This document shows positions 1 through 64,000 of a stretch of DNA of 64,000 nucleotides, piece by piece. The notes beneath the pieces are model-generated. The model ran no database searches and was not told where the DNA came from. It saw nothing but the letters and a program-made list of their open reading frames with translations. Source of the DNA: Paenibacillus sp. (lineage in GTDB: Bacteria; Bacillota; Bacilli; Paenibacillales; Paenibacillaceae); contig JAFWEX010000129.1 of assembly GCA_017512705.1 (NCBI GenBank), positions 1 to 64,000 on the forward strand, read 5' to 3'. Within the stretch, counting starts at the first letter, position 1, and every line of letters begins with the position of its first letter. The translations under genes and the position numbers were made by a program.

Positions 1-161
1 ACCCCTATATAACCAGGAGTATTACTTATATCTAACAATCGTTTATTAGATGTATTAAAACTCCAAGGTTCGTTCCAAGGATCGGAACTAAAAACCTTGG
101 TAAAAATGACTGATGCTTCTTCTAAATCCTTTTCTGATAATAAGCGAACTATATTTTGCAT
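1..161 (-). CDS. GNAT-like acetyltransferase, N-terminal part only
   Basis: A minus-strand reading frame starts with ATG at 161 behind a strong AAGGAGG site at about 165-171 and runs off the window edge after about 53 codons. The visible N-terminus (MQNIVRLLSEKDLEEASVIF, then a DPWNEPWSF segment and a TPGYIG segment) resembles the start of GNAT-family N-acetyltransferases. The acetyl-CoA binding motif would lie outside the window, so the family call rests on the N-terminal pattern only and the substrate cannot be guessed. It follows the suf terminator in the same direction and is probably a separate transcription unit. Confidence 0.6.
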   Translation of the reverse strand, partial: MQNIVRLLSEKDLEEASVIFTKVFSSDPWNEPWSFNTSNKRLLDISNTPGYIG

Positions 162-275
162 TACCAATTCCTCCTTAATTACAATAAATCTACCATTACC
201 AAGTCGAAATTATCAAGTCCAAGTTCATATTGATGGAAAACTAAAAGGTATTGGAGGTTTCAAAAAAAAAAAAAG

Positions 276-302
276 AAAAACCCTTGATATACAAGGGTTT
301 TT
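276..302 (-). terminator. Terminator of the suf operon
   Basis: Inverted repeat AAAACCCTTG / CAAGGGTTTT with a short ATATA loop. Read on the minus strand it is followed by a run of T (plus-strand A-tract at 262-274). It lies just downstream of the sufB stop. Confidence 0.85.
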
Positions 303-315
303 CATTCATCATTCG

Positions 316-1713
316 TTAACCGATGGAACCTTCCATCTCGAACTTGATCAGTCTGTTCATTTCAACCGCGTACTCCATTGGCAATTCTTTTGTGAAAGGC
401 TCAATGAAGCCCATGATGATCATCTGTGTTGCTTCCGCTTCGGTCAATCCACGGCTCATCAGGTAGAAGAGCTGATCCTCGGATACTTTAGATACCGTTG
501 CTTCATGCTCCAGCATGATGTTATCATTCATGATTTCGTTGTACGGAATCGTATCCGATGTGGACTCATTGTCGAGAATGAGTGTATCACATTTGATGTT
601 GGATTTCGCGCCCTCGGCTTGGCGTCCAAAGGAAGCCAGACCACGGTACGTTACTTTACCACCATGTTTACTAATCGACTTGGATACGATGGTTGAAGTT
701 GTATCTGGAGCCAAGTGAATCATTTTCGCGCCTGCATCCTGATGCTGGTTTTTACCTGCTACAGCGATGGACAGAACGGAACCTTTCGCTCCACGGCCTT
801 TCAGTACAACTGCTGGGTATTTCATCGTCAGTTTGGAACCGATGTTGCCATCGACCCATTCCATCGTTGCATTCTCTTCAGCAACCGCACGTTTGGTTAC
901 AAGGTTGTAGATGTTTGGTGCCCAGTTTTGGATCGTTGTGTAACGAACACGAGCATTTTTCTTACAGATAATCTCAACCACCGCACTGTGCAGAGAGTTC
1001 GTACTGTAGATTGGAGCTGTACAACCTTCTACATAGTGAACGAAGCTGTCTTCGTCTGCAATGATCAGTGTACGCTCGAATTGACCCATATTTTCGGAGT
1101 TAATCCGGAAATATGCTTGCAGAGGCACTTCACATTTTACGCCTTTTGGTACGTAGATGAAGCTTCCGCCAGACCATACCGCACTGTTCAAAGCAGCAAA
1201 TTTATTGTCTGCTGGAGGAACCACCGTAGCGAAATATTCACGCAGAATTTCCGGGTGCTCTCTCAGTGCCGTATCTGTATCCATGAAGATAACGCCTTGG
1301 TCTTCCAGTTCCTTTTGCATGTTGTGGTATACTACCTCGGACTCATACTGAGCCGATACCCCAGCCAAGAACTTTTGCTCCGCCTCAGGAATACCTAGCT
1401 TGTCAAACGTTTCTTTGATTTCGGAAGGAACTTCTTCCCATGTTTTCCCTTGCTTTTCCGAAGGACGAACATAGTATTGAATATCATTGAAATCCAGTCC
1501 ATCCAGATCGCCGCCCCATTTAGGCATAGCCATCTTTTCGAATTGTTTCAAGGATTTCAAACGGAATTCCAACATCCACTCCGGTTCGTTCTTAATCCGG
1601 GAAATTTCAGTTACGACTTCCGCCGTCAGACCTTTACCGGTTTGAAAGATGGATTTATGTTCATCGCGGAAACCATATTTATACTCTTCCATTTCTGGTG
1701 CTTTTTTAGCCAT
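316..1713 (-). CDS. sufB: Fe-S cluster assembly scaffold SufB
   Basis: SufB of the SufBCD complex, on which [Fe-S] clusters are built in the cytoplasm. The 465-residue protein has the usual family length, the N-terminal EYKYGF region, and the long beta-helical core shared with SufD, including [20 protein letters not shown] and the C-terminal [12 protein letters not shown] segment. ATG at 1713 follows an AGGGAGGT site. It is the last gene of a five-gene operon (sufC-sufD-sufS-sufU-sufB), the conserved order in Bacillus and Paenibacillus, and is followed by a terminator. In these bacteria this is normally the sole and essential general Fe-S assembly pathway. Confidence 0.97.
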
Positions 1714-1734
1714 CTTACTCGACCTCCCTATCGT

Positions 1735-4677
<2,943 letters not shown>

Positions 4678-4702
4678 GGTATTACCCTCCTCCGTTTTGT
4701 CT

Positions 4703-5485
4703 TTACGCGTCTTGACCTACAGTTTCGTCTGTAATTCCCAGTTCTGTTTTTATCCATTCATAACCTTCAGCTTCCAGACGTTGAGCCAACTCAGGTCCGC
4801 CGGACTTCACGATGCGTCCTTGCATCATAACGTGTACATAGTCCGGAGTGATGTAGTTAAGCAGGCGTTGATAGTGCGTGATGATCAAGAAGCCGCGATC
4901 TTCGCTCTTCATTGCATTTACACCATCTGCAACAATTTTCAGAGCATCGATGTCCAGACCGGAGTCGATCTCGTCAAGTACTACGATCTTAGGATCAAGG
5001 AGCATCATTTGCAGAATTTCGTTCCGCTTTTTCTCACCGCCGGAGAAACCTTCGTTCAGATAACGGTGTGCGAACTCAGGGTTCATTTCAAGTTCTTTCA
5101 TTTTGCCTTCCATCTGACGAATGAACTTGATGAGGGAGATTTCATTACCTTCGCCACGGCGAGCATTAATTGCACTACGTAGGAAGTCGGAATTCGTTAC
5201 ACCTGCAATTTCGCTAGGGTATTGCATAGCCAGGAATAGACCTGCGCGTGCACGCTCATCTACAGCCATATCGAGAACATCTTCACCATCGAGTGTAACA
5301 GTCCCGTCTGTTACTTCATATTTAGGATGCCCCATCAGAGCAGAAGCCAACGTGGATTTACCTGTTCCGTTCGGTCCCATGATTGCGTGGATTTCTCCAC
5401 CTTTCATCTCCAGGTTAATGCCTTTCAGGATTTCCTTACCTTCAATGGTCGCTTTCAGACCTTCAATGACGAAATTCGTAGTCAT
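4703..5485 (-). CDS. sufC: Fe-S assembly ATPase SufC
   Basis: Soluble ABC-type ATPase that energises the SufBCD scaffold. The 260 residues carry Walker A GPNGTGKST (residues 37-45), the SufC-type signature FSGGEKKRNE, Walker B IVVLDEIDSGLD, and a switch histidine in LIITHYQRLL. There is no membrane domain, as expected. It is the first gene of the operon, with a GGAGGG ribosome site. Its leader is about 165 bases long, counted from the promoter at 5656-5684. Confidence 0.97.
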   Translation of the reverse strand: MTTNFVIEGLKATIEGKEILKGINLEMKGGEIHAIMGPNGTGKSTLASALMGHPKYEVTDGTVTLDGEDVLDMAVDERARAGLFLAMQYPSEIAGVTNSDFLRSAINARRGEGNEISLIKFIRQMEGKMKELEMNPEFAHRYLNEGFSGGEKKRNEILQMMLLDPKIVVLDEIDSGLDIDALKIVADGVNAMKSEDRGFLIITHYQRLLNYITPDYVHVMMQGRIVKSGGPELAQRLEAEGYEWIKTELGITDETVGQDA

Positions 5486-5606
5486 GTGTAATGTTTCCCT
5501 CCAATGATAAAATTGATGTTTTACTGTTGAAAAACGAAAAAGCGCCTATTATATCTGAACAGGGCTTCCCCTGACTTTCTCTGCTTCTTATTCATTCTTA
5601 CTTCAT

Positions 5607-5647
5607 ACAACTCTATCACAACCCTTCTTCATGCGCTGTAGAGTTGT
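5607..5647 (-). other. Hairpin in the suf leader RNA
   Basis: A perfect 9-bp inverted repeat, ACAACTCTA (5607-5615) and TAGAGTTGT (5639-5647), lies within the first bases of the predicted suf transcript. No T-tract follows, so it is not a terminator. It may stabilise the 5' end or be a protein-binding hairpin; no known riboswitch class was recognised in this leader. Confidence 0.45.
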
Positions 5648-5664
5648 TTAGAATAATTCTAAAC
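5646..5664. promoter_or_regulatory. PerR/Fur-family-like operator over the suf -10
   Basis: Perfect palindrome GTTTAGAATAATTCTAAAC (9-1-9). Its centre TTAGAAT-A-ATTCTAA has the 7-1-7 form of PerR/Fur-family boxes (consensus TTATAATNATTATAA for PerR). It covers the -10 hexamer of the suf promoter, the classical position for repression. Which family member binds is inference. Confidence 0.65.
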
Positions 5665-5684
5665 TGATTCTCACTGATTATCAA
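5656..5684 (-). promoter_or_regulatory. Promoter of the sufCDSUB operon (sigma-A type)
   Basis: Minus-strand -35 TTGATA (5679-5684), 17-base spacer and -10 TAGAAT (5656-5661). Transcription would start near 5649 and give a leader of about 165 bases. The rest of the 5486-5908 gap holds no gene that I can support. Confidence 0.7.
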
Positions 5685-5843
5685 GTCATTTCCTATAAGT
5701 ACTTGTCCTTTATAGAAAACATCATTCCTATTGATTCTATAATAAATGCTGGTTTGAATCAAATGAGAAAGTACTCTTCCCATGCAAGACAGTGATATAA
5801 ATCACAAAATTCACAAATTGTTAGCATGTGCACTGAATTAAAA

Positions 5844-5874
5844 AAGGACTTATCCATTTACTGGACAAGTCCTT
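5844..5874 (-). terminator. Terminator of the DUF1802 gene
   Basis: Stem AAGGACTT / AAGTCCTT extended by TCC/GGA around one mismatch, with loop ATTTACT. On the minus strand it is followed by a T-run. It lies 35 bases after the stop of the gene at 5909-6487. Confidence 0.8.
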
Positions 5875-5908
5875 CCATATTTCTTCATTAAATTCGTGAA
5901 CAGGCAAA

Positions 5909-6487
5909 TTACATTTTGAGTGCTTCGTTGATCTTCCGAACCTGTTCTGCAAAATCCGCAACGTCCAACACCGGCGTCATTTCGCGCGTCGCTGGACCAT
6001 TCGGTATGGAAATCCATGAGCGGCAGCCATTATATTCAGGCAAAATCGGAATCTCCATCGGTTCTTGCAAACGATATACACGTAAAATCAAGATGTGGAG
6101 CGGATCTTTCTTTTTCCACTTCAAACGGGATTCGGCAAAGTCCGCCGTCCACATATGATATTCCAGAAGTCGATCCAACATCTCCTGATCTCGGATCTCC
6201 AAATCCTGTGTCACTTCGGCATACGCCGTGATACGGGTTGTTGAAGAATCAGGCACCCATTCGGCCAGCGACTCTTCAACATAGGTTTGCTCCGAGGACT
6301 TGATCAGTTCTTTACGCTGATGTTCATAAGTCGGATACAGATAAAATGCTGGACTTTTCAACTCAAAATGTTTCGTTTCCTCAACTATTCCGCCTTTGCG
6401 CATCACAATAACCTGTCGGCCACTTTCCAGCGCCTTGATGGCGGAAGCCCATTCTTTTAATGCAGGTATCATTGGTCTTTCTAACAT
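5909..6487 (-). CDS. DUF1802 family protein
   Basis: The sequence beginning ALKEWASAIKALESGRQ with VIVMRKGGI matches my memory of DUF1802 proteins, whose function is unknown. The frame is open back to 6574, but the ATG at 6487 follows GGGGGTG at good spacing and gives the family's usual N-terminus, so I prefer it (192 residues). No signal peptide or membrane segment is visible, so it is probably cytoplasmic. It stands alone between the suf promoter region and dps, with its own terminator. Confidence 0.8.
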   Translation of the reverse strand: MLERPMIPALKEWASAIKALESGRQVIVMRKGGIVEETKHFELKSPAFYLYPTYEHQRKELIKSSEQTYVEESLAEWVPDSSTTRITAYAEVTQDLEIRDQEMLDRLLEYHMWTADFAESRLKWKKKDPLHILILRVYRLQEPMEIPILPEYNGCRSWISIPNGPATREMTPVLDVADFAEQVRKINEALKM

Positions 6488-6637
6488 GGCTCTCTTCACC
6501 CCCACGTCACTCTTGTCAGCAGTATAGACGCTTAAAGCGTTTCTGACAACTTGTAGCGGCAAAGCCCCATACATTAGAGAGACGTCTTCGTTACATTAAG
6601 AAATGACATGAAGGGCAAGCAGCAGACCTTAGAGGTC

Positions 6638-7099
6638 TTAGCCTAAGTAGGCGCGCAACATCCACATGTGTTTCTCCAGATCCGCTTTAAAGCCTGTCAG
6701 CATATCGGCCGTTGGTTGATCCTCCGCTTCTTCGGCAAGATCAATACCTTCCTGATACTCATTAGACAGAGTAGCGAAGTCTTCAATCAGGTTCTGCACC
6801 ATAGTATTGGCGTCTTCCTTGCCAGAAGCTTCTTGAATGGAAGCTATCTCCAAATACTCTTTCATTGTCGCTGCTGGGCTACCTTTCAATGTGAGCATAC
6901 GCTCAGCGATTTCGTCCATTTGAGCTGTAACTTCGTTATAAAACTCTTCAAATTTAACGTGCAATGTGAAGAAGTTAGGTCCTTTTACATACCAGTGATA
7001 ATTATGGATTTTGACATACAATACGTTCAGGTTCGCCACCTGACGATTAAGTACTTGTTCTATCGATTTTGCTTGATCTGTTTTGTTTTTTGTAGCCAT
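6638..7099 (-). CDS. dps: Dps/MrgA-type ferritin-like DNA-protection protein
   Basis: Dodecameric mini-ferritin that oxidises and stores iron and protects DNA from peroxide damage. The 153-residue protein has the Dps ferroxidase ligands in NYHWYVKGP and in HVKFEEFYNEV...DEIAERML, and the four-helix-bundle length. The ribosome site is AAGGATGGG. Family members are often PerR-controlled; the AT-rich stretch just upstream (7110-7135) contains only a poor match to a PerR box, so I do not claim one. Confidence 0.93.
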   Translation of the reverse strand: MATKNKTDQAKSIEQVLNRQVANLNVLYVKIHNYHWYVKGPNFFTLHVKFEEFYNEVTAQMDEIAERMLTLKGSPAATMKEYLEIASIQEASGKEDANTMVQNLIEDFATLSNEYQEGIDLAEEAEDQPTADMLTGFKADLEKHMWMLRAYLG

Positions 7100-7304
7100 T
7101 GTTCATCCCATCCTTATCATAAAATTTTAGAATTTTTTCTGTTAAGCGCCGGATTTAAAGTCTCTTGTATGCACGTCAGAGAGTAAATGTTTAGTTAGCA
7201 AAAGTCTTATACAGCACGGTATTATTTCACCGTCCGGCTTATTCATTTTTACCCGTAAGCCCATATTTCGAATCACATCAATGCTAACTTGTCTCAAATA
7301 ATAG

Positions 7305-7333
7305 TTCAAAAACCGCGCTATATCCGATATACT
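7305..7333 (+). promoter_or_regulatory. Possible promoter of mtnKA
   Basis: TTCAAA (7305-7310), 17-base spacer and TATACT (7328-7333), about 60 bases before mtnK. No SAM-I (S-box) riboswitch is visible upstream, although mtnKA operons in Bacillus commonly have one. Confidence 0.4.
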
Positions 7334-7394
7334 GTCATAAACCAAGTAAAGAAGTAGGTTTTCCTGTTTCTTCATTTATACGGAGGTGGCATCT

Positions 7395-8621
7395 TTGAGT
7401 CAATATCATCCTTTAACCCCCCAAGAAGCGATCGAATTAGCCAAAACATTACCAGGTCCATTTACGGCAGATGCGAATCTGGATTGTCGTGAGATTGGTG
7501 ACGGCAACCTGAATCTCGTTTTCCACATCACGGATCAGAACTCCGATAAAAGTATCATTATCAAACAGGCGCTTCCTTATGCGAAAGTAGTTGGCGAGTC
7601 ATGGCCTCTTTCGCTCGTACGAGCTCGAATTGAACGTGAAATTCTACAGGAAGAATACCGCTTATGCCCTGGAATGGTGCCCGAAGTGTATCATTATGAT
7701 GATGATCTCGCCCTAACGGTGATGGAGGATTTAAGTGACCACGTCATTATGCGTAAAGGCCTAATCGATGGAGCTTCGTATCCTCTTTTTGCTCAGCACA
7801 TTGGGGAATTTATGGCTAGAACGCTCTTCTTCACTTCAGATCTAGGTATGAACCAACAGCAGAAGAAAGAGCAGCTGGGAAAATTCATTAACCCTGACCA
7901 ATGTAAAATAACAGAAGATCTCATCTTCGATGAACCTTATCGTATTGCAATAAATAATAATTATGATGCAGCTATAGAAGATGAAGCCGAAGCACTTCGT
8001 ACGGATGAAAGGCTGCATCTGGAAGTAGCTTTGCTACGAGAAAAATTCCTAACGCATGGACAGGCACTTCTTCATGGCGACCTGCATACAGGCAGTATTT
8101 TTGTCACACCCCAATCAACGAAAGTGATCGATCCCGAATTTGCTTTCTACGGTCCGATGGGGTTTGATGTAGGCGCCGTATTGGCCAACCTGCTACTACA
8201 TTATGTTTCACTGTCAGGCCGTATCAAAGAACAATCGGCACGACGCGAACGTGAGTCAGAGTTGCTGCACATGGTAGAGGATGTCTGGAACGAATTCGAA
8301 ACCCGTTTCCGTGCCCTGTGGGATTCCAGTCTCATCGATCCTATGGCTAAAACGCCAGGATATCAAAACATGTATGTACAGCAACTATTTCGAGATACTA
8401 TCGGGTTCGCTGGAACCAAAATGGTACGCCGTATCGTAGGACTTGCTCATGTAGCTGATATTGATACAATTGAAGATGCATCCGAACGTGAACGCGCGCA
8501 GCGCAAGGCACTGGCTATTGGCAAAGCGCTTATCAAGAATAATCGCCAAGTAAACACGATCAATGAGGTGCTTGATCTGGTATCTACTGCTCTCACCACA
8601 GTCAAAATCCAATATTATTGA
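7395..8621 (+). CDS. mtnK: 5-methylthioribose kinase MtnK
   Basis: Phosphorylates 5-methylthioribose to its 1-phosphate in the methionine salvage pathway, which recycles the methylthio group left from polyamine synthesis. The 408-residue protein shows the family pattern: [14 protein letters not shown] near the N-terminus, the catalytic loop [13 protein letters not shown], and a metal-binding [13 protein letters not shown] segment in the aminoglycoside-phosphotransferase-like fold. The GTG at 7386 lies inside the ribosome site GGAGGTG, so the start is most likely the TTG at 7395. The gene is followed after 14 bases by mtnA, which uses its product. Confidence 0.95.
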
Positions 8622-8635
8622 ACGGAGGAACACCT

Positions 8636-9697
8636 ATGACAACCCCAGAACATCAGCCTCTGTCTTCGCTTAACTGGAAAAAGGACAAGCTTGAAATGCT
8701 CGATCAGCGCCTACTGCCAGAAACCATCCTGATGCTGAAACTATACACGCCTGAAGAAGTGTGGGAAGCGATCCATTCGATGAAAGTACGTGGTGCACCT
8801 GCCATTGGTATTGCCGCAGCATTTGGTGTTGTACTAGGCGCCAAAGCCTACGATGGTATAGCCATCCAAGGCTGGCTGGATCACGTTAAGTCCGTATGTG
8901 CACATCTGGCGACCTCCCGCCCAACAGCGGTTAATCTGTTCTGGGCCCTAGATCGCATGATGCAAAAGGCTAATCAAGCAGCTGAATCTGGCCTGAGTCT
9001 GCAAGAAGGCACGGATGCGCTTGAAGTGGAAGCATTGCTGATTCAGAAGGAAGATGAAGAAGTGTGCCGCATGATTGGAGAACATGCTCTGCCTTTGTTT
9101 GAGGATGGGATGGGCGTGCTGACTCACTGCAATGCAGGCGGACTGGCTACAGCCAAATACGGTACGGCAACCGCCCCGATGTATCTTGCTCAGGAACGTG
9201 GGATTCATCTGAAAGTATTTGCTGATGAAACACGCCCTGTCCTGCAAGGTGCCCGCTTAACAGCATTTGAGTTACAGCAAGCCGGAATAGATGTCACTCT
9301 GCTGTGTGATAATATGGCTGGAATGGTCATGTCCAAAGGGTGGGTACAAGCTGTCATCGTTGGTACGGATCGGGTAGCCGCGAATGGCGATGTAGCTAAC
9401 AAAATTGGTACATACAGCCTCGCTGTACTCGCTAAGGCCCACAACATTCCGTTCTATGTAGCAAGTCCATTATCAACGATAGACTTGTCCACCTCTTCCG
9501 GAGATTTGATCCCGATCGAGGAACGTGCTGCGGAAGAAGTAACTGAAGGATTCGGTAAACGTACAGCACCACAAGGTATCAAGGTCTTTAATCCAGCCTT
9601 CGATGTAACGCCGAATGAATACGTGACTGCAATTATTACAGAAAAGGGCATCGTTCGTGCACCTTTCCAGGAGAATCTTGCCGCTTTATTTGCTTAA
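8636..9697 (+). CDS. mtnA: Methylthioribose-1-phosphate isomerase MtnA
   Basis: Converts methylthioribose-1-phosphate to methylthioribulose-1-phosphate, the step after MtnK. The 353-residue protein has the expected family length and motifs: [24 protein letters not shown] (catalytic Cys) and [19 protein letters not shown] (catalytic Asp), as in eIF2B-related isomerases. ATG at 8636 follows GGAGGA. The later salvage genes (mtnW/X/B/D) are not in this window. A terminator follows, so mtnK-mtnA form a two-gene operon. Confidence 0.97.
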
Positions 9698-9722
9698 AGC
9701 TGGGGCCTCTTTTGGGGTTAGT

Positions 9723-9764
9723 AAAAAGGGACAAGAAGGATACATCCGACTTCGTCCCTTTTTC
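9723..9764 (+). terminator. Terminator of mtnKA
   Basis: Stem AAAAAGGGAC / GTCCCTTTTT with the T-run on the plus strand, about 25 bases after the mtnA stop. The A-run also allows activity on the other strand. Confidence 0.85.
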
Positions 9765-9806
9765 TGTTCTTTCTTCGTACTGTGACATGTGAAACTGAAA
9801 CTTGAT

Positions 9807-10109
9807 TTAGATCATTTTTAACAACGCTTCTACACCTGTCATCCCTACTGTAATGCCCATAGCCTCCGCCTCAGTTGTCACTGATTCCATTGGTGCATGT
9901 AGCAATTGCTCCAGTGTTCGCACACCAACAGCCCGCGCAGCCACAATTTTGCGGTCACCCAACTTCTCATTCAGCAACCCCACATCAAGAGCGCCGCACA
10001 TGATATATCCCTTAGATGTATTAATTGTTAACAGTGTCGTCTTGGGAAGTTTAACCTCTACCCCAACGAGCACATGCTCTCCCACCACAATGGGTTCCAT
10101 CGTCACCAT
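9807..10109 (-). CDS. YunC-like DUF1805 protein
   Basis: The 100-residue protein matches the DUF1805 (YunC-like) pattern: KTTLLTINTSKGYIMCGALDVGLLNE followed at a distance by AVGVRTLEQLL. Function is unknown; the family is a small cytoplasmic alpha/beta protein. A GGAGGG site lies about 12 bases before the ATG. It is a single gene convergent with mtnA and divergent from the gene at 10380. The 270 bases upstream hold the promoters of both but no other gene. Confidence 0.85.
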   Translation of the reverse strand: MVTMEPIVVGEHVLVGVEVKLPKTTLLTINTSKGYIMCGALDVGLLNEKLGDRKIVAARAVGVRTLEQLLHAPMESVTTEAEAMGITVGMTGVEALLKMI

Positions 10110-10379
10110 AATATCGCGATTCCCTCCTATTCAACAGATCCCGATATTTGTATGCCTTTTGACGAAACACTGTGTGGACACCTGCCGTGCATAACTAAAA
10201 AGTATTTATAAAAGACGAGCATCTCTGGAACATCACCTTAATGATTCATTCTGGAAACATTAAAATCCTTTAATTGTAATACACATCATATGCCTTTGGT
10301 CTATGATTTCCAGTATATTAATGATATAGTGTAATAGAGTACGTTTGTACTTAAACATTATTTAACGGGGCTGGGATGA

Positions 10380-10925
10380 ATGAAACAAACCTTATCCAAT
10401 CACGATGAAATCGGCTATTTATTTAATGTCGATATACTTATTAAGAGCCGTTCAAATGCATTGGCACTACAGTCCCTGATCGAGTTCATTAACAAAGAAG
10501 AACAAGTTGCGGACTTTCGGATTCACTCCGGAATAGAGCTCGGCAAAATCATTGAAACGATGCTTGAGACAAAGAAAATCACCTCTGACTCTGATCTAAA
10601 AAAACAAGAGTCCTCACCATCACCTGGTGAAAAGTTAACCTCCACTAAGCCAAACAAAGCAGTTGATTCTGCTTCTAAGAAAAAAACAACTTCCGACACT
10701 TCACATGTTGCTGACGCTAGTTCGTTTGATGCCTGGATAGAATCATTAATCAAAGAAAATCGGCTCACGCGAATTGTCGTGAACAACAAAAATGGCAAAC
10801 ATCAAAGCATTCCTTGTCGTATTCTTAACTTTGATCGGGATAACAGTGTGGTAACCATTTATCATGTGGACGAAAAACAAGTGTACACTTTCCGTACCAA
10901 CGAAATTGATGAGTTCTTGACATAG
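10380..10925 (+). CDS. Uncharacterised protein, two-part, 181 residues
   Basis: I do not recognise the family. The N-terminal half (about 1-60) is a predicted alpha/beta segment. A low-complexity Ser/Lys/Thr-rich linker follows (about 60-115). The C-terminal 65 residues form a beta-rich unit (LTRIVVNNKNGKHQSIPCRI, NSVVTIYHVDEKQVYTF) that could be a small barrel such as an Sm-like or SH3-like fold; that is inference. No membrane segment. It has its own ribosome site (GGGGCTGGG) and terminator and looks monocistronic. Confidence 0.75.
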   Translation: MKQTLSNHDEIGYLFNVDILIKSRSNALALQSLIEFINKEEQVADFRIHSGIELGKIIETMLETKKITSDSDLKKQESSPSPGEKLTSTKPNKAVDSASKKKTTSDTSHVADASSFDAWIESLIKENRLTRIVVNNKNGKHQSIPCRILNFDRDNSVVTIYHVDEKQVYTFRTNEIDEFLT

Positions 10926-10973
10926 CCCTTACCTTATATCTAGCAATGGCAATGCAAGTTTATAATTCAACCC

Positions 10974-11024
10974 AAAAAGCAACCTGTTCTAGAATGCTCG
11001 ACATTCGACACAGGTTGCTTTTAT
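10974..11024 (+). terminator. Bidirectional terminator
   Basis: Stem AAAAGCAACCTGT / ACAGGTTGCTTTT (13 bp) between convergent genes, with T-runs on both strands. It can serve the gene at 10380 and the DUF423 gene. Confidence 0.88.
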
Positions 11025-11057
11025 TATGCTATTCTTTCATTATAAATGAGACTGCGG

Positions 11058-11444
11058 TTAGAAACTGTTTTTGCCTCGTTGCCAGACATCCAGCGCGAAT
11101 AACAACCAGCCAATAATAAAAGCTACGCCACCGATGGGTGTAATAGCTCCCAAGATCTTAATACCTGAGATGCTAAGAATGTATAGGCTTCCTGAGAAGA
11201 TGATAATCCCTGCAAATAGGAGACGTGCTGCCCATCTCAGCTTCATCGAAGCTCCCAGTTGGCCTGCCGTTAATCCAATAATGAGCAAGCCCAGAGCATG
11301 AATCATATGGTATTGCACTCCTGTTTCATATGTAGCTATTGCACTCGGGCCAATTTTGTCCTTAAGCATATGTGCTCCAAATGCACCAATGGCCACCGAT
11401 AGCATGGTTAATACGGCTCCAACCATCATCCATCTACGCTGCAT
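11058..11444 (-). CDS. DUF423 small membrane protein
   Basis: Four predicted membrane segments, with the DUF423 hallmarks GAFGAHMLK near the N-terminus and QYHMIHALGLL in the middle. Function unknown. The frame also allows GTG at 11450, but ATG at 11444 is better spaced from the GGGAG site, giving 128 residues. Single gene with a shared terminator downstream. Confidence 0.88.
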   Translation of the reverse strand: MQRRWMMVGAVLTMLSVAIGAFGAHMLKDKIGPSAIATYETGVQYHMIHALGLLIIGLTAGQLGASMKLRWAARLLFAGIIIFSGSLYILSISGIKILGAITPIGGVAFIIGWLLFALDVWQRGKNSF

Positions 11445-11624
11445 GTTCACTCTCTCCCTTTAATAGGTTTCTGATACTATGTATTGTAGCGAATTCACTA
11501 CCCAAAGTAAAAGAAACATCGTATCGACATCTACTTTCGCAGTCTATCGCTGGACGGTAAATCGGGTAATAGCTTTTATTCCACCGCAGGATATCACAAA
11601 ATTTAAAAGGAGGAGTCCTCATTT

Positions 11625-12092
11625 ATGGACCATCAAAACACGAACAACTCAGAAATGAACAACACCTCATCACATTCCGGTTATTCAGATCCCAATGCCC
11701 TTGGCAACACGTTTCCGCCAGACTTACCTGGCACGCCTGCTGAGCGTCTCAAGCATTCAGGACCGGGAATATCCAGTTTTATTGTTGGGTTGGTAGCTCT
11801 TTTAGGGCATATCGCGACCTTTGTTTTACTCTTTCTAGCTCTGAACAACACTATCCAACTCCTGGGCTCGTCACTCAGCCGCGAGGATCTCGCTTTTCAT
11901 CCGGCAGTTGTCCTGTCCTCTCTGGCATTTCTCGTCTGTCTGGTTCTTAATCTGTCTGGAGTTATCCTCGGTATCATTGGATTAGTGCTTAAAAATCGCC
12001 GGAAAGTATTCGCGATCATTGGCTTGATTCTGAATGCACTATTTATTCTGTTGTTCGTCGGACTCATACTTAGAGAAATCTACTTGACGTAA
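11625..12092 (+). CDS. Small membrane protein, DUF4064-like arrangement
   Basis: A 155-residue protein with a polar, Asn/Ser-rich N-terminus (about 1-45) and three hydrophobic segments (about 50-75, 95-120, 125-150). The Gly-rich ISSFIVGLVALL and VILGIIGLVLKNRRK pattern is seen in many small Firmicute membrane proteins. I infer a location in the cytoplasmic membrane and cannot name a function. Translation starts behind AAAGGAGGAG. It precedes the DegV gene in the same direction, about 110 bases upstream. Confidence 0.8.
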   Translation: MDHQNTNNSEMNNTSSHSGYSDPNALGNTFPPDLPGTPAERLKHSGPGISSFIVGLVALLGHIATFVLLFLALNNTIQLLGSSLSREDLAFHPAVVLSSLAFLVCLVLNLSGVILGIIGLVLKNRRKVFAIIGLILNALFILLFVGLILREIYLT

Positions 12093-12201
12093 TGCTTTGC
12101 ATAACAGGCAAGGTTCTTTATAATAAAACTCAGGCGGCCTATACTTGCCTATTACACGTTATGTGTAACTGACAAATATTTGTTTTCTAAAGGAGATTAA
12201 C

Positions 12202-13050
12202 ATGGTACGAATCAAAATTTTTGCGGACAGCACTAGCGATCTGGCCCCTGAATGGATCCAGCAATACGACATCGGCATCGTTCCATTGTATGTGGTGTTT
12301 GGTGATGAATCCCTGAAGGACGGAGAAGAAATTAAACCAGAGCAATTGTACGAGCGTGTAAGCCGCGATGGTTCTCTACCCAAGACAGCTGCACCTTCGC
12401 CAGCTGATTTCATGACCGCATTTCAACCTTACATAGAACAAGGGGACGATATTCTGTATATCTCCTTATCATCTGAACTTTCTTCAACATACCAGAATGC
12501 CCTGCTCGCCAGTTCTGAATTTCCGGAGGGACGCATCTCCGTTGTAGATTCCAAAAACCTCTCCTCCGGTATTGGCCTGATGGTAATGAAAGCTGTTCAC
12601 GCAGCAGAACAGGGGCAGAATCTGGTTCAGATTACAGAGCGTATCGAAGCCATGAAATCGAACGTTCGTACAGAATTTGTCATCGATACACTCGAATACT
12701 TGTATAAAGGCGGACGCTGCTCCGGAATGCAAAACCTGATTGGCAGTCTTCTTAAGATTCGTCCTGTCATTCGAGTAGCTGATGGTAAAATGACCCCTGC
12801 TTATAAAGTACGAGGTAAGCGGGAGAAGGCACTGGAGCAGATGTTACAAAACACACTCAGTAATAAGGAACAGATTGATCGTGACCTAGTGATCGTCGTT
12901 CACACTATGGCTGAGGAAGATGCGCTCAACTTACAAAAAACGTTGCAAGAACAGATCGGGGCACGCGTTGAATTAACCACGGCGGGCTGCGTCATTTGCA
13001 GTCATTGTGGTCCGAAAACAACGGGCATTATTTATAGCACCACACACTAG
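12202..13050 (+). CDS. DegV family fatty-acid-binding protein
   Basis: DegV proteins bind a fatty acyl chain between two domains and in some Firmicutes act as the FakB subunit of fatty acid kinase. The 282-residue protein shows the family motifs: FADSTSDLAPEW at the N-terminus, a TAAPSPADF segment, DDILYISLSSELSSTYQNA, VVDSKNLSSGIGL and FVIDTLEYLYKGGR. It is a complete-length single gene with AAAGGAGAT at the start. The fatty acid preference cannot be read from the sequence. Confidence 0.93.
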   Translation: MVRIKIFADSTSDLAPEWIQQYDIGIVPLYVVFGDESLKDGEEIKPEQLYERVSRDGSLPKTAAPSPADFMTAFQPYIEQGDDILYISLSSELSSTYQNALLASSEFPEGRISVVDSKNLSSGIGLMVMKAVHAAEQGQNLVQITERIEAMKSNVRTEFVIDTLEYLYKGGRCSGMQNLIGSLLKIRPVIRVADGKMTPAYKVRGKREKALEQMLQNTLSNKEQIDRDLVIVVHTMAEEDALNLQKTLQEQIGARVELTTAGCVICSHCGPKTTGIIYSTTH

Positions 13051-13133
13051 ATGTGACATTGTATATATTGAATCAGGCCATCAAGTGCAGAAGTGCAGTC
13101 CATGTATACTGTGATGACTGTGTCAAACTCATA

Positions 13134-13173
13134 AAGGGCATGCTAAGCAGATTCGCTTGGCATGCCCTTCTTA
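13134..13173 (+). terminator. Terminator after the DegV gene
   Basis: Stem AAGGGCATGC / GCATGCCCTT with a 14-base loop and a following T-rich stretch, about 85 bases after the stop. It may also serve the minus-strand deacetylase gene. Confidence 0.8.
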
Positions 13174-13285
13174 TTATGTTGACTCTACCTGTTCCTGTTC
13201 TGTTCCTGTTCCTTTACCTGTAAAAGACTTAAGCTCATTTGGTACATTCACCTGTCTGATCCATTAATCGAATAACTTGTCCGAA

Positions 13286-14065
13286 TTAATAGGTTTTTGT
13301 TTTCAACTCTTCGAGGCTTTTGAATACATAACCTTGCTTGCGGGCCTCATCGATAATAGAGCCAAGTGCGTCCGTATTATCTTTGGATACAGAATGCAGC
13401 AAAATGACAGCTCCGGGATGAAGTTGTTTCAACACTTGCTGATGAGCATATTGTGGACCTCGCTGAATATTGGTGTCCCAATCCTTATAGGCTACAGACC
13501 AGAACACATTAATATATCCTTGGGCATAACTCTCAGCGAGTGTGCGATTGTTAAAAATACCTCGAGGGGGACGTAAAAAAGTAGCTTGTTGTCCCGTAAG
13601 GCGGTTCACTTCGGATTTCACCTTTTCCAGTTCCTCTTTAATTTGACCGTTGGAGATTCGGGTCATATCAGGGTGACTCCATGAATGGTTGCCCACGATG
13701 TGCCCTTCCGCAGCCATCCGTTTAACAAGCTCAGGCTGATCCTTCAAATAATGTCCTGTGACAAAGAAAGCAGCAGGCACTTTTTTTGTTCGTAACACAT
13801 CCAGTATTGCTGGGGTGAATCCATTCTCATAGCCATTATCAAAAGTTAAATACAGTTCTTTTTGTTTGGTATCTCCCAAAAATATGGCTTGATTATGTTC
13901 CAATATGGACTTGAATCCTTCCTGATCAATGGAAGGTAGCTGACCATTCTGACTTTTTTTGAAGCCAAAGTGATAAGCTCCGTTAATAGGAGATGCCTCT
14001 GCCTGAGATGCCAGCGTGCTAATCATTAACAAGCCGAGCAGCAGATATAGAACCAACCGCTTCAT
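13286..14065 (-). CDS. Polysaccharide deacetylase, PdaA-like
   Basis: NodB-domain deacetylase, exported. From the ATG at 14065 (AGGAG eight bases upstream; the frame is open further) the 259-residue protein has a signal peptide (MKRLVLYLLLG... ending near AEA). The NodB motifs follow: LTFDNGYENG (motif 1), GNHSWSHPDM (motif 2, metal-binding His pair), RPPRGIFN (motif 3), WSVAYKDWD, and LLHSVS (motif 5). The FDNGYE form of motif 1, rather than FDDGP, and the overall length match PdaA, which removes acetyl groups during spore-cortex muramic-lactam synthesis. The pdaA assignment is likely but not certain. Confidence 0.88.
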   Translation of the reverse strand: MKRLVLYLLLGLLMISTLASQAEASPINGAYHFGFKKSQNGQLPSIDQEGFKSILEHNQAIFLGDTKQKELYLTFDNGYENGFTPAILDVLRTKKVPAAFFVTGHYLKDQPELVKRMAAEGHIVGNHSWSHPDMTRISNGQIKEELEKVKSEVNRLTGQQATFLRPPRGIFNNRTLAESYAQGYINVFWSVAYKDWDTNIQRGPQYAHQQVLKQLHPGAVILLHSVSKDNTDALGSIIDEARKQGYVFKSLEELKTKTY

Positions 14066-14160
14066 GTTATCCGCTCCTGTTCCTGAATATTCGGTTTGTT
14101 TCAAGGTTCACAAACACCTTCAGGTAATATGCCACAGGAACGTATATGTTATGTAATTAT

Positions 14161-14574
14161 TTAGCGCGAGTTCCGTTTATTTTCGTGTTTGATGGATGTC
14201 GGTTGATGAAAAAGCTCCAGCAAAGTCAGCGGTTTGCCGCTGTCAGCCAGCCATTCTTTGACTGTCTGGATTGCGCGGGTCTGCCCATCTCCTTGATCCC
14301 GCCAAGTCAAGAGCTCAATCACTTTAATGATGAGTGCCGACATACTGTCATTATCCTGCTCAGAACGTTCTGCACGCAGTTTATGGTACAGTGCCTCCTG
14401 CTCCCAATTCAGCAAAATCTCATCGCCTATCGTTGGTTTCATGAGTGTATAAGCACGCTGACATCCACCGCAGCGAACCGTATTCACTTGTTCCTGTATA
14501 AAGTATGAACTTACTTCCTGCCCGCAATCAGGGCACTTGAAGCTCACTTGTATATTGGTAATGTTATTACTCAT
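14161..14574 (-). CDS. Uncharacterised zinc-ribbon protein
   Basis: A 137-residue protein with a single N-terminal zinc ribbon: CPDCGQ and, 20 or so residues later, CGGCQRAY. The helical remainder includes LLTWRDQGDGQTRAIQTVKEWLADSG. No family recognised. ATG at 14574 follows AGGAGG by eight bases; the frame extends further upstream without support. It is divergent from cysC. Confidence 0.78.
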   Translation of the reverse strand: MSNNITNIQVSFKCPDCGQEVSSYFIQEQVNTVRCGGCQRAYTLMKPTIGDEILLNWEQEALYHKLRAERSEQDNDSMSALIIKVIELLTWRDQGDGQTRAIQTVKEWLADSGKPLTLLELFHQPTSIKHENKRNSR

Positions 14575-14725
14575 CGTATTGTCCTCCTGCTCTCTATGTA
14601 TACACATCTATACCCGATATACAGGACATTCACGCTGCATCTTTGCAGAACATTTTTATGTGCTACAATCTAGTAAATATGTTAAAATATTATACAAATC
14701 ATGAGGTTAGAAGAGGCGGGATAAC

Positions 14726-15364
14726 ATGTCGAAGGAAGAGCGCAATATTACCTGGCAAACATCGAGTTTAAGCAGACAGGATCGAGAGAGATTCAACGGG
14801 CATCCCAGCCGCACAGTATGGTTTACAGGTTTATCCGGGGCGGGTAAGTCATCTATTGCTTTTGCGCTGGAGAGTTATTTGTCTGAACAAGGTGTTCGTT
14901 GTTATGTGCTTGATGGTGATAATGTACGTCATGGGTTGAATCGTGATCTTGGGTTTACTTCGTCGGATCGGCAAGAAAATCTGCGGCGCATTGGAGAAGT
15001 GTCCAAGTTGATGGTCGACGCTGGGCTGCTTGTACTCTCGGCGTTTATCTCTCCTCATGAAGAAGACCGGGAGATGGTTAAGCAACTATTCGAACCAGAA
15101 GATTTCATCGAAATCTATGTGCGTTGTTCTATTGAGGAATGTGAGCGACGTGATCCGAAAGGACTCTACAAAAAGGCACGCAATGGTGAGATCCCTCACT
15201 TTACAGGAATCTCCGCCCCTTATGACATACCGAAGTCCCCTTCACTCATCATCGATACAGAGCAATATAACATTTCTGAAGCTGTTCAACAGATCGTGGA
15301 CCACCTGCAACACATCGGTGCTTTACGTCTTCCTTTACAGACCGGTTCTGCCCTGACATATTAG
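14726..15364 (+). CDS. cysC: Adenylylsulfate (APS) kinase CysC
   Basis: Makes PAPS from APS and ATP, the activated sulfate used for assimilation and by sulfotransferases. The 212-residue protein has the P-loop GLSGAGKS (residues 35-42), the [10 protein letters not shown] motif, the [18 protein letters not shown] motif, and [10 protein letters not shown], all typical of CysC. It is not next to other sulfate-assimilation genes. Instead it sits alone, convergent with the lasso-peptide operon, which contains a sulfotransferase that would need PAPS. A functional link is inference from that placement. Confidence 0.95.
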
Positions 15365-15410
15365 TAGACTTCAGTCTACTGATCTACAATCTACTAAAAA
15401 TGAATGATTG

Positions 15411-15440
15411 AAAAGGCGTCCCTTTGCGGTACGCCTTTCT
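15411..15440. terminator. Bidirectional terminator between cysC and the lasso operon
   Basis: Stem AAAAGGCGT / ACGCCTTT with T-rich sequence on both strands, between the convergent cysC and exporter genes. Confidence 0.75.
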
Positions 15441-15505
15441 TGTTTTATTTTACTCCTTTGTTGTTTTACTTCACTCTTCACTCCTTTCTTAAGCCCATAT
15501 GTCTT

Positions 15506-17347
15506 CTATTGCCCTGCTGCACCTGCCTGCATATGAAGCAGCTTGCTAAACGTCCCAGATGAGTCGGATGATAACTGCTGATATCCACCCTCTTGAATGA
15601 CACGCCCTTCTTCCAGAACGATGACACGATCTGCGGTTCGAATGGTAGATAATCGATGCGCAATGACAATAATAGTGATGTGTCCTTTCAGTCGTTCGAG
15701 CGCTTCATGAATGTGCTGTTCATTTTCACTGTCCAGTGCACTTGTTGCTTCATCCAATACCAGCACGGAAGGATTGCGAAGCATGGTCCGGGCTAGCACC
15801 AGACGCTGACGCTCACCGCCAGAAAGACGTATGCCCCGATCGCCGATGATCGTATCCAGACCTTGAGGAAGCCTCTGTACAAATGAGGCCGAAGAAGAAA
15901 ACTGAAGTGCCCGCCACATCTGTTCCTCACTTGCATCAGGGTCAACCAGCCGCAAATTTTCACGAATACTTGTATGAAACAAAAAGGGATCTTGCGACAC
16001 GTATCCGATAGAACTACGCCAATGTAGTAACAGCTCCTCTGATAAGGGTTCTCCATCGATCAAGATCCGTCCGCTCTCAGGCTTTATTAGGCCCATAATC
16101 AAATCAATTAATGTGCTTTTACCTGCCCCTGATTTACCAACAATTGCTGTCATCCCTCGAGCTGGAATCGATGATTGCACGTTCTTCAATGCGTAGGTGT
16201 CACTGTCTTCATAACGAAAATATACATTCTCACAGGTGATGGCTTCCACTGGATCAATTGGAACGATGTGTGGAGCAGTGGGCGCACCTCTTCTCGGTTC
16301 TAGTTCTCGGTCAATTGAGAATTCTTCATTGATCTCACGGCTCTTCTCCGTCTGCAATTGTAGCTCTCTCACCATCCGAAATGCAGGCAGCATCGAGCTT
16401 ATGTACTCCAGATTGGATTGAATGGCGGTAAACCTCGGCCATAATCGTGAAAAAATTAATATAATCAGTAACAGACTTGCTGGAGGCACAGACATCACCT
16501 GTAGAGATAGATAAATAAACGTCGCAATAATCAATGCAGCTGACACCCTATGAATGAGCTGTGTACCCGTATTTAGCTGACTAAACTGCACCACATTATG
16601 TTCAATCTGTCTGCACAAGCGCTCAAACCAGCGGATATGGGAATGTTCAAGCATATTACTTTTGATATCTTTGATTCCGTTAAAATGCTCGGTAATGCCG
16701 TTATAATAATGTTGTGAATATTCGGAAGTCTGATCTCCAATCTGTTTGGCGCGTCTAACAAACTTGCGCAGGAGGATAAATAACAACACACCACAGATCA
16801 GCACAAGTGCTGTTAATCTGGCAGATAACCAGAAAGCAAGACCGATCTGAATTGCTGTAAAAATCAGTGAGGCCACCGTCTGCAGAATGAGATTGGTTCC
16901 CTGACTTACTCGGGCAAGTTCAGTCGTTAATATATGATTAAAATCGGATTTTCGTTTTTGGAGAAAAAAAGACCACTGCGCTTTAAGGATCGCACTATAG
17001 GTTTCCATACGCAGCGTTCGTATGAATTGCTGCTGAATACGGGTATTACGGATCGTCTGGAGACGTTGCATCCACGCCTGTCCAGAGAGGATGAATACAA
17101 AGGCGAACAGAACAAGCATTAATTGACTGTTTTCTGAGAATTGGCGGAGTATAGAGCTTAACCAAGTTAGATGTAGACCTGTCGATCCCATCTCAAAAAC
17201 ACCGATTAAGCTCAGCATCGGAACAAGCATATAGATACCGATTCCTTCCATTAGACCAATCGAGATCATAGCCAGCAGATTCCAGTATAAAATGGGCCCA
17301 GAGACATGATGCAGTTTTCGCATAAAGTATTTCAATTCTGAGATCAT
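15506..17347 (-). CDS. Lasso peptide exporter, ABC transporter with fused membrane and ATPase domains
   Basis: A 613-residue half-transporter: membrane domain in about residues 15-330 (several hydrophobic helices) and ATPase domain in about 365-600. The latter has Walker A GKSGAGKST, Q-loop YVSQDPFLF, signature LSGGERQRL, Walker B SVLVLDEATSAL and H-loop IAHRLST. It is the last gene of the lasso operon (D protein) and overlaps the nucleotidyltransferase gene by four bases. In related clusters it exports the mature peptide and protects the producer. There is no N-terminal C39 peptidase domain, consistent with leader removal by B1/B2. Confidence 0.93.
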   Translation of the reverse strand: MISELKYFMRKLHHVSGPILYWNLLAMISIGLMEGIGIYMLVPMLSLIGVFEMGSTGLHLTWLSSILRQFSENSQLMLVLFAFVFILSGQAWMQRLQTIRNTRIQQQFIRTLRMETYSAILKAQWSFFLQKRKSDFNHILTTELARVSQGTNLILQTVASLIFTAIQIGLAFWLSARLTALVLICGVLLFILLRKFVRRAKQIGDQTSEYSQHYYNGITEHFNGIKDIKSNMLEHSHIRWFERLCRQIEHNVVQFSQLNTGTQLIHRVSAALIIATFIYLSLQVMSVPPASLLLIILIFSRLWPRFTAIQSNLEYISSMLPAFRMVRELQLQTEKSREINEEFSIDRELEPRRGAPTAPHIVPIDPVEAITCENVYFRYEDSDTYALKNVQSSIPARGMTAIVGKSGAGKSTLIDLIMGLIKPESGRILIDGEPLSEELLLHWRSSIGYVSQDPFLFHTSIRENLRLVDPDASEEQMWRALQFSSSASFVQRLPQGLDTIIGDRGIRLSGGERQRLVLARTMLRNPSVLVLDEATSALDSENEQHIHEALERLKGHITIIVIAHRLSTIRTADRVIVLEEGRVIQEGGYQQLSSDSSGTFSKLLHMQAGAAGQ

Positions 17348-18540
17348 ACTTTTCCCCTCTCTGTCATCGTGCTTTTTTTGAAGCGCCGCCAGAACCAGAG
17401 AAACGGACGTAACGGGAAATATAGAAAATACAGAGAACGGGGAAGCGGCAGTTGATGCACGTCCCAGGTACTCGGATATAAACGCTCAATAAAGAAAAAC
17501 CATTTCTGTCTAGCACTTCGAAGAGAAAACAAATACGATTGATAATTCGGCAACTCTGCTGGACTATCCAGCATGTCATTCATAAACAGCGCACCTGCTC
17601 TCGCTAATCGCTGACCAGCACGGTTACTCATAGCCATAATGGAGAGGTAATCGTCACTCAGCGGCGTATGCAGCAAGTCCGAAGCAAGATGCAATGTCTG
17701 GGAACCAATGGATAAACGTCCCTCTGCTTTCAGACGTCGCTCGACCTTTTTCGTATCCAGTGGCATCGTACGAATCATCTGATCCATGTCCAGTAGCCAC
17801 CGTAGTCTGAACCATCCATGCCTTGCACCATGGGTCACTAAATACACCCATAGATCCTCTCTTTCGAGCATACGTACAGGTGTCTGGGTATATGAGCTGA
17901 AGCGACTGCGTTTCCATAGAAGCTCGAAGTCTGTTTCCCGGCCGGAGTCGGGATTCAATCGCCAATGGATCTCCACTTGAGTCCGTTTCTCGGGATGAAT
18001 ATAACAAATATGATGCTCTCGCCACTTCCAGCTGCGAACGGTAAGCGATCTCTCGCCCTCCTTGCACTGGTAACCAAGCCCGATGAGAATACGTTCTGCT
18101 GCCTCGACCTCTTGGACTGGAATCAAAATATCCAGATCTTTGGAGGTTCGCATAGAAACATCACCGTACAGGTCATGCGCCAGAGCAGGCCCTTTCAGTG
18201 TAATCGTGCGGATTCCCCGTTCGCGAAACGCTCCGCAGACTTGCTCCATTTCAGCTGTGAGTTGCAACATACGAAACGTGTTGATCGTATACTGCTGTTT
18301 CAGGCTCTCCATTACCGTTTGGGGAACAGACGGAAGGTTCATCTGTTTTAACCTCACATAGATGACCGAATACAGACGATGGTGGTACACAAGCTGTACA
18401 AAAAGCGGCCAATCCATATCGTCCAGCCGGCTCGTCATCTCCTTAGAAGTTAGATCCGTCAGATCATCTCTAAGCAGGCTCAAGATTAGCTTAAGCTCCT
18501 TCGGAAACCTTGTAGAATACAGTTCAGTTTCATGCGTCAT
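17344..18540 (-). CDS. Lasso-cluster nucleotidyltransferase family protein (PsmN type)
   Basis: A 398-residue protein of the NTP_transf_5 type. The pol-beta-like core is visible in ITLKGPALAHDLYG and RTSKDLDILI, with the metal-binding Asp pair at about 135 and 137, and an EIHWRLNP segment follows. From what I recall, a homologue in the pseudomycoidin cluster (PsmN) is needed to add a sugar to the phosphorylated C-terminal residue, so a similar role after the kinase here is plausible. ATG at 18540 follows GGAGAG; a TTG at 18546 is the alternative. The gene overlaps both neighbours (B2 and exporter), so it is clearly part of the operon. Confidence 0.88.
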   Translation of the reverse strand: MTHETELYSTRFPKELKLILSLLRDDLTDLTSKEMTSRLDDMDWPLFVQLVYHHRLYSVIYVRLKQMNLPSVPQTVMESLKQQYTINTFRMLQLTAEMEQVCGAFRERGIRTITLKGPALAHDLYGDVSMRTSKDLDILIPVQEVEAAERILIGLGYQCKEGERSLTVRSWKWREHHICYIHPEKRTQVEIHWRLNPDSGRETDFELLWKRSRFSSYTQTPVRMLEREDLWVYLVTHGARHGWFRLRWLLDMDQMIRTMPLDTKKVERRLKAEGRLSIGSQTLHLASDLLHTPLSDDYLSIMAMSNRAGQRLARAGALFMNDMLDSPAELPNYQSYLFSLRSARQKWFFFIERLYPSTWDVHQLPLPRSLYFLYFPLRPFLWFWRRFKKSTMTERGKV

Positions 18541-19012
18541 AGACAATCTCTCCAGATCCCTTCTCAGGACACCCTTTACCGAACACGCCGACGACCGTAT
18601 ATTGATCCATCGTATCTGCTCCAGTTACGATCAGCTTGCCACTTCGTAGCCAGGCATGTGCCATCAGTTGTCCCTGCTTATTCCGTGCCGTGCCCATATA
18701 TAACGTACTTGCGATATGACGACGCTCCAACATTTTCATCGCAGCTATAGCCATGACAAGACATTGACTTTCCCATAACGTATATTTGCTGGCAAGCATA
18801 ACTGCTTTTGAGATATTTCTGATCTCCACCACTTGAGTTCGATTCAAACCAGTCATAGGTGTTTCAACCATAGGCGTTCCGAGTCCCGGAGCAATCTTGG
18901 CAAACGACCTTGCCTTCTGAATTCGTGCCCATCCCAGCAGGATGTAAGCTTCCCACACCAATCTCCTTACCGGAGCTGGAAGCGAGAAATACGCCTTTAT
19001 TTTCCGAAACAT
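18530..19012 (-). CDS. Lasso peptide leader peptidase B2
   Basis: Transglutaminase-fold cysteine protease that cleaves the leader from the lasso precursor. The 160-residue protein has the catalytic Cys in LWESQCLVMAIAA, the His in LMAHAWLR and the Asp in VTGAD. This is the arrangement of stand-alone B2 proteins, where the recognition domain is a separate B1. Four bases separate it from B1 and its end overlaps the nucleotidyltransferase gene. Confidence 0.93.
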   Translation of the reverse strand: MFRKIKAYFSLPAPVRRLVWEAYILLGWARIQKARSFAKIAPGLGTPMVETPMTGLNRTQVVEIRNISKAVMLASKYTLWESQCLVMAIAAMKMLERRHIASTLYMGTARNKQGQLMAHAWLRSGKLIVTGADTMDQYTVVGVFGKGCPEKGSGEIVYDA

Positions 19013-19016
19013 CTTC

Positions 19017-19316
19017 CTACACTCCGCGGGAAATATCGATTAATCCTTCACGTGAGAGGTGCTCTAAAAATGGCACAACCTGTTCACGGCATTGCTCCGG
19101 TTGGATATCGTATTCTACAGCAAGCGCCTCAATCAATTCGTCCAGCTTCCGCTGCTCTGCGATGAGTTCCCAGATGCGTCCACCGGTGCTCCCCAAATTG
19201 TAATATTTACCGGAGGCAATGCTCATCATCACCTTCTCGCCGCCCATATCACTAACCAGATTACCTTCCTTCCGTGATATCACGTCATTCGCATGGATGG
19301 GTGTAATAGCTGTCAT
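19017..19316 (-). CDS. Lasso peptide B1 protein, PqqD-like recognition element
   Basis: A 99-residue PqqD-fold protein (RiPP recognition element) that binds the precursor leader and presents it to B2 and the cyclase. Visible pattern: GEKVMMSIASGKYYNLGSTG, then IWELI, then a C-terminal helical part (VVPFLEHLSREGLI). Its start overlaps the kinase stop by four bases. Confidence 0.93.
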   Translation of the reverse strand: MTAITPIHANDVISRKEGNLVSDMGGEKVMMSIASGKYYNLGSTGGRIWELIAEQRKLDELIEALAVEYDIQPEQCREQVVPFLEHLSREGLIDISRGV

Positions 19317-20260
19317 ATTCCTACTTGCACTCCTTTGCGTATATGATTGATGATTCGTTCCACCATCTCAAATGCTGTAAAGTCCTGCCCTGTTCTACTG
19401 ATCCTGCTGATCTCCACACTAGCCGAGAGTTTGGATACCGTTTCGAATAACCATTGGGCAAGTCCCTGGCGTGTCACCAGTCCACCACGAAAGGTATGTG
19501 AGCACAGCACGTGAAGACGTTCGAGACCGATAACCTCTTCCAGATGAACCGATCCCGATCCGTGATCTGGCCGGGGCACAAGCTCATAGATTCCAGCTAA
19601 GGGCACAGCTCTCTCGTGAAAATAGTGTTGAACGGGAATGGCATATTTCGTGATTTCAGCGTGCACCGTGGCGTAGTTCTGTTGCTCCATACCAAAACCG
19701 TCCAGACTGGGCTGCCATAATTTCTGCTGTGGATATCCCGGTGACACGATGGCTCTTCCTCCGGCATCCCAAGTCAAGGCCACCACATCATCGGTGAGAA
19801 GAGGATATCCGCGGGATGCGAGCGCTGCAGATAATGTAGACTTTCCTGCGCCAGAATGCCCGACGAACGCGTAAGCCCTTTGATCAATAACTACTGCACT
19901 CCCGTGCAGTGGAAGAATGCCACGCTGCATCATAATCACGGACATACATGTCCCGAGGATAAACAGTCTTACTTTTTTCGGATCAGCTTCGGATATTGGA
20001 GAAACTACGATTCGTTGACCCTGTTCCATTAAAAATAATCCTGTATCTTCGATTCTGAAAAAAAGACAACCGTCCCGCGCTACAAAGTTGTCGTCGCCAA
20101 CATCCCAGCTCTTCCACAGTCCCGTCAGATCGAAAGTTTCGATCCGTACATCAACTGCACCCTGCTCCGTTTCGGCATCCAGAGGTGCACTCTGCAACTC
20201 GGGCATCGGGATCTGACTCAACCAGCGCAAACCGTAAGCTTCATAGTGCACAGGCAACAA
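19313..20260 (-). CDS. Lasso precursor kinase, HPr-kinase-like (PadeK type)
   Basis: Relative of HPr serine kinase. The 315-residue protein carries LPLHGSAVV and the P-loop GHSGAGKST (about 134-142), followed by LLTDDVVAL, the acidic motif of this fold. In the paeninodin cluster the homologous kinase phosphorylates the C-terminal Ser of the precursor; the precursor here also ends in Ser. The start is TTG at 20260, eight bases after GAAGGAGG, with no in-frame ATG nearby. It lies downstream of the attenuator-like structure at 20290-20364, so its expression relative to the precursor may be adjustable. Confidence 0.92.
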   Translation of the reverse strand: MLPVHYEAYGLRWLSQIPMPELQSAPLDAETEQGAVDVRIETFDLTGLWKSWDVGDDNFVARDGCLFFRIEDTGLFLMEQGQRIVVSPISEADPKKVRLFILGTCMSVIMMQRGILPLHGSAVVIDQRAYAFVGHSGAGKSTLSAALASRGYPLLTDDVVALTWDAGGRAIVSPGYPQQKLWQPSLDGFGMEQQNYATVHAEITKYAIPVQHYFHERAVPLAGIYELVPRPDHGSGSVHLEEVIGLERLHVLCSHTFRGGLVTRQGLAQWLFETVSKLSASVEISRISRTGQDFTAFEMVERIINHIRKGVQVGI

Positions 20261-20289
20261 TAAGGGGGCCTCCTTCGTTTTTAGATATG

Positions 20290-20327
20290 AAAAAAAGCCC
20301 TGATATTCATTTGCTCAATATTAGGGC
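20290..20327 (-). terminator. Terminator/attenuator between precursor and kinase genes
   Basis: Read on the minus strand: GCCCTAATATT (20317-20327), loop of nine bases, AATATCAGGGC (20297-20307), then a run of T (20290-20296). The 11-bp stem has one G-U pair. It would end most transcripts after the lasso precursor gene. A second hairpin (20323-20364) shares its 5' arm. Confidence 0.85.
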
Positions 20328-20364
20328 GGAGGCGAAAAAGCTGAGATGTCTGCATTTCCGCCCT
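20323..20364 (-). promoter_or_regulatory. Alternative hairpin overlapping the attenuator
   Basis: AGGGCGGA (minus strand, 20357-20364) pairs perfectly with TCCGCCCT (20323-20330) around a 26-base loop. Bases 20323-20327 also belong to the terminator stem, so the two hairpins cannot form fully at once. This is the form of an antiterminator/terminator pair; the trigger is unknown. Confidence 0.6.
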
Positions 20365-20397
20365 TTAAGTATGGACATGCTTGGAATATGAACTGAA

Positions 20398-20535
20398 TTA
20401 AGACGTTGGATCGTACATATCGGCATCGTGTGCAGTAATCCAGTCGATTTGTCTGTACCCAACCCCTGCCATTGTTTCATTCACATCCAACACTTCAAGT
20501 ACAGGTGCTTGCCATTCCTTTTTTTCGTTTTGCAT
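20398..20535 (-). CDS. Lasso peptide precursor (paeninodin type), 45 residues
   Basis: ATG at 20535 follows AAAGGGGGTG; stop TAA at 20398-20400. The leader is MQNEKKEWQAPVLEVLDVNE plus TM, with the leader Trp-x-x-Pro element and the Thr two residues before the cut that B1/B2 systems use. The predicted core is AGVGYRQIDW then ITAHDADMYDPTS: 23 residues with Ala1, Asp9 for a nine-residue macrolactam ring, and C-terminal Ser23. This matches paeninodin in core length, ring size and final Ser. Tyr19 is flanked by Asp15, Asp17 and Asp20. The gene lies between the cyclase and kinase genes and is followed by its own terminator. Confidence 0.92.
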   Translation of the reverse strand: MQNEKKEWQAPVLEVLDVNETMAGVGYRQIDWITAHDADMYDPTS

Positions 20536-20571
20536 TGTTTTCACCCCCTTTCATATGAGCTCTGCCGCAGG

Positions 20572-22503
20572 TTAAAATTTCTGAATAAAACGGTACACAA
20601 TCAAACTGTGCATCATTAAGCGCAAATCCGGGTGTGACGCCAGTTCGGGCTTAGGACTCGGAAAATTAGCCAAGGCCGTTCTAATGCGATCCGTGTTTAA
20701 TATGCCGGCAACCCGGCTGTCAGAACACAAGGCCTGCATCTCTGAGGTAAATGCTTGCCAGTCAGGCAAAATACGATGCAGCCAGTCCGCAGGCTGTACG
20801 CCCCGAACACGCTGGTTCAGCCTTACCTTATCGGGCAATTCCGGTGAAGTAGCTCGACGAATCAGAGATCGATCCGTGCCGTGTCTGACATACTGCTCAA
20901 TCGGTACAGAGAGACAAAATCGGATGACTCTTGGATCACTCGTCGGGTCACGTTCCCATACCCGATAGCGAAGAGAACATTTTGTAGCGACAGCCCCATT
21001 CTTATTGGCAATCGCCAAATTGTTGAACTTGTCAGCTCGTACCTGAAGGGCATCGGCTCGTGCTCCACCCTGCAAGACCAGAATAGATTTGAGTCGCTCC
21101 ATTACCCCTGTTCTTTGGGCTAATTCAGGATGAATTAATTGTGCGCCTGCAGGCTGTACTGTCGCCTTGTTGTTCCCTTTAAACCAATCAGGGAAGGCTT
21201 TACGTCCTGTGATGCGGGCAATTCGTGAAAATGCCATTCCTGTGCGCTCGCTGTACTGCTGCATCTCGCGGAACCAGCGGAAATACCTTCCGCTTTTCAG
21301 CAAACTGGCATAATAGTCCAGCGCAGGTCCCCACGAGATCGTAAAATTACCACGGGCGCCTGTGAGCAAAATACCTGCATCCTGTTCACTCGCTCTCTCA
21401 TAGAATCCGCGGATCCAGAATGAATTTTCAAAGTATTTATAAGGCATCTCCATCATATTTAGCCATGTATCCACTTCACTGAGCGGGCTGCGCCCTTCGA
21501 AATCCAGATAGTTCTCCGCGATATTGCCTACGTGACTGATCGTCGAACGAATGAATGGCCGCTCGTCAGCAAGTAACGTCTTGGGCGTGTAATCCGTAAA
21601 GTCAGGAACAGGTACATAGCTGTAGGCATGAAGCTGTTTTCCCTGACTACGGAGCGTTCCAGATGCAAAACCGGCAACGGCTCCAGAATCCAATCCACCA
21701 CTTAATGCCGCCGCCACTTGTCTGTGGGTTCGCAGGCGCGAGCCTACAGCTTGACTGAACACATCGCGAAAAGCTTCCACATATTCATCATCCGATTTGA
21801 GCCGAAGCGGTTCGACGTCATCCCAGCGATGATAATGCTTCAGTTCGATCTTCCCGTTTCGAAACGTCAATGTGTGTGCAGATGGAAGCTGATTTACGCC
21901 ACGATAAACCGTGGAATGAATATCTACCGAGTCATGCATATCAGGAATAGCGAGGAATTCGGATAGCCAGCTTTCGTCGAGTGATTTCTGGACACCTTCA
22001 AGCTCAAGCAATGGCTTCATCAACGTACAAAAGGCAAACCGTGAACCATCATGACGGTAGTAAAATGCCCTCATGCCTGTGATATCCCTTGCGGCAAACA
22101 AGGTATGGCGCCGTTCATCCCAGATTGCAAATACAAAATCGCCTAACAGATAACCAGCCACCTGTTCTCCCCAGCGCTGATAAGCCCGTAGAATCAGCTG
22201 ACTGTCTGCCAGCGTAGACAGCTCAGCTTTTGAAATCTGCAACTGATCTGCCAGTTGCTCCCGGTTATCCAGAATGGCATCGGCAGTGATGATTAATCGA
22301 CTATCTTCATCATGTAGAGGCAATTTTTCGTTGACAGACTCTAGCGTAATCCACTGGGCATGGCAGCTAAGGAATGCTTCATCTCCTTTCCACACCCCTG
22401 TTGTATCTGCTGGGATATGTCCAAGGCTTGCGTATAACCGCCAGCTGTCCTCCCATAGCGCCTGCTGACCATCCCTATGTACAATTCCGGCTATGGCACT
22501 CAT
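20572..22503 (-). CDS. Lasso cyclase, asparagine-synthetase-like (LasC)
   Basis: ATP-dependent macrolactam synthetase that activates the Asp9 side chain and joins it to the core N-terminus. The 643-residue protein starts MSAIAGI at the ATG at 22503 (GAGGAGG upstream), has an N-terminal glutaminase-like domain (about 1-200) and a synthetase domain with the AMP-binding loop SGGLDS (about 268-273). The residue after Met is Ser, not the Cys nucleophile of true asparagine synthetases, as expected for a cyclase that uses no glutamine. It overlaps the upstream sulfotransferase gene by four bases (ATGA). Lying before rather than after the precursor gene is unlike the A-C-K-B1-B2-D order of paeninodin. 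Confidence 0.94.
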   Translation of the reverse strand: MSAIAGIVHRDGQQALWEDSWRLYASLGHIPADTTGVWKGDEAFLSCHAQWITLESVNEKLPLHDEDSRLIITADAILDNREQLADQLQISKAELSTLADSQLILRAYQRWGEQVAGYLLGDFVFAIWDERRHTLFAARDITGMRAFYYRHDGSRFAFCTLMKPLLELEGVQKSLDESWLSEFLAIPDMHDSVDIHSTVYRGVNQLPSAHTLTFRNGKIELKHYHRWDDVEPLRLKSDDEYVEAFRDVFSQAVGSRLRTHRQVAAALSGGLDSGAVAGFASGTLRSQGKQLHAYSYVPVPDFTDYTPKTLLADERPFIRSTISHVGNIAENYLDFEGRSPLSEVDTWLNMMEMPYKYFENSFWIRGFYERASEQDAGILLTGARGNFTISWGPALDYYASLLKSGRYFRWFREMQQYSERTGMAFSRIARITGRKAFPDWFKGNNKATVQPAGAQLIHPELAQRTGVMERLKSILVLQGGARADALQVRADKFNNLAIANKNGAVATKCSLRYRVWERDPTSDPRVIRFCLSVPIEQYVRHGTDRSLIRRATSPELPDKVRLNQRVRGVQPADWLHRILPDWQAFTSEMQALCSDSRVAGILNTDRIRTALANFPSPKPELASHPDLRLMMHSLIVYRFIQKF

Positions 22504-23852
22504 TTCTTTCCTCCTCGAACGATTTTGCGTTGAGATGCCCATGCGCTGATTTGATGACCGAATGGTATCCATGATTTGATCCGCTTCAGTTTACTTTGGA
22601 CGGAATCAAGTTGCTTCTTCAAACGCTCTCGTTCCGAATACCCTCGTTCCAGCCGCTGATCCGCTGCCCGAAGAGCTGCCCGCAACTGCCTGATCGTAGC
22701 CATCGCTGCTAGTGTGGGGTCGATCTTTGCAGCTTCCTGGCTATCTGGACTACTCTGAAGTGAAGAACGATTCTCCACGCCATCTATTGGCGCTCTTAGT
22801 CGATAGTTCGGCTGCCAACGACATTCTGTTGCCGCCGTCAGCTGCTGCTGAAGCCGCTCCAGCACTTCCTGATCTGGCTCAGCTTGGAACTGGACTCCTG
22901 TCCATCGTTCGGCTTCTTGCAGCTGTTCACCGTATCCCATACGTTCGAACAGATCGGCTCCCAAGACACGACAATACAATTCAACCTCTTGCCGATCTAG
23001 TATGTTTTTCCAGTTGTTAACAGAATCCTGGTGGGGTTCCTGATGTGATGAAAGGAAAGGATCCCCGACACCCATACTGTAGAACATGTCAGCTTTCGTA
23101 CTATGAACAAACTGTCCATACTGCTCCATACCTTGTTCATAAGAAAGTCCTAGGAAGCCACATAACTTCTCCATTTCCTCCTGTGGTTTCATAACCAGCT
23201 GCTCATACTTGAGTTCATATGCAAGTGGATGAGGCTCTGCGAAATAATCATTTAGACGAGTTAAGCCTAACGTCAGATCAATAGCTTTCATATGGAGCTT
23301 CGGATGATTCAGACTCTGAATGAGATCAAAACTTTCACCGGTATGGCGATCTACTTTTTTAAAGGATGCCGCTATAGAAAGGGGATTACGCTGAAGATGA
23401 ATGCGTCTGGACTGCGGAAACAACCGATCCAGCCATTCAAGCATATAATAATAACGCGGAGATTTATCTACGATGAAGTCTGCTCCGCTCCCTTCCAGGA
23501 ATCCATTGTATATTTCAAGAGCAAAGCTTCTACATGCCTTTTCGAAAACATCTTCGGACACCATCGCTTGATAAAATTGACGGATGATAGAACTACCACC
23601 GTAAGCGCGAGAGTCAGCCTTGGACAAATCAACGAGATTCATCAGAAACCACATCTCTTGTGTAGCGAATATACGACTATGGTTTTGCAGCATAACGGTG
23701 GATAACGAACTGCCACTGCGGGGGATGCATAATAATAAGACAAGTCCGTTTCCTTGCGTATCTATCAATGGCAGCCTCTCCTCTGTATATTTATAAGAAT
23801 AATGTGGGATCGGATCGACCGGAGTAACATGGGCCTGCATATGACAGGTCAT
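22500..23852 (-). CDS. Sulfotransferase family protein, first gene of the lasso operon
   Basis: A 450-residue protein with a PAPS-dependent sulfotransferase domain in about residues 35-310: the 5'-phosphosulfate loop IPRSGSSLS (43-51) and the 3'-phosphate motif HLQRNPLSIAASF (152-164). The form is that of PF13469, which also includes tyrosylprotein sulfotransferases. The last 90 residues are a charged, probably coiled-coil tail (about 380-430) of unknown role. The gene overlaps the cyclase by four bases and is the first gene after the operator-bearing promoter, so it belongs to the cluster. Predicted action is sulfation of the lasso peptide, possibly at Tyr19 or Tyr5; not proven. The ribosome site is weak, and ATG at 23840 is an alternative start. 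Confidence 0.85.
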   Translation of the reverse strand: MTCHMQAHVTPVDPIPHYSYKYTEERLPLIDTQGNGLVLLLCIPRSGSSLSTVMLQNHSRIFATQEMWFLMNLVDLSKADSRAYGGSSIIRQFYQAMVSEDVFEKACRSFALEIYNGFLEGSGADFIVDKSPRYYYMLEWLDRLFPQSRRIHLQRNPLSIAASFKKVDRHTGESFDLIQSLNHPKLHMKAIDLTLGLTRLNDYFAEPHPLAYELKYEQLVMKPQEEMEKLCGFLGLSYEQGMEQYGQFVHSTKADMFYSMGVGDPFLSSHQEPHQDSVNNWKNILDRQEVELYCRVLGADLFERMGYGEQLQEAERWTGVQFQAEPDQEVLERLQQQLTAATECRWQPNYRLRAPIDGVENRSSLQSSPDSQEAAKIDPTLAAMATIRQLRAALRAADQRLERGYSERERLKKQLDSVQSKLKRIKSWIPFGHQISAWASQRKIVRGGKK

Positions 23853-23865
23853 TTCGACACTCTAA

Positions 23866-23880
23866 GATACAATATGTATT
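23866..23880. promoter_or_regulatory. Lasso operon operator O2
   Basis: GATACAATATGTATT, arms ATACA/TGTAT with a three-base centre. It lies just downstream of the predicted -10 and shares the ATACANNNTGTAT pattern with O1. The centres are 31 bp apart, close to three helical turns. Confidence 0.6.
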
Positions 23881-23889
23881 TATACCTTT

Positions 23890-23918
23890 ACTCTATGATA
23901 CAAAATGTATCATGTCAA
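23890..23918 (-). promoter_or_regulatory. Promoter of the lasso peptide operon
   Basis: Minus strand: consensus -35 TTGACA (23913-23918), 17-base spacer, -10 TAGAGT (23890-23895). The whole spacer is the palindrome of operator O1. Predicted transcript start near 23883, about 30 bases before the sulfotransferase ATG. Confidence 0.75.
23896..23912. promoter_or_regulatory. Lasso operon operator O1
   Basis: Perfect palindrome TGATACAAAATGTATCA (7-3-7) filling exactly the spacer between -35 and -10. A protein bound here would exclude RNA polymerase. I do not recognise the regulator family and no regulator gene lies in the cluster. Confidence 0.75.
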
Positions 23919-23980
23919 TCTTTTATTTTTCACCTTTTCATAATTTATTTGCTCACCTCTTTCGGAATACGGCTCAACGT

Positions 23981-24025
23981 AAAAAAGCCCCAGGGATCTG
24001 CTCTGTCATGAACAGTACCTGAAGC
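23981..24025 (-). terminator. Terminator of the MFS gene
   Basis: Minus strand GCTTCAGG (24018-24025) pairs with CCTGGGGC (23987-23994), two G-U pairs, followed by a T-run. It separates the MFS gene from the lasso promoter. Confidence 0.75.
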
Positions 24026-24065
24026 GAGGAGCATGATTTGATGAACAACGAAAACGAAAGAATAC

Positions 24066-25400
24066 TTAACCAGTAAAATGAACGCCTTTCCCTTTCCCCA
24101 GCATTTCCATGCTACGCTCCAGCTCTTCCTGGTCGGCCAATCGGGCATCTTGTATGCCTTTTTGTACATTCACTGTCAATAAAAATACAATACCTGCTAC
24201 AAAAAAGAAGATCAGCGACAGAATACCCCAACGGGAAGAACCCGTGATCTGTCCCACATAACCAAAGACAAATGGCCCAAAGACCGAGGCGAACTTTCCA
24301 GTAATATTTACAAATCCAAAGTACTCACCGGTTCGTCCAGATGGCATCAGATTGCTGAACAGCGAACGCGCCGTCGATTGACTTATCCCCTGCACAACGC
24401 CAACCAATCCTGCGAGGATATAAAAATGAAGAGCTTGCGTCATAAAATATCCAAGAATAACGATACAGATGTAGATGCTTAAACTCACTAGCAGAACTTG
24501 CTTCGCTCCCCACCGCTGTGCCCACGCGCCCAGCAGCAGTGTACACGGAAATCCGATGAACTGCGTGAGCAGCAGCGCCAGCATCAGATCCGATGTGCCA
24601 ATACCGATGCTGGTCCCGTAGATGGTCGCCATCAGAATAATCGTATTGATTCCGTCGTTGAAAAACCAGAAAGCAAGCAGCATTCGAAGCAACTGCGGAA
24701 AACGTCTGATCTGTCCGAAGGTCTGTCTTAATCTATGTACGCCAACCTTCGCATAACCTGTCCAGGAAGCTGGCAGTTCAGCGGAAGCCGGTCTTCTCGG
24801 TGCATGACGGAAGATCGGGAGGGAAAACAACAGCCACCACAGCGAAACCGAAATGAATGCAAGCCTTGTGCCTGCAAGTGTACTTGACATGCCAAACCAG
24901 CCCGGCTGCTGAATCATTAACAAATTGATGGCCAATAGCACCCCTCCGCCGATATAACCATAGGCGTACCCTTTGGAAGATACCATATCTCTTCGCTCCG
25001 CAGGAACCAGATCCGGTAGCATGGCATCATAGAACGTATTTCCGCCAGCAAAACCAATCGTGGATAACACCAGCAGAACAGATGCAAGCAACCAGTCACC
25101 TTCTCCAATCACGCTGAATCCCAGCGTTGCCACGATCCCCGTTATGGCAAATACGCGCAGGAAATCTCCCTTTCGCCCAGACAGGTCCGCTAAAGTTCCC
25201 AGCAGCGGTGTTAATAGCGCTACACACAACATTCCGACGGAATGTGTATAGGCGAGGTAGGAAGCCGCAGTATCCTTATCCAAGGTTGCCGCTGCTACAG
25301 AAGCATAGAATACAGGCAGCACAGCTGCCAGTACGGTTGTTGCATAAGCCGAATTGGCCCAGTCATACATAATCCAGGCTTTTACTGCACGTTTATCCAC
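24066..25400 (-). CDS. UMF1/Atg22-like MFS transporter
   Basis: A 444-residue membrane protein with about 12 hydrophobic segments. The N-terminus KAWIMYDWANSAYATTVLAA and the motif LLTPLLGTLADLSGRKG mark the UMF1 (Atg22-like) MFS family, as does NTFYDAMLPDLVP. Atg22 exports amino acids from the yeast vacuole; bacterial substrates are not established. It is a single gene with its own terminator, and I see no reason to count it as part of the lasso cluster apart from position. Confidence 0.88.
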   Translation of the reverse strand: MDKRAVKAWIMYDWANSAYATTVLAAVLPVFYASVAAATLDKDTAASYLAYTHSVGMLCVALLTPLLGTLADLSGRKGDFLRVFAITGIVATLGFSVIGEGDWLLASVLLVLSTIGFAGGNTFYDAMLPDLVPAERRDMVSSKGYAYGYIGGGVLLAINLLMIQQPGWFGMSSTLAGTRLAFISVSLWWLLFSLPIFRHAPRRPASAELPASWTGYAKVGVHRLRQTFGQIRRFPQLLRMLLAFWFFNDGINTIILMATIYGTSIGIGTSDLMLALLLTQFIGFPCTLLLGAWAQRWGAKQVLLVSLSIYICIVILGYFMTQALHFYILAGLVGVVQGISQSTARSLFSNLMPSGRTGEYFGFVNITGKFASVFGPFVFGYVGQITGSSRWGILSLIFFFVAGIVFLLTVNVQKGIQDARLADQEELERSMEMLGKGKGVHFTG

Positions 25401-25655
25401 ACTTCATCCGTCCTTTACACACATCAGGGTTCGATGTTCAAAATGAGTCTTTTTTCTCTATTGTAAAGGAAATTGCTCACAGTTGATCATTATTTTTGTA
25501 AAATTTCGGCATGTACTTTCTCCAGCTAATCCCGACGTGAATCCACGCAATTCATTCATTTTAGTTGAGATCGCATCACATATCGCCCCCGCCCGTGAAT
25601 ATACTTAATTACCGACAGGCCAAACTGTGCCGCGTAATCAATGGGGGGTGCCTAC

Positions 25656-26822
25656 ATGTCAAATTCACACCAGCCTTACTCGTTCGTCGTATCCCGGGAA
25701 GATTGGTCGCTTCACCGCAAAGGGTACCAGGACCAGCAGCGTCATCAGCAAAAGGTGAAAGATGTCATTAAGCAAAATCTGCCTGATCTGATTACCGAAG
25801 AAAATATTATCATGTCCGATGGACAACAAATCATTAAGGTACCAATCCGCAGTCTGGATGAGTACCGTTTTGTGTATAACTACCAGAAGCAAAAACATGT
25901 TGGCCAAGGAGACGGTGACAGTCAGGTTGGCGACGTCATTGGCCGTGATCCAGCATCTCAGAAGCCAGGAAAGGGCGAAAAAGCCGGCGATCAGCCAGGT
26001 CACGATATTGTTGAAGCGGAGATCAGTATCGAGGAACTGGAAGATATTCTGTTTGCCGAATTGGAGCTGCCTGATCTGAAACAGAAGGATAAAGATCTGA
26101 TTGAGACACATACCGTCGTCTTCAACGATATTCGCAAAAAGGGCATGCAGTCCAACATCGACAAAAAACGTACAATACTGGAGAACCTGCGCCGTAATGC
26201 CACAACAGGCAATCCAGGCATCCATCACATCAGTCCAGACGATCTCCGTTACAAGACCTGGGAAGATAAGATCATTCCTCAGTCCAATGCGGTCATTATC
26301 GCCATGATGGATACATCCGGATCGATGGGATCGTTTGAAAAATACTGCGCACGCAGCTTTTTCTTCTGGATGACCCGTTTCCTGCGACGTCAGTACGAAA
26401 AGGTCGAGATCGTGTTCCTAGCTCACCACACGGAGGCCAAAGAAGTGACGGAAGAGGAATTTTTCACTCGCGGCGAGAGCGGCGGCACAATCTGCTCCTC
26501 TGTATATATGAAGGCACTGGATATTATTGATCAACGTTATCCGCCTTCCAGCTACAACATTTATCCGTTCCATTTCTCGGATGGCGATAACCTGACCTCG
26601 GATAATGAGCGTTGCGTGAAATTGATTGGGGAATTAATGAAGCGCAGCAACATGTTTGGATACGGCGAAGTGAACCAGTACAACCGCAGCAGTACACTCA
26701 TGTCTGCCTACCGCCATATTAAGATGGATCAGTTTATGTATTACGTCATCAAGGAAAAAGGCGAAGTGTACAAAGCGCTCCGCAGCTTTTTTCAAAAAAG
26801 AGAAGGAGGCAGCCTGGGATGA
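25656..26822 (+). CDS. yhbH: Sporulation protein YhbH (DUF444)
   Basis: YhbH proteins carry a von Willebrand A-like domain and act with PrkA and SpoVR in sporulation or stress. Here the 388-residue protein has an N-terminal region with [22 protein letters not shown] split by a basic linker, a low-complexity hinge (about 85-115), and the vWA-type MIDAS start MMDTSGSMG in the second half. ATG at 25656 is five bases after GGGGGGTG; an in-frame ATG at 25641 lies in the ribosome site. Its stop overlaps the spoVR start as ATGA. Confidence 0.95.
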
Positions 26823-28255
26823 CTGATGAGATCCGCGAACTGGAATACGCTATTGCTGAAATTATGGAGATTGCCGATGGATTCGGCCTCGACTATTACC
26901 CGATGCGCTACGAGATCTGCCCGTCGGATATCATCTACACCTTTGGGGCTTACGGCATGCCAACGAGGTTCAGCCATTGGAGCTTTGGTAAAACATTTCA
27001 CAAGATGAAAATGCAATATGATTTTGGACTTAGCAAAATTTATGAACTCGTGATCAACTCTAATCCTTGCTACGCCTTCCTGTTGGATGGCAACTCTCTA
27101 ATTCAGAACAAATTAATCGTAGCCCACGTTCTTGCGCACTGCGACTTTTTCAAAAACAATGCTCGCTTCTCCAAATCCAACCGCAATATGGTCGATAGCA
27201 TGGCCGCTACGGCGGATCGAATCAGCAACTATGAGATGGAGTATGGTACAGAGGCGGTCGAATCCTTCATCGACGCGGTACTCGCCATTCAAGAGCATGT
27301 GGACCCGCAACTTATCAAACCGCGACGCCTAGACAAACAGCGGTACATGGAGATGAAAATCCGCGAACAGCGTGGTGAAAAAGCGCCTAAACGGGAAGGT
27401 CAATACGATGACCTGTGGTCCCTCGACAATCTGCAGATCGAAGAAAAGCCTGCAGACAGCTTGCAGGTGCATCATTTCCCGCCGGAACCAGAGAAAGATA
27501 TTATGTGGTTTATCCAGGAGTTCTCCGAGGTGCTCACTGACTGGCAGCGGGACATTATGAGTATGATGCGAGAGGAAATGCTCTATTTCTGGCCGCAGAT
27601 GGAAACAAAAATCATGAACGAAGGCTGGGCCTCCTACTGGCATCAACGTATTATACGCGAGCTAGACCTGAGTAGTGAGGATACGATTGAATTTGCCAAG
27701 CTGAATTCTTCCGTTGTGCAGCCATCCAGACAGAGTCTGAATCCATATTACCTGGGACTGAAAATCTTCGAAGATATCGAACGCCGCTGGGATCAGCCCA
27801 CACGTGAGGAGCAGGAACGTTGGGGGCGTCAGCCAGGTCAGGGTAGAGCTAAAATGTTCGAGGTGCGCGAGTTCGACTCGGATACTTCCTTCATCCGCAA
27901 CTACATGACCAAGAAGTTAACCGAGGATCTCGATCTCTATGTGTTCGAGAAAAAGGGACCGGACTGGAAAATCACCGACAAGTCCTGGGAGAACATCCGC
28001 GACCAGCTTGTATTTTCGCGTATCAATGGGGGCTCCCCATATTTGGTCGTGCAGGACGCAGACTATCTGCGCACAGGTGAACTCGTGTTGAAACATCAAT
28101 ATGAGGGCATTGAGCTCGACCTGAAATACATGGAGCGCACCCTCCCGTATCTGTACCGACTCTGGGGGCGTACCGTGCACGTAGAGACTCGTGTAGAAGA
28201 TAAGCCGATTTGGTTCACGTATGACGGCAAGAAGCACCATCGCAAGTTTTTGTAA
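26819..28255 (+). CDS. spoVR: SpoVR family protein
   Basis: SpoVR is needed for a normal spore cortex in Bacillus, with homologues in non-sporulating bacteria usually encoded near yhbH and prkA. The 478-residue protein has the family's N-terminal [15 protein letters not shown] and FSHWSFGK segments, the [16 protein letters not shown] histidine motif ([12 protein letters not shown]), and [12 protein letters not shown]. It is coupled to yhbH by a four-base overlap. The partner prkA is about 9 kb away in this window rather than adjacent. Confidence 0.96.
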
Positions 28256-28400
28256 GCGAGAGTGACTGTGTACACGAATAGATTCGTTCGAGTTGTAATC
28301 ATGCGAATTTTCGTAGCTGGACTGATGAGTCTGCTTTGCCTGTTGAAAAAGAATACCTTGGTTCTCACATTAAAACATATGCACATATCATGGAAAAATA

Positions 28401-28440
28401 AAGCGGCAACTTCCCGATACTAATCGAGAACTTGCCGCTT
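28401..28440. terminator. Terminator between spoVR and the GGDEF-EAL gene
   Basis: Stem AAGCGGCAA / TTGCCGCTT between convergent genes. The better T-run is on the minus strand (plus-strand AAAAATAAA before the stem). Confidence 0.8.
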
Positions 28441-28447
28441 GGCCTTT

Positions 28448-30928
28448 TTAGGAATGAACAACAGAATTACCTTCTTCAAGCAAACGCCAGGGTACGAAGA
28501 AATTGTTTTCCACTTCACTTGCCGGCAGAGGCCGGCTGAAATAATAACCTTGGATTTCCTTGCATTCATTTTGCATCAAAATATCCAGCTGTCCTTTCGT
28601 TTCAATGCCTTCTGCGATCACTTCCATCTGGAGATTCTGTGCCATCGAGATAATGGTTGCCACGATCGCTTGATCGCTATGACTCTCGGTAATATCCGTA
28701 ACAAAGGAACGATCGATCTTCAGTTTGTGGATCGGGAAGTGCTTCAGATAGCTTAGTGAACTGTATCCAGTGCCGAAATCATCCAGACTAATCTTCACAC
28801 CCAGAGCGGAAAGATCGTTCAGAATAGCTGTGGATACCGTTGCATCCATCATCATACTTTCCGTAATTTCCAGTTCCAGATATTTGGCTTCGAGCCCTGT
28901 CTCGCTTAAAGCATTCTGAACTTGCTCCACCAGGTTAGGTTGGTGAAATTGCTGGCTGGATAAGTTCACAGACACCGGTATCCGTGGTCCATCGCTAGCA
29001 TGCCAGGCTTTCATCTGCCTGCAGGCTTCACGAAGCGTCCAGTTGCCAATCTCATAGATCAGCCCCGTCTCCTCGGCCAGCGGAATAAATACATCAGGTG
29101 CTAACAACCCTTTAATGGGATGTTGCCAACGGATCAGAGCTTCAACTCCAATCATCTGGCCATCCTGCGTCCTGATCTGTGGCTGATAATACAGTACCAT
29201 TTCATTCCGTACCAGCGCTTTTCGCAGATAACCTTCCAGCTCAATTCGTTCGTAGAGCTCAGAGTCCAGCTGAGCCGTATAGAACTGGTAGCCGTTCTTG
29301 CCATTTTTCTTCACTTCATACATGGCAGAATCCGCATGTTTAATCAAATCATCCGTTACGTCCCCATGCTCAGGATACATGGCAATACCGATACTGGTTG
29401 TAACGTAAAAGTCATTTTCCTGGAGACGATAAGGTTGCTGGATCGCTTCGACAATCTGTTCTGCAAGTTGAACAATGTGCTTCTCCGTCGCCTGTTCACC
29501 AGTGACTACCATTGTAAACTCGTCCCCGCCCATTCGGGCGAGCGTAACATTAGAAGCCGCTTGTGGATAAGAAGCTTCAATTGTACTTGTAATTCGGCTG
29601 CTAACTTCCTTTAAGAATATATCACCGATGGAATGACCCAATGAGTCGTTAATCATTTTGAAGCGGTCTATGTCCATAACCATCACAGCAAATCGGGCTT
29701 CGTTTTCCTTGCAAATATGTATCGTGTTCGCCAGCACTTCATCCAGCTTGCGCCGATTATACAGCCCTGTAAGTGGATCTTGCAGCGCTTGATGGCGTAT
29801 TTTCTCCTGAGCCTGCGTCTCCTCCGTTATATCTTTAATGAGAATATGACTGCCTACATGAGTTTCGTCTATGATAACTGGAATGACAGCAATACTTAAG
29901 TCAAGGAGTTCATCGCGACCATTTCTCATCTTGGCCATGAATAGCTGCTGCTCCAGTTCCTGATCGTCCCATTTGCAAGCATTATGAATACTCTCACACT
30001 GAGGCTCCATATGCTTAAGAATCTGTTCGACCGGACGGTCAATCACCCTTTTCTCCGTATATCCGGTAATCGTAGTTACAGCTGCGTTGATCCCTTTAAT
30101 GATACCTGCTCTGTCCACAGAGATGATGGCGTCTGAATGATTATGATATAACGCTTGATACCATTGTTCGCTCTCACGAATACGCTGATCCTTCAGGGAC
30201 ATCCGTTGATTAATAAAATTACCAAACAATGTGAGGCCAATCGTCACAAATGAGCCTGCTGTAATCAGATAAGCAAGCATCTCCGGTTCAACTTGTCTGC
30301 TTAAATGGTCAGGAATGATTCGAGCTTGTTGGAAACGGGCCGCCGCCATGCCGGTGTAATGCATACCCACAATGCCCAACCCCATAATGAAACCACTGCC
30401 CATTTTATAGACCCAGCTAAGTTTAGAATCCCGTCTGTTAAAATAAAACATAAGCCACAGCGCCGCAAAGGAAGCCACTGCTGCAACCAGAACCGATAAA
30501 GACACAAGTGCCGGTTTGTATGTTACTGGAATGGACATCGCTTCCATCCCTACATAATGCATAGAGGTAATACCGATCGTCATCAATAGCCCTGCAAGCA
30601 CCAGTCTGGTGATTGTATGGGACTGGCGTCTCGCAAAGTTCAGTGCAACCCCTGATGCGGCAATCGCCAGAAGAACAGACACCATGATTTTATCTGTGGA
30701 ATAAGAAACGTGAATAGGAAGAACAAACGCAAGCATGCCGACAAAGTGCATTGACCATATGCCTAGCCCCATAGAAACTGCCCCGCAAGCAATCCACCAG
30801 TGACGGGCTCTTCCGCTTGTCAGTGATACTCGACCTGCAAGATCAAGTGCTGCATAAGAGGATAACGACGCAATAATATAGGATAAAATAACAAGTTGTA
30901 GATTATAGGTGCCATGTATGTGCTCCAC
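28448..30928 (-). CDS. MHYT-PAS-GGDEF-EAL cyclic-di-GMP protein
   Basis: An 826-residue membrane signalling protein. Residues 1-240 form an MHYT sensor with MHFVGM (60), MHYVGM (123) and MHYTGM (189) in seven helices, proposed to bind metal and sense a gas. A PAS domain follows at about 255-365. The GGDEF domain at about 375-550 has an intact GGDEF at 467-471. The EAL domain at about 560-815 has VEALIRW (EAL at 596-598). Both catalytic motifs look intact, so it could make or break cyclic-di-GMP. The start is GTG at 30928 behind AAAGGA. Single gene with a terminator. Confidence 0.95.
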   Translation of the reverse strand: MEHIHGTYNLQLVILSYIIASLSSYAALDLAGRVSLTSGRARHWWIACGAVSMGLGIWSMHFVGMLAFVLPIHVSYSTDKIMVSVLLAIAASGVALNFARRQSHTITRLVLAGLLMTIGITSMHYVGMEAMSIPVTYKPALVSLSVLVAAVASFAALWLMFYFNRRDSKLSWVYKMGSGFIMGLGIVGMHYTGMAAARFQQARIIPDHLSRQVEPEMLAYLITAGSFVTIGLTLFGNFINQRMSLKDQRIRESEQWYQALYHNHSDAIISVDRAGIIKGINAAVTTITGYTEKRVIDRPVEQILKHMEPQCESIHNACKWDDQELEQQLFMAKMRNGRDELLDLSIAVIPVIIDETHVGSHILIKDITEETQAQEKIRHQALQDPLTGLYNRRKLDEVLANTIHICKENEARFAVMVMDIDRFKMINDSLGHSIGDIFLKEVSSRITSTIEASYPQAASNVTLARMGGDEFTMVVTGEQATEKHIVQLAEQIVEAIQQPYRLQENDFYVTTSIGIAMYPEHGDVTDDLIKHADSAMYEVKKNGKNGYQFYTAQLDSELYERIELEGYLRKALVRNEMVLYYQPQIRTQDGQMIGVEALIRWQHPIKGLLAPDVFIPLAEETGLIYEIGNWTLREACRQMKAWHASDGPRIPVSVNLSSQQFHQPNLVEQVQNALSETGLEAKYLELEITESMMMDATVSTAILNDLSALGVKISLDDFGTGYSSLSYLKHFPIHKLKIDRSFVTDITESHSDQAIVATIISMAQNLQMEVIAEGIETKGQLDILMQNECKEIQGYYFSRPLPASEVENNFFVPWRLLEEGNSVVHS

Positions 30929-30985
30929 TCACTCTGTCCTTTCAGCCGGGAGATCTCATATGTATGTTGAAAAATATTAAAAAGA

Positions 30986-31020
30986 AGCGAGCGCACTGTC
31001 TGGATGACAGGCACTCGCTC
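30986..31020 (-). terminator. Probable terminator of the xylanase gene
   Basis: Imperfect stem GCGAGTGCCTGTC / GACAGTGCGCTCGC with a T-rich minus-strand tail. It lies about 200 bases past the xylanase stop. I see no gene between them. Confidence 0.6.
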
Positions 31021-31222
31021 CGTATCATTTGACTTCGAGATTAGCGACTCAGTCATAAACCGTTTGGCATACATTTGAAACCCGCATATAATCGATGTAT
31101 ATAGTCTAAACGTCCCAGCTGCGAAAATCAACACTTATTTCCAGAAGCATAACTCAGCTATACCTGGCTCACTCCGCTGCTACTCTTCATCATATTACTG
31201 ATTCAGAGTTCTATCAGTAGAC

Positions 31223-34200
31223 CTATTTTTTTACCAGAAACAGGCTACCAAATCCGGACGTGTCGCGGTACGAATTGCCTGAAGGATCACTCCACATGAA
31301 GACACTGCTTCGTTTGCCATCCCCCGCACCGTCATCATTCACCTGAAGATCGAAACCAATCCATCTGCTCTGCTTGGAGTTCACATTCTCAAGTGGAATG
31401 GCAGCCTCAATTATATACCCATCTTTGGTCAGAAGGGCCGTCGATTTGAACTGCTCTTTGCGGGCGTTACCTCCAAAAGAAGCTTCATTGTCGAAATTAA
31501 TTCGGTACTGCGCATCATCATCCTCATAGTTACTCGTCTGATTTTTGTTCAGATCAATGAATAACTCAATGGAGTCTTGTTCATGGGCATTAGCGCTTTT
31601 TTTACTGAGCAGAGGATCATTGACTTTGGCGAGCACGTAGAGATACTTTTCATCCCAAAGCAGCTTCGCCTTAGCCTTGGCACCGGAATTGCCCACAACG
31701 GTTACATCCGTTGTGATGGATGCAGCTTTTTTCCATAGCTTATCTTCCTTGCCATCAACCACAGGAGTTCCGTACGTGACTTTAACTTGTTTCAACTCAG
31801 GGCCTAACTTGAGCTTGCCTCGACTTTCTTTCTTCTGTGGCTGCTCATTATTTGTATCGTTCCAGACAATAATCGAGGATTTACCATCAGCCTGTTTATC
31901 CGTAATACGGAAATCCAGAGATAACACGTTACCTTCTTTCAGGTCTTCTAATGGTAGCGAAGCATACACAATATATCCCGATTTATTCTCTTTAACCTGG
32001 TAGAGCTTTTGGTCTTTGCCTTTGCTACCATCCCGATTAAAGAGATATTGCCCATCTTTCGGTGTACTGTTTTTCTTGCTGGCTGTCAGATCTTCGGAAC
32101 TTACAAAGACCTCGACCTGATCACCTTTAAAGCGTGTAGCATCTTTTACTTCAATACGCAGATTTAGTTTTTTTCCATCCCATAACATCTTCACTTCGCC
32201 TGTCGTGCCTGAAGTACCTTCAATGACATGAGAGAATGTCTGCGACTTAACTGCTCCCCAGAGGTTATCCTCCTGTCCTTTGCGGTCAGGCAAGGACACC
32301 TTCGACTGGGCGGCGGTCCATTCATTTCGATATACAGGCAGCGATGCCGGATCTACTAATGCCCAATAGGCCGGTTTGGCCTTCAGTTTACGGTCAAACA
32401 GCAACGGTGCATCCTTTCTGCCTTTGACAGGAAAGTCATCGAGCCATGTGCCGTCATCCGCAAGTCCCCATAACGTCACACTGTCCATGACACCTCGATC
32501 ATCGAATTCCTTGAACAGATCAAACAACGCACGGTAACGATAAGCCTGCTCCAGCATCATCTCTTTCGTTACAGGTTTCTCCTGCTCAGAGTTACCGGAG
32601 TAAATCGACATATCCAGCTCTGTCACTTGAATGTGAACACCAAGAGCAACAGCGCGGTTGAATGCTTCACGAATCTGTTTTACATCTGGTCCATACATGG
32701 ACACGTGCATCTGAAAACCGATCGCATCAATCGGTGTTCCCTTAGCCAGAAGCTTCTCTACAAGCTTGACCATATCGTTCATCTTGCTGACGCTGCCTTC
32801 AATACCATAATCATTGATCACCAGTACTGCGTCAGGATCAGCCTCACGTGCATAACGGAAAGCCAGTTCAATATAGTCACTGTCATCTCCATCGCCGTCT
32901 ACATCACCAATGATATCTCTCCATTTGGAGCCGCTCGCCTGATTTCGCAGACCGCCACCGTCAGAGATAACTTCATTGACAACGTCCCACGTATGCACTT
33001 TGCCTTTATACCGACTTACAATTGTTTGAATGTGTGTTTTCATTCGTTGCAGCAGTTGCTCCCGTGTAGCTGGCTTCGATGAATCATTTGGATCGGTGAA
33101 AAACCAGTCCGGCACTTGACTGTGCCAGAGCAGCGTATGGCCTCTAATCTCCATATTGTTCGCTGCAGCAAAGTTGACGAGTCGATCCGCCTCCGACCAG
33201 ACGAAATTGCCTTCTGTTGGCTGCATCGCATCCATTTTCATGAAGTTGCCTGCTGTAATACTTTTAAAATGTTTCTTAAGTAGATCAGAATGCGGGTCCT
33301 GTTCGTTCAGAGCTGTCTGATCAATAGCTGCCCCAAGAGCATAGGATGTACCCAGCGTTTTGCCCAAATCCGGTATATCCTTCTCAATTCCGATCGCTTC
33401 TGTCGCTGTAATCTGCACATCATCCATGTAGAAAGGAATCGTGTCCGTCTCCGTCACTTCGGAAGACTGCTTCCATGGTGTCTCGGCGTATATACGAAAT
33501 CCGCTTACGCCTGTACTCTCAGCAGGTACAATGATATCTGCTTCGATCTTCTTCCATTGCCCCTTGTTCAGTGTCGTAGAAGCAAAGGTCGCATATTCAA
33601 GCTTGGCTGCGTCACCGTTAAACTCCTTTTCCACAGAGCCATTAATAACCTGTGTTGCAGGCCCTTCGTCATACATTGCCCAGAAGGAGACATGGACGGT
33701 ACTTCCTTTTTGCAGGTACGGCAACACTTCTACCAACGGCCCATGGTATGTCTCCGTCCGAGAGGAGGTTTTCAAACTGCGATTACTATCATGTCCAATC
33801 CCGCTGACAACCTCCAGCTTTTCCGTACCACGAGCACGCCAGTTTCCAAGGTTTCCATCTTCAAAATCCGCCTTGAACAAGGCTTGGCCCGGTTCTCCTG
33901 GTACACCCGGATTCTCTGGTGCAGGTTTAATAAGCCGGATCTGGAACTCATCTAGCAAATAAGCAGCCGTTGCATCTGTGCTCTCCAGATACAGCTGTAG
34001 GCCACTCCCTTGATCGTAGCTGTATTCCCCTTGCAACTTCACACATTGCTGATCGGTTACTTGTACGGCTGCGTTAACTTGGTCATATTGCGTATTCCCG
34101 TTGCCATCACGGCGTTCCACCGTGAATTTCAGATTCGCCGGCGCTGAACCCGCAACCAGTTTCACATAACCGGAGATTTCAACAACCGCATTCTTGTGAA

Positions 34201-34477
34201 CCACATCCGTCAATGGCAACGAAGGTCCGTTCCAAGCTTCCGTACGACCTGTCGTTTGCAGGGCACGTTTACCTTGATATCCTTGATCTCCAGTCGATTC
34301 CACTGTGACTGCGCCACGGGCAGTCCAACCTTGGGTCGTGCCATCCTCGAACGAATGAGACAATAGAATATCCCCTGTATTAGCTGCGCTAGCCTTCCAT
34401 TCCCTTGCTCCGATACTTGGTAACAAGCTGAAGATCAGCACAGTCGCCAAGCATAACCTCAACCATCTTCCCCGCAC
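31223..34477 (-). CDS. Secreted modular endo-1,4-beta-xylanase, CBM22-CBM22-GH10-CBM9-CBM9
   Basis: Exported enzyme that cuts xylan chains. Numbered from the upstream ATG at 34483: signal peptide (about 1-34), two CBM22-like modules (about 37-185 and 202-360), a GH10 domain (about 370-712) with acid/base Glu504 in WDVVNEV and nucleophile Glu622 in QVTELDMS, then two CBM9-like modules (about 720-895 and 900-1086). There are no SLH repeats, so it is probably free rather than wall-anchored. That ATG is only one base from AAGGAGG, so I prefer the GTG two codons later at 34477. A cre-like site upstream suggests carbon catabolite control. Confidence 0.95.
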   Translation of the reverse strand: MRGRWLRLCLATVLIFSLLPSIGAREWKASAANTGDILLSHSFEDGTTQGWTARGAVTVESTGDQGYQGKRALQTTGRTEAWNGPSLPLTDVVHKNAVVEISGYVKLVAGSAPANLKFTVERRDGNGNTQYDQVNAAVQVTDQQCVKLQGEYSYDQGSGLQLYLESTDATAAYLLDEFQIRLIKPAPENPGVPGEPGQALFKADFEDGNLGNWRARGTEKLEVVSGIGHDSNRSLKTSSRTETYHGPLVEVLPYLQKGSTVHVSFWAMYDEGPATQVINGSVEKEFNGDAAKLEYATFASTTLNKGQWKKIEADIIVPAESTGVSGFRIYAETPWKQSSEVTETDTIPFYMDDVQITATEAIGIEKDIPDLGKTLGTSYALGAAIDQTALNEQDPHSDLLKKHFKSITAGNFMKMDAMQPTEGNFVWSEADRLVNFAAANNMEIRGHTLLWHSQVPDWFFTDPNDSSKPATREQLLQRMKTHIQTIVSRYKGKVHTWDVVNEVISDGGGLRNQASGSKWRDIIGDVDGDGDDSDYIELAFRYAREADPDAVLVINDYGIEGSVSKMNDMVKLVEKLLAKGTPIDAIGFQMHVSMYGPDVKQIREAFNRAVALGVHIQVTELDMSIYSGNSEQEKPVTKEMMLEQAYRYRALFDLFKEFDDRGVMDSVTLWGLADDGTWLDDFPVKGRKDAPLLFDRKLKAKPAYWALVDPASLPVYRNEWTAAQSKVSLPDRKGQEDNLWGAVKSQTFSHVIEGTSGTTGEVKMLWDGKKLNLRIEVKDATRFKGDQVEVFVSSEDLTASKKNSTPKDGQYLFNRDGSKGKDQKLYQVKENKSGYIVYASLPLEDLKEGNVLSLDFRITDKQADGKSSIIVWNDTNNEQPQKKESRGKLKLGPELKQVKVTYGTPVVDGKEDKLWKKAASITTDVTVVGNSGAKAKAKLLWDEKYLYVLAKVNDPLLSKKSANAHEQDSIELFIDLNKNQTSNYEDDDAQYRINFDNEASFGGNARKEQFKSTALLTKDGYIIEAAIPLENVNSKQSRWIGFDLQVNDDGAGDGKRSSVFMWSDPSGNSYRDTSGFGSLFLVKK

Positions 34478-34695
34478 ATCCATTCCTCCTTATGAATTTG
34501 ATCATCCATCCTGTAACGCGGTCAAACAACAGGCATTTCACGACACACTTCTGCATGCATGGATTTCCTCTGCTGGTCTGTTCACAGGCGACAGCTTAAG
34601 CTGCTGCACGGATGGGATCAGGAACATACAATGCACGGTCCATAACCTCCTCAAGTGAGCCTGATAGTGCCCTGGAGAACCTGCTTTCTATTTAA

Positions 34696-34709
34696 AGTAA
34701 GCGGTTACA
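34696..34709 (-). promoter_or_regulatory. Catabolite-responsive element (cre) candidate upstream of the xylanase
   Basis: Minus strand TGTAACCGCTTACT matches TGWNANCGNTNWCA at all but the last base. It lies about 220 bases before the xylanase start, probably near its promoter. The rest of the 34478-34860 gap shows no gene. Confidence 0.55.
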
Positions 34710-34853
34710 TGATTAAATTTATGTCATTGCCTCTTTTATTGTAAATATGGAAATTTAGTGTTTACCCCCCTCTTTTTATACTTATAATCCCATAGTCTAT
34801 ACTGTCCTCATGGTTGCTGCATCACTTTATCATCATATCTCGTATATAAAAAA

Positions 34854-34872
34854 GCACAGCCTAAGGCTGTGC
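34854..34872 (-). terminator. Terminator overlapping the stop codon of a LacI-family gene
   Basis: Perfect 8-bp stem GCACAGCC / GGCTGTGC with a three-base loop, T-run on the minus strand. The gene's TAG (34861-34863) lies at the loop, so the last codons form one arm. Confidence 0.85.
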
Positions 34873-35892
34873 AGATGTTTCTGGATATGCTTCATTCACT
34901 GGCGCTGTCGTCTGGCGAATAATTAAATTCGCAGGTTCCGTCAGGACAGGAGGGGTGTAGGATGGATTTTCAATCATCGCGATCAGATATTCAATAGCTC
35001 GAATGCCGATCGTGTAGATATTCTGATTCACCGTTGTTAATCCGGGCTTAAACACTTCAGCATAATACGTATTGTCAAAGCCGACGACGGAAATATCCTC
35101 CGGCACACTGAACCCATGCTTTTCAATCTCATGAATTGCTCCAAAAGCAGACATATCAGAGGCACAAATGACGCCTGTAGGCTGTTCCTGAAGTGCCAGT
35201 AATCGCCGAGCTGCCTTGGCGCCACCATCAAATGAATAGTCACAGACTTCCAGATATATCGTTGCATAAGGAATACCACATAAACGAAGCCCTTCCTTAT
35301 ATCCGTCTAAGCGAAGATTGGCTACAGCAGGTCCTAGCGTACCTGAGATATAGGCAATCTTGCGATGCCCAAGCTCATGAAGATGCTTAACCGCCATAGC
35401 AATCCCATTCACGTTGTCTGTCGTAATGTAGCCCGCGCGTTTACCAAATAAGTCTGTGTCGATGAACATGGTCGGAATCTCTGCAGTGACCAGTTCCTGA
35501 ATGCTTTTATTTTCACGGCCCTCACCGAAAACGACAACGCCATCGACGTTGCGACTACGGCAGTGCTTAATGAATGAATATGTAGGGTCATCAAACCGAG
35601 TTGATAATCGAACCAGATCATAGCCGCTGTTTTCTAATGCTGTTTTGATGCCTTCAAGTAATTCGGATACAAATGGGTTAGTAAATGGAACCGTTAGCAG
35701 TACACCCACTGTCCAAGAACGGCGTTTAACCAGTCCACGTGCGACCACATTCGGTTGATATTTTAATAGTTCAATGGCTAAGTTCACTTTTTTTCGTGTT
35801 TTTTCACTAACATCAGGATAGTCATTCAATACTTTGGAAACGGTTGCAACGGAAACTCCCGCCTCTTTGGCCACATCATGGATAGAAGCCAT
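34861..35892 (-). CDS. LacI-family transcription regulator (next to the xylanase gene)
   Basis: A 343-residue repressor with an N-terminal helix-turn-helix (IHDVAKEAGVSVATVSKVLN, residues 4-23) and hinge helix, then a periplasmic-binding-protein-like sensor domain (about 60-335). It is followed by the xylanase gene in the same direction but with a terminator and a promoter region between, so control of the xylanase is possible but not shown. The ligand is probably a sugar, as is general in this family. Confidence 0.92.
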   Translation of the reverse strand: MASIHDVAKEAGVSVATVSKVLNDYPDVSEKTRKKVNLAIELLKYQPNVVARGLVKRRSWTVGVLLTVPFTNPFVSELLEGIKTALENSGYDLVRLSTRFDDPTYSFIKHCRSRNVDGVVVFGEGRENKSIQELVTAEIPTMFIDTDLFGKRAGYITTDNVNGIAMAVKHLHELGHRKIAYISGTLGPAVANLRLDGYKEGLRLCGIPYATIYLEVCDYSFDGGAKAARRLLALQEQPTGVICASDMSAFGAIHEIEKHGFSVPEDISVVGFDNTYYAEVFKPGLTTVNQNIYTIGIRAIEYLIAMIENPSYTPPVLTEPANLIIRQTTAPVNEAYPETSAQP

Positions 35893-36030
35893 CTAATCAC
35901 CTCGACCTCTTTTCAAATCTCCTGGCTCCGGCTATATGATCTATAACATCGGCAGGTTTGTCTACCCATTATAGCTTATTATCGCCCAAAACGGTATGAA
36001 AGGTTCCATGCGTAACCGAGGTTTATGATG

Positions 36031-37032
36031 CTAATTTTCCAATTTTCTCAAGTCTGTTGCAAGTCTCTCCATGGCTGTGGCAAAAACCTCAAGCTCTGAT
36101 GAACGTGACGCCTGGCTCCGTGCTCCGATCGATGTACGATCAGACTCCTGCTGCACTTTCTTTAATTTTGTCATAATCTGATCCAGATTGGATTGGATAG
36201 TTCCTTGTGCATCTTTGGAGCTCGCTGCCAGCTTGCGCACTTCGCTCGCAACCACTTCGAATCCGCGTCCAAACTCTCCGGCATGCGCTGCCTCTATTGC
36301 AGCGTTCAAACCGACTAAGTGACTTTGATCGGATATTTCACGGATCAGCTCGCCCATCTTTTCAATCTGCTGCATCTCACCAGTCAATTCCTCCAGTAAC
36401 TCATGGGCTTGATCCTGGGAAGCAACCGTTTCCTTCGCTACAGCGGAGATGGACATTGCATTTTGGTTTAACACTGTAATCATGCCCGTGAGCTCCTGAG
36501 TAATCTGCGTAATGGCTTGCAGGGTATGGTCCTGATCCGCAGTAAGCTGCTGTAACTGTTCTTTTTCTTTCTTTTCGTATGCTTCCAGAACCAGTTGTGA
36601 GTCCAGATTGAACATTTTGCTCAGTGCATGGATGACGAGATGCCATGACTCCGGGATAAGCCGCTGAAATACGTTGGTGGCTATATCCAGGTAGGCCATG
36701 TAGGCGCCTAAATAATAGTTGCTCGTCAGTCCAATGCGTGAGTGAACGAGTCCGATTGTGATACGTTGTTCGATATATGCATCATCTACATTGCCATCTG
36801 TCATGGATAACCAGTACATCCGCTGCGTTTCCTTCAATCGGTCAATATTGGAGAATCGGGCGATCAACTCCATCAATTCTGGATACTTCCCGATATGTTT
36901 ATAAAAGTGATCAACCACTTCGTCAACAACCCTCTCGAAAACAGGGCGATGTTCAGCAAGCAGTTTAAAATCTTGTTCCGTTAGTCCTACATAATCCAGT
37001 TGTTTCTGTCTTTCTACTGAAATGTTACCCAT
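36031..37032 (-). CDS. Globin-coupled chemotaxis sensor (HemAT-like)
   Basis: Soluble oxygen-sensing chemoreceptor. Residues 1-175 form a sensor globin with the proximal histidine in [19 protein letters not shown]. Residues 180-333 form a shortened methyl-accepting signalling domain with the conserved hairpin tip ([30 protein letters not shown], seen in two pieces). No membrane segment. It is shorter than B. subtilis HemAT (432 residues), mainly in the signalling domain, so coupling to CheA may differ. The GAGGAG site is about 15 bases before the ATG, an unusually long gap. Confidence 0.92.
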
Positions 37033-37182
37033 ATCAGATCAATTCAGCTCCTCAAAAAAGTTCTTTCTTAATTAATAAGATTTAATTGATTATAGACTAA
37101 ACTACCTAAACAAACATATATCTTAAGAACTATTTAATGTGAAAATCGTTATATTTATGTAATAGAGTTTCTGAAAATAAAA

Positions 37183-37231
37183 AGGTCCTGAATTGGTTGC
37201 GAAGGAGCCTCACAACAAATGTTCAGGACCT
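37183..37231 (-). terminator. Terminator of prkA
   Basis: 10-bp stem AGGTCCTGAA / TTCAGGACCT with T-rich minus-strand tail, about 20 bases past the restored prkA stop at 37253. Confidence 0.85.
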
Positions 37232-37252
37232 AATTCGAAATGGTGCCGCCAT

Positions 37253-39147
37253 TTAGCGGTTGAGCAAACTACCCACGTATCTTAACAATTCATTAGCGCT
37301 AGCAGCCGTATATCCATGTTCTTCAATAAGACGTTTGATCACTTCGTTCATCCGCTTCAACTGTGCAGCATCTGGCGTTTTTGTAGAAGTCGTTATTTTA
37401 ACAATATCCTTAAGGTCAGCAAACAGTTTCTTTTCAATAGCTTCTCGCAGCCGATCATGACTGCTATATTCGAACTTGCGCTCCTGCGGGAGTATGCCGA
37501 AATCCGAATTAGAATCTCTTCCCTGAATGCTTTTTTCGCATTCTCAGAGATGCCGATCTGCTCTTCAATAGAGCGCATCAACCTCTCATCCGGGTCCATC
37601 TCTTCATCTGTGAGTGGATCACGGATTTTGGACCAATTGCAGAAGGCTTCGATGTTATCCAGATAATTCTCAAACAATGTTTTGGCAGACTCTTCGAACG
37701 AGTATACAAAGGCCTTCTGCACTTCTTTTTTCGCAAGCTCATCATACTCTTTGCGTGCCAGTGCGATAAAATTCAAATACCGCTCGCGTTCTTCCTTCGT
37801 TATGGAAGCGTGCTGGTCCAGTCCATCCTTGATTGCACGCAGGATATCCAGCGCGTTAATGCATTGAAGATTCTGCTTAATCAAAGCACTGGATATCCGG
37901 TTAATGACGTACCGTGGATCAATACCAGACATGCCCTCGTCCAAATATTCATTTTGCATTTCACGCAGATCAGCTTCCTTGTAACCTTCGACCTCTTGCC
38001 CGTCGTACATCCGCATTTTTTTTACCAGATCCATGCCCTGTTTCTTGGTTTCTTTCAAGCGGGTGAGTATAGAAAAGATTGCAGCCGTTCGTAACGCATG
38101 CGGTGCAATATGCACATGTTTCATATCACTTTGCTGAATTAGCTTGGCGTAGATTTTCTCTTCTTCTGACACCTTCAGGTTATATGGAATCGGCATGACG
38201 ATCATCCGTGACTGCAGAGCCTCATTTTTCTTGTTAGAAATAAAGGACTTATATTCAGACTCGTTCGTGTGAGCCACAATCATCTCATCCGCACTGATCA
38301 ACGCGAACCGACCAGCCTTAAAGTTCCCTTCCTGCGTCAGGGAAAGCAGATTCCACAGAAACTTCTCATCACATTTCAACATCTCCTGAAACTCCATCAG
38401 ACCACGGTTCGCCTTATTCAGTTCCCCGTCAAAACGATATGCTCGCGGATCCGATTCCGATCCAAATTCGGTAATGGTGGAGAAGTCAATACTGCCTGTA
38501 AGGTCCGCGATATCTTGGGATTTCGGATCTGAAGGACTAAACGTACCGATACCGACCCGATTATCTTCCGAGATAATAACCCGTTCCACCCGGACCTTGC
38601 TGATATCACCACCATATTCAGTGCGAAGTCGCATCTGGCACGATGGGCACAGGTTGCCCTCGATCCGCACACCAATCTCTTTTTCGACATCAGGCCGAAG
38701 TTCAAGCGGAATGAGATGCAGTGGCTCTTCATGCATCGGGCATCCTTCTATAGCGTAGACTGCTCCTTTTTCTGTACGTGAAAATTGTTCCAGCCCCCGC
38801 TTCAGCAACGTCACCAGTGTCGATTTCCCTCCACTGACCGGTCCCATCAGTAGCAAAATCCGCTTACGTACATCCAGACGGCGTGCTGCCGAATGAAAAT
38901 ATTCCTCCACCAGCTTCTCAATGGAACGATCCAGTCCAAAGATTTCCTGCTCAAAAAATTTGTAGCGCTTGTGCCCTCCGACCTCTTCTACCCCAAATGA
39001 TTCAATCATCTGATATACTCGTGCGTGAGCCGTCATCGCAGGAGTCGGGTCCTCTCTCAGCAGTGCAATATAATCTTCAAATGTTCCGTTCCATGACAAA
39101 CGGTCACTCTCTGCCCGATATTCCGCAACGCGTTCAAAAATATTCAT
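37253..39147 (-). pseudogene. prkA: PrkA serine protein kinase/AAA+ ATPase, frameshifted near the C-terminus
   Basis: ATG at 39147 follows GGAGGT. The frame encodes a PrkA N-terminus, Walker A GPVSGGKST, and the PrkA core up to ILIRISAYSRR. It then shifts near 37480-37486 into unrelated residues and stops at 37393. The next frame continues with KFEYSSHDRLREAIEKKLF, the TTSTKTPD region and LLRYVGSLLNR, ending at TAA 37253. Adding one G to the GG of CGCAGGAGCGC restores a 631-residue protein, the length of B. subtilis PrkA. PrkA works with YhbH and SpoVR in sporulation. The indel could be real or a sequencing error. The intact frame alone (37393-39147) would lose the last 60 or so residues. Confidence 0.9.
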
Positions 39148-39506
39148 GCTCGGTACCTCCCATGGCTCCTTTAGTGTGATTGTCAACCATTCCGAATGGT
39201 ATGAAGATATCAATAGAATTACAGCTCCTGCTTGAATACCCTTCTGCGGTCCGGCATAGTCCCGCTATCCTTGTTCCAAAACTCTTGTATGAATGTGAAA
39301 AGTGTATTACATACCTATGCGGCGATGAGGATAAGTTGACCTCTTTTTTTTCAAACCTTTACCTTGAAATTTACGTTTTTGTTGATCTATCAGACATCTT
39401 ATGACCTCAGAAAAAAAAGCATGATTATGCTATAATGAGGGTTCTAATCAAGGATGACGGACCATGAAATGAATGCAGACAAATGATCTAGGAAAGGAGA
39501 AAATAC
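39148..39506. promoter_or_regulatory. Intergenic region with prkA and DUF2161 promoters
   Basis: Divergent promoter region without a supported gene. For the plus-strand gene a consensus -10 TATAAT lies at 39431-39436. For prkA, a minus-strand CATACCAT at 39196-39203 resembles a sigma-E -10 (B. subtilis prkA is sigma-E dependent), but its -35 is poor. A perfect 7-1-7 palindrome ACCATTCCGAATGGT (39186-39200) overlaps that site. Confidence 0.4.
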
Positions 39507-40391
39507 ATGGCTGTACAATACGAAACGGAGCTCTATTCTCCTGTTAAAGCTTTTTTTGAGCAGCGTGGCTTCAATGTCAAGGCCGAAGTCAAGCATTGTG
39601 ACCTGGTTGGGGTTAGAGCAGATCAAGAGGAACCACTTATTGTGGAGATGAAAAAGACATTTAACCTGTCTCTGCTATTGCAGGGAATGCAGCGCCTGAA
39701 ACTCAGTCCGCTTGTCTACCTGGCGGTGGAACGCAATCGTAGTAAGCGCGGCGCTGTCAATCAACGCTGGGGGGAGCTAACAGCACTGTGCAGTCAGCTT
39801 GGCCTGGGGCTAATGACCGTTACTTTTTACAAAACCAAAGCACCTCTCATCGATGTATTATGTGAGCCAGCAATGAACTCGGGCACGGGCAGACTTCCCC
39901 AGGCCACACGCAAGGGCGGGTTACGCCGCCAGCGTCTCCTTAAGGAATTTGGTGAACGGAGCGGAGACTATAATACAGGCGGTAGTACAGGCCGGCAGTT
40001 GATGACAGCTTACCGGGAAAAAGCTATACGTGTCGCAGCTGCGCTGAGGTCCAGTGGTGAATCTTCACCCGCTGTACTGGCACGGCAGACCGGTGTAGGT
40101 TCAGCAGCATCCATTTTGCAGAAGAACTATTATGGCTGGTTTGAACGTCTTTCTCGAGGGAAATATATCCTAAGTACCAAAGGTATAGCGGCATTGACGG
40201 AACATGCGCTTATGCTGCATGATCATGGTCTGACAGCTGGAGATACAAATAACTGGACAGATCAACATCCAAAGGGGACATACCATATCATCTCGGAGGA
40301 ACCATTATTGAATTCAATTGATGAGATTGCTGAAATAGCTGAAGTTGCCGAGGTAACTGAACGTTACCTCCTGAACACAACCAAAAACTGA
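39507..40391 (+). CDS. DUF2161 protein, putative PD-(D/E)XK nuclease-fold
   Basis: A 294-residue protein. The first 115 residues show a PD-(D/E)XK-like core: an N-terminal helix (YSPVKAFFEQRGF), then Asp in HCDLVGVRAD, then LIVEMKK (the ExK). This fits DUF2161, listed as putative phosphodiesterase/nuclease-like proteins. The C-terminal half has a winged-helix-like region (SPAVLARQTGVGSAASILQK...GWFERLSRGKYILSTKG). Biological role is unknown. AAAGGAG precedes the start; it is a single gene with a terminator. Confidence 0.8.
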   Translation: MAVQYETELYSPVKAFFEQRGFNVKAEVKHCDLVGVRADQEEPLIVEMKKTFNLSLLLQGMQRLKLSPLVYLAVERNRSKRGAVNQRWGELTALCSQLGLGLMTVTFYKTKAPLIDVLCEPAMNSGTGRLPQATRKGGLRRQRLLKEFGERSGDYNTGGSTGRQLMTAYREKAIRVAAALRSSGESSPAVLARQTGVGSAASILQKNYYGWFERLSRGKYILSTKGIAALTEHALMLHDHGLTAGDTNNWTDQHPKGTYHIISEEPLLNSIDEIAEIAEVAEVTERYLLNTTKN

Positions 40392-40420
40392 ACGATACGG
40401 AACCCCAAACAGCACAACAA

Positions 40421-40460
40421 AAAACGCCCGTCATCTCCATTCGGAAACGACGGGCGTTTG
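40421..40460. terminator. Bidirectional terminator
   Basis: Stem AAACGCCCGTC / GACGGGCGTTT between the convergent DUF2161 and azoreductase genes, with A/T-runs on both sides. Confidence 0.88.
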
Positions 40461-40483
40461 ATTTAGAGCAGTATTGGATCAAC

Positions 40484-41110
40484 TTAGAAGCTTGCTGCTA
40501 CTTCTTTAGCCAATCTCAAACCAGCTTCTACGATCTCTTGGGAACGATCAGGAGCAGCATTGTGTCCTTCAACAATTACCAACTCAGGGTTTTGGATGCC
40601 CCAGAAGTTAAGTACGTTAGTTACATAACGAACGGACATTTCAGCAGATGCCATAGGCTCTGCGGAATATACGCTACCACGTGCGTTCAACAATGCCACT
40701 TTTTTGTCGCCTACCAGACCTACAGGGCCTTCAGCAGTGTATTTGAACATTTTTCCTGCTTGGCTCAGGTAAGAAATGTAGTTTACAAGTGGTGCTGGCA
40801 CAGTGAAGTTCCACAATGGGAAAGCAAATACTACTTTATCAGCTGCCAGGAATTGATCTTGCAATTGTGCAGCAAGTGCTGCTGCTTTTTGCTCTTCCGG
40901 AGTTGCTTCGATACCGTTAGCTGCTTTGTAACCACCAGTAATTACAGTGTTACCATAGTATGGAAGATCTGTATTGTAAAGATCCATCTCAGTGATAGTA
41001 TCACCTGGGTGGGACTCTTTGTATGCGCTCAGGAATGCATCGTACAATTGAACACTGATTGCTTGATCCGCAGGACGGTCATTCGCTTTAATAAAAAGAA
41101 CATTAGACAT
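40484..41110 (-). CDS. azoR: FMN-dependent NADH-azoreductase AzoR
   Basis: Flavodoxin-fold quinone/azo reductase that uses NADH and FMN. The 208-residue protein has the family pattern: N-terminal SNVLFIKAND, the FPLWNFTVPAPLVNYIS flavin-binding loop, a LNARGSVYS segment and LNFWGI. Such enzymes mainly protect against quinone stress. A GGGGG site precedes the ATG. The bases from 41111 to 41295 are AT-rich and hold its promoter; no other gene is seen there. Confidence 0.93.
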   Translation of the reverse strand: MSNVLFIKANDRPADQAISVQLYDAFLSAYKESHPGDTITEMDLYNTDLPYYGNTVITGGYKAANGIEATPEEQKAAALAAQLQDQFLAADKVVFAFPLWNFTVPAPLVNYISYLSQAGKMFKYTAEGPVGLVGDKKVALLNARGSVYSAEPMASAEMSVRYVTNVLNFWGIQNPELVIVEGHNAAPDRSQEIVEAGLRLAKEVAASF

Positions 41111-41397
41111 AATGAAATTTCCCCCATTAATTAAAATATATGAGTGCGTACCCTGAACTCACAACCGTTGCTTGCTCAGTATAAAGAAAACAACAACTCA
41201 TTAATTCATATTATATATAAAAATGTTAGTGGATGCAATAACGTAATCCACATGAATTTGAAACCGATCATTTAACGCCCATCATTTGGCCTTGTCTACG
41301 AGCTACGCGCGGTGAATTCTGAAATGGCTTCGCTGATCAGATTCATGCCAAGCAGCAACTCATCACGGCCCGGGCGACTGAAGTTTAATCTGATGAA

Positions 41398-42522
41398 TTA
41401 TTGATCCAACGTACCTGTAGAGCATAACGTTCCTGGGAGAAAGGAAACGCCCTTCCGTAAAGCTGCTTTGAGCAACGCCTCACTGTTCAGTCCTTCAGGC
41501 AGTTGTACCCATAAATACATCCCCCCCTGAGGAATATTATAGCTACAACCTCTCCATCCAGGTCTTTTCAATAATTCAAGCATCAACTTAAGCCTTGTTT
41601 TGTACTCCTTGTTCAGCATAGACAAATGATCCATCCACCGAAAAGGAGACTGTGCAAGTAACTGATACAATAGACGCTGATTCATCGGGCTGGACTGTCC
41701 ATCCGCAATGCGTTTCACGGATGTCATAGCCTGAATCAACGCCGGATGTCCAGCGGCCCATCCCGTGCGGAGTGCAGGTGCAACCGTTTTGCTGAAAGAG
41801 CCAATGTGAAGAACATGTCCACCTTGATCCGCCGTATCCAGAGCGAAGAGCGAAGGATACTTGCGATAGAATACGCCCGGCTCTAGACCATCGAAATGAA
41901 GCTCTCCATAGGAGTCATCCTCCACAAGCAGAACTCCATAACGAGAACAGAGATCAAGCACAGCTTCTCTTCGCTCCATACTCCATAGAATTCCCGTAGG
42001 GTTAGAAAAGCTGGGTGCAGCAAATAGCAGCTTCGGTCTCACCTGCTGCATGTGCTGTTCCAATACGTCTGGCAAGATGCCGTCCTGATCTCCAGGGACG
42101 GGTACAATCGCTGCGCCTTGCATTTCAAGTACTTCAAGACAACCGGGAGAGGTAGGATGTTCAACAAGCACAGGGTCTCCCGGCTCCAATAGCAGACGCA
42201 TTACGAGATCAATTGCCTGCTGTGTGCCTGTCGTTAACAGAATTTGATCAGAGACGGTCCGTATACCTTTACGCTTATTCCAATCGTTGTTCAGCCATTC
42301 CCTTAACGGCGCATAACCTGCTGGCTCACCATACTGCAGAGCAGAAGGACCTGAACTGAACACGGACAATGCTGCTTCTTCCAACAGTTTGAACGGAAAA
42401 AGTTCCTCCGCAGGCAACTCTTCAGCGAGTGAAATGAAATACTCCTTGCCAGACATCTCACTTATATCCCTCAGCGGTGAAGACAAAAGCCTGTTGGTAC
42501 GGGAAGCAAAGAAATATTTCAT
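41398..42522 (-). CDS. PLP-dependent aminotransferase (ARO8/MocR type, no HTH), premature stop
   Basis: Class I/II aminotransferase close to 2-aminoadipate and aromatic aminotransferases. The 374 residues show TGTQQAIDLVMRLLLEPGD, the substrate/PLP Asn in PSFSNPTG, and the PLP lysine in IGSFSKTVAPALRTGW. There is no N-terminal GntR domain. The frame ends with TAA at 41398, but translation in the same frame beyond it reads FIRLNFSRPGRDELLLGM and continues to TAG at 41296-41298. RLNFS is a normal conserved segment of this family. So the gene appears cut by one nonsense codon, losing about 33 residues and probably the active-site Arg region. ATG at 42522 follows GGGGGAT. Confidence 0.85.
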   Translation of the reverse strand: MKYFFASRTNRLLSSPLRDISEMSGKEYFISLAEELPAEELFPFKLLEEAALSVFSSGPSALQYGEPAGYAPLREWLNNDWNKRKGIRTVSDQILLTTGTQQAIDLVMRLLLEPGDPVLVEHPTSPGCLEVLEMQGAAIVPVPGDQDGILPDVLEQHMQQVRPKLLFAAPSFSNPTGILWSMERREAVLDLCSRYGVLLVEDDSYGELHFDGLEPGVFYRKYPSLFALDTADQGGHVLHIGSFSKTVAPALRTGWAAGHPALIQAMTSVKRIADGQSSPMNQRLLYQLLAQSPFRWMDHLSMLNKEYKTRLKLMLELLKRPGWRGCSYNIPQGGMYLWVQLPEGLNSEALLKAALRKGVSFLPGTLCSTGTLDQ

Positions 42523-42639
42523 AGATAGATCCCCCTTCATCCCAAATCCGAAACTGTTCTCGCAGCCGCCCTACAACCTATTCCAACTGGAACCCAAATA
42601 TAACTGGACGATTCCATGAATAGTTCGACAAGGACACAA

Positions 42640-43296
42640 TCAAGACACTGTTTTAGACTGCCTCGCATATAAAGCATAACGTTCGATCGCCTGTGCTCTA
42701 CTGCTTACTTCCAGCTTCACATAGATTTTACGCAAATAATTATCAATGGAGCGTCTGCTCACATTAATCTCACTCGCTATTTTATCATAGGTTACCCCTT
42801 GAACAATTCTTTCCATAATAAAAGTTTCTGTCTCTGTAAGTTCAATGAAATAAGATTCTGTCTTAGAATCGACAGGTTGCCCCCAATCTTCACTATTTAA
42901 CCAAGCCATAGGTATAGATACATACCCCTCTCTTAGTCCAGAGATCAGATGAATCAATTGGCTGGGCGAGGCTTGTTTAGATAACATGCCGCTTGCTCCA
43001 ATACTCATCAAATGGCGAAACAATTTCACATTTTCTTCATCGGTCAGAATAATAATATGGGTATGATTCGACAACATTTTCATTTGCGCAATGTATTGAT
43101 CCGCCTGCCCCTCTGGAAGACGATAATCCATCAGTATAAGATCAGGCTTGTGTGCACTTACCAATTCAAGACCTTCTGTACCTGTCGAAGTCATGCCCCG
43201 AACCGTCAGATCCTGCTGCTCTTCCAAAATTAATTTTGTCCCCAGCATGCTGGTGGGGTGGATATCTACGATGACCACCTGCCATATTTTTTCCAT
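42640..43296 (-). CDS. Orphan LuxR/NarL-family response regulator
   Basis: A 218-residue two-domain regulator. The receiver (1-120) has phospho-acceptor Asp57 in LILMDYRLP, but the acidic pair at the start is Asp11-Ile12 (VIVDIHP) where Asp-Asp or Glu-Asp is usual. The C-terminal LuxR-type HTH is TYDKIASEINVSRRSIDNYLRKIY. It resembles ComA/DegU-type regulators. No histidine kinase gene lies next to it. The altered acidic pocket may weaken Mg-dependent phosphorylation; that is inference. Confidence 0.9.
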   Translation of the reverse strand: MEKIWQVVIVDIHPTSMLGTKLILEEQQDLTVRGMTSTGTEGLELVSAHKPDLILMDYRLPEGQADQYIAQMKMLSNHTHIIILTDEENVKLFRHLMSIGASGMLSKQASPSQLIHLISGLREGYVSIPMAWLNSEDWGQPVDSKTESYFIELTETETFIMERIVQGVTYDKIASEINVSRRSIDNYLRKIYVKLEVSSRAQAIERYALYARQSKTVS

Positions 43297-43660
43297 TGTA
43301 TTTCCCCCTGTTATGTATTAAACAATTGAATTCTGCTTTCATCTATGTCTCATAGGCAGTTTATGCGACAGTCCCCGTATAGACGAAGCTAACGTCAGGA
43401 TATGTCGAAATGATTAGAAACCACAGGAATATAGTGCTGCAAAGACCTATTTTCTGACGACTTATCATACGAAATCACCAGATTGGTTATCCTTTCATAC
43501 CTGAAATGATCAAAACCTAGTATAAATTTCCTGTATTTCTATCAAAAAAAGTCGAAAAACTAACCCAAAGTTCCTACATATTGCATCTATAAGAAATTGT
43601 ATCCTAGGACTTCCATCCGATGCAATCTCTTTTTACTCTATTATTTAAAGAATTTCATTT

Positions 43661-43689
43661 TTGCGTAATCAATAGCAGCGTGGTAGAAT
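43661..43689 (+). promoter_or_regulatory. Promoter of the 43739-45210 gene pair
   Basis: TTGCGT (43661-43666), 17-base spacer, TAGAAT (43684-43689), 50 bases before the first gene. The rest of the 43297-43738 gap is AT-rich with no supported gene. Confidence 0.6.
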
Positions 43690-43738
43690 GAGGATTGATA
43701 TTTTTTAGCCTTCAATAAATCGAACCAGGAGTGATGTT

Positions 43739-44149
43739 ATGAAACTATCCGACTCGTCTTCTGACATCCATCACACCCGGAGCGGCAAAGAAAAGACAAG
43801 GTCATCCGTTCGATGGTTTATGGTCATGTGGATTCTTCTCATTGCATTAGGAGTCGTGGGTACCTACTATTATAGTAACCATCTCCAGCAACAGATGATC
43901 AACCAGCTTCAGGCCCATACACAACATCAGATTGACACACTGAAAAATGATTACGAAAAGCAGCTAACAACGATTTCATCGGAGGTAGCAGCATTACAGG
44001 AACAAGTTCAGTCCTTTAATGAATTGCTGACTTTCACTAAGGATAATGCAAGCAATAAAACAGACAACAGCAACAAATTGTACACACAGTTGAGTGAAGT
44101 GAAGAAACAGCTGGATGCTCTCCAGAAAAAGATGGACTTGCTCAAATGA
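43739..44149 (+). CDS. Small membrane-anchored coiled-coil protein
   Basis: A 136-residue protein with a short basic cytoplasmic N-terminus, one membrane helix (about 25-45) and an extracytoplasmic region that is mostly coiled coil (HQIDTLKNDYEKQLTTISSE and again at the C-terminus, QLSEVKKQLDALQKKM). No family recognised. Its stop overlaps the start of the phosphodiester glycosidase gene as ATGA, so the two are translated together and may form a complex at the membrane. Confidence 0.85.
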   Translation: MKLSDSSSDIHHTRSGKEKTRSSVRWFMVMWILLIALGVVGTYYYSNHLQQQMINQLQAHTQHQIDTLKNDYEKQLTTISSEVAALQEQVQSFNELLTFTKDNASNKTDNSNKLYTQLSEVKKQLDALQKKMDLLK

Positions 44150-45210
44150 TTACACCCGTCAAACAGGTTAATCGTTTTTTTATGCTTGCACTAGCCCCTT
44201 TTATAGGATTAGTCCTATGCTTGCTGTTTTTTCGTCCTGAGCTTGAAGCTAAACCGATCATTCCAGCTAACTTGCCTGAAGACACTGTAACTTCTCAGAC
44301 CCAAGCAATCAGCAAGGAGCTTGCGGGAGCAAAGGATGCTGCTGTTCAAACTTCTTCGTCTATTAAAAAAACGACCCAACTCTACAATAAAACGACGAGC
44401 ACCATGTCCACGATCGTACAGAAGGCTACCGTTCAAGCCGCTCGTCCGGAAACCATATATAACAAGCGGATTACATCCAAACTTGGGATTCCTCTGGAAC
44501 GGGTGAATAGTGATCGAATCACTATTGAGTTATATCGGGTTAACCCAGGTATTTATACAGGGTATGCCATGAAGATCAAGCTGAAAGATCCTAGCGCGAT
44601 GCAAATGGCCTTAAGTAGTGAACTTGGCAAATCGGAAACAACGCTGCAGGCCGTGAAACGCAGTGGGGCTATTGCCGGTATTAATGCTGGTGGCTTTGCT
44701 GACAGTGGCGGCAAGCGTTACCCGCTCAGTACAACCGTCATGAACGGTCAATACGTGAACGGTTTTCAAGCCAGTTTTAAAGACCTGTTCTTTGTTGGAC
44801 TGAACGATGCAGGCAAGCTGGTAGGAGGCAAGTTTTTCGATAAAAGTTCCCTGGATCGTTTAAAACCACAGTTCGGAGCAACCTTTGTCCCCGTTCTTAT
44901 GAAAAATGGGAAGAAGACAACCATTCCGGACAAATGGAAAGTAGCACCGAAGCGAGCACCACGTACGGTTATTGGTAACTATAAGGATGATCAATTACTC
45001 ATTATCGTTGTTGACGGATATAACGAGAACGGAAGCTCTGGAGCTACCCTTGAAGAGATGCAAGGCCGATTGCTCAAACTCGGGGTCGTCGATGCCTACA
45101 ATCTGGATGGCGGTGGATCTTCGTCATTAATCCTGAATAACCGCGTCATCAATAATCCTTCGGATGGAAACCTGAGACCGGTGCCGACTCATTTTTTATT
45201 TTACAAATGA
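44146..45210 (+). CDS. Phosphodiester glycosidase (NAGPA-domain) protein, exported
   Basis: A 354-residue protein with an N-terminal membrane or signal segment (about 12-28), a Ser/Thr-rich spacer, and a C-terminal NAGPA domain (about 130-354). Domain motifs visible: AIAGINAGGFAD, PRTVIGNYKDDQLLIIVVDG and DAYNLDGGGSSSLIL. In the family this domain cleaves phosphodiester-linked sugars, and bacterial members act in the cell wall or on extracellular polysaccharide. Actual substrate unknown. Confidence 0.9.
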   Translation: MITPVKQVNRFFMLALAPFIGLVLCLLFFRPELEAKPIIPANLPEDTVTSQTQAISKELAGAKDAAVQTSSSIKKTTQLYNKTTSTMSTIVQKATVQAARPETIYNKRITSKLGIPLERVNSDRITIELYRVNPGIYTGYAMKIKLKDPSAMQMALSSELGKSETTLQAVKRSGAIAGINAGGFADSGGKRYPLSTTVMNGQYVNGFQASFKDLFFVGLNDAGKLVGGKFFDKSSLDRLKPQFGATFVPVLMKNGKKTTIPDKWKVAPKRAPRTVIGNYKDDQLLIIVVDGYNENGSSGATLEEMQGRLLKLGVVDAYNLDGGGSSSLILNNRVINNPSDGNLRPVPTHFLFYK

Positions 45211-45286
45211 TGGGATGAGGCATTCCTTTTCTAATTAATATGGTTATAATAGAAGTAAATGAGCTTGTGCAGGAGGTGCGAAGTGT

Positions 45287-45391
45287 ATGTCGTTTTCACT
45301 GACGTTCTGGATTATCGCTGTTGTATTAACGCTCTTTATTACAGGCATTCTCACTGCATCCTACAACCATGACAAAACAAAAGGCCTATAA
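45287..45391 (+). CDS. 34-residue single-helix membrane protein
   Basis: Short gene with strong support: AGGAGGTG at 45271-45278, eight bases later ATG at 45287, stop TAA at 45389-45391, and a terminator at once after it. A -10-like TATAAT lies at 45245-45250. The product MSFSLTFWIIAVVLTLFITG continues to a charged tail HDKTKGL: one membrane helix and nothing else. Function unknown. Confidence 0.75.
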   Translation: MSFSLTFWIIAVVLTLFITGILTASYNHDKTKGL

Positions 45392-45395
45392 GGGC

Positions 45396-45427
45396 AAGCC
45401 TCTCCTCGGAGAGGCTTTTCTTGTTTT
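45396..45427 (+). terminator. Terminator after the 34-residue gene
   Basis: Stem AAGCCTCTCC / GGAGAGGCTT with a tight loop and TTTTCTTGTTTTT behind it. Confidence 0.9.
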
Positions 45428-45544
45428 TGCACGCAGCAGAAGAAAAGTCTTATAGGAATAATGCGCCATTCCTCAAAAGCTTGCCTCCTATTCTAACAGT
45501 GGATATTGAAACGGAACGGCTGTGGTCCTTCCATTGGTAATTGT

Positions 45545-46564
45545 TCAATAGTTGACAGCACGCTCTTGTGGCACGAATTTCACGTCTGCATCAACCTGAT
45601 TGGGTCCTGTCACAGACTCTCCTTCTATTAAAGTGACATATATTCGCTCGTGATCAACGGGTTCTCCAGCGATAATTTTAATTAATTGTTCAGCTGCAAG
45701 CGCGCCCCACTTCCATTTGGAGTAATCGATGCTTGCGAGCTTAGGCTGTACATAATTACTAAGTTCAATATGATCGAAGCCAATGACATCAATATGATGG
45801 CCCACCTGGAGTTCACTCCGTGCAAGACGATCGCATAAACCGATAGCCATCTCATCATTAAGACAAAAGACAGCTGCCGGTTCATTATACGTCTCTAAAA
45901 TCTGCTCTGCAGCTCGCTCCCCTCCGCTCTTCTCGAAATCCCCTGTGATTTCTATCCATTCCACATCGGCCTCACGCTCCGCAACCTGTCTTACAGCCTT
46001 CAATCGCTGTACGGAGTCAAACGAACCTTCTGGACCTGTGACAACATAGATCTTTTTATGCCCATGTTCAATTAAATATTCCATCGCCAGTGTGGCACCA
46101 GCCTTGTTATCCAGTAGCACCTGATTGATGTTGGGGTGTTTCAACTCACGGTCAAGCACAACAATTTTATGTCCCCAATCGGCAAACTGTATAAGCTCCT
46201 CACTTGCAAATGTATGATCTAGAATTATAGCACCATCAATCATTCTTTCTGGCAACATGCGATGGGACTGTTTACCACTGCATACAATAAGATCGTACCC
46301 GTGTGTATTACATACCGCCTTCATCCCGCTTAACAAATCTCCGTATACATCCCCACTGAAATCCGTGAGAAATACACCCAGAATCCGAGACTCTCTCTTT
46401 TTTAATGTTCTGGCTGCCGCATTAGGAACATAATTCATCTCTTTAGCAATCGCCAATATTTTAGAACGGGTCTCATCGGTCACTTTGTTGTTTCCATTCA
46501 GCGCGTATGATACGGTCGAGATGGAAACTCCAGCTTTCTTGGCGATATCCTTGATACTGACCAT
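45545..46564 (-). CDS. LacI-family regulator, sugar ABC locus
   Basis: A 339-residue repressor: HTH in residues 3-23 (SIKDIAKKAGVSISTVSYAL), hinge helix about 45-57, ligand domain about 60-330. It lies just downstream of the ABC transport operon, same strand, after a terminator. It is the best candidate to bind the GAAACG-type boxes upstream of that operon (51194-51293). The ligand would be a sugar imported by the system. Confidence 0.92.
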   Translation of the reverse strand: MVSIKDIAKKAGVSISTVSYALNGNNKVTDETRSKILAIAKEMNYVPNAAARTLKKRESRILGVFLTDFSGDVYGDLLSGMKAVCNTHGYDLIVCSGKQSHRMLPERMIDGAIILDHTFASEELIQFADWGHKIVVLDRELKHPNINQVLLDNKAGATLAMEYLIEHGHKKIYVVTGPEGSFDSVQRLKAVRQVAEREADVEWIEITGDFEKSGGERAAEQILETYNEPAAVFCLNDEMAIGLCDRLARSELQVGHHIDVIGFDHIELSNYVQPKLASIDYSKWKWGALAAEQLIKIIAGEPVDHERIYVTLIEGESVTGPNQVDADVKFVPQERAVNY

Positions 46565-46648
46565 CTTCTTCGCTCCTCTGTTATGTTGGTCGGGCCCTCC
46601 ATAGCGAAAGACCCAACATTAGATATTTTGAAAATCATTTGAAACAAA

Positions 46649-46688
46649 GAACCCGGCTGCGTTCGGGGAGAGACCGCGCACCGGGTTC
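46649..46688 (-). terminator. Terminator of the sugar ABC operon
   Basis: Stem GAACCCGG / CCGGGTTC, extended inward by CGCG-type pairing, with TTTGTTT on the minus strand. Between the binding-protein gene and the LacI gene. Confidence 0.75.
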
Positions 46689-46746
46689 ATATGGACTGTG
46701 GGGGCAGAACGCTACTGCCATCCCCACTCTGTTCATGATATTACGT

Positions 46747-48348
46747 TTACTTGAAATTCTCGTTCAATTCGTCCAGATAAGGCTGTACCAGAGACATTTT
46801 GCTATCCACCCACTCTTTCCAGTTGGCTTCTAAGTCTCCGCCTTTGAGAATCAAGTTGGCATATTCACTTGGATAGTCGAATGAAGCTTGGTTTTTCGCT
46901 TTGGAATCGTATAAGTTAACTTCCCAATCGTATGGAGCGAGTGATTTACTTTCAGTACCCCGTTTTGCTTTTTCCTTGAACAATTCCACTGCTCTTTCAC
47001 GATACTCTTTTTTGATTGCCGGGTTTACTACACTGAAGTCATCACCCAGAAGGTATAGTCCTTCGAAACGAGCAGGATACTTGTCTTCCAATATAGTTCC
47101 CTCTGGCAGCAAACTTACCAATTCTTTGTTCTCATCGTATTTCCAATCTGTACCTTCGAAGCCCATGTTAATGAGCAATTGTCCCTCTTGAGTTGCGGAG
47201 TAGTCAATCAGATCCATGATCCGTTCGAATTTCTCATCACTAATTTCCGGGTTGAAGATCAGAGCGGACCAGAAGTTGGCTTGCTCCATGTTGCGGTATT
47301 TGCCGTCGTCACCAAGAACAATGGCTGTATGAACAAGATCATCACTGCTAACACCAAGGTTTTTCCTTATATCGGAATCCAGACCTTGTCTGTAAGAAGC
47401 CAGTCCACCCAGGCTGGTGACAGCCGCAGTACCTGTTACTTTGAAATTGTTTTGTCCTTCATTGTTTTTCCATGTGTAGAACTCTGGGTTAAGCAGTCCA
47501 TCCTTGTATGCTTTTTGCATCAATTTCAGACCAGTCAGTGTTTCCGGGTCTGCAGGACCCCAATGGAACTGACCATCCTCACCTTTGTAGAACGGAACAT
47601 CTGTCATTGCATGAACGCTATTTGGCATAATGATGTTGGTCATTGCATCGGCAGCATTATAAGACAATGGCACCAGTTTATTGCCTACCTTGCCTGGATC
47701 TTTTTCTTTCACCAGTTCAGCGAACTGATTCAATTCAGATGTCGTGTAGGCATCTTTCAGTTCAAAGCCAACTGCTTTTGCCCAGTCTTTACGTAGTGCG
47801 ATAACACCAATCTGGTTCGTAAGCGGATCGGCTGGCTTGTTTTCAAAGTAGATTGGTCTTGGCAGCAGATACGTTCCGCCTGTCAGTTCTTCCAACTTGT
47901 CACCGAGCCCTGTCAACTTGTAAGCCGAAGCAACATTTGGCCAGCGTTCTTTCCAATCATCGGGGAACTTGTAGAACAGACCTTGATCGATGTTGTTCAT
48001 TGCATCCCCGTGAACATAGTTCCATACCGCTACATCCGGCAGGTCACCAGAGTTAATCCACAAGCGAAGCTTTTCCCCCCATGAATCCCAGTCAATATAG
48101 TTATAGTCCCATTTAATATTAAATTTGTCTTCCCAGAATTTGTGGAACTCATTGTCCATATTGCCATTTTTCACTTCGGTCAGATTCGCTACAGAAATGG
48201 TCAGGTTATCTTTGTAATTCCCATCTGCATCCTTCTCGTTTCCACCCTCAGAACCGCTGCTGTTGGAACAAGCGGATACGACCAACATCAAGAGACAGAG
48301 TGTGATCGCAAATAACGATTTGACTGACAACTTTTTGCCCGTTTGCAT
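46747..48348 (-). CDS. Sugar ABC transporter substrate-binding lipoprotein (LipO/YtcQ type)
   Basis: A 533-residue extracytoplasmic binding protein with a lipoprotein signal peptide ending in the lipobox VVSAC (Cys about residue 27). Its length and the KLRLWINSGDLPDV segment put it with the large LipO/YtcQ-type proteins common in Paenibacillus, which bind oligosaccharides from plant cell walls. It is the last gene of an operon with two permeases and an esterase. No ATPase gene is nearby; such systems normally share an MsmX-type ATPase encoded elsewhere. Confidence 0.93.
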   Translation of the reverse strand: MQTGKKLSVKSLFAITLCLLMLVVSACSNSSGSEGGNEKDADGNYKDNLTISVANLTEVKNGNMDNEFHKFWEDKFNIKWDYNYIDWDSWGEKLRLWINSGDLPDVAVWNYVHGDAMNNIDQGLFYKFPDDWKERWPNVASAYKLTGLGDKLEELTGGTYLLPRPIYFENKPADPLTNQIGVIALRKDWAKAVGFELKDAYTTSELNQFAELVKEKDPGKVGNKLVPLSYNAADAMTNIIMPNSVHAMTDVPFYKGEDGQFHWGPADPETLTGLKLMQKAYKDGLLNPEFYTWKNNEGQNNFKVTGTAAVTSLGGLASYRQGLDSDIRKNLGVSSDDLVHTAIVLGDDGKYRNMEQANFWSALIFNPEISDEKFERIMDLIDYSATQEGQLLINMGFEGTDWKYDENKELVSLLPEGTILEDKYPARFEGLYLLGDDFSVVNPAIKKEYRERAVELFKEKAKRGTESKSLAPYDWEVNLYDSKAKNQASFDYPSEYANLILKGGDLEANWKEWVDSKMSLVQPYLDELNENFK

Positions 48349-48406
48349 GCTTTTACCCCCATGTTTTTAGTCAAATTTCTTTTTCATTAAAAACCTATCT
48401 GTATGA

Positions 48407-49309
48407 TCAGGTCTTGATAGCCCCTGTTAATACCCCTTTGGCAAAATGCTTTTGCAGCATTGGGAAGAAACACATAATGGGTACCATTGTGACAAATACC
48501 GCAGCCATCTTCATCCCCATCGAGAAACTGCTCAGTTTCACAGCGTCTACACTCGATGCATTGGATGCATTCGTTGTAGAGGTAACAATGATGTTTCTTA
48601 GCACGTTTTGCAGCGGTAACTGGTCTGCTTTTCGCAGGAAGATCATCGCATCATACCAACTGTTCCAGTAAGCCACGCCGTAGAATAGTGTGATCGTTGC
48701 CATAATCGGCGTTGCCAGTGGAAGCACAACTGAGAAGAGAATTCTCCACTCTCCGGCACCATCTAGCCGTGCAGATTCCATCAGCGATTCAGGCAATGTG
48801 TAGAAATAATTCATCATCAGAATCATATTAAAGGCACTGAAACTTCCCGCCAGAATGACGGACCATAACGTTCCTGTAAGATGTAGTGATTTCATAATCA
48901 GATACAGAGGAACAATACCTCCATTAAAGATCATGGTGAACAGGACCAGGAAAAAAAGAATTTTTTTGAATGGAAAATTGCCACGACTTAGACCGTACGC
49001 CATGCTTGTTGTCAGGAATAAGCTAAGAGGCAAACCAACAACTAGCAAAATCAATGTATTCTTGTAACCAGATAGGATGCTTCCATCAGCGAACAGGGCT
49101 TTGTAGGAATCTAGCGTGAACTCTTTTGGAAACATTAGAAACGGATTTTCAGCATACTCTTTTTGCGTTGCGAACGAGATCATAATGACATTCCAGAACG
49201 GAATGAGGATCATCAGTGCAAGCACTAGCAAAATAGCAAATATCACGTAATCCAGAAACGTCATTCGTTGGGTACCGATTTTCGGTTTTCTTCCGGATTT
49301 TTTGCTCAT
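48407..49309 (-). CDS. Sugar ABC permease, YtcP/MalG-like
   Basis: A 300-residue permease with six predicted membrane helices and the ATPase-contact EAA loop ESLMESARLDGAGEWRILF. ATG at 49309 follows AGGAG; the frame upstream is open but overlaps the other permease. Forms the translocation channel with the partner permease and is fed by the lipoprotein at 46747. Confidence 0.94.
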   Translation of the reverse strand: MSKKSGRKPKIGTQRMTFLDYVIFAILLVLALMILIPFWNVIMISFATQKEYAENPFLMFPKEFTLDSYKALFADGSILSGYKNTLILLVVGLPLSLFLTTSMAYGLSRGNFPFKKILFFLVLFTMIFNGGIVPLYLIMKSLHLTGTLWSVILAGSFSAFNMILMMNYFYTLPESLMESARLDGAGEWRILFSVVLPLATPIMATITLFYGVAYWNSWYDAMIFLRKADQLPLQNVLRNIIVTSTTNASNASSVDAVKLSSFSMGMKMAAVFVTMVPIMCFFPMLQKHFAKGVLTGAIKT

Positions 49310-49326
49310 CTCATTCTCCTCCTCTC

Positions 49327-50286
49327 TTATCGAAACAAACCGTCTCCGCCAAGCCACTTGGCAAACCTGTCAGCCAGAAGCAACAGCACCATATTCACCA
49401 AGGAACGGAACAAGCTGACCGCTGTCGAGAATGAAAAGTCGGTGGATGACTGGAACGTAATCCGATAAATATACACATCGAGTACTTCAGATACATTTTT
49501 CGTGGCCGCATTCGCCAAGTTAAAGATCTGGTCGAAACCGGATGACATCAATCCGCCTACGGACAAAATAAACATGACGGTGATCGTTGGAAGAATATTG
49601 GGCAACGTAATTCGAAACATCTGCTGCATCCGGGATGCACCGTCGATCTGTGCAGATTCATACTGGTCCTGATCGATGCCCGATATCGCTGCCAGGAAAA
49701 TAATTGCGCCCCAGCCGCTTGATTTCCAGATGTCGGTCAGCAGCAACATGGGAACAAAATTGGATTCGGAGCCCAGGAAGTTAATCATTGGCAGCCCGAG
49801 TAATCCAAGCGCACTGTTTACTAATCCGTCATACGCAAGCACATTAATGACTACGCCGGATACGATGATCCAGGACAGGAAATGTGGAAACGTCAGAATA
49901 GTCTGGAACCACTTTTTCCCTCTGCGCATCCGCAACTCGTTCAGCAGCAGTGCCAGAATAATCGGAAACGGGAACTGAATAATCAATTTCAGAATGTTAA
50001 TGTACAGCGTCCGCCATACGGCATCAATAAAAGTCGGATCACGGAAGACGTATTTGAAATTTTCAAATCCGCTCCACGGACTCCCCCAGATTCCAAGGTT
50101 TGCCTTGTAATCTTTGAACGCAAGGGATAGGCCGCCCATTGGCATATAGGCAAACAGGATCAACCAGACCATCCCTGGAATTAGCAGGGTGTATGTCATT
50201 CGGTGTTTCCAGATTTCAGTCCAGAGGGACTTGCCTCGCATGTTTGCCCTCAGCTTTTTGCTAGGTCCTTCGGCTGCAGGTTTCAA
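49327..50286 (-). CDS. Sugar ABC permease, LplB-like
   Basis: Partner permease of about 319 residues, six membrane helices, EAA loop YESAQIDGASRMQQMFRITLP. The start is uncertain: TTG at 50286 (GAGGAG seven bases upstream) is my choice. A GTG at 50301 overlapping the esterase stop and an ATG at 50241 with a GAGGG site are alternatives. It follows the esterase gene directly. Confidence 0.9.
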   Translation of the reverse strand: MKPAAEGPSKKLRANMRGKSLWTEIWKHRMTYTLLIPGMVWLILFAYMPMGGLSLAFKDYKANLGIWGSPWSGFENFKYVFRDPTFIDAVWRTLYINILKLIIQFPFPIILALLLNELRMRRGKKWFQTILTFPHFLSWIIVSGVVINVLAYDGLVNSALGLLGLPMINFLGSESNFVPMLLLTDIWKSSGWGAIIFLAAISGIDQDQYESAQIDGASRMQQMFRITLPNILPTITVMFILSVGGLMSSGFDQIFNLANAATKNVSEVLDVYIYRITFQSSTDFSFSTAVSLFRSLVNMVLLLLADRFAKWLGGDGLFR

Positions 50287-50297
50287 TTCGCATCTCC

Positions 50298-51062
50298 TCA
50301 CTCTACTATGGTGTTGTCGTTATAAAGAAAATCGAACATCGTTTTCAGGTGCTGCTCCCAAAATCTCCATTCATGCGTACCAGGAGTCTCTACATATCGA
50401 AAATCAAATGCCGTTTCCTGCATGTACTTAGCATAGTCCCGGTTCATGTCTACAAAAGGGTCATGGTCCCCGCAGCAGGTTAACACTTTGGGCAAGGGTT
50501 TTCCTTTCTTCAGCAGACCCGCTGACAATGCATAAATATCCTGATCAGCCTTCACCTGTAACCGCTCTCCAAAAACCGCTTTCATTTCCTTGATCATGCC
50601 TTCGGACATATGAGGATCACGAAGACGGGCTTGTATGTCCGTTACACCGGATAAAGACACCACTTTACTGTACTGCTCCGGATAAGTCAGCCCACATTTC
50701 AGTGCGCCATATCCACCCATGGACAAACCGGCAACATACGTTCGGGCTGGATCGGAATTCAGTCGTAGTAATCTCCCACACAAGTCGGGTAATTCCTTCG
50801 TGATGTAGTGGAAGTAATTCAGGCCGTACTCCATATCCGTGTAATAACTGCGATTAACTTCTGGCATGATGACGGTGCAGTTATACTGGGCTGCGTACAT
50901 CTCAATGGTAGTCAATCGCTGCCAAGTACTCGCATTGTCACCTGCCCCGTGAAGCAGATATAGTGTACCGCCTGAAGTCTCTCCGGAGTCACTGGACACC
51001 ACGTGGATGCTCGTATTCATGCATAATGTGGACGATCCGGTTTCAATTGTTATGTGTGCCAT
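50298..51062 (-). CDS. Alpha/beta-hydrolase esterase (EstA/FrmB-like)
   Basis: A 254-residue cytoplasmic esterase: oxyanion-region LYLLHGAGDN, nucleophile Ser114 in GLSMGGYG, a catalytic Asp candidate in CCGDHDPFV, and His in PGTHEWRFW. No signal peptide. Being first in an operon with a sugar importer, it probably removes acyl groups from imported oligosaccharides; that is inference. ATG at 51062 follows AAAGGGG; an in-frame ATG at 51080 is less well placed. Confidence 0.88.
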   Translation of the reverse strand: MAHITIETGSSTLCMNTSIHVVSSDSGETSGGTLYLLHGAGDNASTWQRLTTIEMYAAQYNCTVIMPEVNRSYYTDMEYGLNYFHYITKELPDLCGRLLRLNSDPARTYVAGLSMGGYGALKCGLTYPEQYSKVVSLSGVTDIQARLRDPHMSEGMIKEMKAVFGERLQVKADQDIYALSAGLLKKGKPLPKVLTCCGDHDPFVDMNRDYAKYMQETAFDFRYVETPGTHEWRFWEQHLKTMFDFLYNDNTIVE

Positions 51063-51193
51063 GATCGTAACCCCTTTCATCTTGCTGCTTTTACTGCGGA
51101 TCGCTTCCTCTTCTTCTTTTAGCTCTCTTCTTCTTCCTTTAGTTCTCTTCGTTCTTTTACTTTTCTCTGCTAATGTTGTGAATCTTGAATATC

Positions 51194-51217
51194 GAAACGA
51201 TTCTCTCGAATCGTTTC
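51194..51217. promoter_or_regulatory. LacI-type operator pair, copy 1
   Basis: Inverted repeat GAAACGATTC / GAATCGTTTC with a four-base centre. Each arm is itself a near-palindromic LacI-type box (GAAWCGWTTC). Confidence 0.7.
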
Positions 51218-51269
51218 AAAAGTATTTAACGCTTATTTAATCATATTAGGCTTATAATTCACTCACTTG

Positions 51270-51293
51270 GAAGCGATTTCTTCGAATCGTTTC
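51270..51293. promoter_or_regulatory. LacI-type operator pair, copy 2
   Basis: Same 24-bp layout as copy 1 (GAAGCGATTT, four bases, GAATCGTTTC), three base differences, start to start 76 bp apart. Both lie upstream of the esterase-ABC operon, inside the 501-bp divergent gap 51063-51563, which holds no other gene. Confidence 0.7.
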
Positions 51294-51506
51294 GAGTAAA
51301 TCATAATCCCGATCTGTAAATCCTGTCAATAACCTTTTTACAATTTCTGCGTCATATTATCGAAAAACAGGCTTTTTTTTGTGTTTTCAACTCAATAGAA
51401 ACATTTTTTGTGATGAAATTTAAGATTACACATGTGTTATTCAATCAAAATTGACATCAATCGAAGAATGTAATAACATGGATTCTAATTTTGCGGTAGA
51501 TTTAAG

Positions 51507-51516
51507 GAAACGTTTC
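51507..51516. promoter_or_regulatory. GAAACGTTTC box before the beta-lactamase-like gene
   Basis: Perfect 10-bp palindrome of the LacI/CcpA type, 48 bases before the start at 51564. It may serve the same LacI regulator as the other boxes, or CcpA. Confidence 0.55.
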
Positions 51517-51563
51517 ACCAGATTGAATTCCTTCAGGTGAACACCTGAAACTGGAGGGTTATC

Positions 51564-52475
51564 ATGTCCGACAAGCTCACAGGTTTCATCGACATAATTA
51601 CAGCGCAAGCGCTCAATGTTCAATCTGTACGCGTATTACAGCATGGACAACTTCTGGATGAATGGCATCAGAATGGAGATTACCGACGTTTACAACATTC
51701 TGTCAGCAAGTCTTTTACTTGCATGGCTGCTGGGCTCGCAGTTCAGGAAGGACTGATTAATCTAGATAACACATTGGGTGATTACTTCCCACATGATCAA
51801 GCTCGGCCAAGTCCGTTGCAGCTCCCCTCCCCACGACAAATCAAACTCCGGGACCTCCTTCGTATGAGTTCTGGTCACGACTCTCCACCTCTTTGGTCGG
51901 ACGAACGAGCCTCGCTACAAGAAAAGGACTGGGTGAAGCATTATATGTCTTTATCACTAGACCGAATGCCAGGAGAGCATTTCACATATAGCAGCGGGGA
52001 TACGTTTATGATTTCAGCCATGCTGCAAGCGGCTGTAGGTCAAACAGTAAAAGATTACCTCATTCCACGTCTATTTGAACCACTAGGTCTGGATAATATC
52101 GAATGGGAAACTTCACCCTTAGGAATTACCCTCGGATGTGCCGGGTTGTGGTTGAATAATGAGGAATTAAGCAGATTTGGACAGTTTCTTCTCCAGAAAG
52201 GCCGCTGGAATGGCAGACAGTTGGTTCCTTCTGAGTGGATTCGAGAAGCTACGTGTAGACAGATCGAGACAACCGGGGATGGGGATTGGGGACAAGGCTA
52301 TGGTTACCAGTTCTGGATCTGCTCGCATAATGCTTATCGAGCAGATGGAGCTTATGGTCAATTCTGTATTATCCTCCCTTCCATACAGGCTGTCATCAGT
52401 ATCAACAGCGAGGAAGAGAACATGCAAGGAATTTTGAATGCTGTCTGGGAACATATTTTACCTGTGCTATATTAG
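51564..52475 (+). CDS. Beta-lactamase-fold serine hydrolase
   Basis: A 303-residue protein of the class C beta-lactamase/esterase family: SVSK (Ser46-x-x-Lys49), then a YSSGDTF segment in the place of the YxN motif, and DGAYGQFCIILP near the C-terminus where a KTG-like motif would be. No signal peptide, so it is probably a cytoplasmic esterase or amidase and not an antibiotic-resistance enzyme. It is divergent from the sugar ABC operon and shares its regulatory gap. TGGAGGG precedes the ATG. Confidence 0.88.
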   Translation: MSDKLTGFIDIITAQALNVQSVRVLQHGQLLDEWHQNGDYRRLQHSVSKSFTCMAAGLAVQEGLINLDNTLGDYFPHDQARPSPLQLPSPRQIKLRDLLRMSSGHDSPPLWSDERASLQEKDWVKHYMSLSLDRMPGEHFTYSSGDTFMISAMLQAAVGQTVKDYLIPRLFEPLGLDNIEWETSPLGITLGCAGLWLNNEELSRFGQFLLQKGRWNGRQLVPSEWIREATCRQIETTGDGDWGQGYGYQFWICSHNAYRADGAYGQFCIILPSIQAVISINSEEENMQGILNAVWEHILPVLY

Positions 52476-52510
52476 TGTGGCACAGTGTAGTACTTAACGT
52501 AAGCCAAAAC

Positions 52511-52546
52511 AAAAAAGCCAAGGAACCTCAGATTCCATGGCGATTT
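52511..52546. terminator. Bidirectional terminator
   Basis: Stem GCCAAGGAA / TTCCATGGC with one mismatch, T-runs on both strands, between the convergent hydrolase and AbrB-like genes. Confidence 0.85.
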
Positions 52547-52562
52547 TTGTGCTTGCTTTTTT

Positions 52563-52808
52563 TTATGAAAGCTGAGTCATTTCTTCTAAGCATTGTGCGC
52601 ATATGTAACGCTCTTTAAAATCATTGACATCTTCCATTGATCCGCAAAAAATACATTTTGGACGGTATCTTTCCAAGATAATATGATCCCCTTGAACTAA
52701 AATTTCTACAGGATCCCCCTCGTTCATTTGATACCTTTTACGCAAAGATTTAGGCAATACGATCCTACCCAATTGGTCAACTTTGCGAACTACTCCAGCT
52801 GGCTTCAT
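52563..52808 (-). CDS. AbrB/SpoVT-like regulator with C-terminal zinc ribbon
   Basis: An 81-residue protein. Residues 1-50 form the AbrB swapped-hairpin DNA-binding domain (GVVRKVDQLGRIVLPKSLRK, then GDPVEILVQGDHIILE). The C-terminal part differs from B. subtilis AbrB in having CIFCG and CAQC, a likely zinc ribbon. AbrB-type proteins control transition-state and antibiotic genes. It is a single gene. Whether it touches the lasso cluster is unknown. Confidence 0.9.
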   Translation of the reverse strand: MKPAGVVRKVDQLGRIVLPKSLRKRYQMNEGDPVEILVQGDHIILERYRPKCIFCGSMEDVNDFKERYICAQCLEEMTQLS

Positions 52809-52976
52809 AGCTACGGCACACCTCTCCTATCTTACTCTGAATTTCTAGGTACATTAGTACTATATCTATAGATTCGCCAAATTTTTGTCGAATCCTGCTG
52901 TAAATAAACAATTTTTGTCCTTTTTTTTGAAAATTGTTTTTTCAGCAGATTCTAAACGTTTTTGGACGTGTTTTCA

Positions 52977-53441
52977 CTAGTCTAATCCTGGGAAATGAAG
53001 CTGACGGAGCGCTTCATACACAATAATAGCCGCTGAATTAGAGAGATTTAACGAACGAACATCACCGCTCATTGGCATTTTCATACAAGTGTCCGGGTTG
53101 GCAGCAATGAGTTCAGGAGGAAGTCCTTTTGTCTCTTTACCAAACACAAGAAAATCGCCATCCTTAAATTCAAAATCTGTATAACGATTTTTAGCTTTCG
53201 TGGTTGCGTAGAAATAGCGCCCCTCAGGGAACTTTTCCTGAAGCTCGGCGAATGAATCATGATACTCGATATGGACTGCATGCCAGTAGTCCAGTCCTGC
53301 GCGTTTCAGAGTTGCATCATCTGTCCGGAATCCCAGTGGACGTACGAGATGCAGATGGGTACCAGTCGCGGCACAAGTCCGAGAAATATTGCCTGTATTG
53401 GCAGGAATCTCAGGTTCAACAAGTACGATGTGTAATGCCAT
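52977..53441 (-). CDS. trmL: tRNA (cytidine/uridine(34)-2'-O)-methyltransferase TrmL
   Basis: SPOUT methyltransferase that methylates the ribose at the wobble base of certain tRNA-Leu species. The 154-residue protein has the family's whole sequence pattern: VLVEPEIPANTGNISRTCAATG, RAGLDYWH, FGKETKGLP and the knot segment MSGDVRSLNLSNSAAIIVYE. AAGGGGATA precedes the ATG. Confidence 0.95.
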   Translation of the reverse strand: MALHIVLVEPEIPANTGNISRTCAATGTHLHLVRPLGFRTDDATLKRAGLDYWHAVHIEYHDSFAELQEKFPEGRYFYATTKAKNRYTDFEFKDGDFLVFGKETKGLPPELIAANPDTCMKMPMSGDVRSLNLSNSAAIIVYEALRQLHFPGLD

Positions 53442-53504
53442 ATGTGTTTTATCCCCTTTTCATCTCACATTCAAGTGTACAACAATCCTCTAATTCTAAA
53501 GAAA

Positions 53505-53532
53505 AGCCCTCCACACGTCAATGTGGAAGGCT
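53505..53532 (-). terminator. Terminator of serC
   Basis: Stem AGCCCTCCACA / TGTGGAAGGCT (one G-U pair) with TTTTC on the minus strand, about 50 bases past the serC stop. Confidence 0.8.
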
Positions 53533-53582
53533 CACCCGGCTATAGCTGAGATCTCGAAGTCTTACTGCTACTCAGTATAGCA

Positions 53583-54671
53583 TTATCCGTTCGTCTGCTG
53601 AAAATGCTTCATAAAATCAGTGAGAGCTTTTACGCTCTCGTACGGAGCTGCGTTATAGATGGATGCACGAAGCCCCCCAACACTACGATGCCCTTTCAGA
53701 CCGACAAAACCTTCTTGCTCCGAAGCTGTAATAAATTTCTTTTCCAGTTCTTCAGAAGCCAGTCGGAAGGTCACATTCATTAAGGAGCGGTCTTCTGAGG
53801 CCACGCAACCACGGTAGAAATCCCCGGAAGAATCGATTGTATTATAGAGCAACTCTGCTTTTTTAATATTCTTTTGCTCTACACCGGCCAGGCCACCTTG
53901 TTCTTCAATCCACTTCAACACTTCATTAACCATGTATACGGAAAAGGATGGTGGTGTGTTATATAAGGAGTTGTTATCAACATGGGTACTGTATCGGAAC
54001 ATGGTCGGAATCGTTTTAGGAGATTCACTCACCAGTTCTTCTCGCGCGATCACTACTGTAATTCCGGATGGACCTAGATTTTTCTGCGCTCCGGCATAGA
54101 TCATGTCAAATTGATTGAGGTCAATCGGTTTGCAGAAGATATCACTCGACATGTCTGCAATCAATGGTACTGATCCAGTATCAGGGAATGACTTGAACTG
54201 TGTGCCTTCAATCGTTTCGTTGGAAGTGATGTGAACATACGCCGTATGTTCAGGCAATTCCAGGTTTGACACATCCGGCAATTTCATGAATTTGTCTGCT
54301 TCAGATGAAGCAGCAATCTGTGTCTCACCGATCAGCTTCGCTTCAGACAAAGCCTTTTTAGCCCAACTGCCTGTCATGATATAACTTGCGGTCTGACCTG
54401 CCCCAAGCAGATTCATCGGCACCATGGCGAACTGTGTGCTTGCACCGCCTTGTAAGAACAGCACTTTATAACCTTTTGGACTTCCCAATAGAGACAAAAT
54501 ACGCTCCTGAGCTTCATTATGTACAGACTCGTATACGGCCCCGCGATGGGACATCTCCATAATAGACATGCCTGTATTACGAAAATCTACAAATTCCGCC
54601 TGAGCACGCTCCAACACTTCTAGTGGCAGTGCCGCTGGTCCTGCATTAAAATTATACGCTCTCTTTGTCAA
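53583..54671 (-). CDS. serC: Phosphoserine aminotransferase SerC
   Basis: Second enzyme of serine synthesis, converting 3-phosphohydroxypyruvate to phosphoserine with glutamate. The 362-residue protein has the SerC pattern: YNFNAGPAALP at the start, MEMSHRG, a PLP lysine in YAGAQKNLGPSG, and HRSVGGLRASIYNA at the end. The start is TTG at 54671, six bases after a GGTGGGGG site. Single gene with its own terminator. Confidence 0.96.
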   Translation of the reverse strand: MTKRAYNFNAGPAALPLEVLERAQAEFVDFRNTGMSIMEMSHRGAVYESVHNEAQERILSLLGSPKGYKVLFLQGGASTQFAMVPMNLLGAGQTASYIMTGSWAKKALSEAKLIGETQIAASSEADKFMKLPDVSNLELPEHTAYVHITSNETIEGTQFKSFPDTGSVPLIADMSSDIFCKPIDLNQFDMIYAGAQKNLGPSGITVVIAREELVSESPKTIPTMFRYSTHVDNNSLYNTPPSFSVYMVNEVLKWIEEQGGLAGVEQKNIKKAELLYNTIDSSGDFYRGCVASEDRSLMNVTFRLASEELEKKFITASEQEGFVGLKGHRSVGGLRASIYNAAPYESVKALTDFMKHFQQTNG

Positions 54672-54842
54672 AAAAATCCCCCACCCTTTCCATCCTTAAC
54701 TGACATATGAAGTAAATATTATCGCTATGATATCAGTATTCCCTAACCGCTTCAAGGGCAATATGCACTGAATTATCAATCCAGATCATCAAATTACTTT
54801 ATCACCCTACAAAGTTAAAGCAATAAACGGTTTTATTCAAGG

Positions 54843-54874
54843 AAAAGCCTCCAAGAACGAATCCCGGAGGCTTT
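54843..54874 (-). terminator. Terminator of glnA
   Basis: Stem AAAGCCTCC / GGAGGCTTT, with T-rich minus-strand tail, about 35 bases past the glnA stop. Confidence 0.85.
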
Positions 54875-54908
54875 GATCTAGAACCACTTTAGTTCCGAAT
54901 CCGACTGA

Positions 54909-56333
54909 TTAGCAGTCGAAGTAGAGGCTGTACTCATGCGGATGAATACGAATCGCAACAGCTTTAGCTTCATCACGTTTGAGATTGATGTAATTTTCGA
55001 TAAATTCTTTCGTAAATACGTCGCCTTCAGTCAAGAACTCATGGTCAGCTGCGAGTGCATCCAGCGCTTCTTCGAGGGAAGCGGGTACGCTGCGGATGTT
55101 TTCCTTGTCTGCATCAGACAAGTCATAGATGTTCTTGTCGAGTGGACCGTACCCAAGTTCAGTCGGGTTGATTTTACGCTTGATTCCGTCCAGACCCGCC
55201 ATCAGCATTGCGGAGAAGGCCAAGTAAGGATTGGCTGTGGAGTCCGGTGTACGGAACTCGATGCGGCAGCCTTTAGGAGTTACAGCCGCTACAGGGATAC
55301 GTACAGCTGCAGAACGGTTACCTTTGGAGTATACCAAGTTGACCGGTGCTTCGTAACCAGGTACAAGTCGTTTGAACGAGTTTGTACTTGGATTTGTCAG
55401 AGCGATGAGCGCTGGAGCGTGGTACAGAATACCTCCGATGTAGTGCAGAGCCATTTCACTCAGGTTAGCATATCCGCCTTTATCATAGAACAGTGGGGAA
55501 TCTCCATCAAAGATGGATTGGTGAACGTGCATTCCACTACCGTTGTCACCGAACAATGGTTTTGGCATGAACGTTGCTGCTTTGCCATATTGACGTGCTG
55601 TGTTATGCACAATGTATTTATATACAAGCAAGTTATCTGCTGTCTTCTTCAACGTATCAAAGCGAAAATTGATTTCAGCCTGACCCGCTGTTGCAACTTC
55701 ATGATGATGACGCTCAACGGACAAACCAGCTTCCTCAAGCAAACGACACATTTCGCTGCGGATATCTTGTTGGGTATCTATAGGAGCTACTGGAACATAT
55801 CCGCCCTTTGTACGGATTTTGAAGCCAAGATTACCGCCTTCTTCTTTTCGGTTGGTGTTCCAAGCTGCTTCTTCAGAATCGACATAATAAGAAGAGCTGT
55901 TCGTGCCACTCTCATAACGAACATCATCGAAGATGAAGAACTCGGACTCCGGTGCGAAGAACGCTGTAGTACCTACGCCACTTTCTTGCAGGAAAGCTTC
56001 AGCTTTAACTGCGATGCTGCGCGGGTCACGCTCATAACGCTCCCCATCCGGCGTAAAAATGTCACACATAATATTCAGTGTAGGGTGTGCAGTGAACGGA
56101 TCGACATAAGTCGCTTCAGGGTCAGGCATCATAACCATATCGGACTCTTCAATACCGCGAAAACCTTGGATCGAAGAACCATCAAACGCTACTCCATTTA
56201 CGAACGTGTCCTCATCAACAGCCGAAGCTGGCAAAGAGATGTGGTGCACACGTCCAACCAAATCTACAAAACGAAAATCTACCCACTCGATGTTGTTATC
56301 TTGAATTGACTTCAATACGTTTTCAACCGACAT
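54909..56333 (-). CDS. glnA: Glutamine synthetase, type I-beta-like
   Basis: Makes glutamine from glutamate, ammonia and ATP. From the ATG at 56333 (GGGAGG upstream) it has 474 residues. That is the length of the I-beta class and about 30 more than the I-alpha enzyme of the usual Firmicute glnRA operon. It carries the extra segment of that class (YYVDSEEAAWNTNRKEEGG and KGGYVPVAPID) and the adenylylation-type motif KNIYDL (Tyr about 403), as in enterobacteria. Active-site motifs ESEFFIFDD, HHHEVATAGQ, GDNGSGMHVHQS and NRSAAVRIP are present. No glnR gene is adjacent, but a GlnR/TnrA box lies upstream. Confidence 0.95.
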   Translation of the reverse strand: MSVENVLKSIQDNNIEWVDFRFVDLVGRVHHISLPASAVDEDTFVNGVAFDGSSIQGFRGIEESDMVMMPDPEATYVDPFTAHPTLNIMCDIFTPDGERYERDPRSIAVKAEAFLQESGVGTTAFFAPESEFFIFDDVRYESGTNSSSYYVDSEEAAWNTNRKEEGGNLGFKIRTKGGYVPVAPIDTQQDIRSEMCRLLEEAGLSVERHHHEVATAGQAEINFRFDTLKKTADNLLVYKYIVHNTARQYGKAATFMPKPLFGDNGSGMHVHQSIFDGDSPLFYDKGGYANLSEMALHYIGGILYHAPALIALTNPSTNSFKRLVPGYEAPVNLVYSKGNRSAAVRIPVAAVTPKGCRIEFRTPDSTANPYLAFSAMLMAGLDGIKRKINPTELGYGPLDKNIYDLSDADKENIRSVPASLEEALDALAADHEFLTEGDVFTKEFIENYINLKRDEAKAVAIRIHPHEYSLYFDC

Positions 56334-56413
56334 GTATTCGTCCTCCCAAATATTCCGAACATTAAACAGCCCCACGAAGAAAATGTCTATATATTCGAAT
56401 TTTTTCTGTCGTC

Positions 56414-56443
56414 ATTATAAAATTCCAAACATAACATCGTCAA
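56414..56443 (-). promoter_or_regulatory. Promoter of glnA
   Basis: Minus strand -35 TTGACG (56438-56443), 18-base spacer, consensus -10 TATAAT (56414-56419). Transcript start near 56407. Confidence 0.8.
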
Positions 56444-56471
56444 TACTTATGTAAGGTATTTTTTAAAGCTA

Positions 56472-56488
56472 TGTTAGATATACTTACA
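56472..56488. promoter_or_regulatory. GlnR/TnrA box upstream of glnA
   Basis: TGTTAGATATACTTACA fits the consensus TGTNAN7TNACA at every fixed position. Its centre is about 73 bases upstream of the predicted start, a position that suits activation better than repression. The rest of the 56334-56740 gap has no gene. Confidence 0.8.
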
Positions 56489-56650
56489 TTGAAATTATTT
56501 AAAATTTCATATAACAACGTTTTATATCAATACTTGATCAATTCAAAGCGGTGAAGCAAACCTGATAATCACCTGAATTTCTGAAAAACATAACATCACA
56601 AATGTTTTTTGCCTTTGATTAATAATTATGTTCACAACTTCAAAATAGAC

Positions 56651-56706
56651 GAAAAACCGTACATCTTCCCAATTGTTCAAGATGAACAATTAAAAGATGT
56701 ACGGTT
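56651..56706 (-). terminator. Terminator of aroF with nested inner hairpin
   Basis: Outer 13-bp stem AACCGTACATCTT / AAGATGTACGGTT encloses a perfect inner palindrome ATTGTTCA-AGA-TGAACAAT. T-run on the minus strand. Located about 35 bases past the aroF stop. Confidence 0.85.
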
Positions 56707-56740
56707 CAAATCTGTATAACCTTATAATGACATGATTACT

Positions 56741-57805
56741 TTATACACCTGCACGTGACGGGAAAAAAGCAGCAGGCTGTTTCGCTGTATTGAATGTTTT
56801 ACCCACAATTGGAGCAAGTTTCTCCAGATCTTGCAGCAAGTTTGCAAACTGGTCAGGGAACAAGGACTGCACGCCATCTCCCGTCATAGAGTTATCAGGA
56901 TCTGTATGCATTTCAATGATCAGACCATTAGCTCCAGCAGCTACCGAAGCTTTAGTCATTGGCTCGACCAATTCACGACGTCCTGTACCATGGCTTGGGT
57001 CAGAGATAACTGGCAGATGGCTCAGAGATTGCAATACAGGGATGGCTGATAAATCCAGTGTGTTACGTGTGTAAGATTCAAATGTACGGATACCTCGTTC
57101 ACACAACATCACGTTTGGATTGCCACCTGCAAGAATGTACTCGGCCGCATTAAGCAATTCATCATATGTCGCACTGAATCCACGCTTCAGCAGTACCGGT
57201 TTGCCGCATTCACCCAGCTTGCGCAGCAAGTCAAAGTTCTGCATGTTGCGTGTACCCACCTGCAAAATATCTGCGTACTCTGCACAGATATCTACATATT
57301 CAGGCGTCATTACTTCAGTAATCGTTAACAGGTCATGTTTTTGACCCGCTTCTGCCATCATGATCAACCCTTCCACACCCGTTCCCTGGAAGCTATAAGG
57401 ACCTGTGCGAGGTTTGAAGGCACCTCCGCGAAGTACTTGCCCACCTGCAGCTTTAACAAGCCCTGCAATCTCATCAATCTGTGCTGCGGATTCAACCGCA
57501 CAAGGTCCACCCATAACGACAAGCTCTTTGCCGCCAATATCTACACCTTTAATGGAAATCACTGTGTCTTCCGGATGGAAGTCACGACTTGCCAGTTTGT
57601 ATGATTTCGAGATCTTCACCACATTCTCGACACCCTTCATCTGACGCAGATGCTCCTGCATTTTCGGCTCTACTTTACCGATCAGACCAATGATGGTGCG
57701 ATCCTCTCCGCGAGATACATGTGCTTGAAGCCCTTCCTTTTCAATAACATTAACGATGTCCTGGATCTGATCCTCCGAGGTATTCTTGCCAGCAATTACG
57801 ATCAT
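56741..57805 (-). CDS. aroF: DAHP synthase with N-terminal regulatory domain (AroF)
   Basis: First enzyme of the shikimate pathway, condensing phosphoenolpyruvate and erythrose-4-phosphate. The 354-residue protein has an N-terminal ferredoxin-like domain (about 1-70), as in the feedback-controlled Thermotoga-type enzymes. The type I-beta/KDO8PS-like barrel follows with GGPCAVES, RGGAFKPRTGPYSFQG, LLKRGFSAT and SDPSHGTGRRE. There is no chorismate mutase domain. AAGGAAGG precedes the ATG. Confidence 0.95.
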   Translation of the reverse strand: MIVIAGKNTSEDQIQDIVNVIEKEGLQAHVSRGEDRTIIGLIGKVEPKMQEHLRQMKGVENVVKISKSYKLASRDFHPEDTVISIKGVDIGGKELVVMGGPCAVESAAQIDEIAGLVKAAGGQVLRGGAFKPRTGPYSFQGTGVEGLIMMAEAGQKHDLLTITEVMTPEYVDICAEYADILQVGTRNMQNFDLLRKLGECGKPVLLKRGFSATYDELLNAAEYILAGGNPNVMLCERGIRTFESYTRNTLDLSAIPVLQSLSHLPVISDPSHGTGRRELVEPMTKASVAAGANGLIIEMHTDPDNSMTGDGVQSLFPDQFANLLQDLEKLAPIVGKTFNTAKQPAAFFPSRAGV

Positions 57806-57955
57806 AACTTTTCCATCCTTCCTTGTATAAGAGCATTTTTTATTTTTTTACGCTGTGCATCTAATTGTTTATTAATTTTAAATATTACTTTCAGAACGGT
57901 CGTCTCTGTGTCACTTAAACGCTTGTTCGCTTTTAAGCTTTTAATCACTAAAGTA

Positions 57956-57984
57956 AATTTAGCATATTTAATTCCTCACGTCAA
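57956..57984 (-). promoter_or_regulatory. Promoter of aroF
   Basis: Minus strand TTGACG (57979-57984), 17-base spacer, TAAATT (57956-57961). It implies a leader of about 145 bases; I see no T-box or other known element in it. Confidence 0.55.
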
Positions 57985-58031
57985 GAAGTGATATTCTATC
58001 CGGCATAATCTTGACGAAAAATATAAACAAA

Positions 58032-58080
58032 AAAACATTCCAAAGTGCATTACCCGAAAGTTCTGCACAGCGGAATGTTT
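58032..58080 (-). terminator. Terminator of ispH
   Basis: Stem AAACATTCC / GGAATGTTT with a long loop and a T-run on the minus strand. Confidence 0.75.
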
Positions 58081-58096
58081 CTGTTCCCTATTGAAA

Positions 58097-59050
58097 TTAA
58101 GTCGTACGTGTCTTCTCCCTAACCGGAGGCAGCAATTTACTCATGTTCACCGTACGCTTGATTTCCCAAGTCTCCGGCTGATCATGCTCATACTGCTCCA
58201 GGTACTGGATAACTTCCTTCGTAATGGGTGTTGGTGTTGATGCGCCTGACGTCACAGCTACCTTCTGTACACCTTTCAGCCACTCCTGCTGGATCTCGGA
58301 CACATCCGACACCCGGTAGGCGGTCACACCCGCAATCTCCTCTGAAACCTGTGCCAGACGATTGGAGTTATTGCTGCGCGGATCACCCACAACAATCACA
58401 AGGTCAGACTGGCCAGCCTGTTCAGCAACTGCCTCCTGACGCACCTGTGTAGCAAGACAGATCTCATTATGAATCTCGGCCCCAGGAAACTTCTCCAGCA
58501 GCCTGCTCATGATATGTTTGATATCCCACTGGCTCATCGTTGTCTGATTGGTGATCAAAATTTTGCCCGCAGGTACTTGCAGCCCCTCAATCTCTTCTTC
58601 CTTCTCAATCAGATGGACATGGTCCGGTGCAACACCAATCGCACCTTCCGGTTCAGGATGATTCTTCTTGCCGATATAGATAATCTCATATCCTTCAGCC
58701 GTTTTCTCCCGAATCAGATCATGGGTCTTGGTCACATCGGGACATGTCGCATCCACTGTAGTGAGCCCTTTCTCCCGAGCCAACTTCCGTACCTCTGGTG
58801 ATACGCCGTGAGCAGTAAATATAATCGTACCGCTCTCCACCTGACTTAGAATCTCCATCCGATTCGGACCATCAAGTGTAATAATGCCCTCTTCCTCAAA
58901 AGAATCGGTCACATGTTTGTTATGCACAATCATGCCTAATATATAAATGGGACGTGGTAAATCCAGATTACGCGCCGCCTGACGCGCAAGCACCATGGCG
59001 TCCACAACTCCGTAACAATATCCCCGCGGCGAAATTCGCAATACTTCCAC
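58097..59050 (-). CDS. ispH: 4-hydroxy-3-methylbut-2-enyl diphosphate reductase IspH
   Basis: Last step of the MEP isoprenoid pathway, an iron-sulfur enzyme making IPP and DMAPP. The 317-residue protein has the three cluster cysteines Cys12 (GYCYGV), Cys103 (DATCPDV) and Cys198 (EICLAT), plus [17 protein letters not shown] and TSGASTP. The start is GTG at 59050 behind GGGTGG. As a [4Fe-4S] enzyme it depends on an assembly system such as the suf operon at the start of this window. Confidence 0.96.
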
Positions 59051-59117
59051 TTGGTTGCCACCCGCTTTCTTTTTCGGCTATACAGCCGATGTAATTGCAG
59101 TCATTTCTATTATACCT

Positions 59118-60587
59118 TTATTCAATAGGCGGAGCAAAGACAACAGGCAGCCATACGATAAAAGTGGTCCCTTCTCCACGTCTTGTTACAACTTCAACAG
59201 ACCCGTTATGCTCCTCGATAATCCATTTCGCAATGGATAATCCTAATCCGATCCCTGGTGTTGCCCCGCGAGACTCATCAGCCCGGTAGAAACGATCAAA
59301 TATAAATGGCACCTCGTCTCGTTCCATGCCAATTCCCGTATCACTGATCCGTAATCCAACCTGCCCTTTGTATAATATAGCATCCAGTGTAACCGATCCC
59401 TCTGGGGTGTATTTAAAGGCGTTTTCGATAAAAATGAACAGCATCTGCTGCAAATAATCTTTGCTTCCGTTCACATAAATGCCATTCAGGATCGATAGAT
59501 TCCCCGGAAGCCAGTCTGCTTCGCGATCAAGGAATTGCGCTCTGCGCGCCACTTCCTTCACCAATATCTGAAGTGGAATGGGATTAAGCTCGATTCTCTG
59601 TCCGGTATCTGCTCTGGCAAGTGACAACATATCACTGATTAGTCGGCTCATACGTTTGCCCTCATCGGCCATATCTTCTATTGCTTCCAGAGACATCTGC
59701 TTAATCATTTCTTCATCCAGGTTTGGTCTGTCATCTCCCTCTTGATCCCAAAGCTTCTTGAGAAAATCGACATTTCCCCGAATCGTAGTCAATGGTGTCC
59801 GCAGCTCATGGGAAGCGTCAGATACGAATCGACGCTGGGCTGCATTGGTTTCCTCCAGTCCGCGGAAGGACAGCTCGGTACGCTCCAGCATGTTATTCAC
59901 CGTCTCAATTAGACGTCCAATCTCATCTTTTGGTCCTGTATACTGAATACGTACACTGAGATCGTCACCGGACTGTATCTTATTCGCTGCGTCAATCACA
60001 TTAACTAAAGGACGCATAGACTTACGGGCAAGGATCAAGCCCGAGGTAATCGCAAGCGCCATAGCCACAAGCCATCCAAATACAAGAATGTTTCGTAAAG
60101 CTTCCAGCAAACTTTCTTGCGAATTCACAACAGTCCCTACTTGAAGAACACCTTTGACGCTCGACACACCATTGATTTTAACAATGATGGGATCTTGTTT
60201 GACCATAAAGGGGGTTCCATTCACATAGAGTTTTGTTATTCCCGGCTCTCGAAGCAACCGTTCGGCACTCATAACTGGGAATTGCAGATTCACCTTCTCC
60301 ATATTGTTAGAACGATTGTTGTTTCCTGTCTCATAGTCTGATAACTGGATATAGATCTGGGAACCCTGCAATTCAATCTCTGTAAATGGATCTAGATTTA
60401 GATTCAGCTGATTAAAGAAGTTCAGATTAATCTGACTCAGAATTTTATTGCTTTTTTGCGCCAGTTGATGTTCAACTTCCTGATAAGAATTAAAATAGAC
60501 AAACGCGTAAATGACAACACCCCAAAAAATCAGCACGGCTGCCAAAATTCCTGAGTACCATGCGGTTAGTTTTAACCGGATGGACAT
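59118..60587 (-). CDS. Sensor histidine kinase, HAMP-containing, partner of the adjacent regulator
   Basis: A membrane kinase of 489 residues: helix 1 (about 9-32), an extracytoplasmic sensor region (about 35-165), helix 2 (about 170-190), HAMP (about 190-245), the dimerisation His in FVSDASHELRTPLTTIRG, and the ATPase domain with N-box FIENAFKYTPEG, DTGIGM, FIFDRFYRAD and GIGLGLSIAKWI. It begins one base after the regulator stop; the GTG at 60599 lies in the ribosome site, so ATG 60587 is preferred. With htrA just upstream, a CssS-like role in secretion stress is possible. Confidence 0.92.
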   Translation of the reverse strand: MSIRLKLTAWYSGILAAVLIFWGVVIYAFVYFNSYQEVEHQLAQKSNKILSQINLNFFNQLNLNLDPFTEIELQGSQIYIQLSDYETGNNNRSNNMEKVNLQFPVMSAERLLREPGITKLYVNGTPFMVKQDPIIVKINGVSSVKGVLQVGTVVNSQESLLEALRNILVFGWLVAMALAITSGLILARKSMRPLVNVIDAANKIQSGDDLSVRIQYTGPKDEIGRLIETVNNMLERTELSFRGLEETNAAQRRFVSDASHELRTPLTTIRGNVDFLKKLWDQEGDDRPNLDEEMIKQMSLEAIEDMADEGKRMSRLISDMLSLARADTGQRIELNPIPLQILVKEVARRAQFLDREADWLPGNLSILNGIYVNGSKDYLQQMLFIFIENAFKYTPEGSVTLDAILYKGQVGLRISDTGIGMERDEVPFIFDRFYRADESRGATPGIGLGLSIAKWIIEEHNGSVEVVTRRGEGTTFIVWLPVVFAPPIE

Positions 60588-60588
60588 G

Positions 60589-61278
60589 TTACGAGTCACC
60601 TCTCAAAATGTAACCGGCTCCCCGGATGGTCTGAATGACACGTTTGCCGCCATGTTCTTCGGTTTTTTGTCTGAGCATCGCGATATAGACCTCTAGCACA
60701 TTAGACTCTCCGCTATAATCATATCCCCAGATTTTATCCATAATCAGGTCACGGGACAATACCCGTCTCGGATTTTGCATGAATAGATTAAGCAATTCGA
60801 ACTCTTTCGCCGTCAGTTCCAGACGTTTGCCATCCCGAAGCACTTCACGTGAGTCATTATCTAGAATAATATCTTCATATACCAGACGGTTATCCGGTTC
60901 ACTACCCACATCTGCTTTGCGGCGCAGCAAAGCACGCACCCGAGCGAGGAGTTCTTCTAACGCGAATGGCTTCACCAAATAATCGTCAGCACCTGTATCC
61001 AGTCCGGTCACCCTGCTCTGCACTTCATCTTTAGCCGTCAACATCAATACTGGAACTTTACTCCCGGCTTCTCTCAGCCTCCGGCACACCTCGAAGCCGT
61101 CAATTTGCGGCATCATGACATCGAGGACCACAAGATCTGGCTCCTTGTCCATCAACTTGCTAAGACCTTCTGCTCCGTTAGAAGCAGTCCGTACCTCATA
61201 TCCTTCAAATGCCAAGCCGCGTCGCAGCATAGACACAATCTTCTCATCGTCATCTACAATTAAAATCGTTGAGCGCAT
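60589..61278 (-). CDS. OmpR-family response regulator
   Basis: A 229-residue regulator: receiver (1-120) with VDDDEK acidic residues, phospho-acceptor Asp in LVVLDVMMP, Lys in YLVKPF, then a winged-helix DNA-binding domain (about 130-228; ELTAKEFELLNLFM, VLEVYIAMLRQK, TIRGAGYIL). AGGAG precedes the ATG. It lies between htrA and its kinase on the same strand; htrA ends in its own terminator 40 bases before htrA-distal sequence, so the pair has its own promoter. Confidence 0.93.
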   Translation of the reverse strand: MRSTILIVDDDEKIVSMLRRGLAFEGYEVRTASNGAEGLSKLMDKEPDLVVLDVMMPQIDGFEVCRRLREAGSKVPVLMLTAKDEVQSRVTGLDTGADDYLVKPFALEELLARVRALLRRKADVGSEPDNRLVYEDIILDNDSREVLRDGKRLELTAKEFELLNLFMQNPRRVLSRDLIMDKIWGYDYSGESNVLEVYIAMLRQKTEEHGGKRVIQTIRGAGYILRGDS

Positions 61279-61370
61279 GGTCTTTCTCCTTTACCATATC
61301 GTTGTACTCCCATTGTAACAGGCCAAAGCCCAATTCGCATCTTCCTCACACTGGGGACACACTGCAAAAA

Positions 61371-61393
61371 ACGGAAGGGCCCAGCCCTTCCGT
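61371..61393 (-). terminator. Terminator of htrA
   Basis: Perfect 10-bp stem ACGGAAGGGC / GCCCTTCCGT with a three-base loop and a T-run on the minus strand, 29 bases past the htrA stop. Confidence 0.92.
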
Positions 61394-61421
61394 TCTCTGC
61401 TCCTAGCGTTTCCTAGCACAA

Positions 61422-63050
61422 TTATTGCTGCCCTGTCTGTGCCGTATTGAAATCATTCTTATTACCAATCTTCACTTTTACATCTATTTTTTTGCCATCA
61501 CGAAGAACATTAAGTGTAATCTCTCCGCCGACTTTTTGTTTTTTAATAAAGTCAATCAAATCCTGACTTGTTGCGTAAGGAGTTCCGTTTGCTCCTGTAA
61601 TAATATCGTATGGTCTCAAGTCAGCCATATATGCCGGTGATTGGTACACGGTGCTTGCTACCACAGAACCTTCGGTAACATCCGTTCCCATTTGTTTTGC
61701 AACTTCGGGTGTGAGGTTCATAAGAGAAGCTCCGATAAATGGCACAGGTTCTTTAGGAACGTCTTTATTCTCTTTCAAATACTTCACTGCCTCAGTCATG
61801 ACACTCGACGGAATCGCAAAACCGATACCTTGCGCATCCGCACTTACGGCAACGTTCATCCCGATGACTTCACCATTCAGATTCAGCAACGGACCGCCAG
61901 AGTTACCCGGGTTAATGGAAGCATCTGTTTGCAGCAAATGGCTGTACTCACGTGTTTTTCGTGTTTCTTGATCCGGGATACTAATCGTGCGTTCTTTAGC
62001 ACTGAGGACCCCTGCTGTTACCGTATGCTCGAAACCTTCCGGGTTACCGATCGCTACGAGCCATTCACCAACTTGTGTATTGTTAGAGTCACCCAGCGGC
62101 GCAACAGGGAAATCTTTATCTCCACTATTTTTTTCGATTTTCAAAACCGCAAGATCTAGGTCAAAACTGCTTCCTAGCAGTTTCGCTTCATAAGGTTTGC
62201 TATGGTTCTCAAGTGTTACTTGAATGACATCCGCACCTTGAACAACGTGTTGGTTCGTCAGAATATATCCTTCTTTGTCAAAAATAAATCCAGAGCCAAT
62301 CCCCATCGGTACGAGCTGATTGCTTGCTTGAGGCTGTTGACCTTGTTCTGGTTCCTGATTTCCACTTGGTCCGCCGAATCCACCACCAAAGAAATATTGA
62401 TAAAGTGGATCACTAGTGTTTGCGCCGCCCTGTCCAATACCGCTGCGTGAAGACTGTTTGGCAAGGGTGTCAATTTTGACAACGGCCGGGCTGGCTTGCT
62501 TCACCACGGATGACACATCCTCTTTACCTGTTGGCAGTAAGGATGCCGTCACATTATTACCACCGCCTGTATTGCTCGGTGTAGCTTCAGCAGCCGTTTC
62601 GTTATTATTCACCAATGCAGCTTCTGGCGTGAACAAATTTGTTCTGTCTGCGGCATACATCAATAAGGTAATCACCAGCATCCCGGCTATAAAAGAAAAC
62701 AACAGTGATCTTACAGAAGACCGGGGTTTGCGGCTGTTATAATTCCAATTGCCTTGATTATTTCCACTTCCTTGTCCTGTGCTGCCTGAGCCACTGCCAC
62801 CAGATCCTCTTCCTGTTGAATCAGAGGTTTCATTGTTGTAGTGTACAGGTACAGGTTTCACAGGATCAGGCCTTGTAATCTCTACATTACCTTCTTGACG
62901 GCTTGCTGTATCTTCTTGATTCACGGACTGGAAAGGTCCATAAGAATAATAATACGAGGAATCATCATTTCCGGCAGGATTACGATTCTCATTTTGATAA
63001 GTCTCTTTTTCTTCATCTTGTCGATTCGATTTATAATTACGTTCGTCCAT
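61422..63050 (-). CDS. htrA: Membrane-anchored HtrA-family serine protease with PDZ domain
   Basis: Quality-control protease acting outside the membrane. The 542-residue protein has a long cytoplasmic, Asn/Gly/Ser-rich N-terminus (1-112), one membrane helix (about 113-132), a Gln/Gly-rich linker, a trypsin-like domain with catalytic His268 (NQHVV), Asp299 (DLDLAVL) and Ser384 (GNSGGPL), and one PDZ domain (about 430-530). GGGAGGT precedes the ATG. In B. subtilis such genes are induced by the CssRS system under secretion stress; the two-component pair just downstream invites that comparison. Confidence 0.95.
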   Translation of the reverse strand: MDERNYKSNRQDEEKETYQNENRNPAGNDDSSYYYSYGPFQSVNQEDTASRQEGNVEITRPDPVKPVPVHYNNETSDSTGRGSGGSGSGSTGQGSGNNQGNWNYNSRKPRSSVRSLLFSFIAGMLVITLLMYAADRTNLFTPEAALVNNNETAAEATPSNTGGGNNVTASLLPTGKEDVSSVVKQASPAVVKIDTLAKQSSRSGIGQGGANTSDPLYQYFFGGGFGGPSGNQEPEQGQQPQASNQLVPMGIGSGFIFDKEGYILTNQHVVQGADVIQVTLENHSKPYEAKLLGSSFDLDLAVLKIEKNSGDKDFPVAPLGDSNNTQVGEWLVAIGNPEGFEHTVTAGVLSAKERTISIPDQETRKTREYSHLLQTDASINPGNSGGPLLNLNGEVIGMNVAVSADAQGIGFAIPSSVMTEAVKYLKENKDVPKEPVPFIGASLMNLTPEVAKQMGTDVTEGSVVASTVYQSPAYMADLRPYDIITGANGTPYATSQDLIDFIKKQKVGGEITLNVLRDGKKIDVKVKIGNKNDFNTAQTGQQ

Positions 63051-63157
63051 GCCTCTCTACCTCCCAATCTCTTATTTGCAAGAGATATTCTTTAACTGTC
63101 TTTATTTTGTACTTTAAACCTTAACTGTACCTTAAAAACAATTAAAAAGGAGATAAA

Positions 63158-63174
63158 AGCCATTCAATATGGCT
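63158..63174 (-). terminator. Weak terminator after liaR
   Basis: 6-bp stem AGCCAT / ATGGCT with loop TCAAT and TTTTATCT on the minus strand. Confidence 0.5.
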
Positions 63175-63199
63175 CTATATCCCCGTCATAACAGCACTT

Positions 63200-63862
63200 T
63201 TAGCTCTTATGCTTGACCCACCCTTGACGATGCGCATAAATCGCCAGCTGTGTTCGATCATCCAGATCACATTTCATCAACAGGTTGCTGACGTGTGTTT
63301 TGACCGTTTTGATACTAATATGTAATTCTTCTCCGATATCTTTGTTAGTCTTCCCCTCGGCAACTAATAAAAGAACTTCCTTTTCCCGTTCTGTAAGTCC
63401 GGACTCACTCTCCCTTGCCGTCCGCTGGCGAATTCCCCGTGTTAAAGCCTGAGAAACATCTCCCGTCATCACTGGCATTCCTCTATGAGCTCCTTGAAGA
63501 GCATAGATAAGTTCTTCCGCTGACACTGTTTTGAGCACATAACTTACCGCCCCTGCCTCAATAGCCTGAACCACCAGATCGTCTTCAAGAAAACTCGTCA
63601 ACATCACAATTTTCATGCCCGGGAATTCAGACATAATCGCTTGTGTAGCTTCTGCTCCATTCATCACCGGCATCATCAGATCCATCAGAATCAGATCCGG
63701 CATATCTGTATCTTTCATCTGACGAAGTTGGTCCAGTGCATGTTGTCCGTTCCCCGCTTCAGTGATCACATGAAACGTAGGCTCTAACATGAGATAAGTC
63801 TTCAATCCCATTCGAACCATATCATGGTCATCCACGATCATTACCTTTACTTTGTCGTTCAT
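63200..63862 (-). CDS. liaR: LiaR/VraR-like response regulator
   Basis: A 220-residue NarL-family regulator: receiver with VDDHDMVRMGL, phospho-acceptor Asp in LILMDLMMPVMNG, Lys in YVLKTVSA, and a LuxR-type HTH in LTEREKEVLLLVAEGKTNKD and SIKTVKTHVSNLL. The sequence closely follows LiaR/VraR, which respond to cell-envelope stress by wall-active antibiotics. Its ATG overlaps the kinase stop (ATGA). Confidence 0.88.
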   Translation of the reverse strand: MNDKVKVMIVDDHDMVRMGLKTYLMLEPTFHVITEAGNGQHALDQLRQMKDTDMPDLILMDLMMPVMNGAEATQAIMSEFPGMKIVMLTSFLEDDLVVQAIEAGAVSYVLKTVSAEELIYALQGAHRGMPVMTGDVSQALTRGIRQRTARESESGLTEREKEVLLLVAEGKTNKDIGEELHISIKTVKTHVSNLLMKCDLDDRTQLAIYAHRQGWVKHKS

Positions 63863-64000
63863 ACCGTCTCCCCCTCTAACACGTTCTGAAATTTCGGAAT
63901 AAGCACGCGTACTGTCGTACCCGCTCCAGGCTTGGATATAATCTGCACCTGTCCTCCAAGCTTCTCCGCACGCTCACGCATCGTGGACAATCCGTAGGAA
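63859..64000 (-). CDS. liaS: LiaS-like sensor histidine kinase, C-terminal end only
   Basis: The minus-strand frame enters at the window edge and stops at 63859. The visible 46 residues include YGLSTMRERAEKLGGQVQI and GAGTTVRVLIPKF, the end of the ATPase domain (G2 box) of NarL-type kinases such as LiaS. Overlap with liaR by four bases shows co-translation. Confidence 0.85.
   Translation of the reverse strand, partial: SYGLSTMRERAEKLGGQVQIISKPGAGTTVRVLIPKFQNVLEGETV

What the first reader, a model, noticed from the sequence alone, without database searches (positions are those of the whole stretch)
15506..23852. Lasso peptide operon with three candidate tailoring enzymes: sulfotransferase, kinase and nucleotidyltransferase
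Seen: eight tightly packed or overlapping genes encode a sulfotransferase, cyclase, precursor, HPr-kinase-like kinase, B1, B2, nucleotidyltransferase and exporter. Known: paeninodin-type clusters carry the kinase, and pseudomycoidin-type clusters carry kinase plus nucleotidyltransferase acting on the C-terminal residue. Inference: adding a sulfotransferase would give a peptide both phosphorylated/glycosylated and sulfated. I know of no characterised sulfated lasso peptide. The gene order (cyclase before precursor) also differs from paeninodin.
Basis: partly seen in the sequence, partly recalled or inferred. Interest (0 to 1): 0.93.

Follow-up and report, generated by a model that had tools for sequence, protein, structure and literature searches.

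The report
Lasso peptide cluster with sulfation kit
A Paenibacillus gene cluster predicted to make a knotted 'lasso' peptide begins with a sulfotransferase gene and lies beside the only gene found in that draft genome for making the enzyme's sulfate donor, so the peptide is likely sulfated as well as phosphorylated, a decoration that we found reported for no lasso peptide.

Summary
Corrections: the sulfotransferase most likely starts at TTG 23771, and cyclase-before-precursor is the normal paeninodin order. It is the only cysC found in this draft genome, whose sat-cysH pair lies elsewhere without one. The sulfotransferase matches in 103 of 394 family genomes (one a remnant), all 103 with a cysC, against 158 of the 291 others. 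All 107 loci examined are lasso loci. cysC adjoins 83 of 105 assessable ones, against 1 of 38 lasso loci without the sulfotransferase. The model's best fold matches are tyrosylprotein sulfotransferases, and the residues expected for PAPS binding and catalysis are invariant. Best reading: a lasso peptide sulfated on a core hydroxyl. Ser/Thr12 (65 of 65 distinct cores) is preferred over Tyr19 (54 of 65), but genomes that lost the sulfotransferase keep Ser/Thr12, so the site is open. Sulfotransferase genes in Firmicute lasso clusters were already noted in print. Added here: PAPS-kinase link, distribution, site predictions. No product was measured.

The parts
22500..23771 (-).
20572..22503 (-). 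Lasso cyclase (asparagine-synthase-like, C); ATG overlaps the sulfotransferase stop (ATGA)
20398..20544 (-). PadeA-family precursor, GTG start; predicted core AGVGYRQIDWITAHDADMYDPTS
20401..20469 (-). Predicted 23-residue core; ring Ala1-Asp9; candidate sulfation sites Thr12 (20434-20436) and Tyr19 (20413-20415); C-terminal Ser23 is the predicted kinase site
   Evidence: sequence
19313..20260 (-). HprK-related kinase (K), start TTG; holds His...GKS...Asp-Asp elements
   Evidence: motif named
19017..19316 (-). B1 (PqqD-like leader-binding protein)
18530..19012 (-). B2 leader peptidase (transglutaminase-like)
17344..18546 (-). Nucleotidyltransferase N (PF14907, PsmN-like)
15506..17347 (-). ABC exporter D
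14726..15364 (+). cysC, APS kinase (makes PAPS, the sulfate donor); only copy found in this draft genome; convergent with the exporter
23890..23918 (-). Promoter-like TTGACA-N17-TAGAGT holding the inverted repeat TGATACATTTTGTATCA; pattern found before 65 of 107 sulfotransferase genes, 0 of 38 control cyclases
15413..15437. Inverted repeat AAGGCGT...ACGCCTT between the convergent exporter and cysC stops, likely shared terminator (read by eye; its loop is too long for the scan, which does not list it)
   Evidence: sequence printed

Best explanation
The operon encodes a paeninodin-family lasso peptide pathway whose sulfotransferase is predicted to put a sulfate ester on a hydroxyl of the core peptide, most likely Ser/Thr12 just outside the ring, using PAPS likely made by the APS kinase encoded next door. 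Shown by sequence: the genes, their conserved order, the invariant residues expected for PAPS binding, the cysC linkage and the conserved core motif D9-x-[VIM]-[ST]12-x-x-D15-x-D17. Inferred: sat makes APS, CysC makes PAPS, the sulfotransferase acts on the linear precursor (as the paeninodin kinase does), K phosphorylates the C-terminal Ser, N decorates that phosphate, B1/B2 remove the leader, C closes the Ala1-Asp9 ring and D exports the product. Given a sulfated peptide, I put about 50% on Ser/Thr12, 30% on Tyr19, 20% elsewhere (sugar or C-terminal Ser).
Against: No product measured. Genomes that lost the sulfotransferase keep S/T12 (18 of 18 precursors in the 7 genomes looked at) and Tyr19 (17 of 18; Phe in G086), so S/T12 may be kept for the fold or another reason. 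Four of those genomes also keep a cysC 8-10 kb past the cyclase. On the tree only 3 supported independent contrasts exist: cysC and S/T12 each go with the sulfotransferase in about 2 of 3, against it in 0, which cannot reach significance. cysC is not in the stretch read at 22 of 105 sulfotransferase loci. The closest fold, TPST, would favour Tyr.
Confidence: 0.68

Rival explanations
1. Tyrosine sulfation: the enzyme is a bacterial tyrosylprotein-sulfotransferase-like enzyme that sulfates Tyr19, which sits in an acidic stretch (DADMYDPTS).
Against: Tyr19 was lost at least 6 times on the cyclase tree while the sulfotransferase stayed; in L140 (Val19) and L127 (Gly19) the parsed core has no Tyr at all, yet the enzyme is intact. 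By sequence the family scores nearer NoeE (136.3 bits) and CurM ST (98.4 bits) than TPST (41-44 bits); the first two act on aliphatic hydroxyls (recalled).
Confidence: 0.22
2. Sugar sulfation: N adds a hexose to the phosphorylated C-terminal Ser and the NoeE-like sulfotransferase sulfates that sugar.
For: N is in 104 of 107 sulfotransferase loci but 19 of 38 control loci (its duplicate L224 left out); best curated match is NoeE, a sugar sulfotransferase (recalled).
Against: L146 keeps the sulfotransferase with N reduced to fragments, and L157 has no N in the stretch fetched (the third locus without N, L121, is cut by its contig end). Does not explain the core motif peculiar to these clusters.
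Confidence: 0.08
3. The sulfotransferase is not a peptide-tailoring enzyme: it serves sulfur or surface-polymer metabolism, or is inactive, and its place in the cluster is inherited by descent.
For: Few gains or losses on the tree (4 changes, 3 forced by supported branches); genomes of two genus groups (g1, g17) lost it while keeping the lasso genes; cluster genes N, B1, B2 and D also occur beside sugar-nucleotide genes in L173.
Against: Invariant active-site residues across 107 loci, ATGA overlap with the cyclase gene, genome-wide co-occurrence with cysC.
Confidence: 0.1

Closest known systems
Paeninodin cluster (C A K B1 B2 D; Paenibacillus dendritiformis)
   Same: Precursor family NF033524, split B1/B2, HprK-like kinase, C-terminal Ser, cyclase-first order
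   Different: Locus L218, whose core I recall as paeninodin's (AGPGTSTPDAFQPDPDEDVHYDS), shows no sulfotransferase, N or cysC in the 19 kb read, and another core motif
Pseudomycoidin cluster (kinase PsmK + nucleotidyltransferase PsmN; Bacillus pseudomycoides)
   Same: Kinase plus nucleotidyltransferase; one or two hexoses on the phosphorylated Ser reported (PMC9266682 passages)
   Different: No sulfotransferase or cysC mentioned in the passages seen
Firmicute lasso clusters with a sulfotransferase noted by Zhu et al. 2016 and PMC4289311
   Same: Same combination: sulfotransferase at the start of the cluster, N between B2 and D (review PMC8498205, passages); a sulfotransferase in some clusters (PMC4289311, one passage). 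Very probably the same kind of cluster.
   Different: Only mentioned in the passages seen: no function, no PAPS-kinase link, no acceptor. Zhu 2016 itself is not held
Sulfatyrotides: RaxX with tyrosine sulfotransferase RaxST (Xanthomonas)
   Same: Ribosomal bacterial peptide class defined by tyrosine sulfation (class named in PMC9484694, passage; RaxX/RaxST details recalled)
   Different: Not lasso; Tyr acceptor; not compared by sequence here
NoeE, CurM sulfotransferase domain, tyrosylprotein sulfotransferases
   Same: Family and fold matches with the same PAPS-site pattern
   Different: 28-29% identity to rhizobial NoeE-type proteins over two thirds of the length; 17-24% to the best solved structures; the model's long C-terminal helix (351-400) lies outside those matches

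Membership tests
Paeninodin-family lasso cluster | PadeA-family precursor with Thr at -2, 9-residue ring to Asp, C-terminal Ser | tested here: met
   NF033524 64.7 bits over cut-off 27; ETM-AGVGYRQID...S by sequence; ring size is predicted
Paeninodin-family lasso cluster | Gene set and order C A K B1 B2 D | tested here: met
   order from PMC5067487
Paeninodin-family lasso cluster | Threaded lasso topology of the product | not testable with these tools
   needs the molecule
Pseudomycoidin-type (K + N) cluster | PF14907 nucleotidyltransferase with kinase | tested here: met
   206.1 bits over cut-off 31.2
Pseudomycoidin-type (K + N) cluster | Hexose on the phosphorylated Ser | not testable with these tools
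   needs the molecule
PAPS-dependent sulfotransferase (Sulfotransfer_3) | 5'-phosphosulfate loop PRSGSS and 3'-phosphate Arg/Ser (roles recalled) | tested here: met
   R17, S18, G19, S21, R127, S135 in 107 of 107; S20 in 106; PF13469 90.8 bits over cut-off 27
Tyrosylprotein sulfotransferase (works like) | TPST fold with Arg/Glu/Lys catalytic residues (roles recalled) | tested here: met
Tyrosylprotein sulfotransferase / sulfatyrotide (member) | Tyr as acceptor, hence conserved in substrates | tested here: inconclusive
   Tyr19 in 54 of 65 distinct cores; absent in L140 and L127 with intact enzyme
NoeE equivalog | Score over NCBIfam cut-off 500 bits | tested here: not met
   136.3 bits
APS kinase (CysC) | Full-length APS_kinase domain over cut-off | tested here: met
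   PF01583 224 bits over 21.1; apsK 254.2 bits over 138.7

The most novel reading that the evidence does not exclude
A widespread Paenibacillaceae class of O-sulfated lasso peptides: the linear precursor is sulfated on Ser/Thr12, an aliphatic hydroxyl rather than the usual tyrosine, the C-terminal Ser is phosphorylated and capped, and the cluster travels with its own PAPS kinase, so that one small knotted peptide bears both sulfate and phosphate esters.
Probability: 0.33. Interest if true: 0.82.

Novelty: new variant of a known kind. Interest (0 to 1): 0.62.

Why it matters
If true, it adds sulfation to the known lasso-peptide decorations, perhaps on Ser/Thr, and gives a bacterial enzyme that sulfates a gene-encoded peptide, which would be useful for engineering. 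It makes an open remark in the field (sulfotransferase genes of unknown role in Firmicute lasso clusters) directly testable: three genes (sulfotransferase, precursor, cysC), two candidate residues and exact masses. It also shows the combination to be common: a match in 103 of the 394 family genomes searched.

Tried and rejected
Upstream extension of the sulfotransferase (23852-23772): tblastn ran across stops in relatives, so I looked for a conserved small peptide there. One search shows none: the PKFYYDFNKG ending in some relatives looks like the end of another upstream gene, and in the window's own relatives the stretch is not conserved as protein.

Acidic Tyr as a marker: my test (a Tyr after position 9 with two or more Asp/Glu within 4) also rang in 16 of 42 distinct cores without the sulfotransferase, so it does not discriminate. 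Independent-pairs tests on the cyclase tree were too few to be significant. The cyclase tree is FastTree only, with warnings about long branches; the position counts use one core per locus (103 loci).

Fisher tests (p 1e-17, 7e-23, 5e-26) ignore shared descent and are given as descriptions only. PF03567 in the own genome: the control rang nowhere, so no conclusion. A first count of the active-site residues was spoilt by wrong reading frames, a second by four loci with long open frames; one search is the one used. Class-wide search: 18 of 398 genomes at E <= 1e-40, all of this family; a Metabacillus homologue is listed (P0118). The plasmid collection gave only distant hits, 26-29% identity. The other papers opened gave no sulfated lasso peptide in the passages shown.

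Rows dropped: of 110 match rows, 107 loci were read with flanks; left out were G007:C33 (38% identity), G097 (a remnant, read later) and the second fragment of G154. G097 and G154 (gene broken between two frames) are among the 103 genomes with a match; without G097 the genome-wide count is 102 of 102 against 159 of 292. L224 repeats L111. L142 and L143 are two copies in one genome (G307). L121 and L140 are cut by contig ends and left out of the cysC count. L158 and L167 have cysC but no exporter found, so no distance. L144, L114, L116 and L129 gave no parsed primary core. Second precursors of sulfotransferase loci (GGPNG..., 10 distinct) were counted with the 42 cores without a sulfotransferase beside their cyclase. 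The 38 control loci come from 60 loci drawn by hand from the B1 hits printed: 21 of the 60 have no cyclase in the stretch, and 1 (L224) holds the sulfotransferase. L203 (34% cyclase match) is in the 38 but was left out of the pairs test, and L217 is the one control with cysC (2.2 kb past the exporter). Six of the 38 (L221, L222, L223, L225, L226, L227) are second lasso loci of genomes that have the sulfotransferase elsewhere.
Full report
OBSERVATION. The eight-gene operon is present as described. Reading along the minus strand: sulfotransferase, cyclase, precursor, kinase, B1, B2, nucleotidyltransferase, exporter. Neighbours overlap or lie a few bases apart, except for 27 bases before and 137 bases after the precursor. 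The sulfotransferase most likely starts at TTG 23771, behind GGAGAGG, where its relatives start; upstream codons are not conserved. Its stop overlaps the cyclase start as ATGA. The kinase has the His, Lys and Asp-Asp elements that a review gives for lasso kinases (PMC9266682 passages), and the precursor ends in Ser. The closest named relative fetched is Paenibacillus sp. JJ-100 (97% sulfotransferase identity).

A full-length APS kinase gene, cysC, lies at 14726-15364 on the plus strand and ends 141 bases from the exporter's end. APS kinase makes PAPS, the usual donor of this enzyme family (established knowledge). A search with PF01583 found this one copy in the genome (159 contigs, 94.8% complete). 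ATP sulfurylase and CysH sit together on another contig without cysC. CysH carries CC...CxxC, the iron-sulfur pattern of enzymes that reduce APS directly (recalled; activity not tested). No second PF13469 protein and no PF00685 protein was found. So the likeliest use of PAPS in this cell is this sulfotransferase (inference).

DISTRIBUTION. In 394 family genomes, 103 have a match to the sulfotransferase, one of them (G097) a remnant. All 103 have a cysC by my comparison of the two printed lists, against 158 of the other 291. I read 107 sulfotransferase loci with flanks (and the window) and 60 B1 loci chosen as controls. All 107 are lasso loci; in 105 the next gene found is the cyclase, and in L114 and L116 it is the kinase, with the cyclase further downstream. 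cysC lies beside 83 of 105 assessable ones, 72 convergent and 11 codirectional. Of 81 measurable distances from the exporter's end, 77 are at most 251 bases and the largest is 868. cysC is in the stretch at 1 of 38 cyclase-bearing control loci (L217) and 0 of 21 control loci without a cyclase. Two orientations suggest that the neighbourhood was formed or kept more than once, but related genomes are not independent: only three supported contrasts exist on the cyclase tree.

THE SUBSTRATE. 103 of the 107 loci gave a parsed primary core; 65 are distinct. All 65 have Gly2, Gly4, Asp9, Ser or Thr at 12, and Asp15; 64 have Asp17; 54 have Tyr19. Of 42 distinct cores whose cyclase has no sulfotransferase beside it, 3 have Ser/Thr12, all from L217. 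On the cyclase tree, position 12 changed at least 8 times, always between Ser and Thr, while position 19 changed at least 6 times. L140 and L127 have an intact sulfotransferase and no Tyr in the parsed core. This favours Ser/Thr12 over Tyr19.

RESULTS AGAINST IT. I looked at seven genomes that keep a cluster with this core motif but lack the intact gene. In G097 the gene has an internal deletion, in G091 a remnant is left, and in G086, G376, G378, G381 and G390 none was seen beside the cyclase; PF13469 finds no protein in any of the seven. All 18 of their parsed precursors keep Ser/Thr12; 17 keep Tyr19, and G086 has Phe. G376, G378, G381 and G390 also keep a cysC 8-10 kb past the cyclase. Either the losses are recent, or these residues serve the fold or target. 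The site is therefore open. I put about 50% on Ser/Thr12, 30% on Tyr19 and 20% on other sites, given a sulfated peptide.

SUGAR ALTERNATIVE. N is in 104 of 107 sulfotransferase loci and 19 of 38 controls (its duplicate L224 left out), so sulfation of an N-attached sugar must be considered. L146 (N reduced to fragments) and L157 (no N in the stretch) keep the sulfotransferase, which speaks against a need for N.

MECHANISM (inferred unless marked). sat makes APS; CysC makes PAPS; the sulfotransferase sulfates the linear precursor; K phosphorylates the last Ser (shown for paeninodin, on the precursor and not on the folded peptide: PMC9266682 and PMC8498205 passages); N adds to that phosphate (hexoses seen in vivo for pseudomycoidin, same sources; whether N is itself the glycosyltransferase is left open there); B1/B2 and C cleave and close the ring; D exports. 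A promoter-like element with an inverted repeat stands before the operon in 65 of 107 loci and before none of the 38 control cyclases, which suggests common regulation.

KNOWN OR NEW. A putative sulfotransferase gene at the start of some Firmicute lasso clusters, and N between B2 and D, were noted by Zhu et al. 2016, as told in PMC8498205 (passages); PMC4289311 also noted a sulfotransferase in some lasso clusters (one passage). The 2016 paper and the pseudomycoidin paper are not held. In the listings, and in the passages that I opened, I found no report of a sulfated lasso peptide; others (the phrase 'sulfated lasso'; lasso peptide with adenylylsulfate kinase) returned no paper. Not every listed paper was opened, and the library holds open-licence papers only, so this absence is weak. 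A 2022 review of lasso modifications has no word beginning 'sulfo' or 'sulfat', and a 2026 review shows 'sulfat' only in a reference title.

VERDICT. Observation confirmed and extended; interpretation partly supported. A new variant of paeninodin/pseudomycoidin-type clusters with a predicted, untested sulfation step.

Noticed in passing
23859-23918 (-): TTGACATGATACATTTTGTATCATAGAGT element (promoter-like, with an inverted repeat), followed in the window by a second, degenerate copy (ATACATATTGTATCTTAGAGT); unknown regulator. Pattern found before 65 of 107 sulfotransferase genes, 0 of 38 control cyclases.
   Followed up: partly
L168, L170, L171, L173, L175 and others (21 of 60 control loci): B1-type loci without a cyclase in the stretch read, most with B2, N and exporter; in L173 two sugar-nucleotide epimerase/dehydratase-like genes stand upstream. 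They recall the lasso-neighbour RiPP family of PMC13381572 (passages), but have B2-like hits.
   Followed up: partly
L117, L122, L124, L126, L131, L132 and similar: Double lasso loci: a second cyclase, precursor (GGPNGVFPDKNGKG...HES and alike) and kinase between N and the exporter, apparently sharing B1/B2; the second cores lack Ser/Thr12.
   Followed up: no
L217, L235, L236, L237: Relatives without the sulfotransferase carry 3-4 precursor genes in a row with nearly the same core AGKGWKVIDWVTYDDADLYNP(G)S.
   Followed up: no
L234 (G086): Sulfotransferase gone and Tyr19 replaced by Phe while Ser12 stays: a natural case worth assaying.
   Followed up: no
L230 (G000:C39): cysH-sat pair without cysC; CysH has the CC...CxxC pattern, which suggests APS-type sulfate assimilation.
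   Followed up: partly
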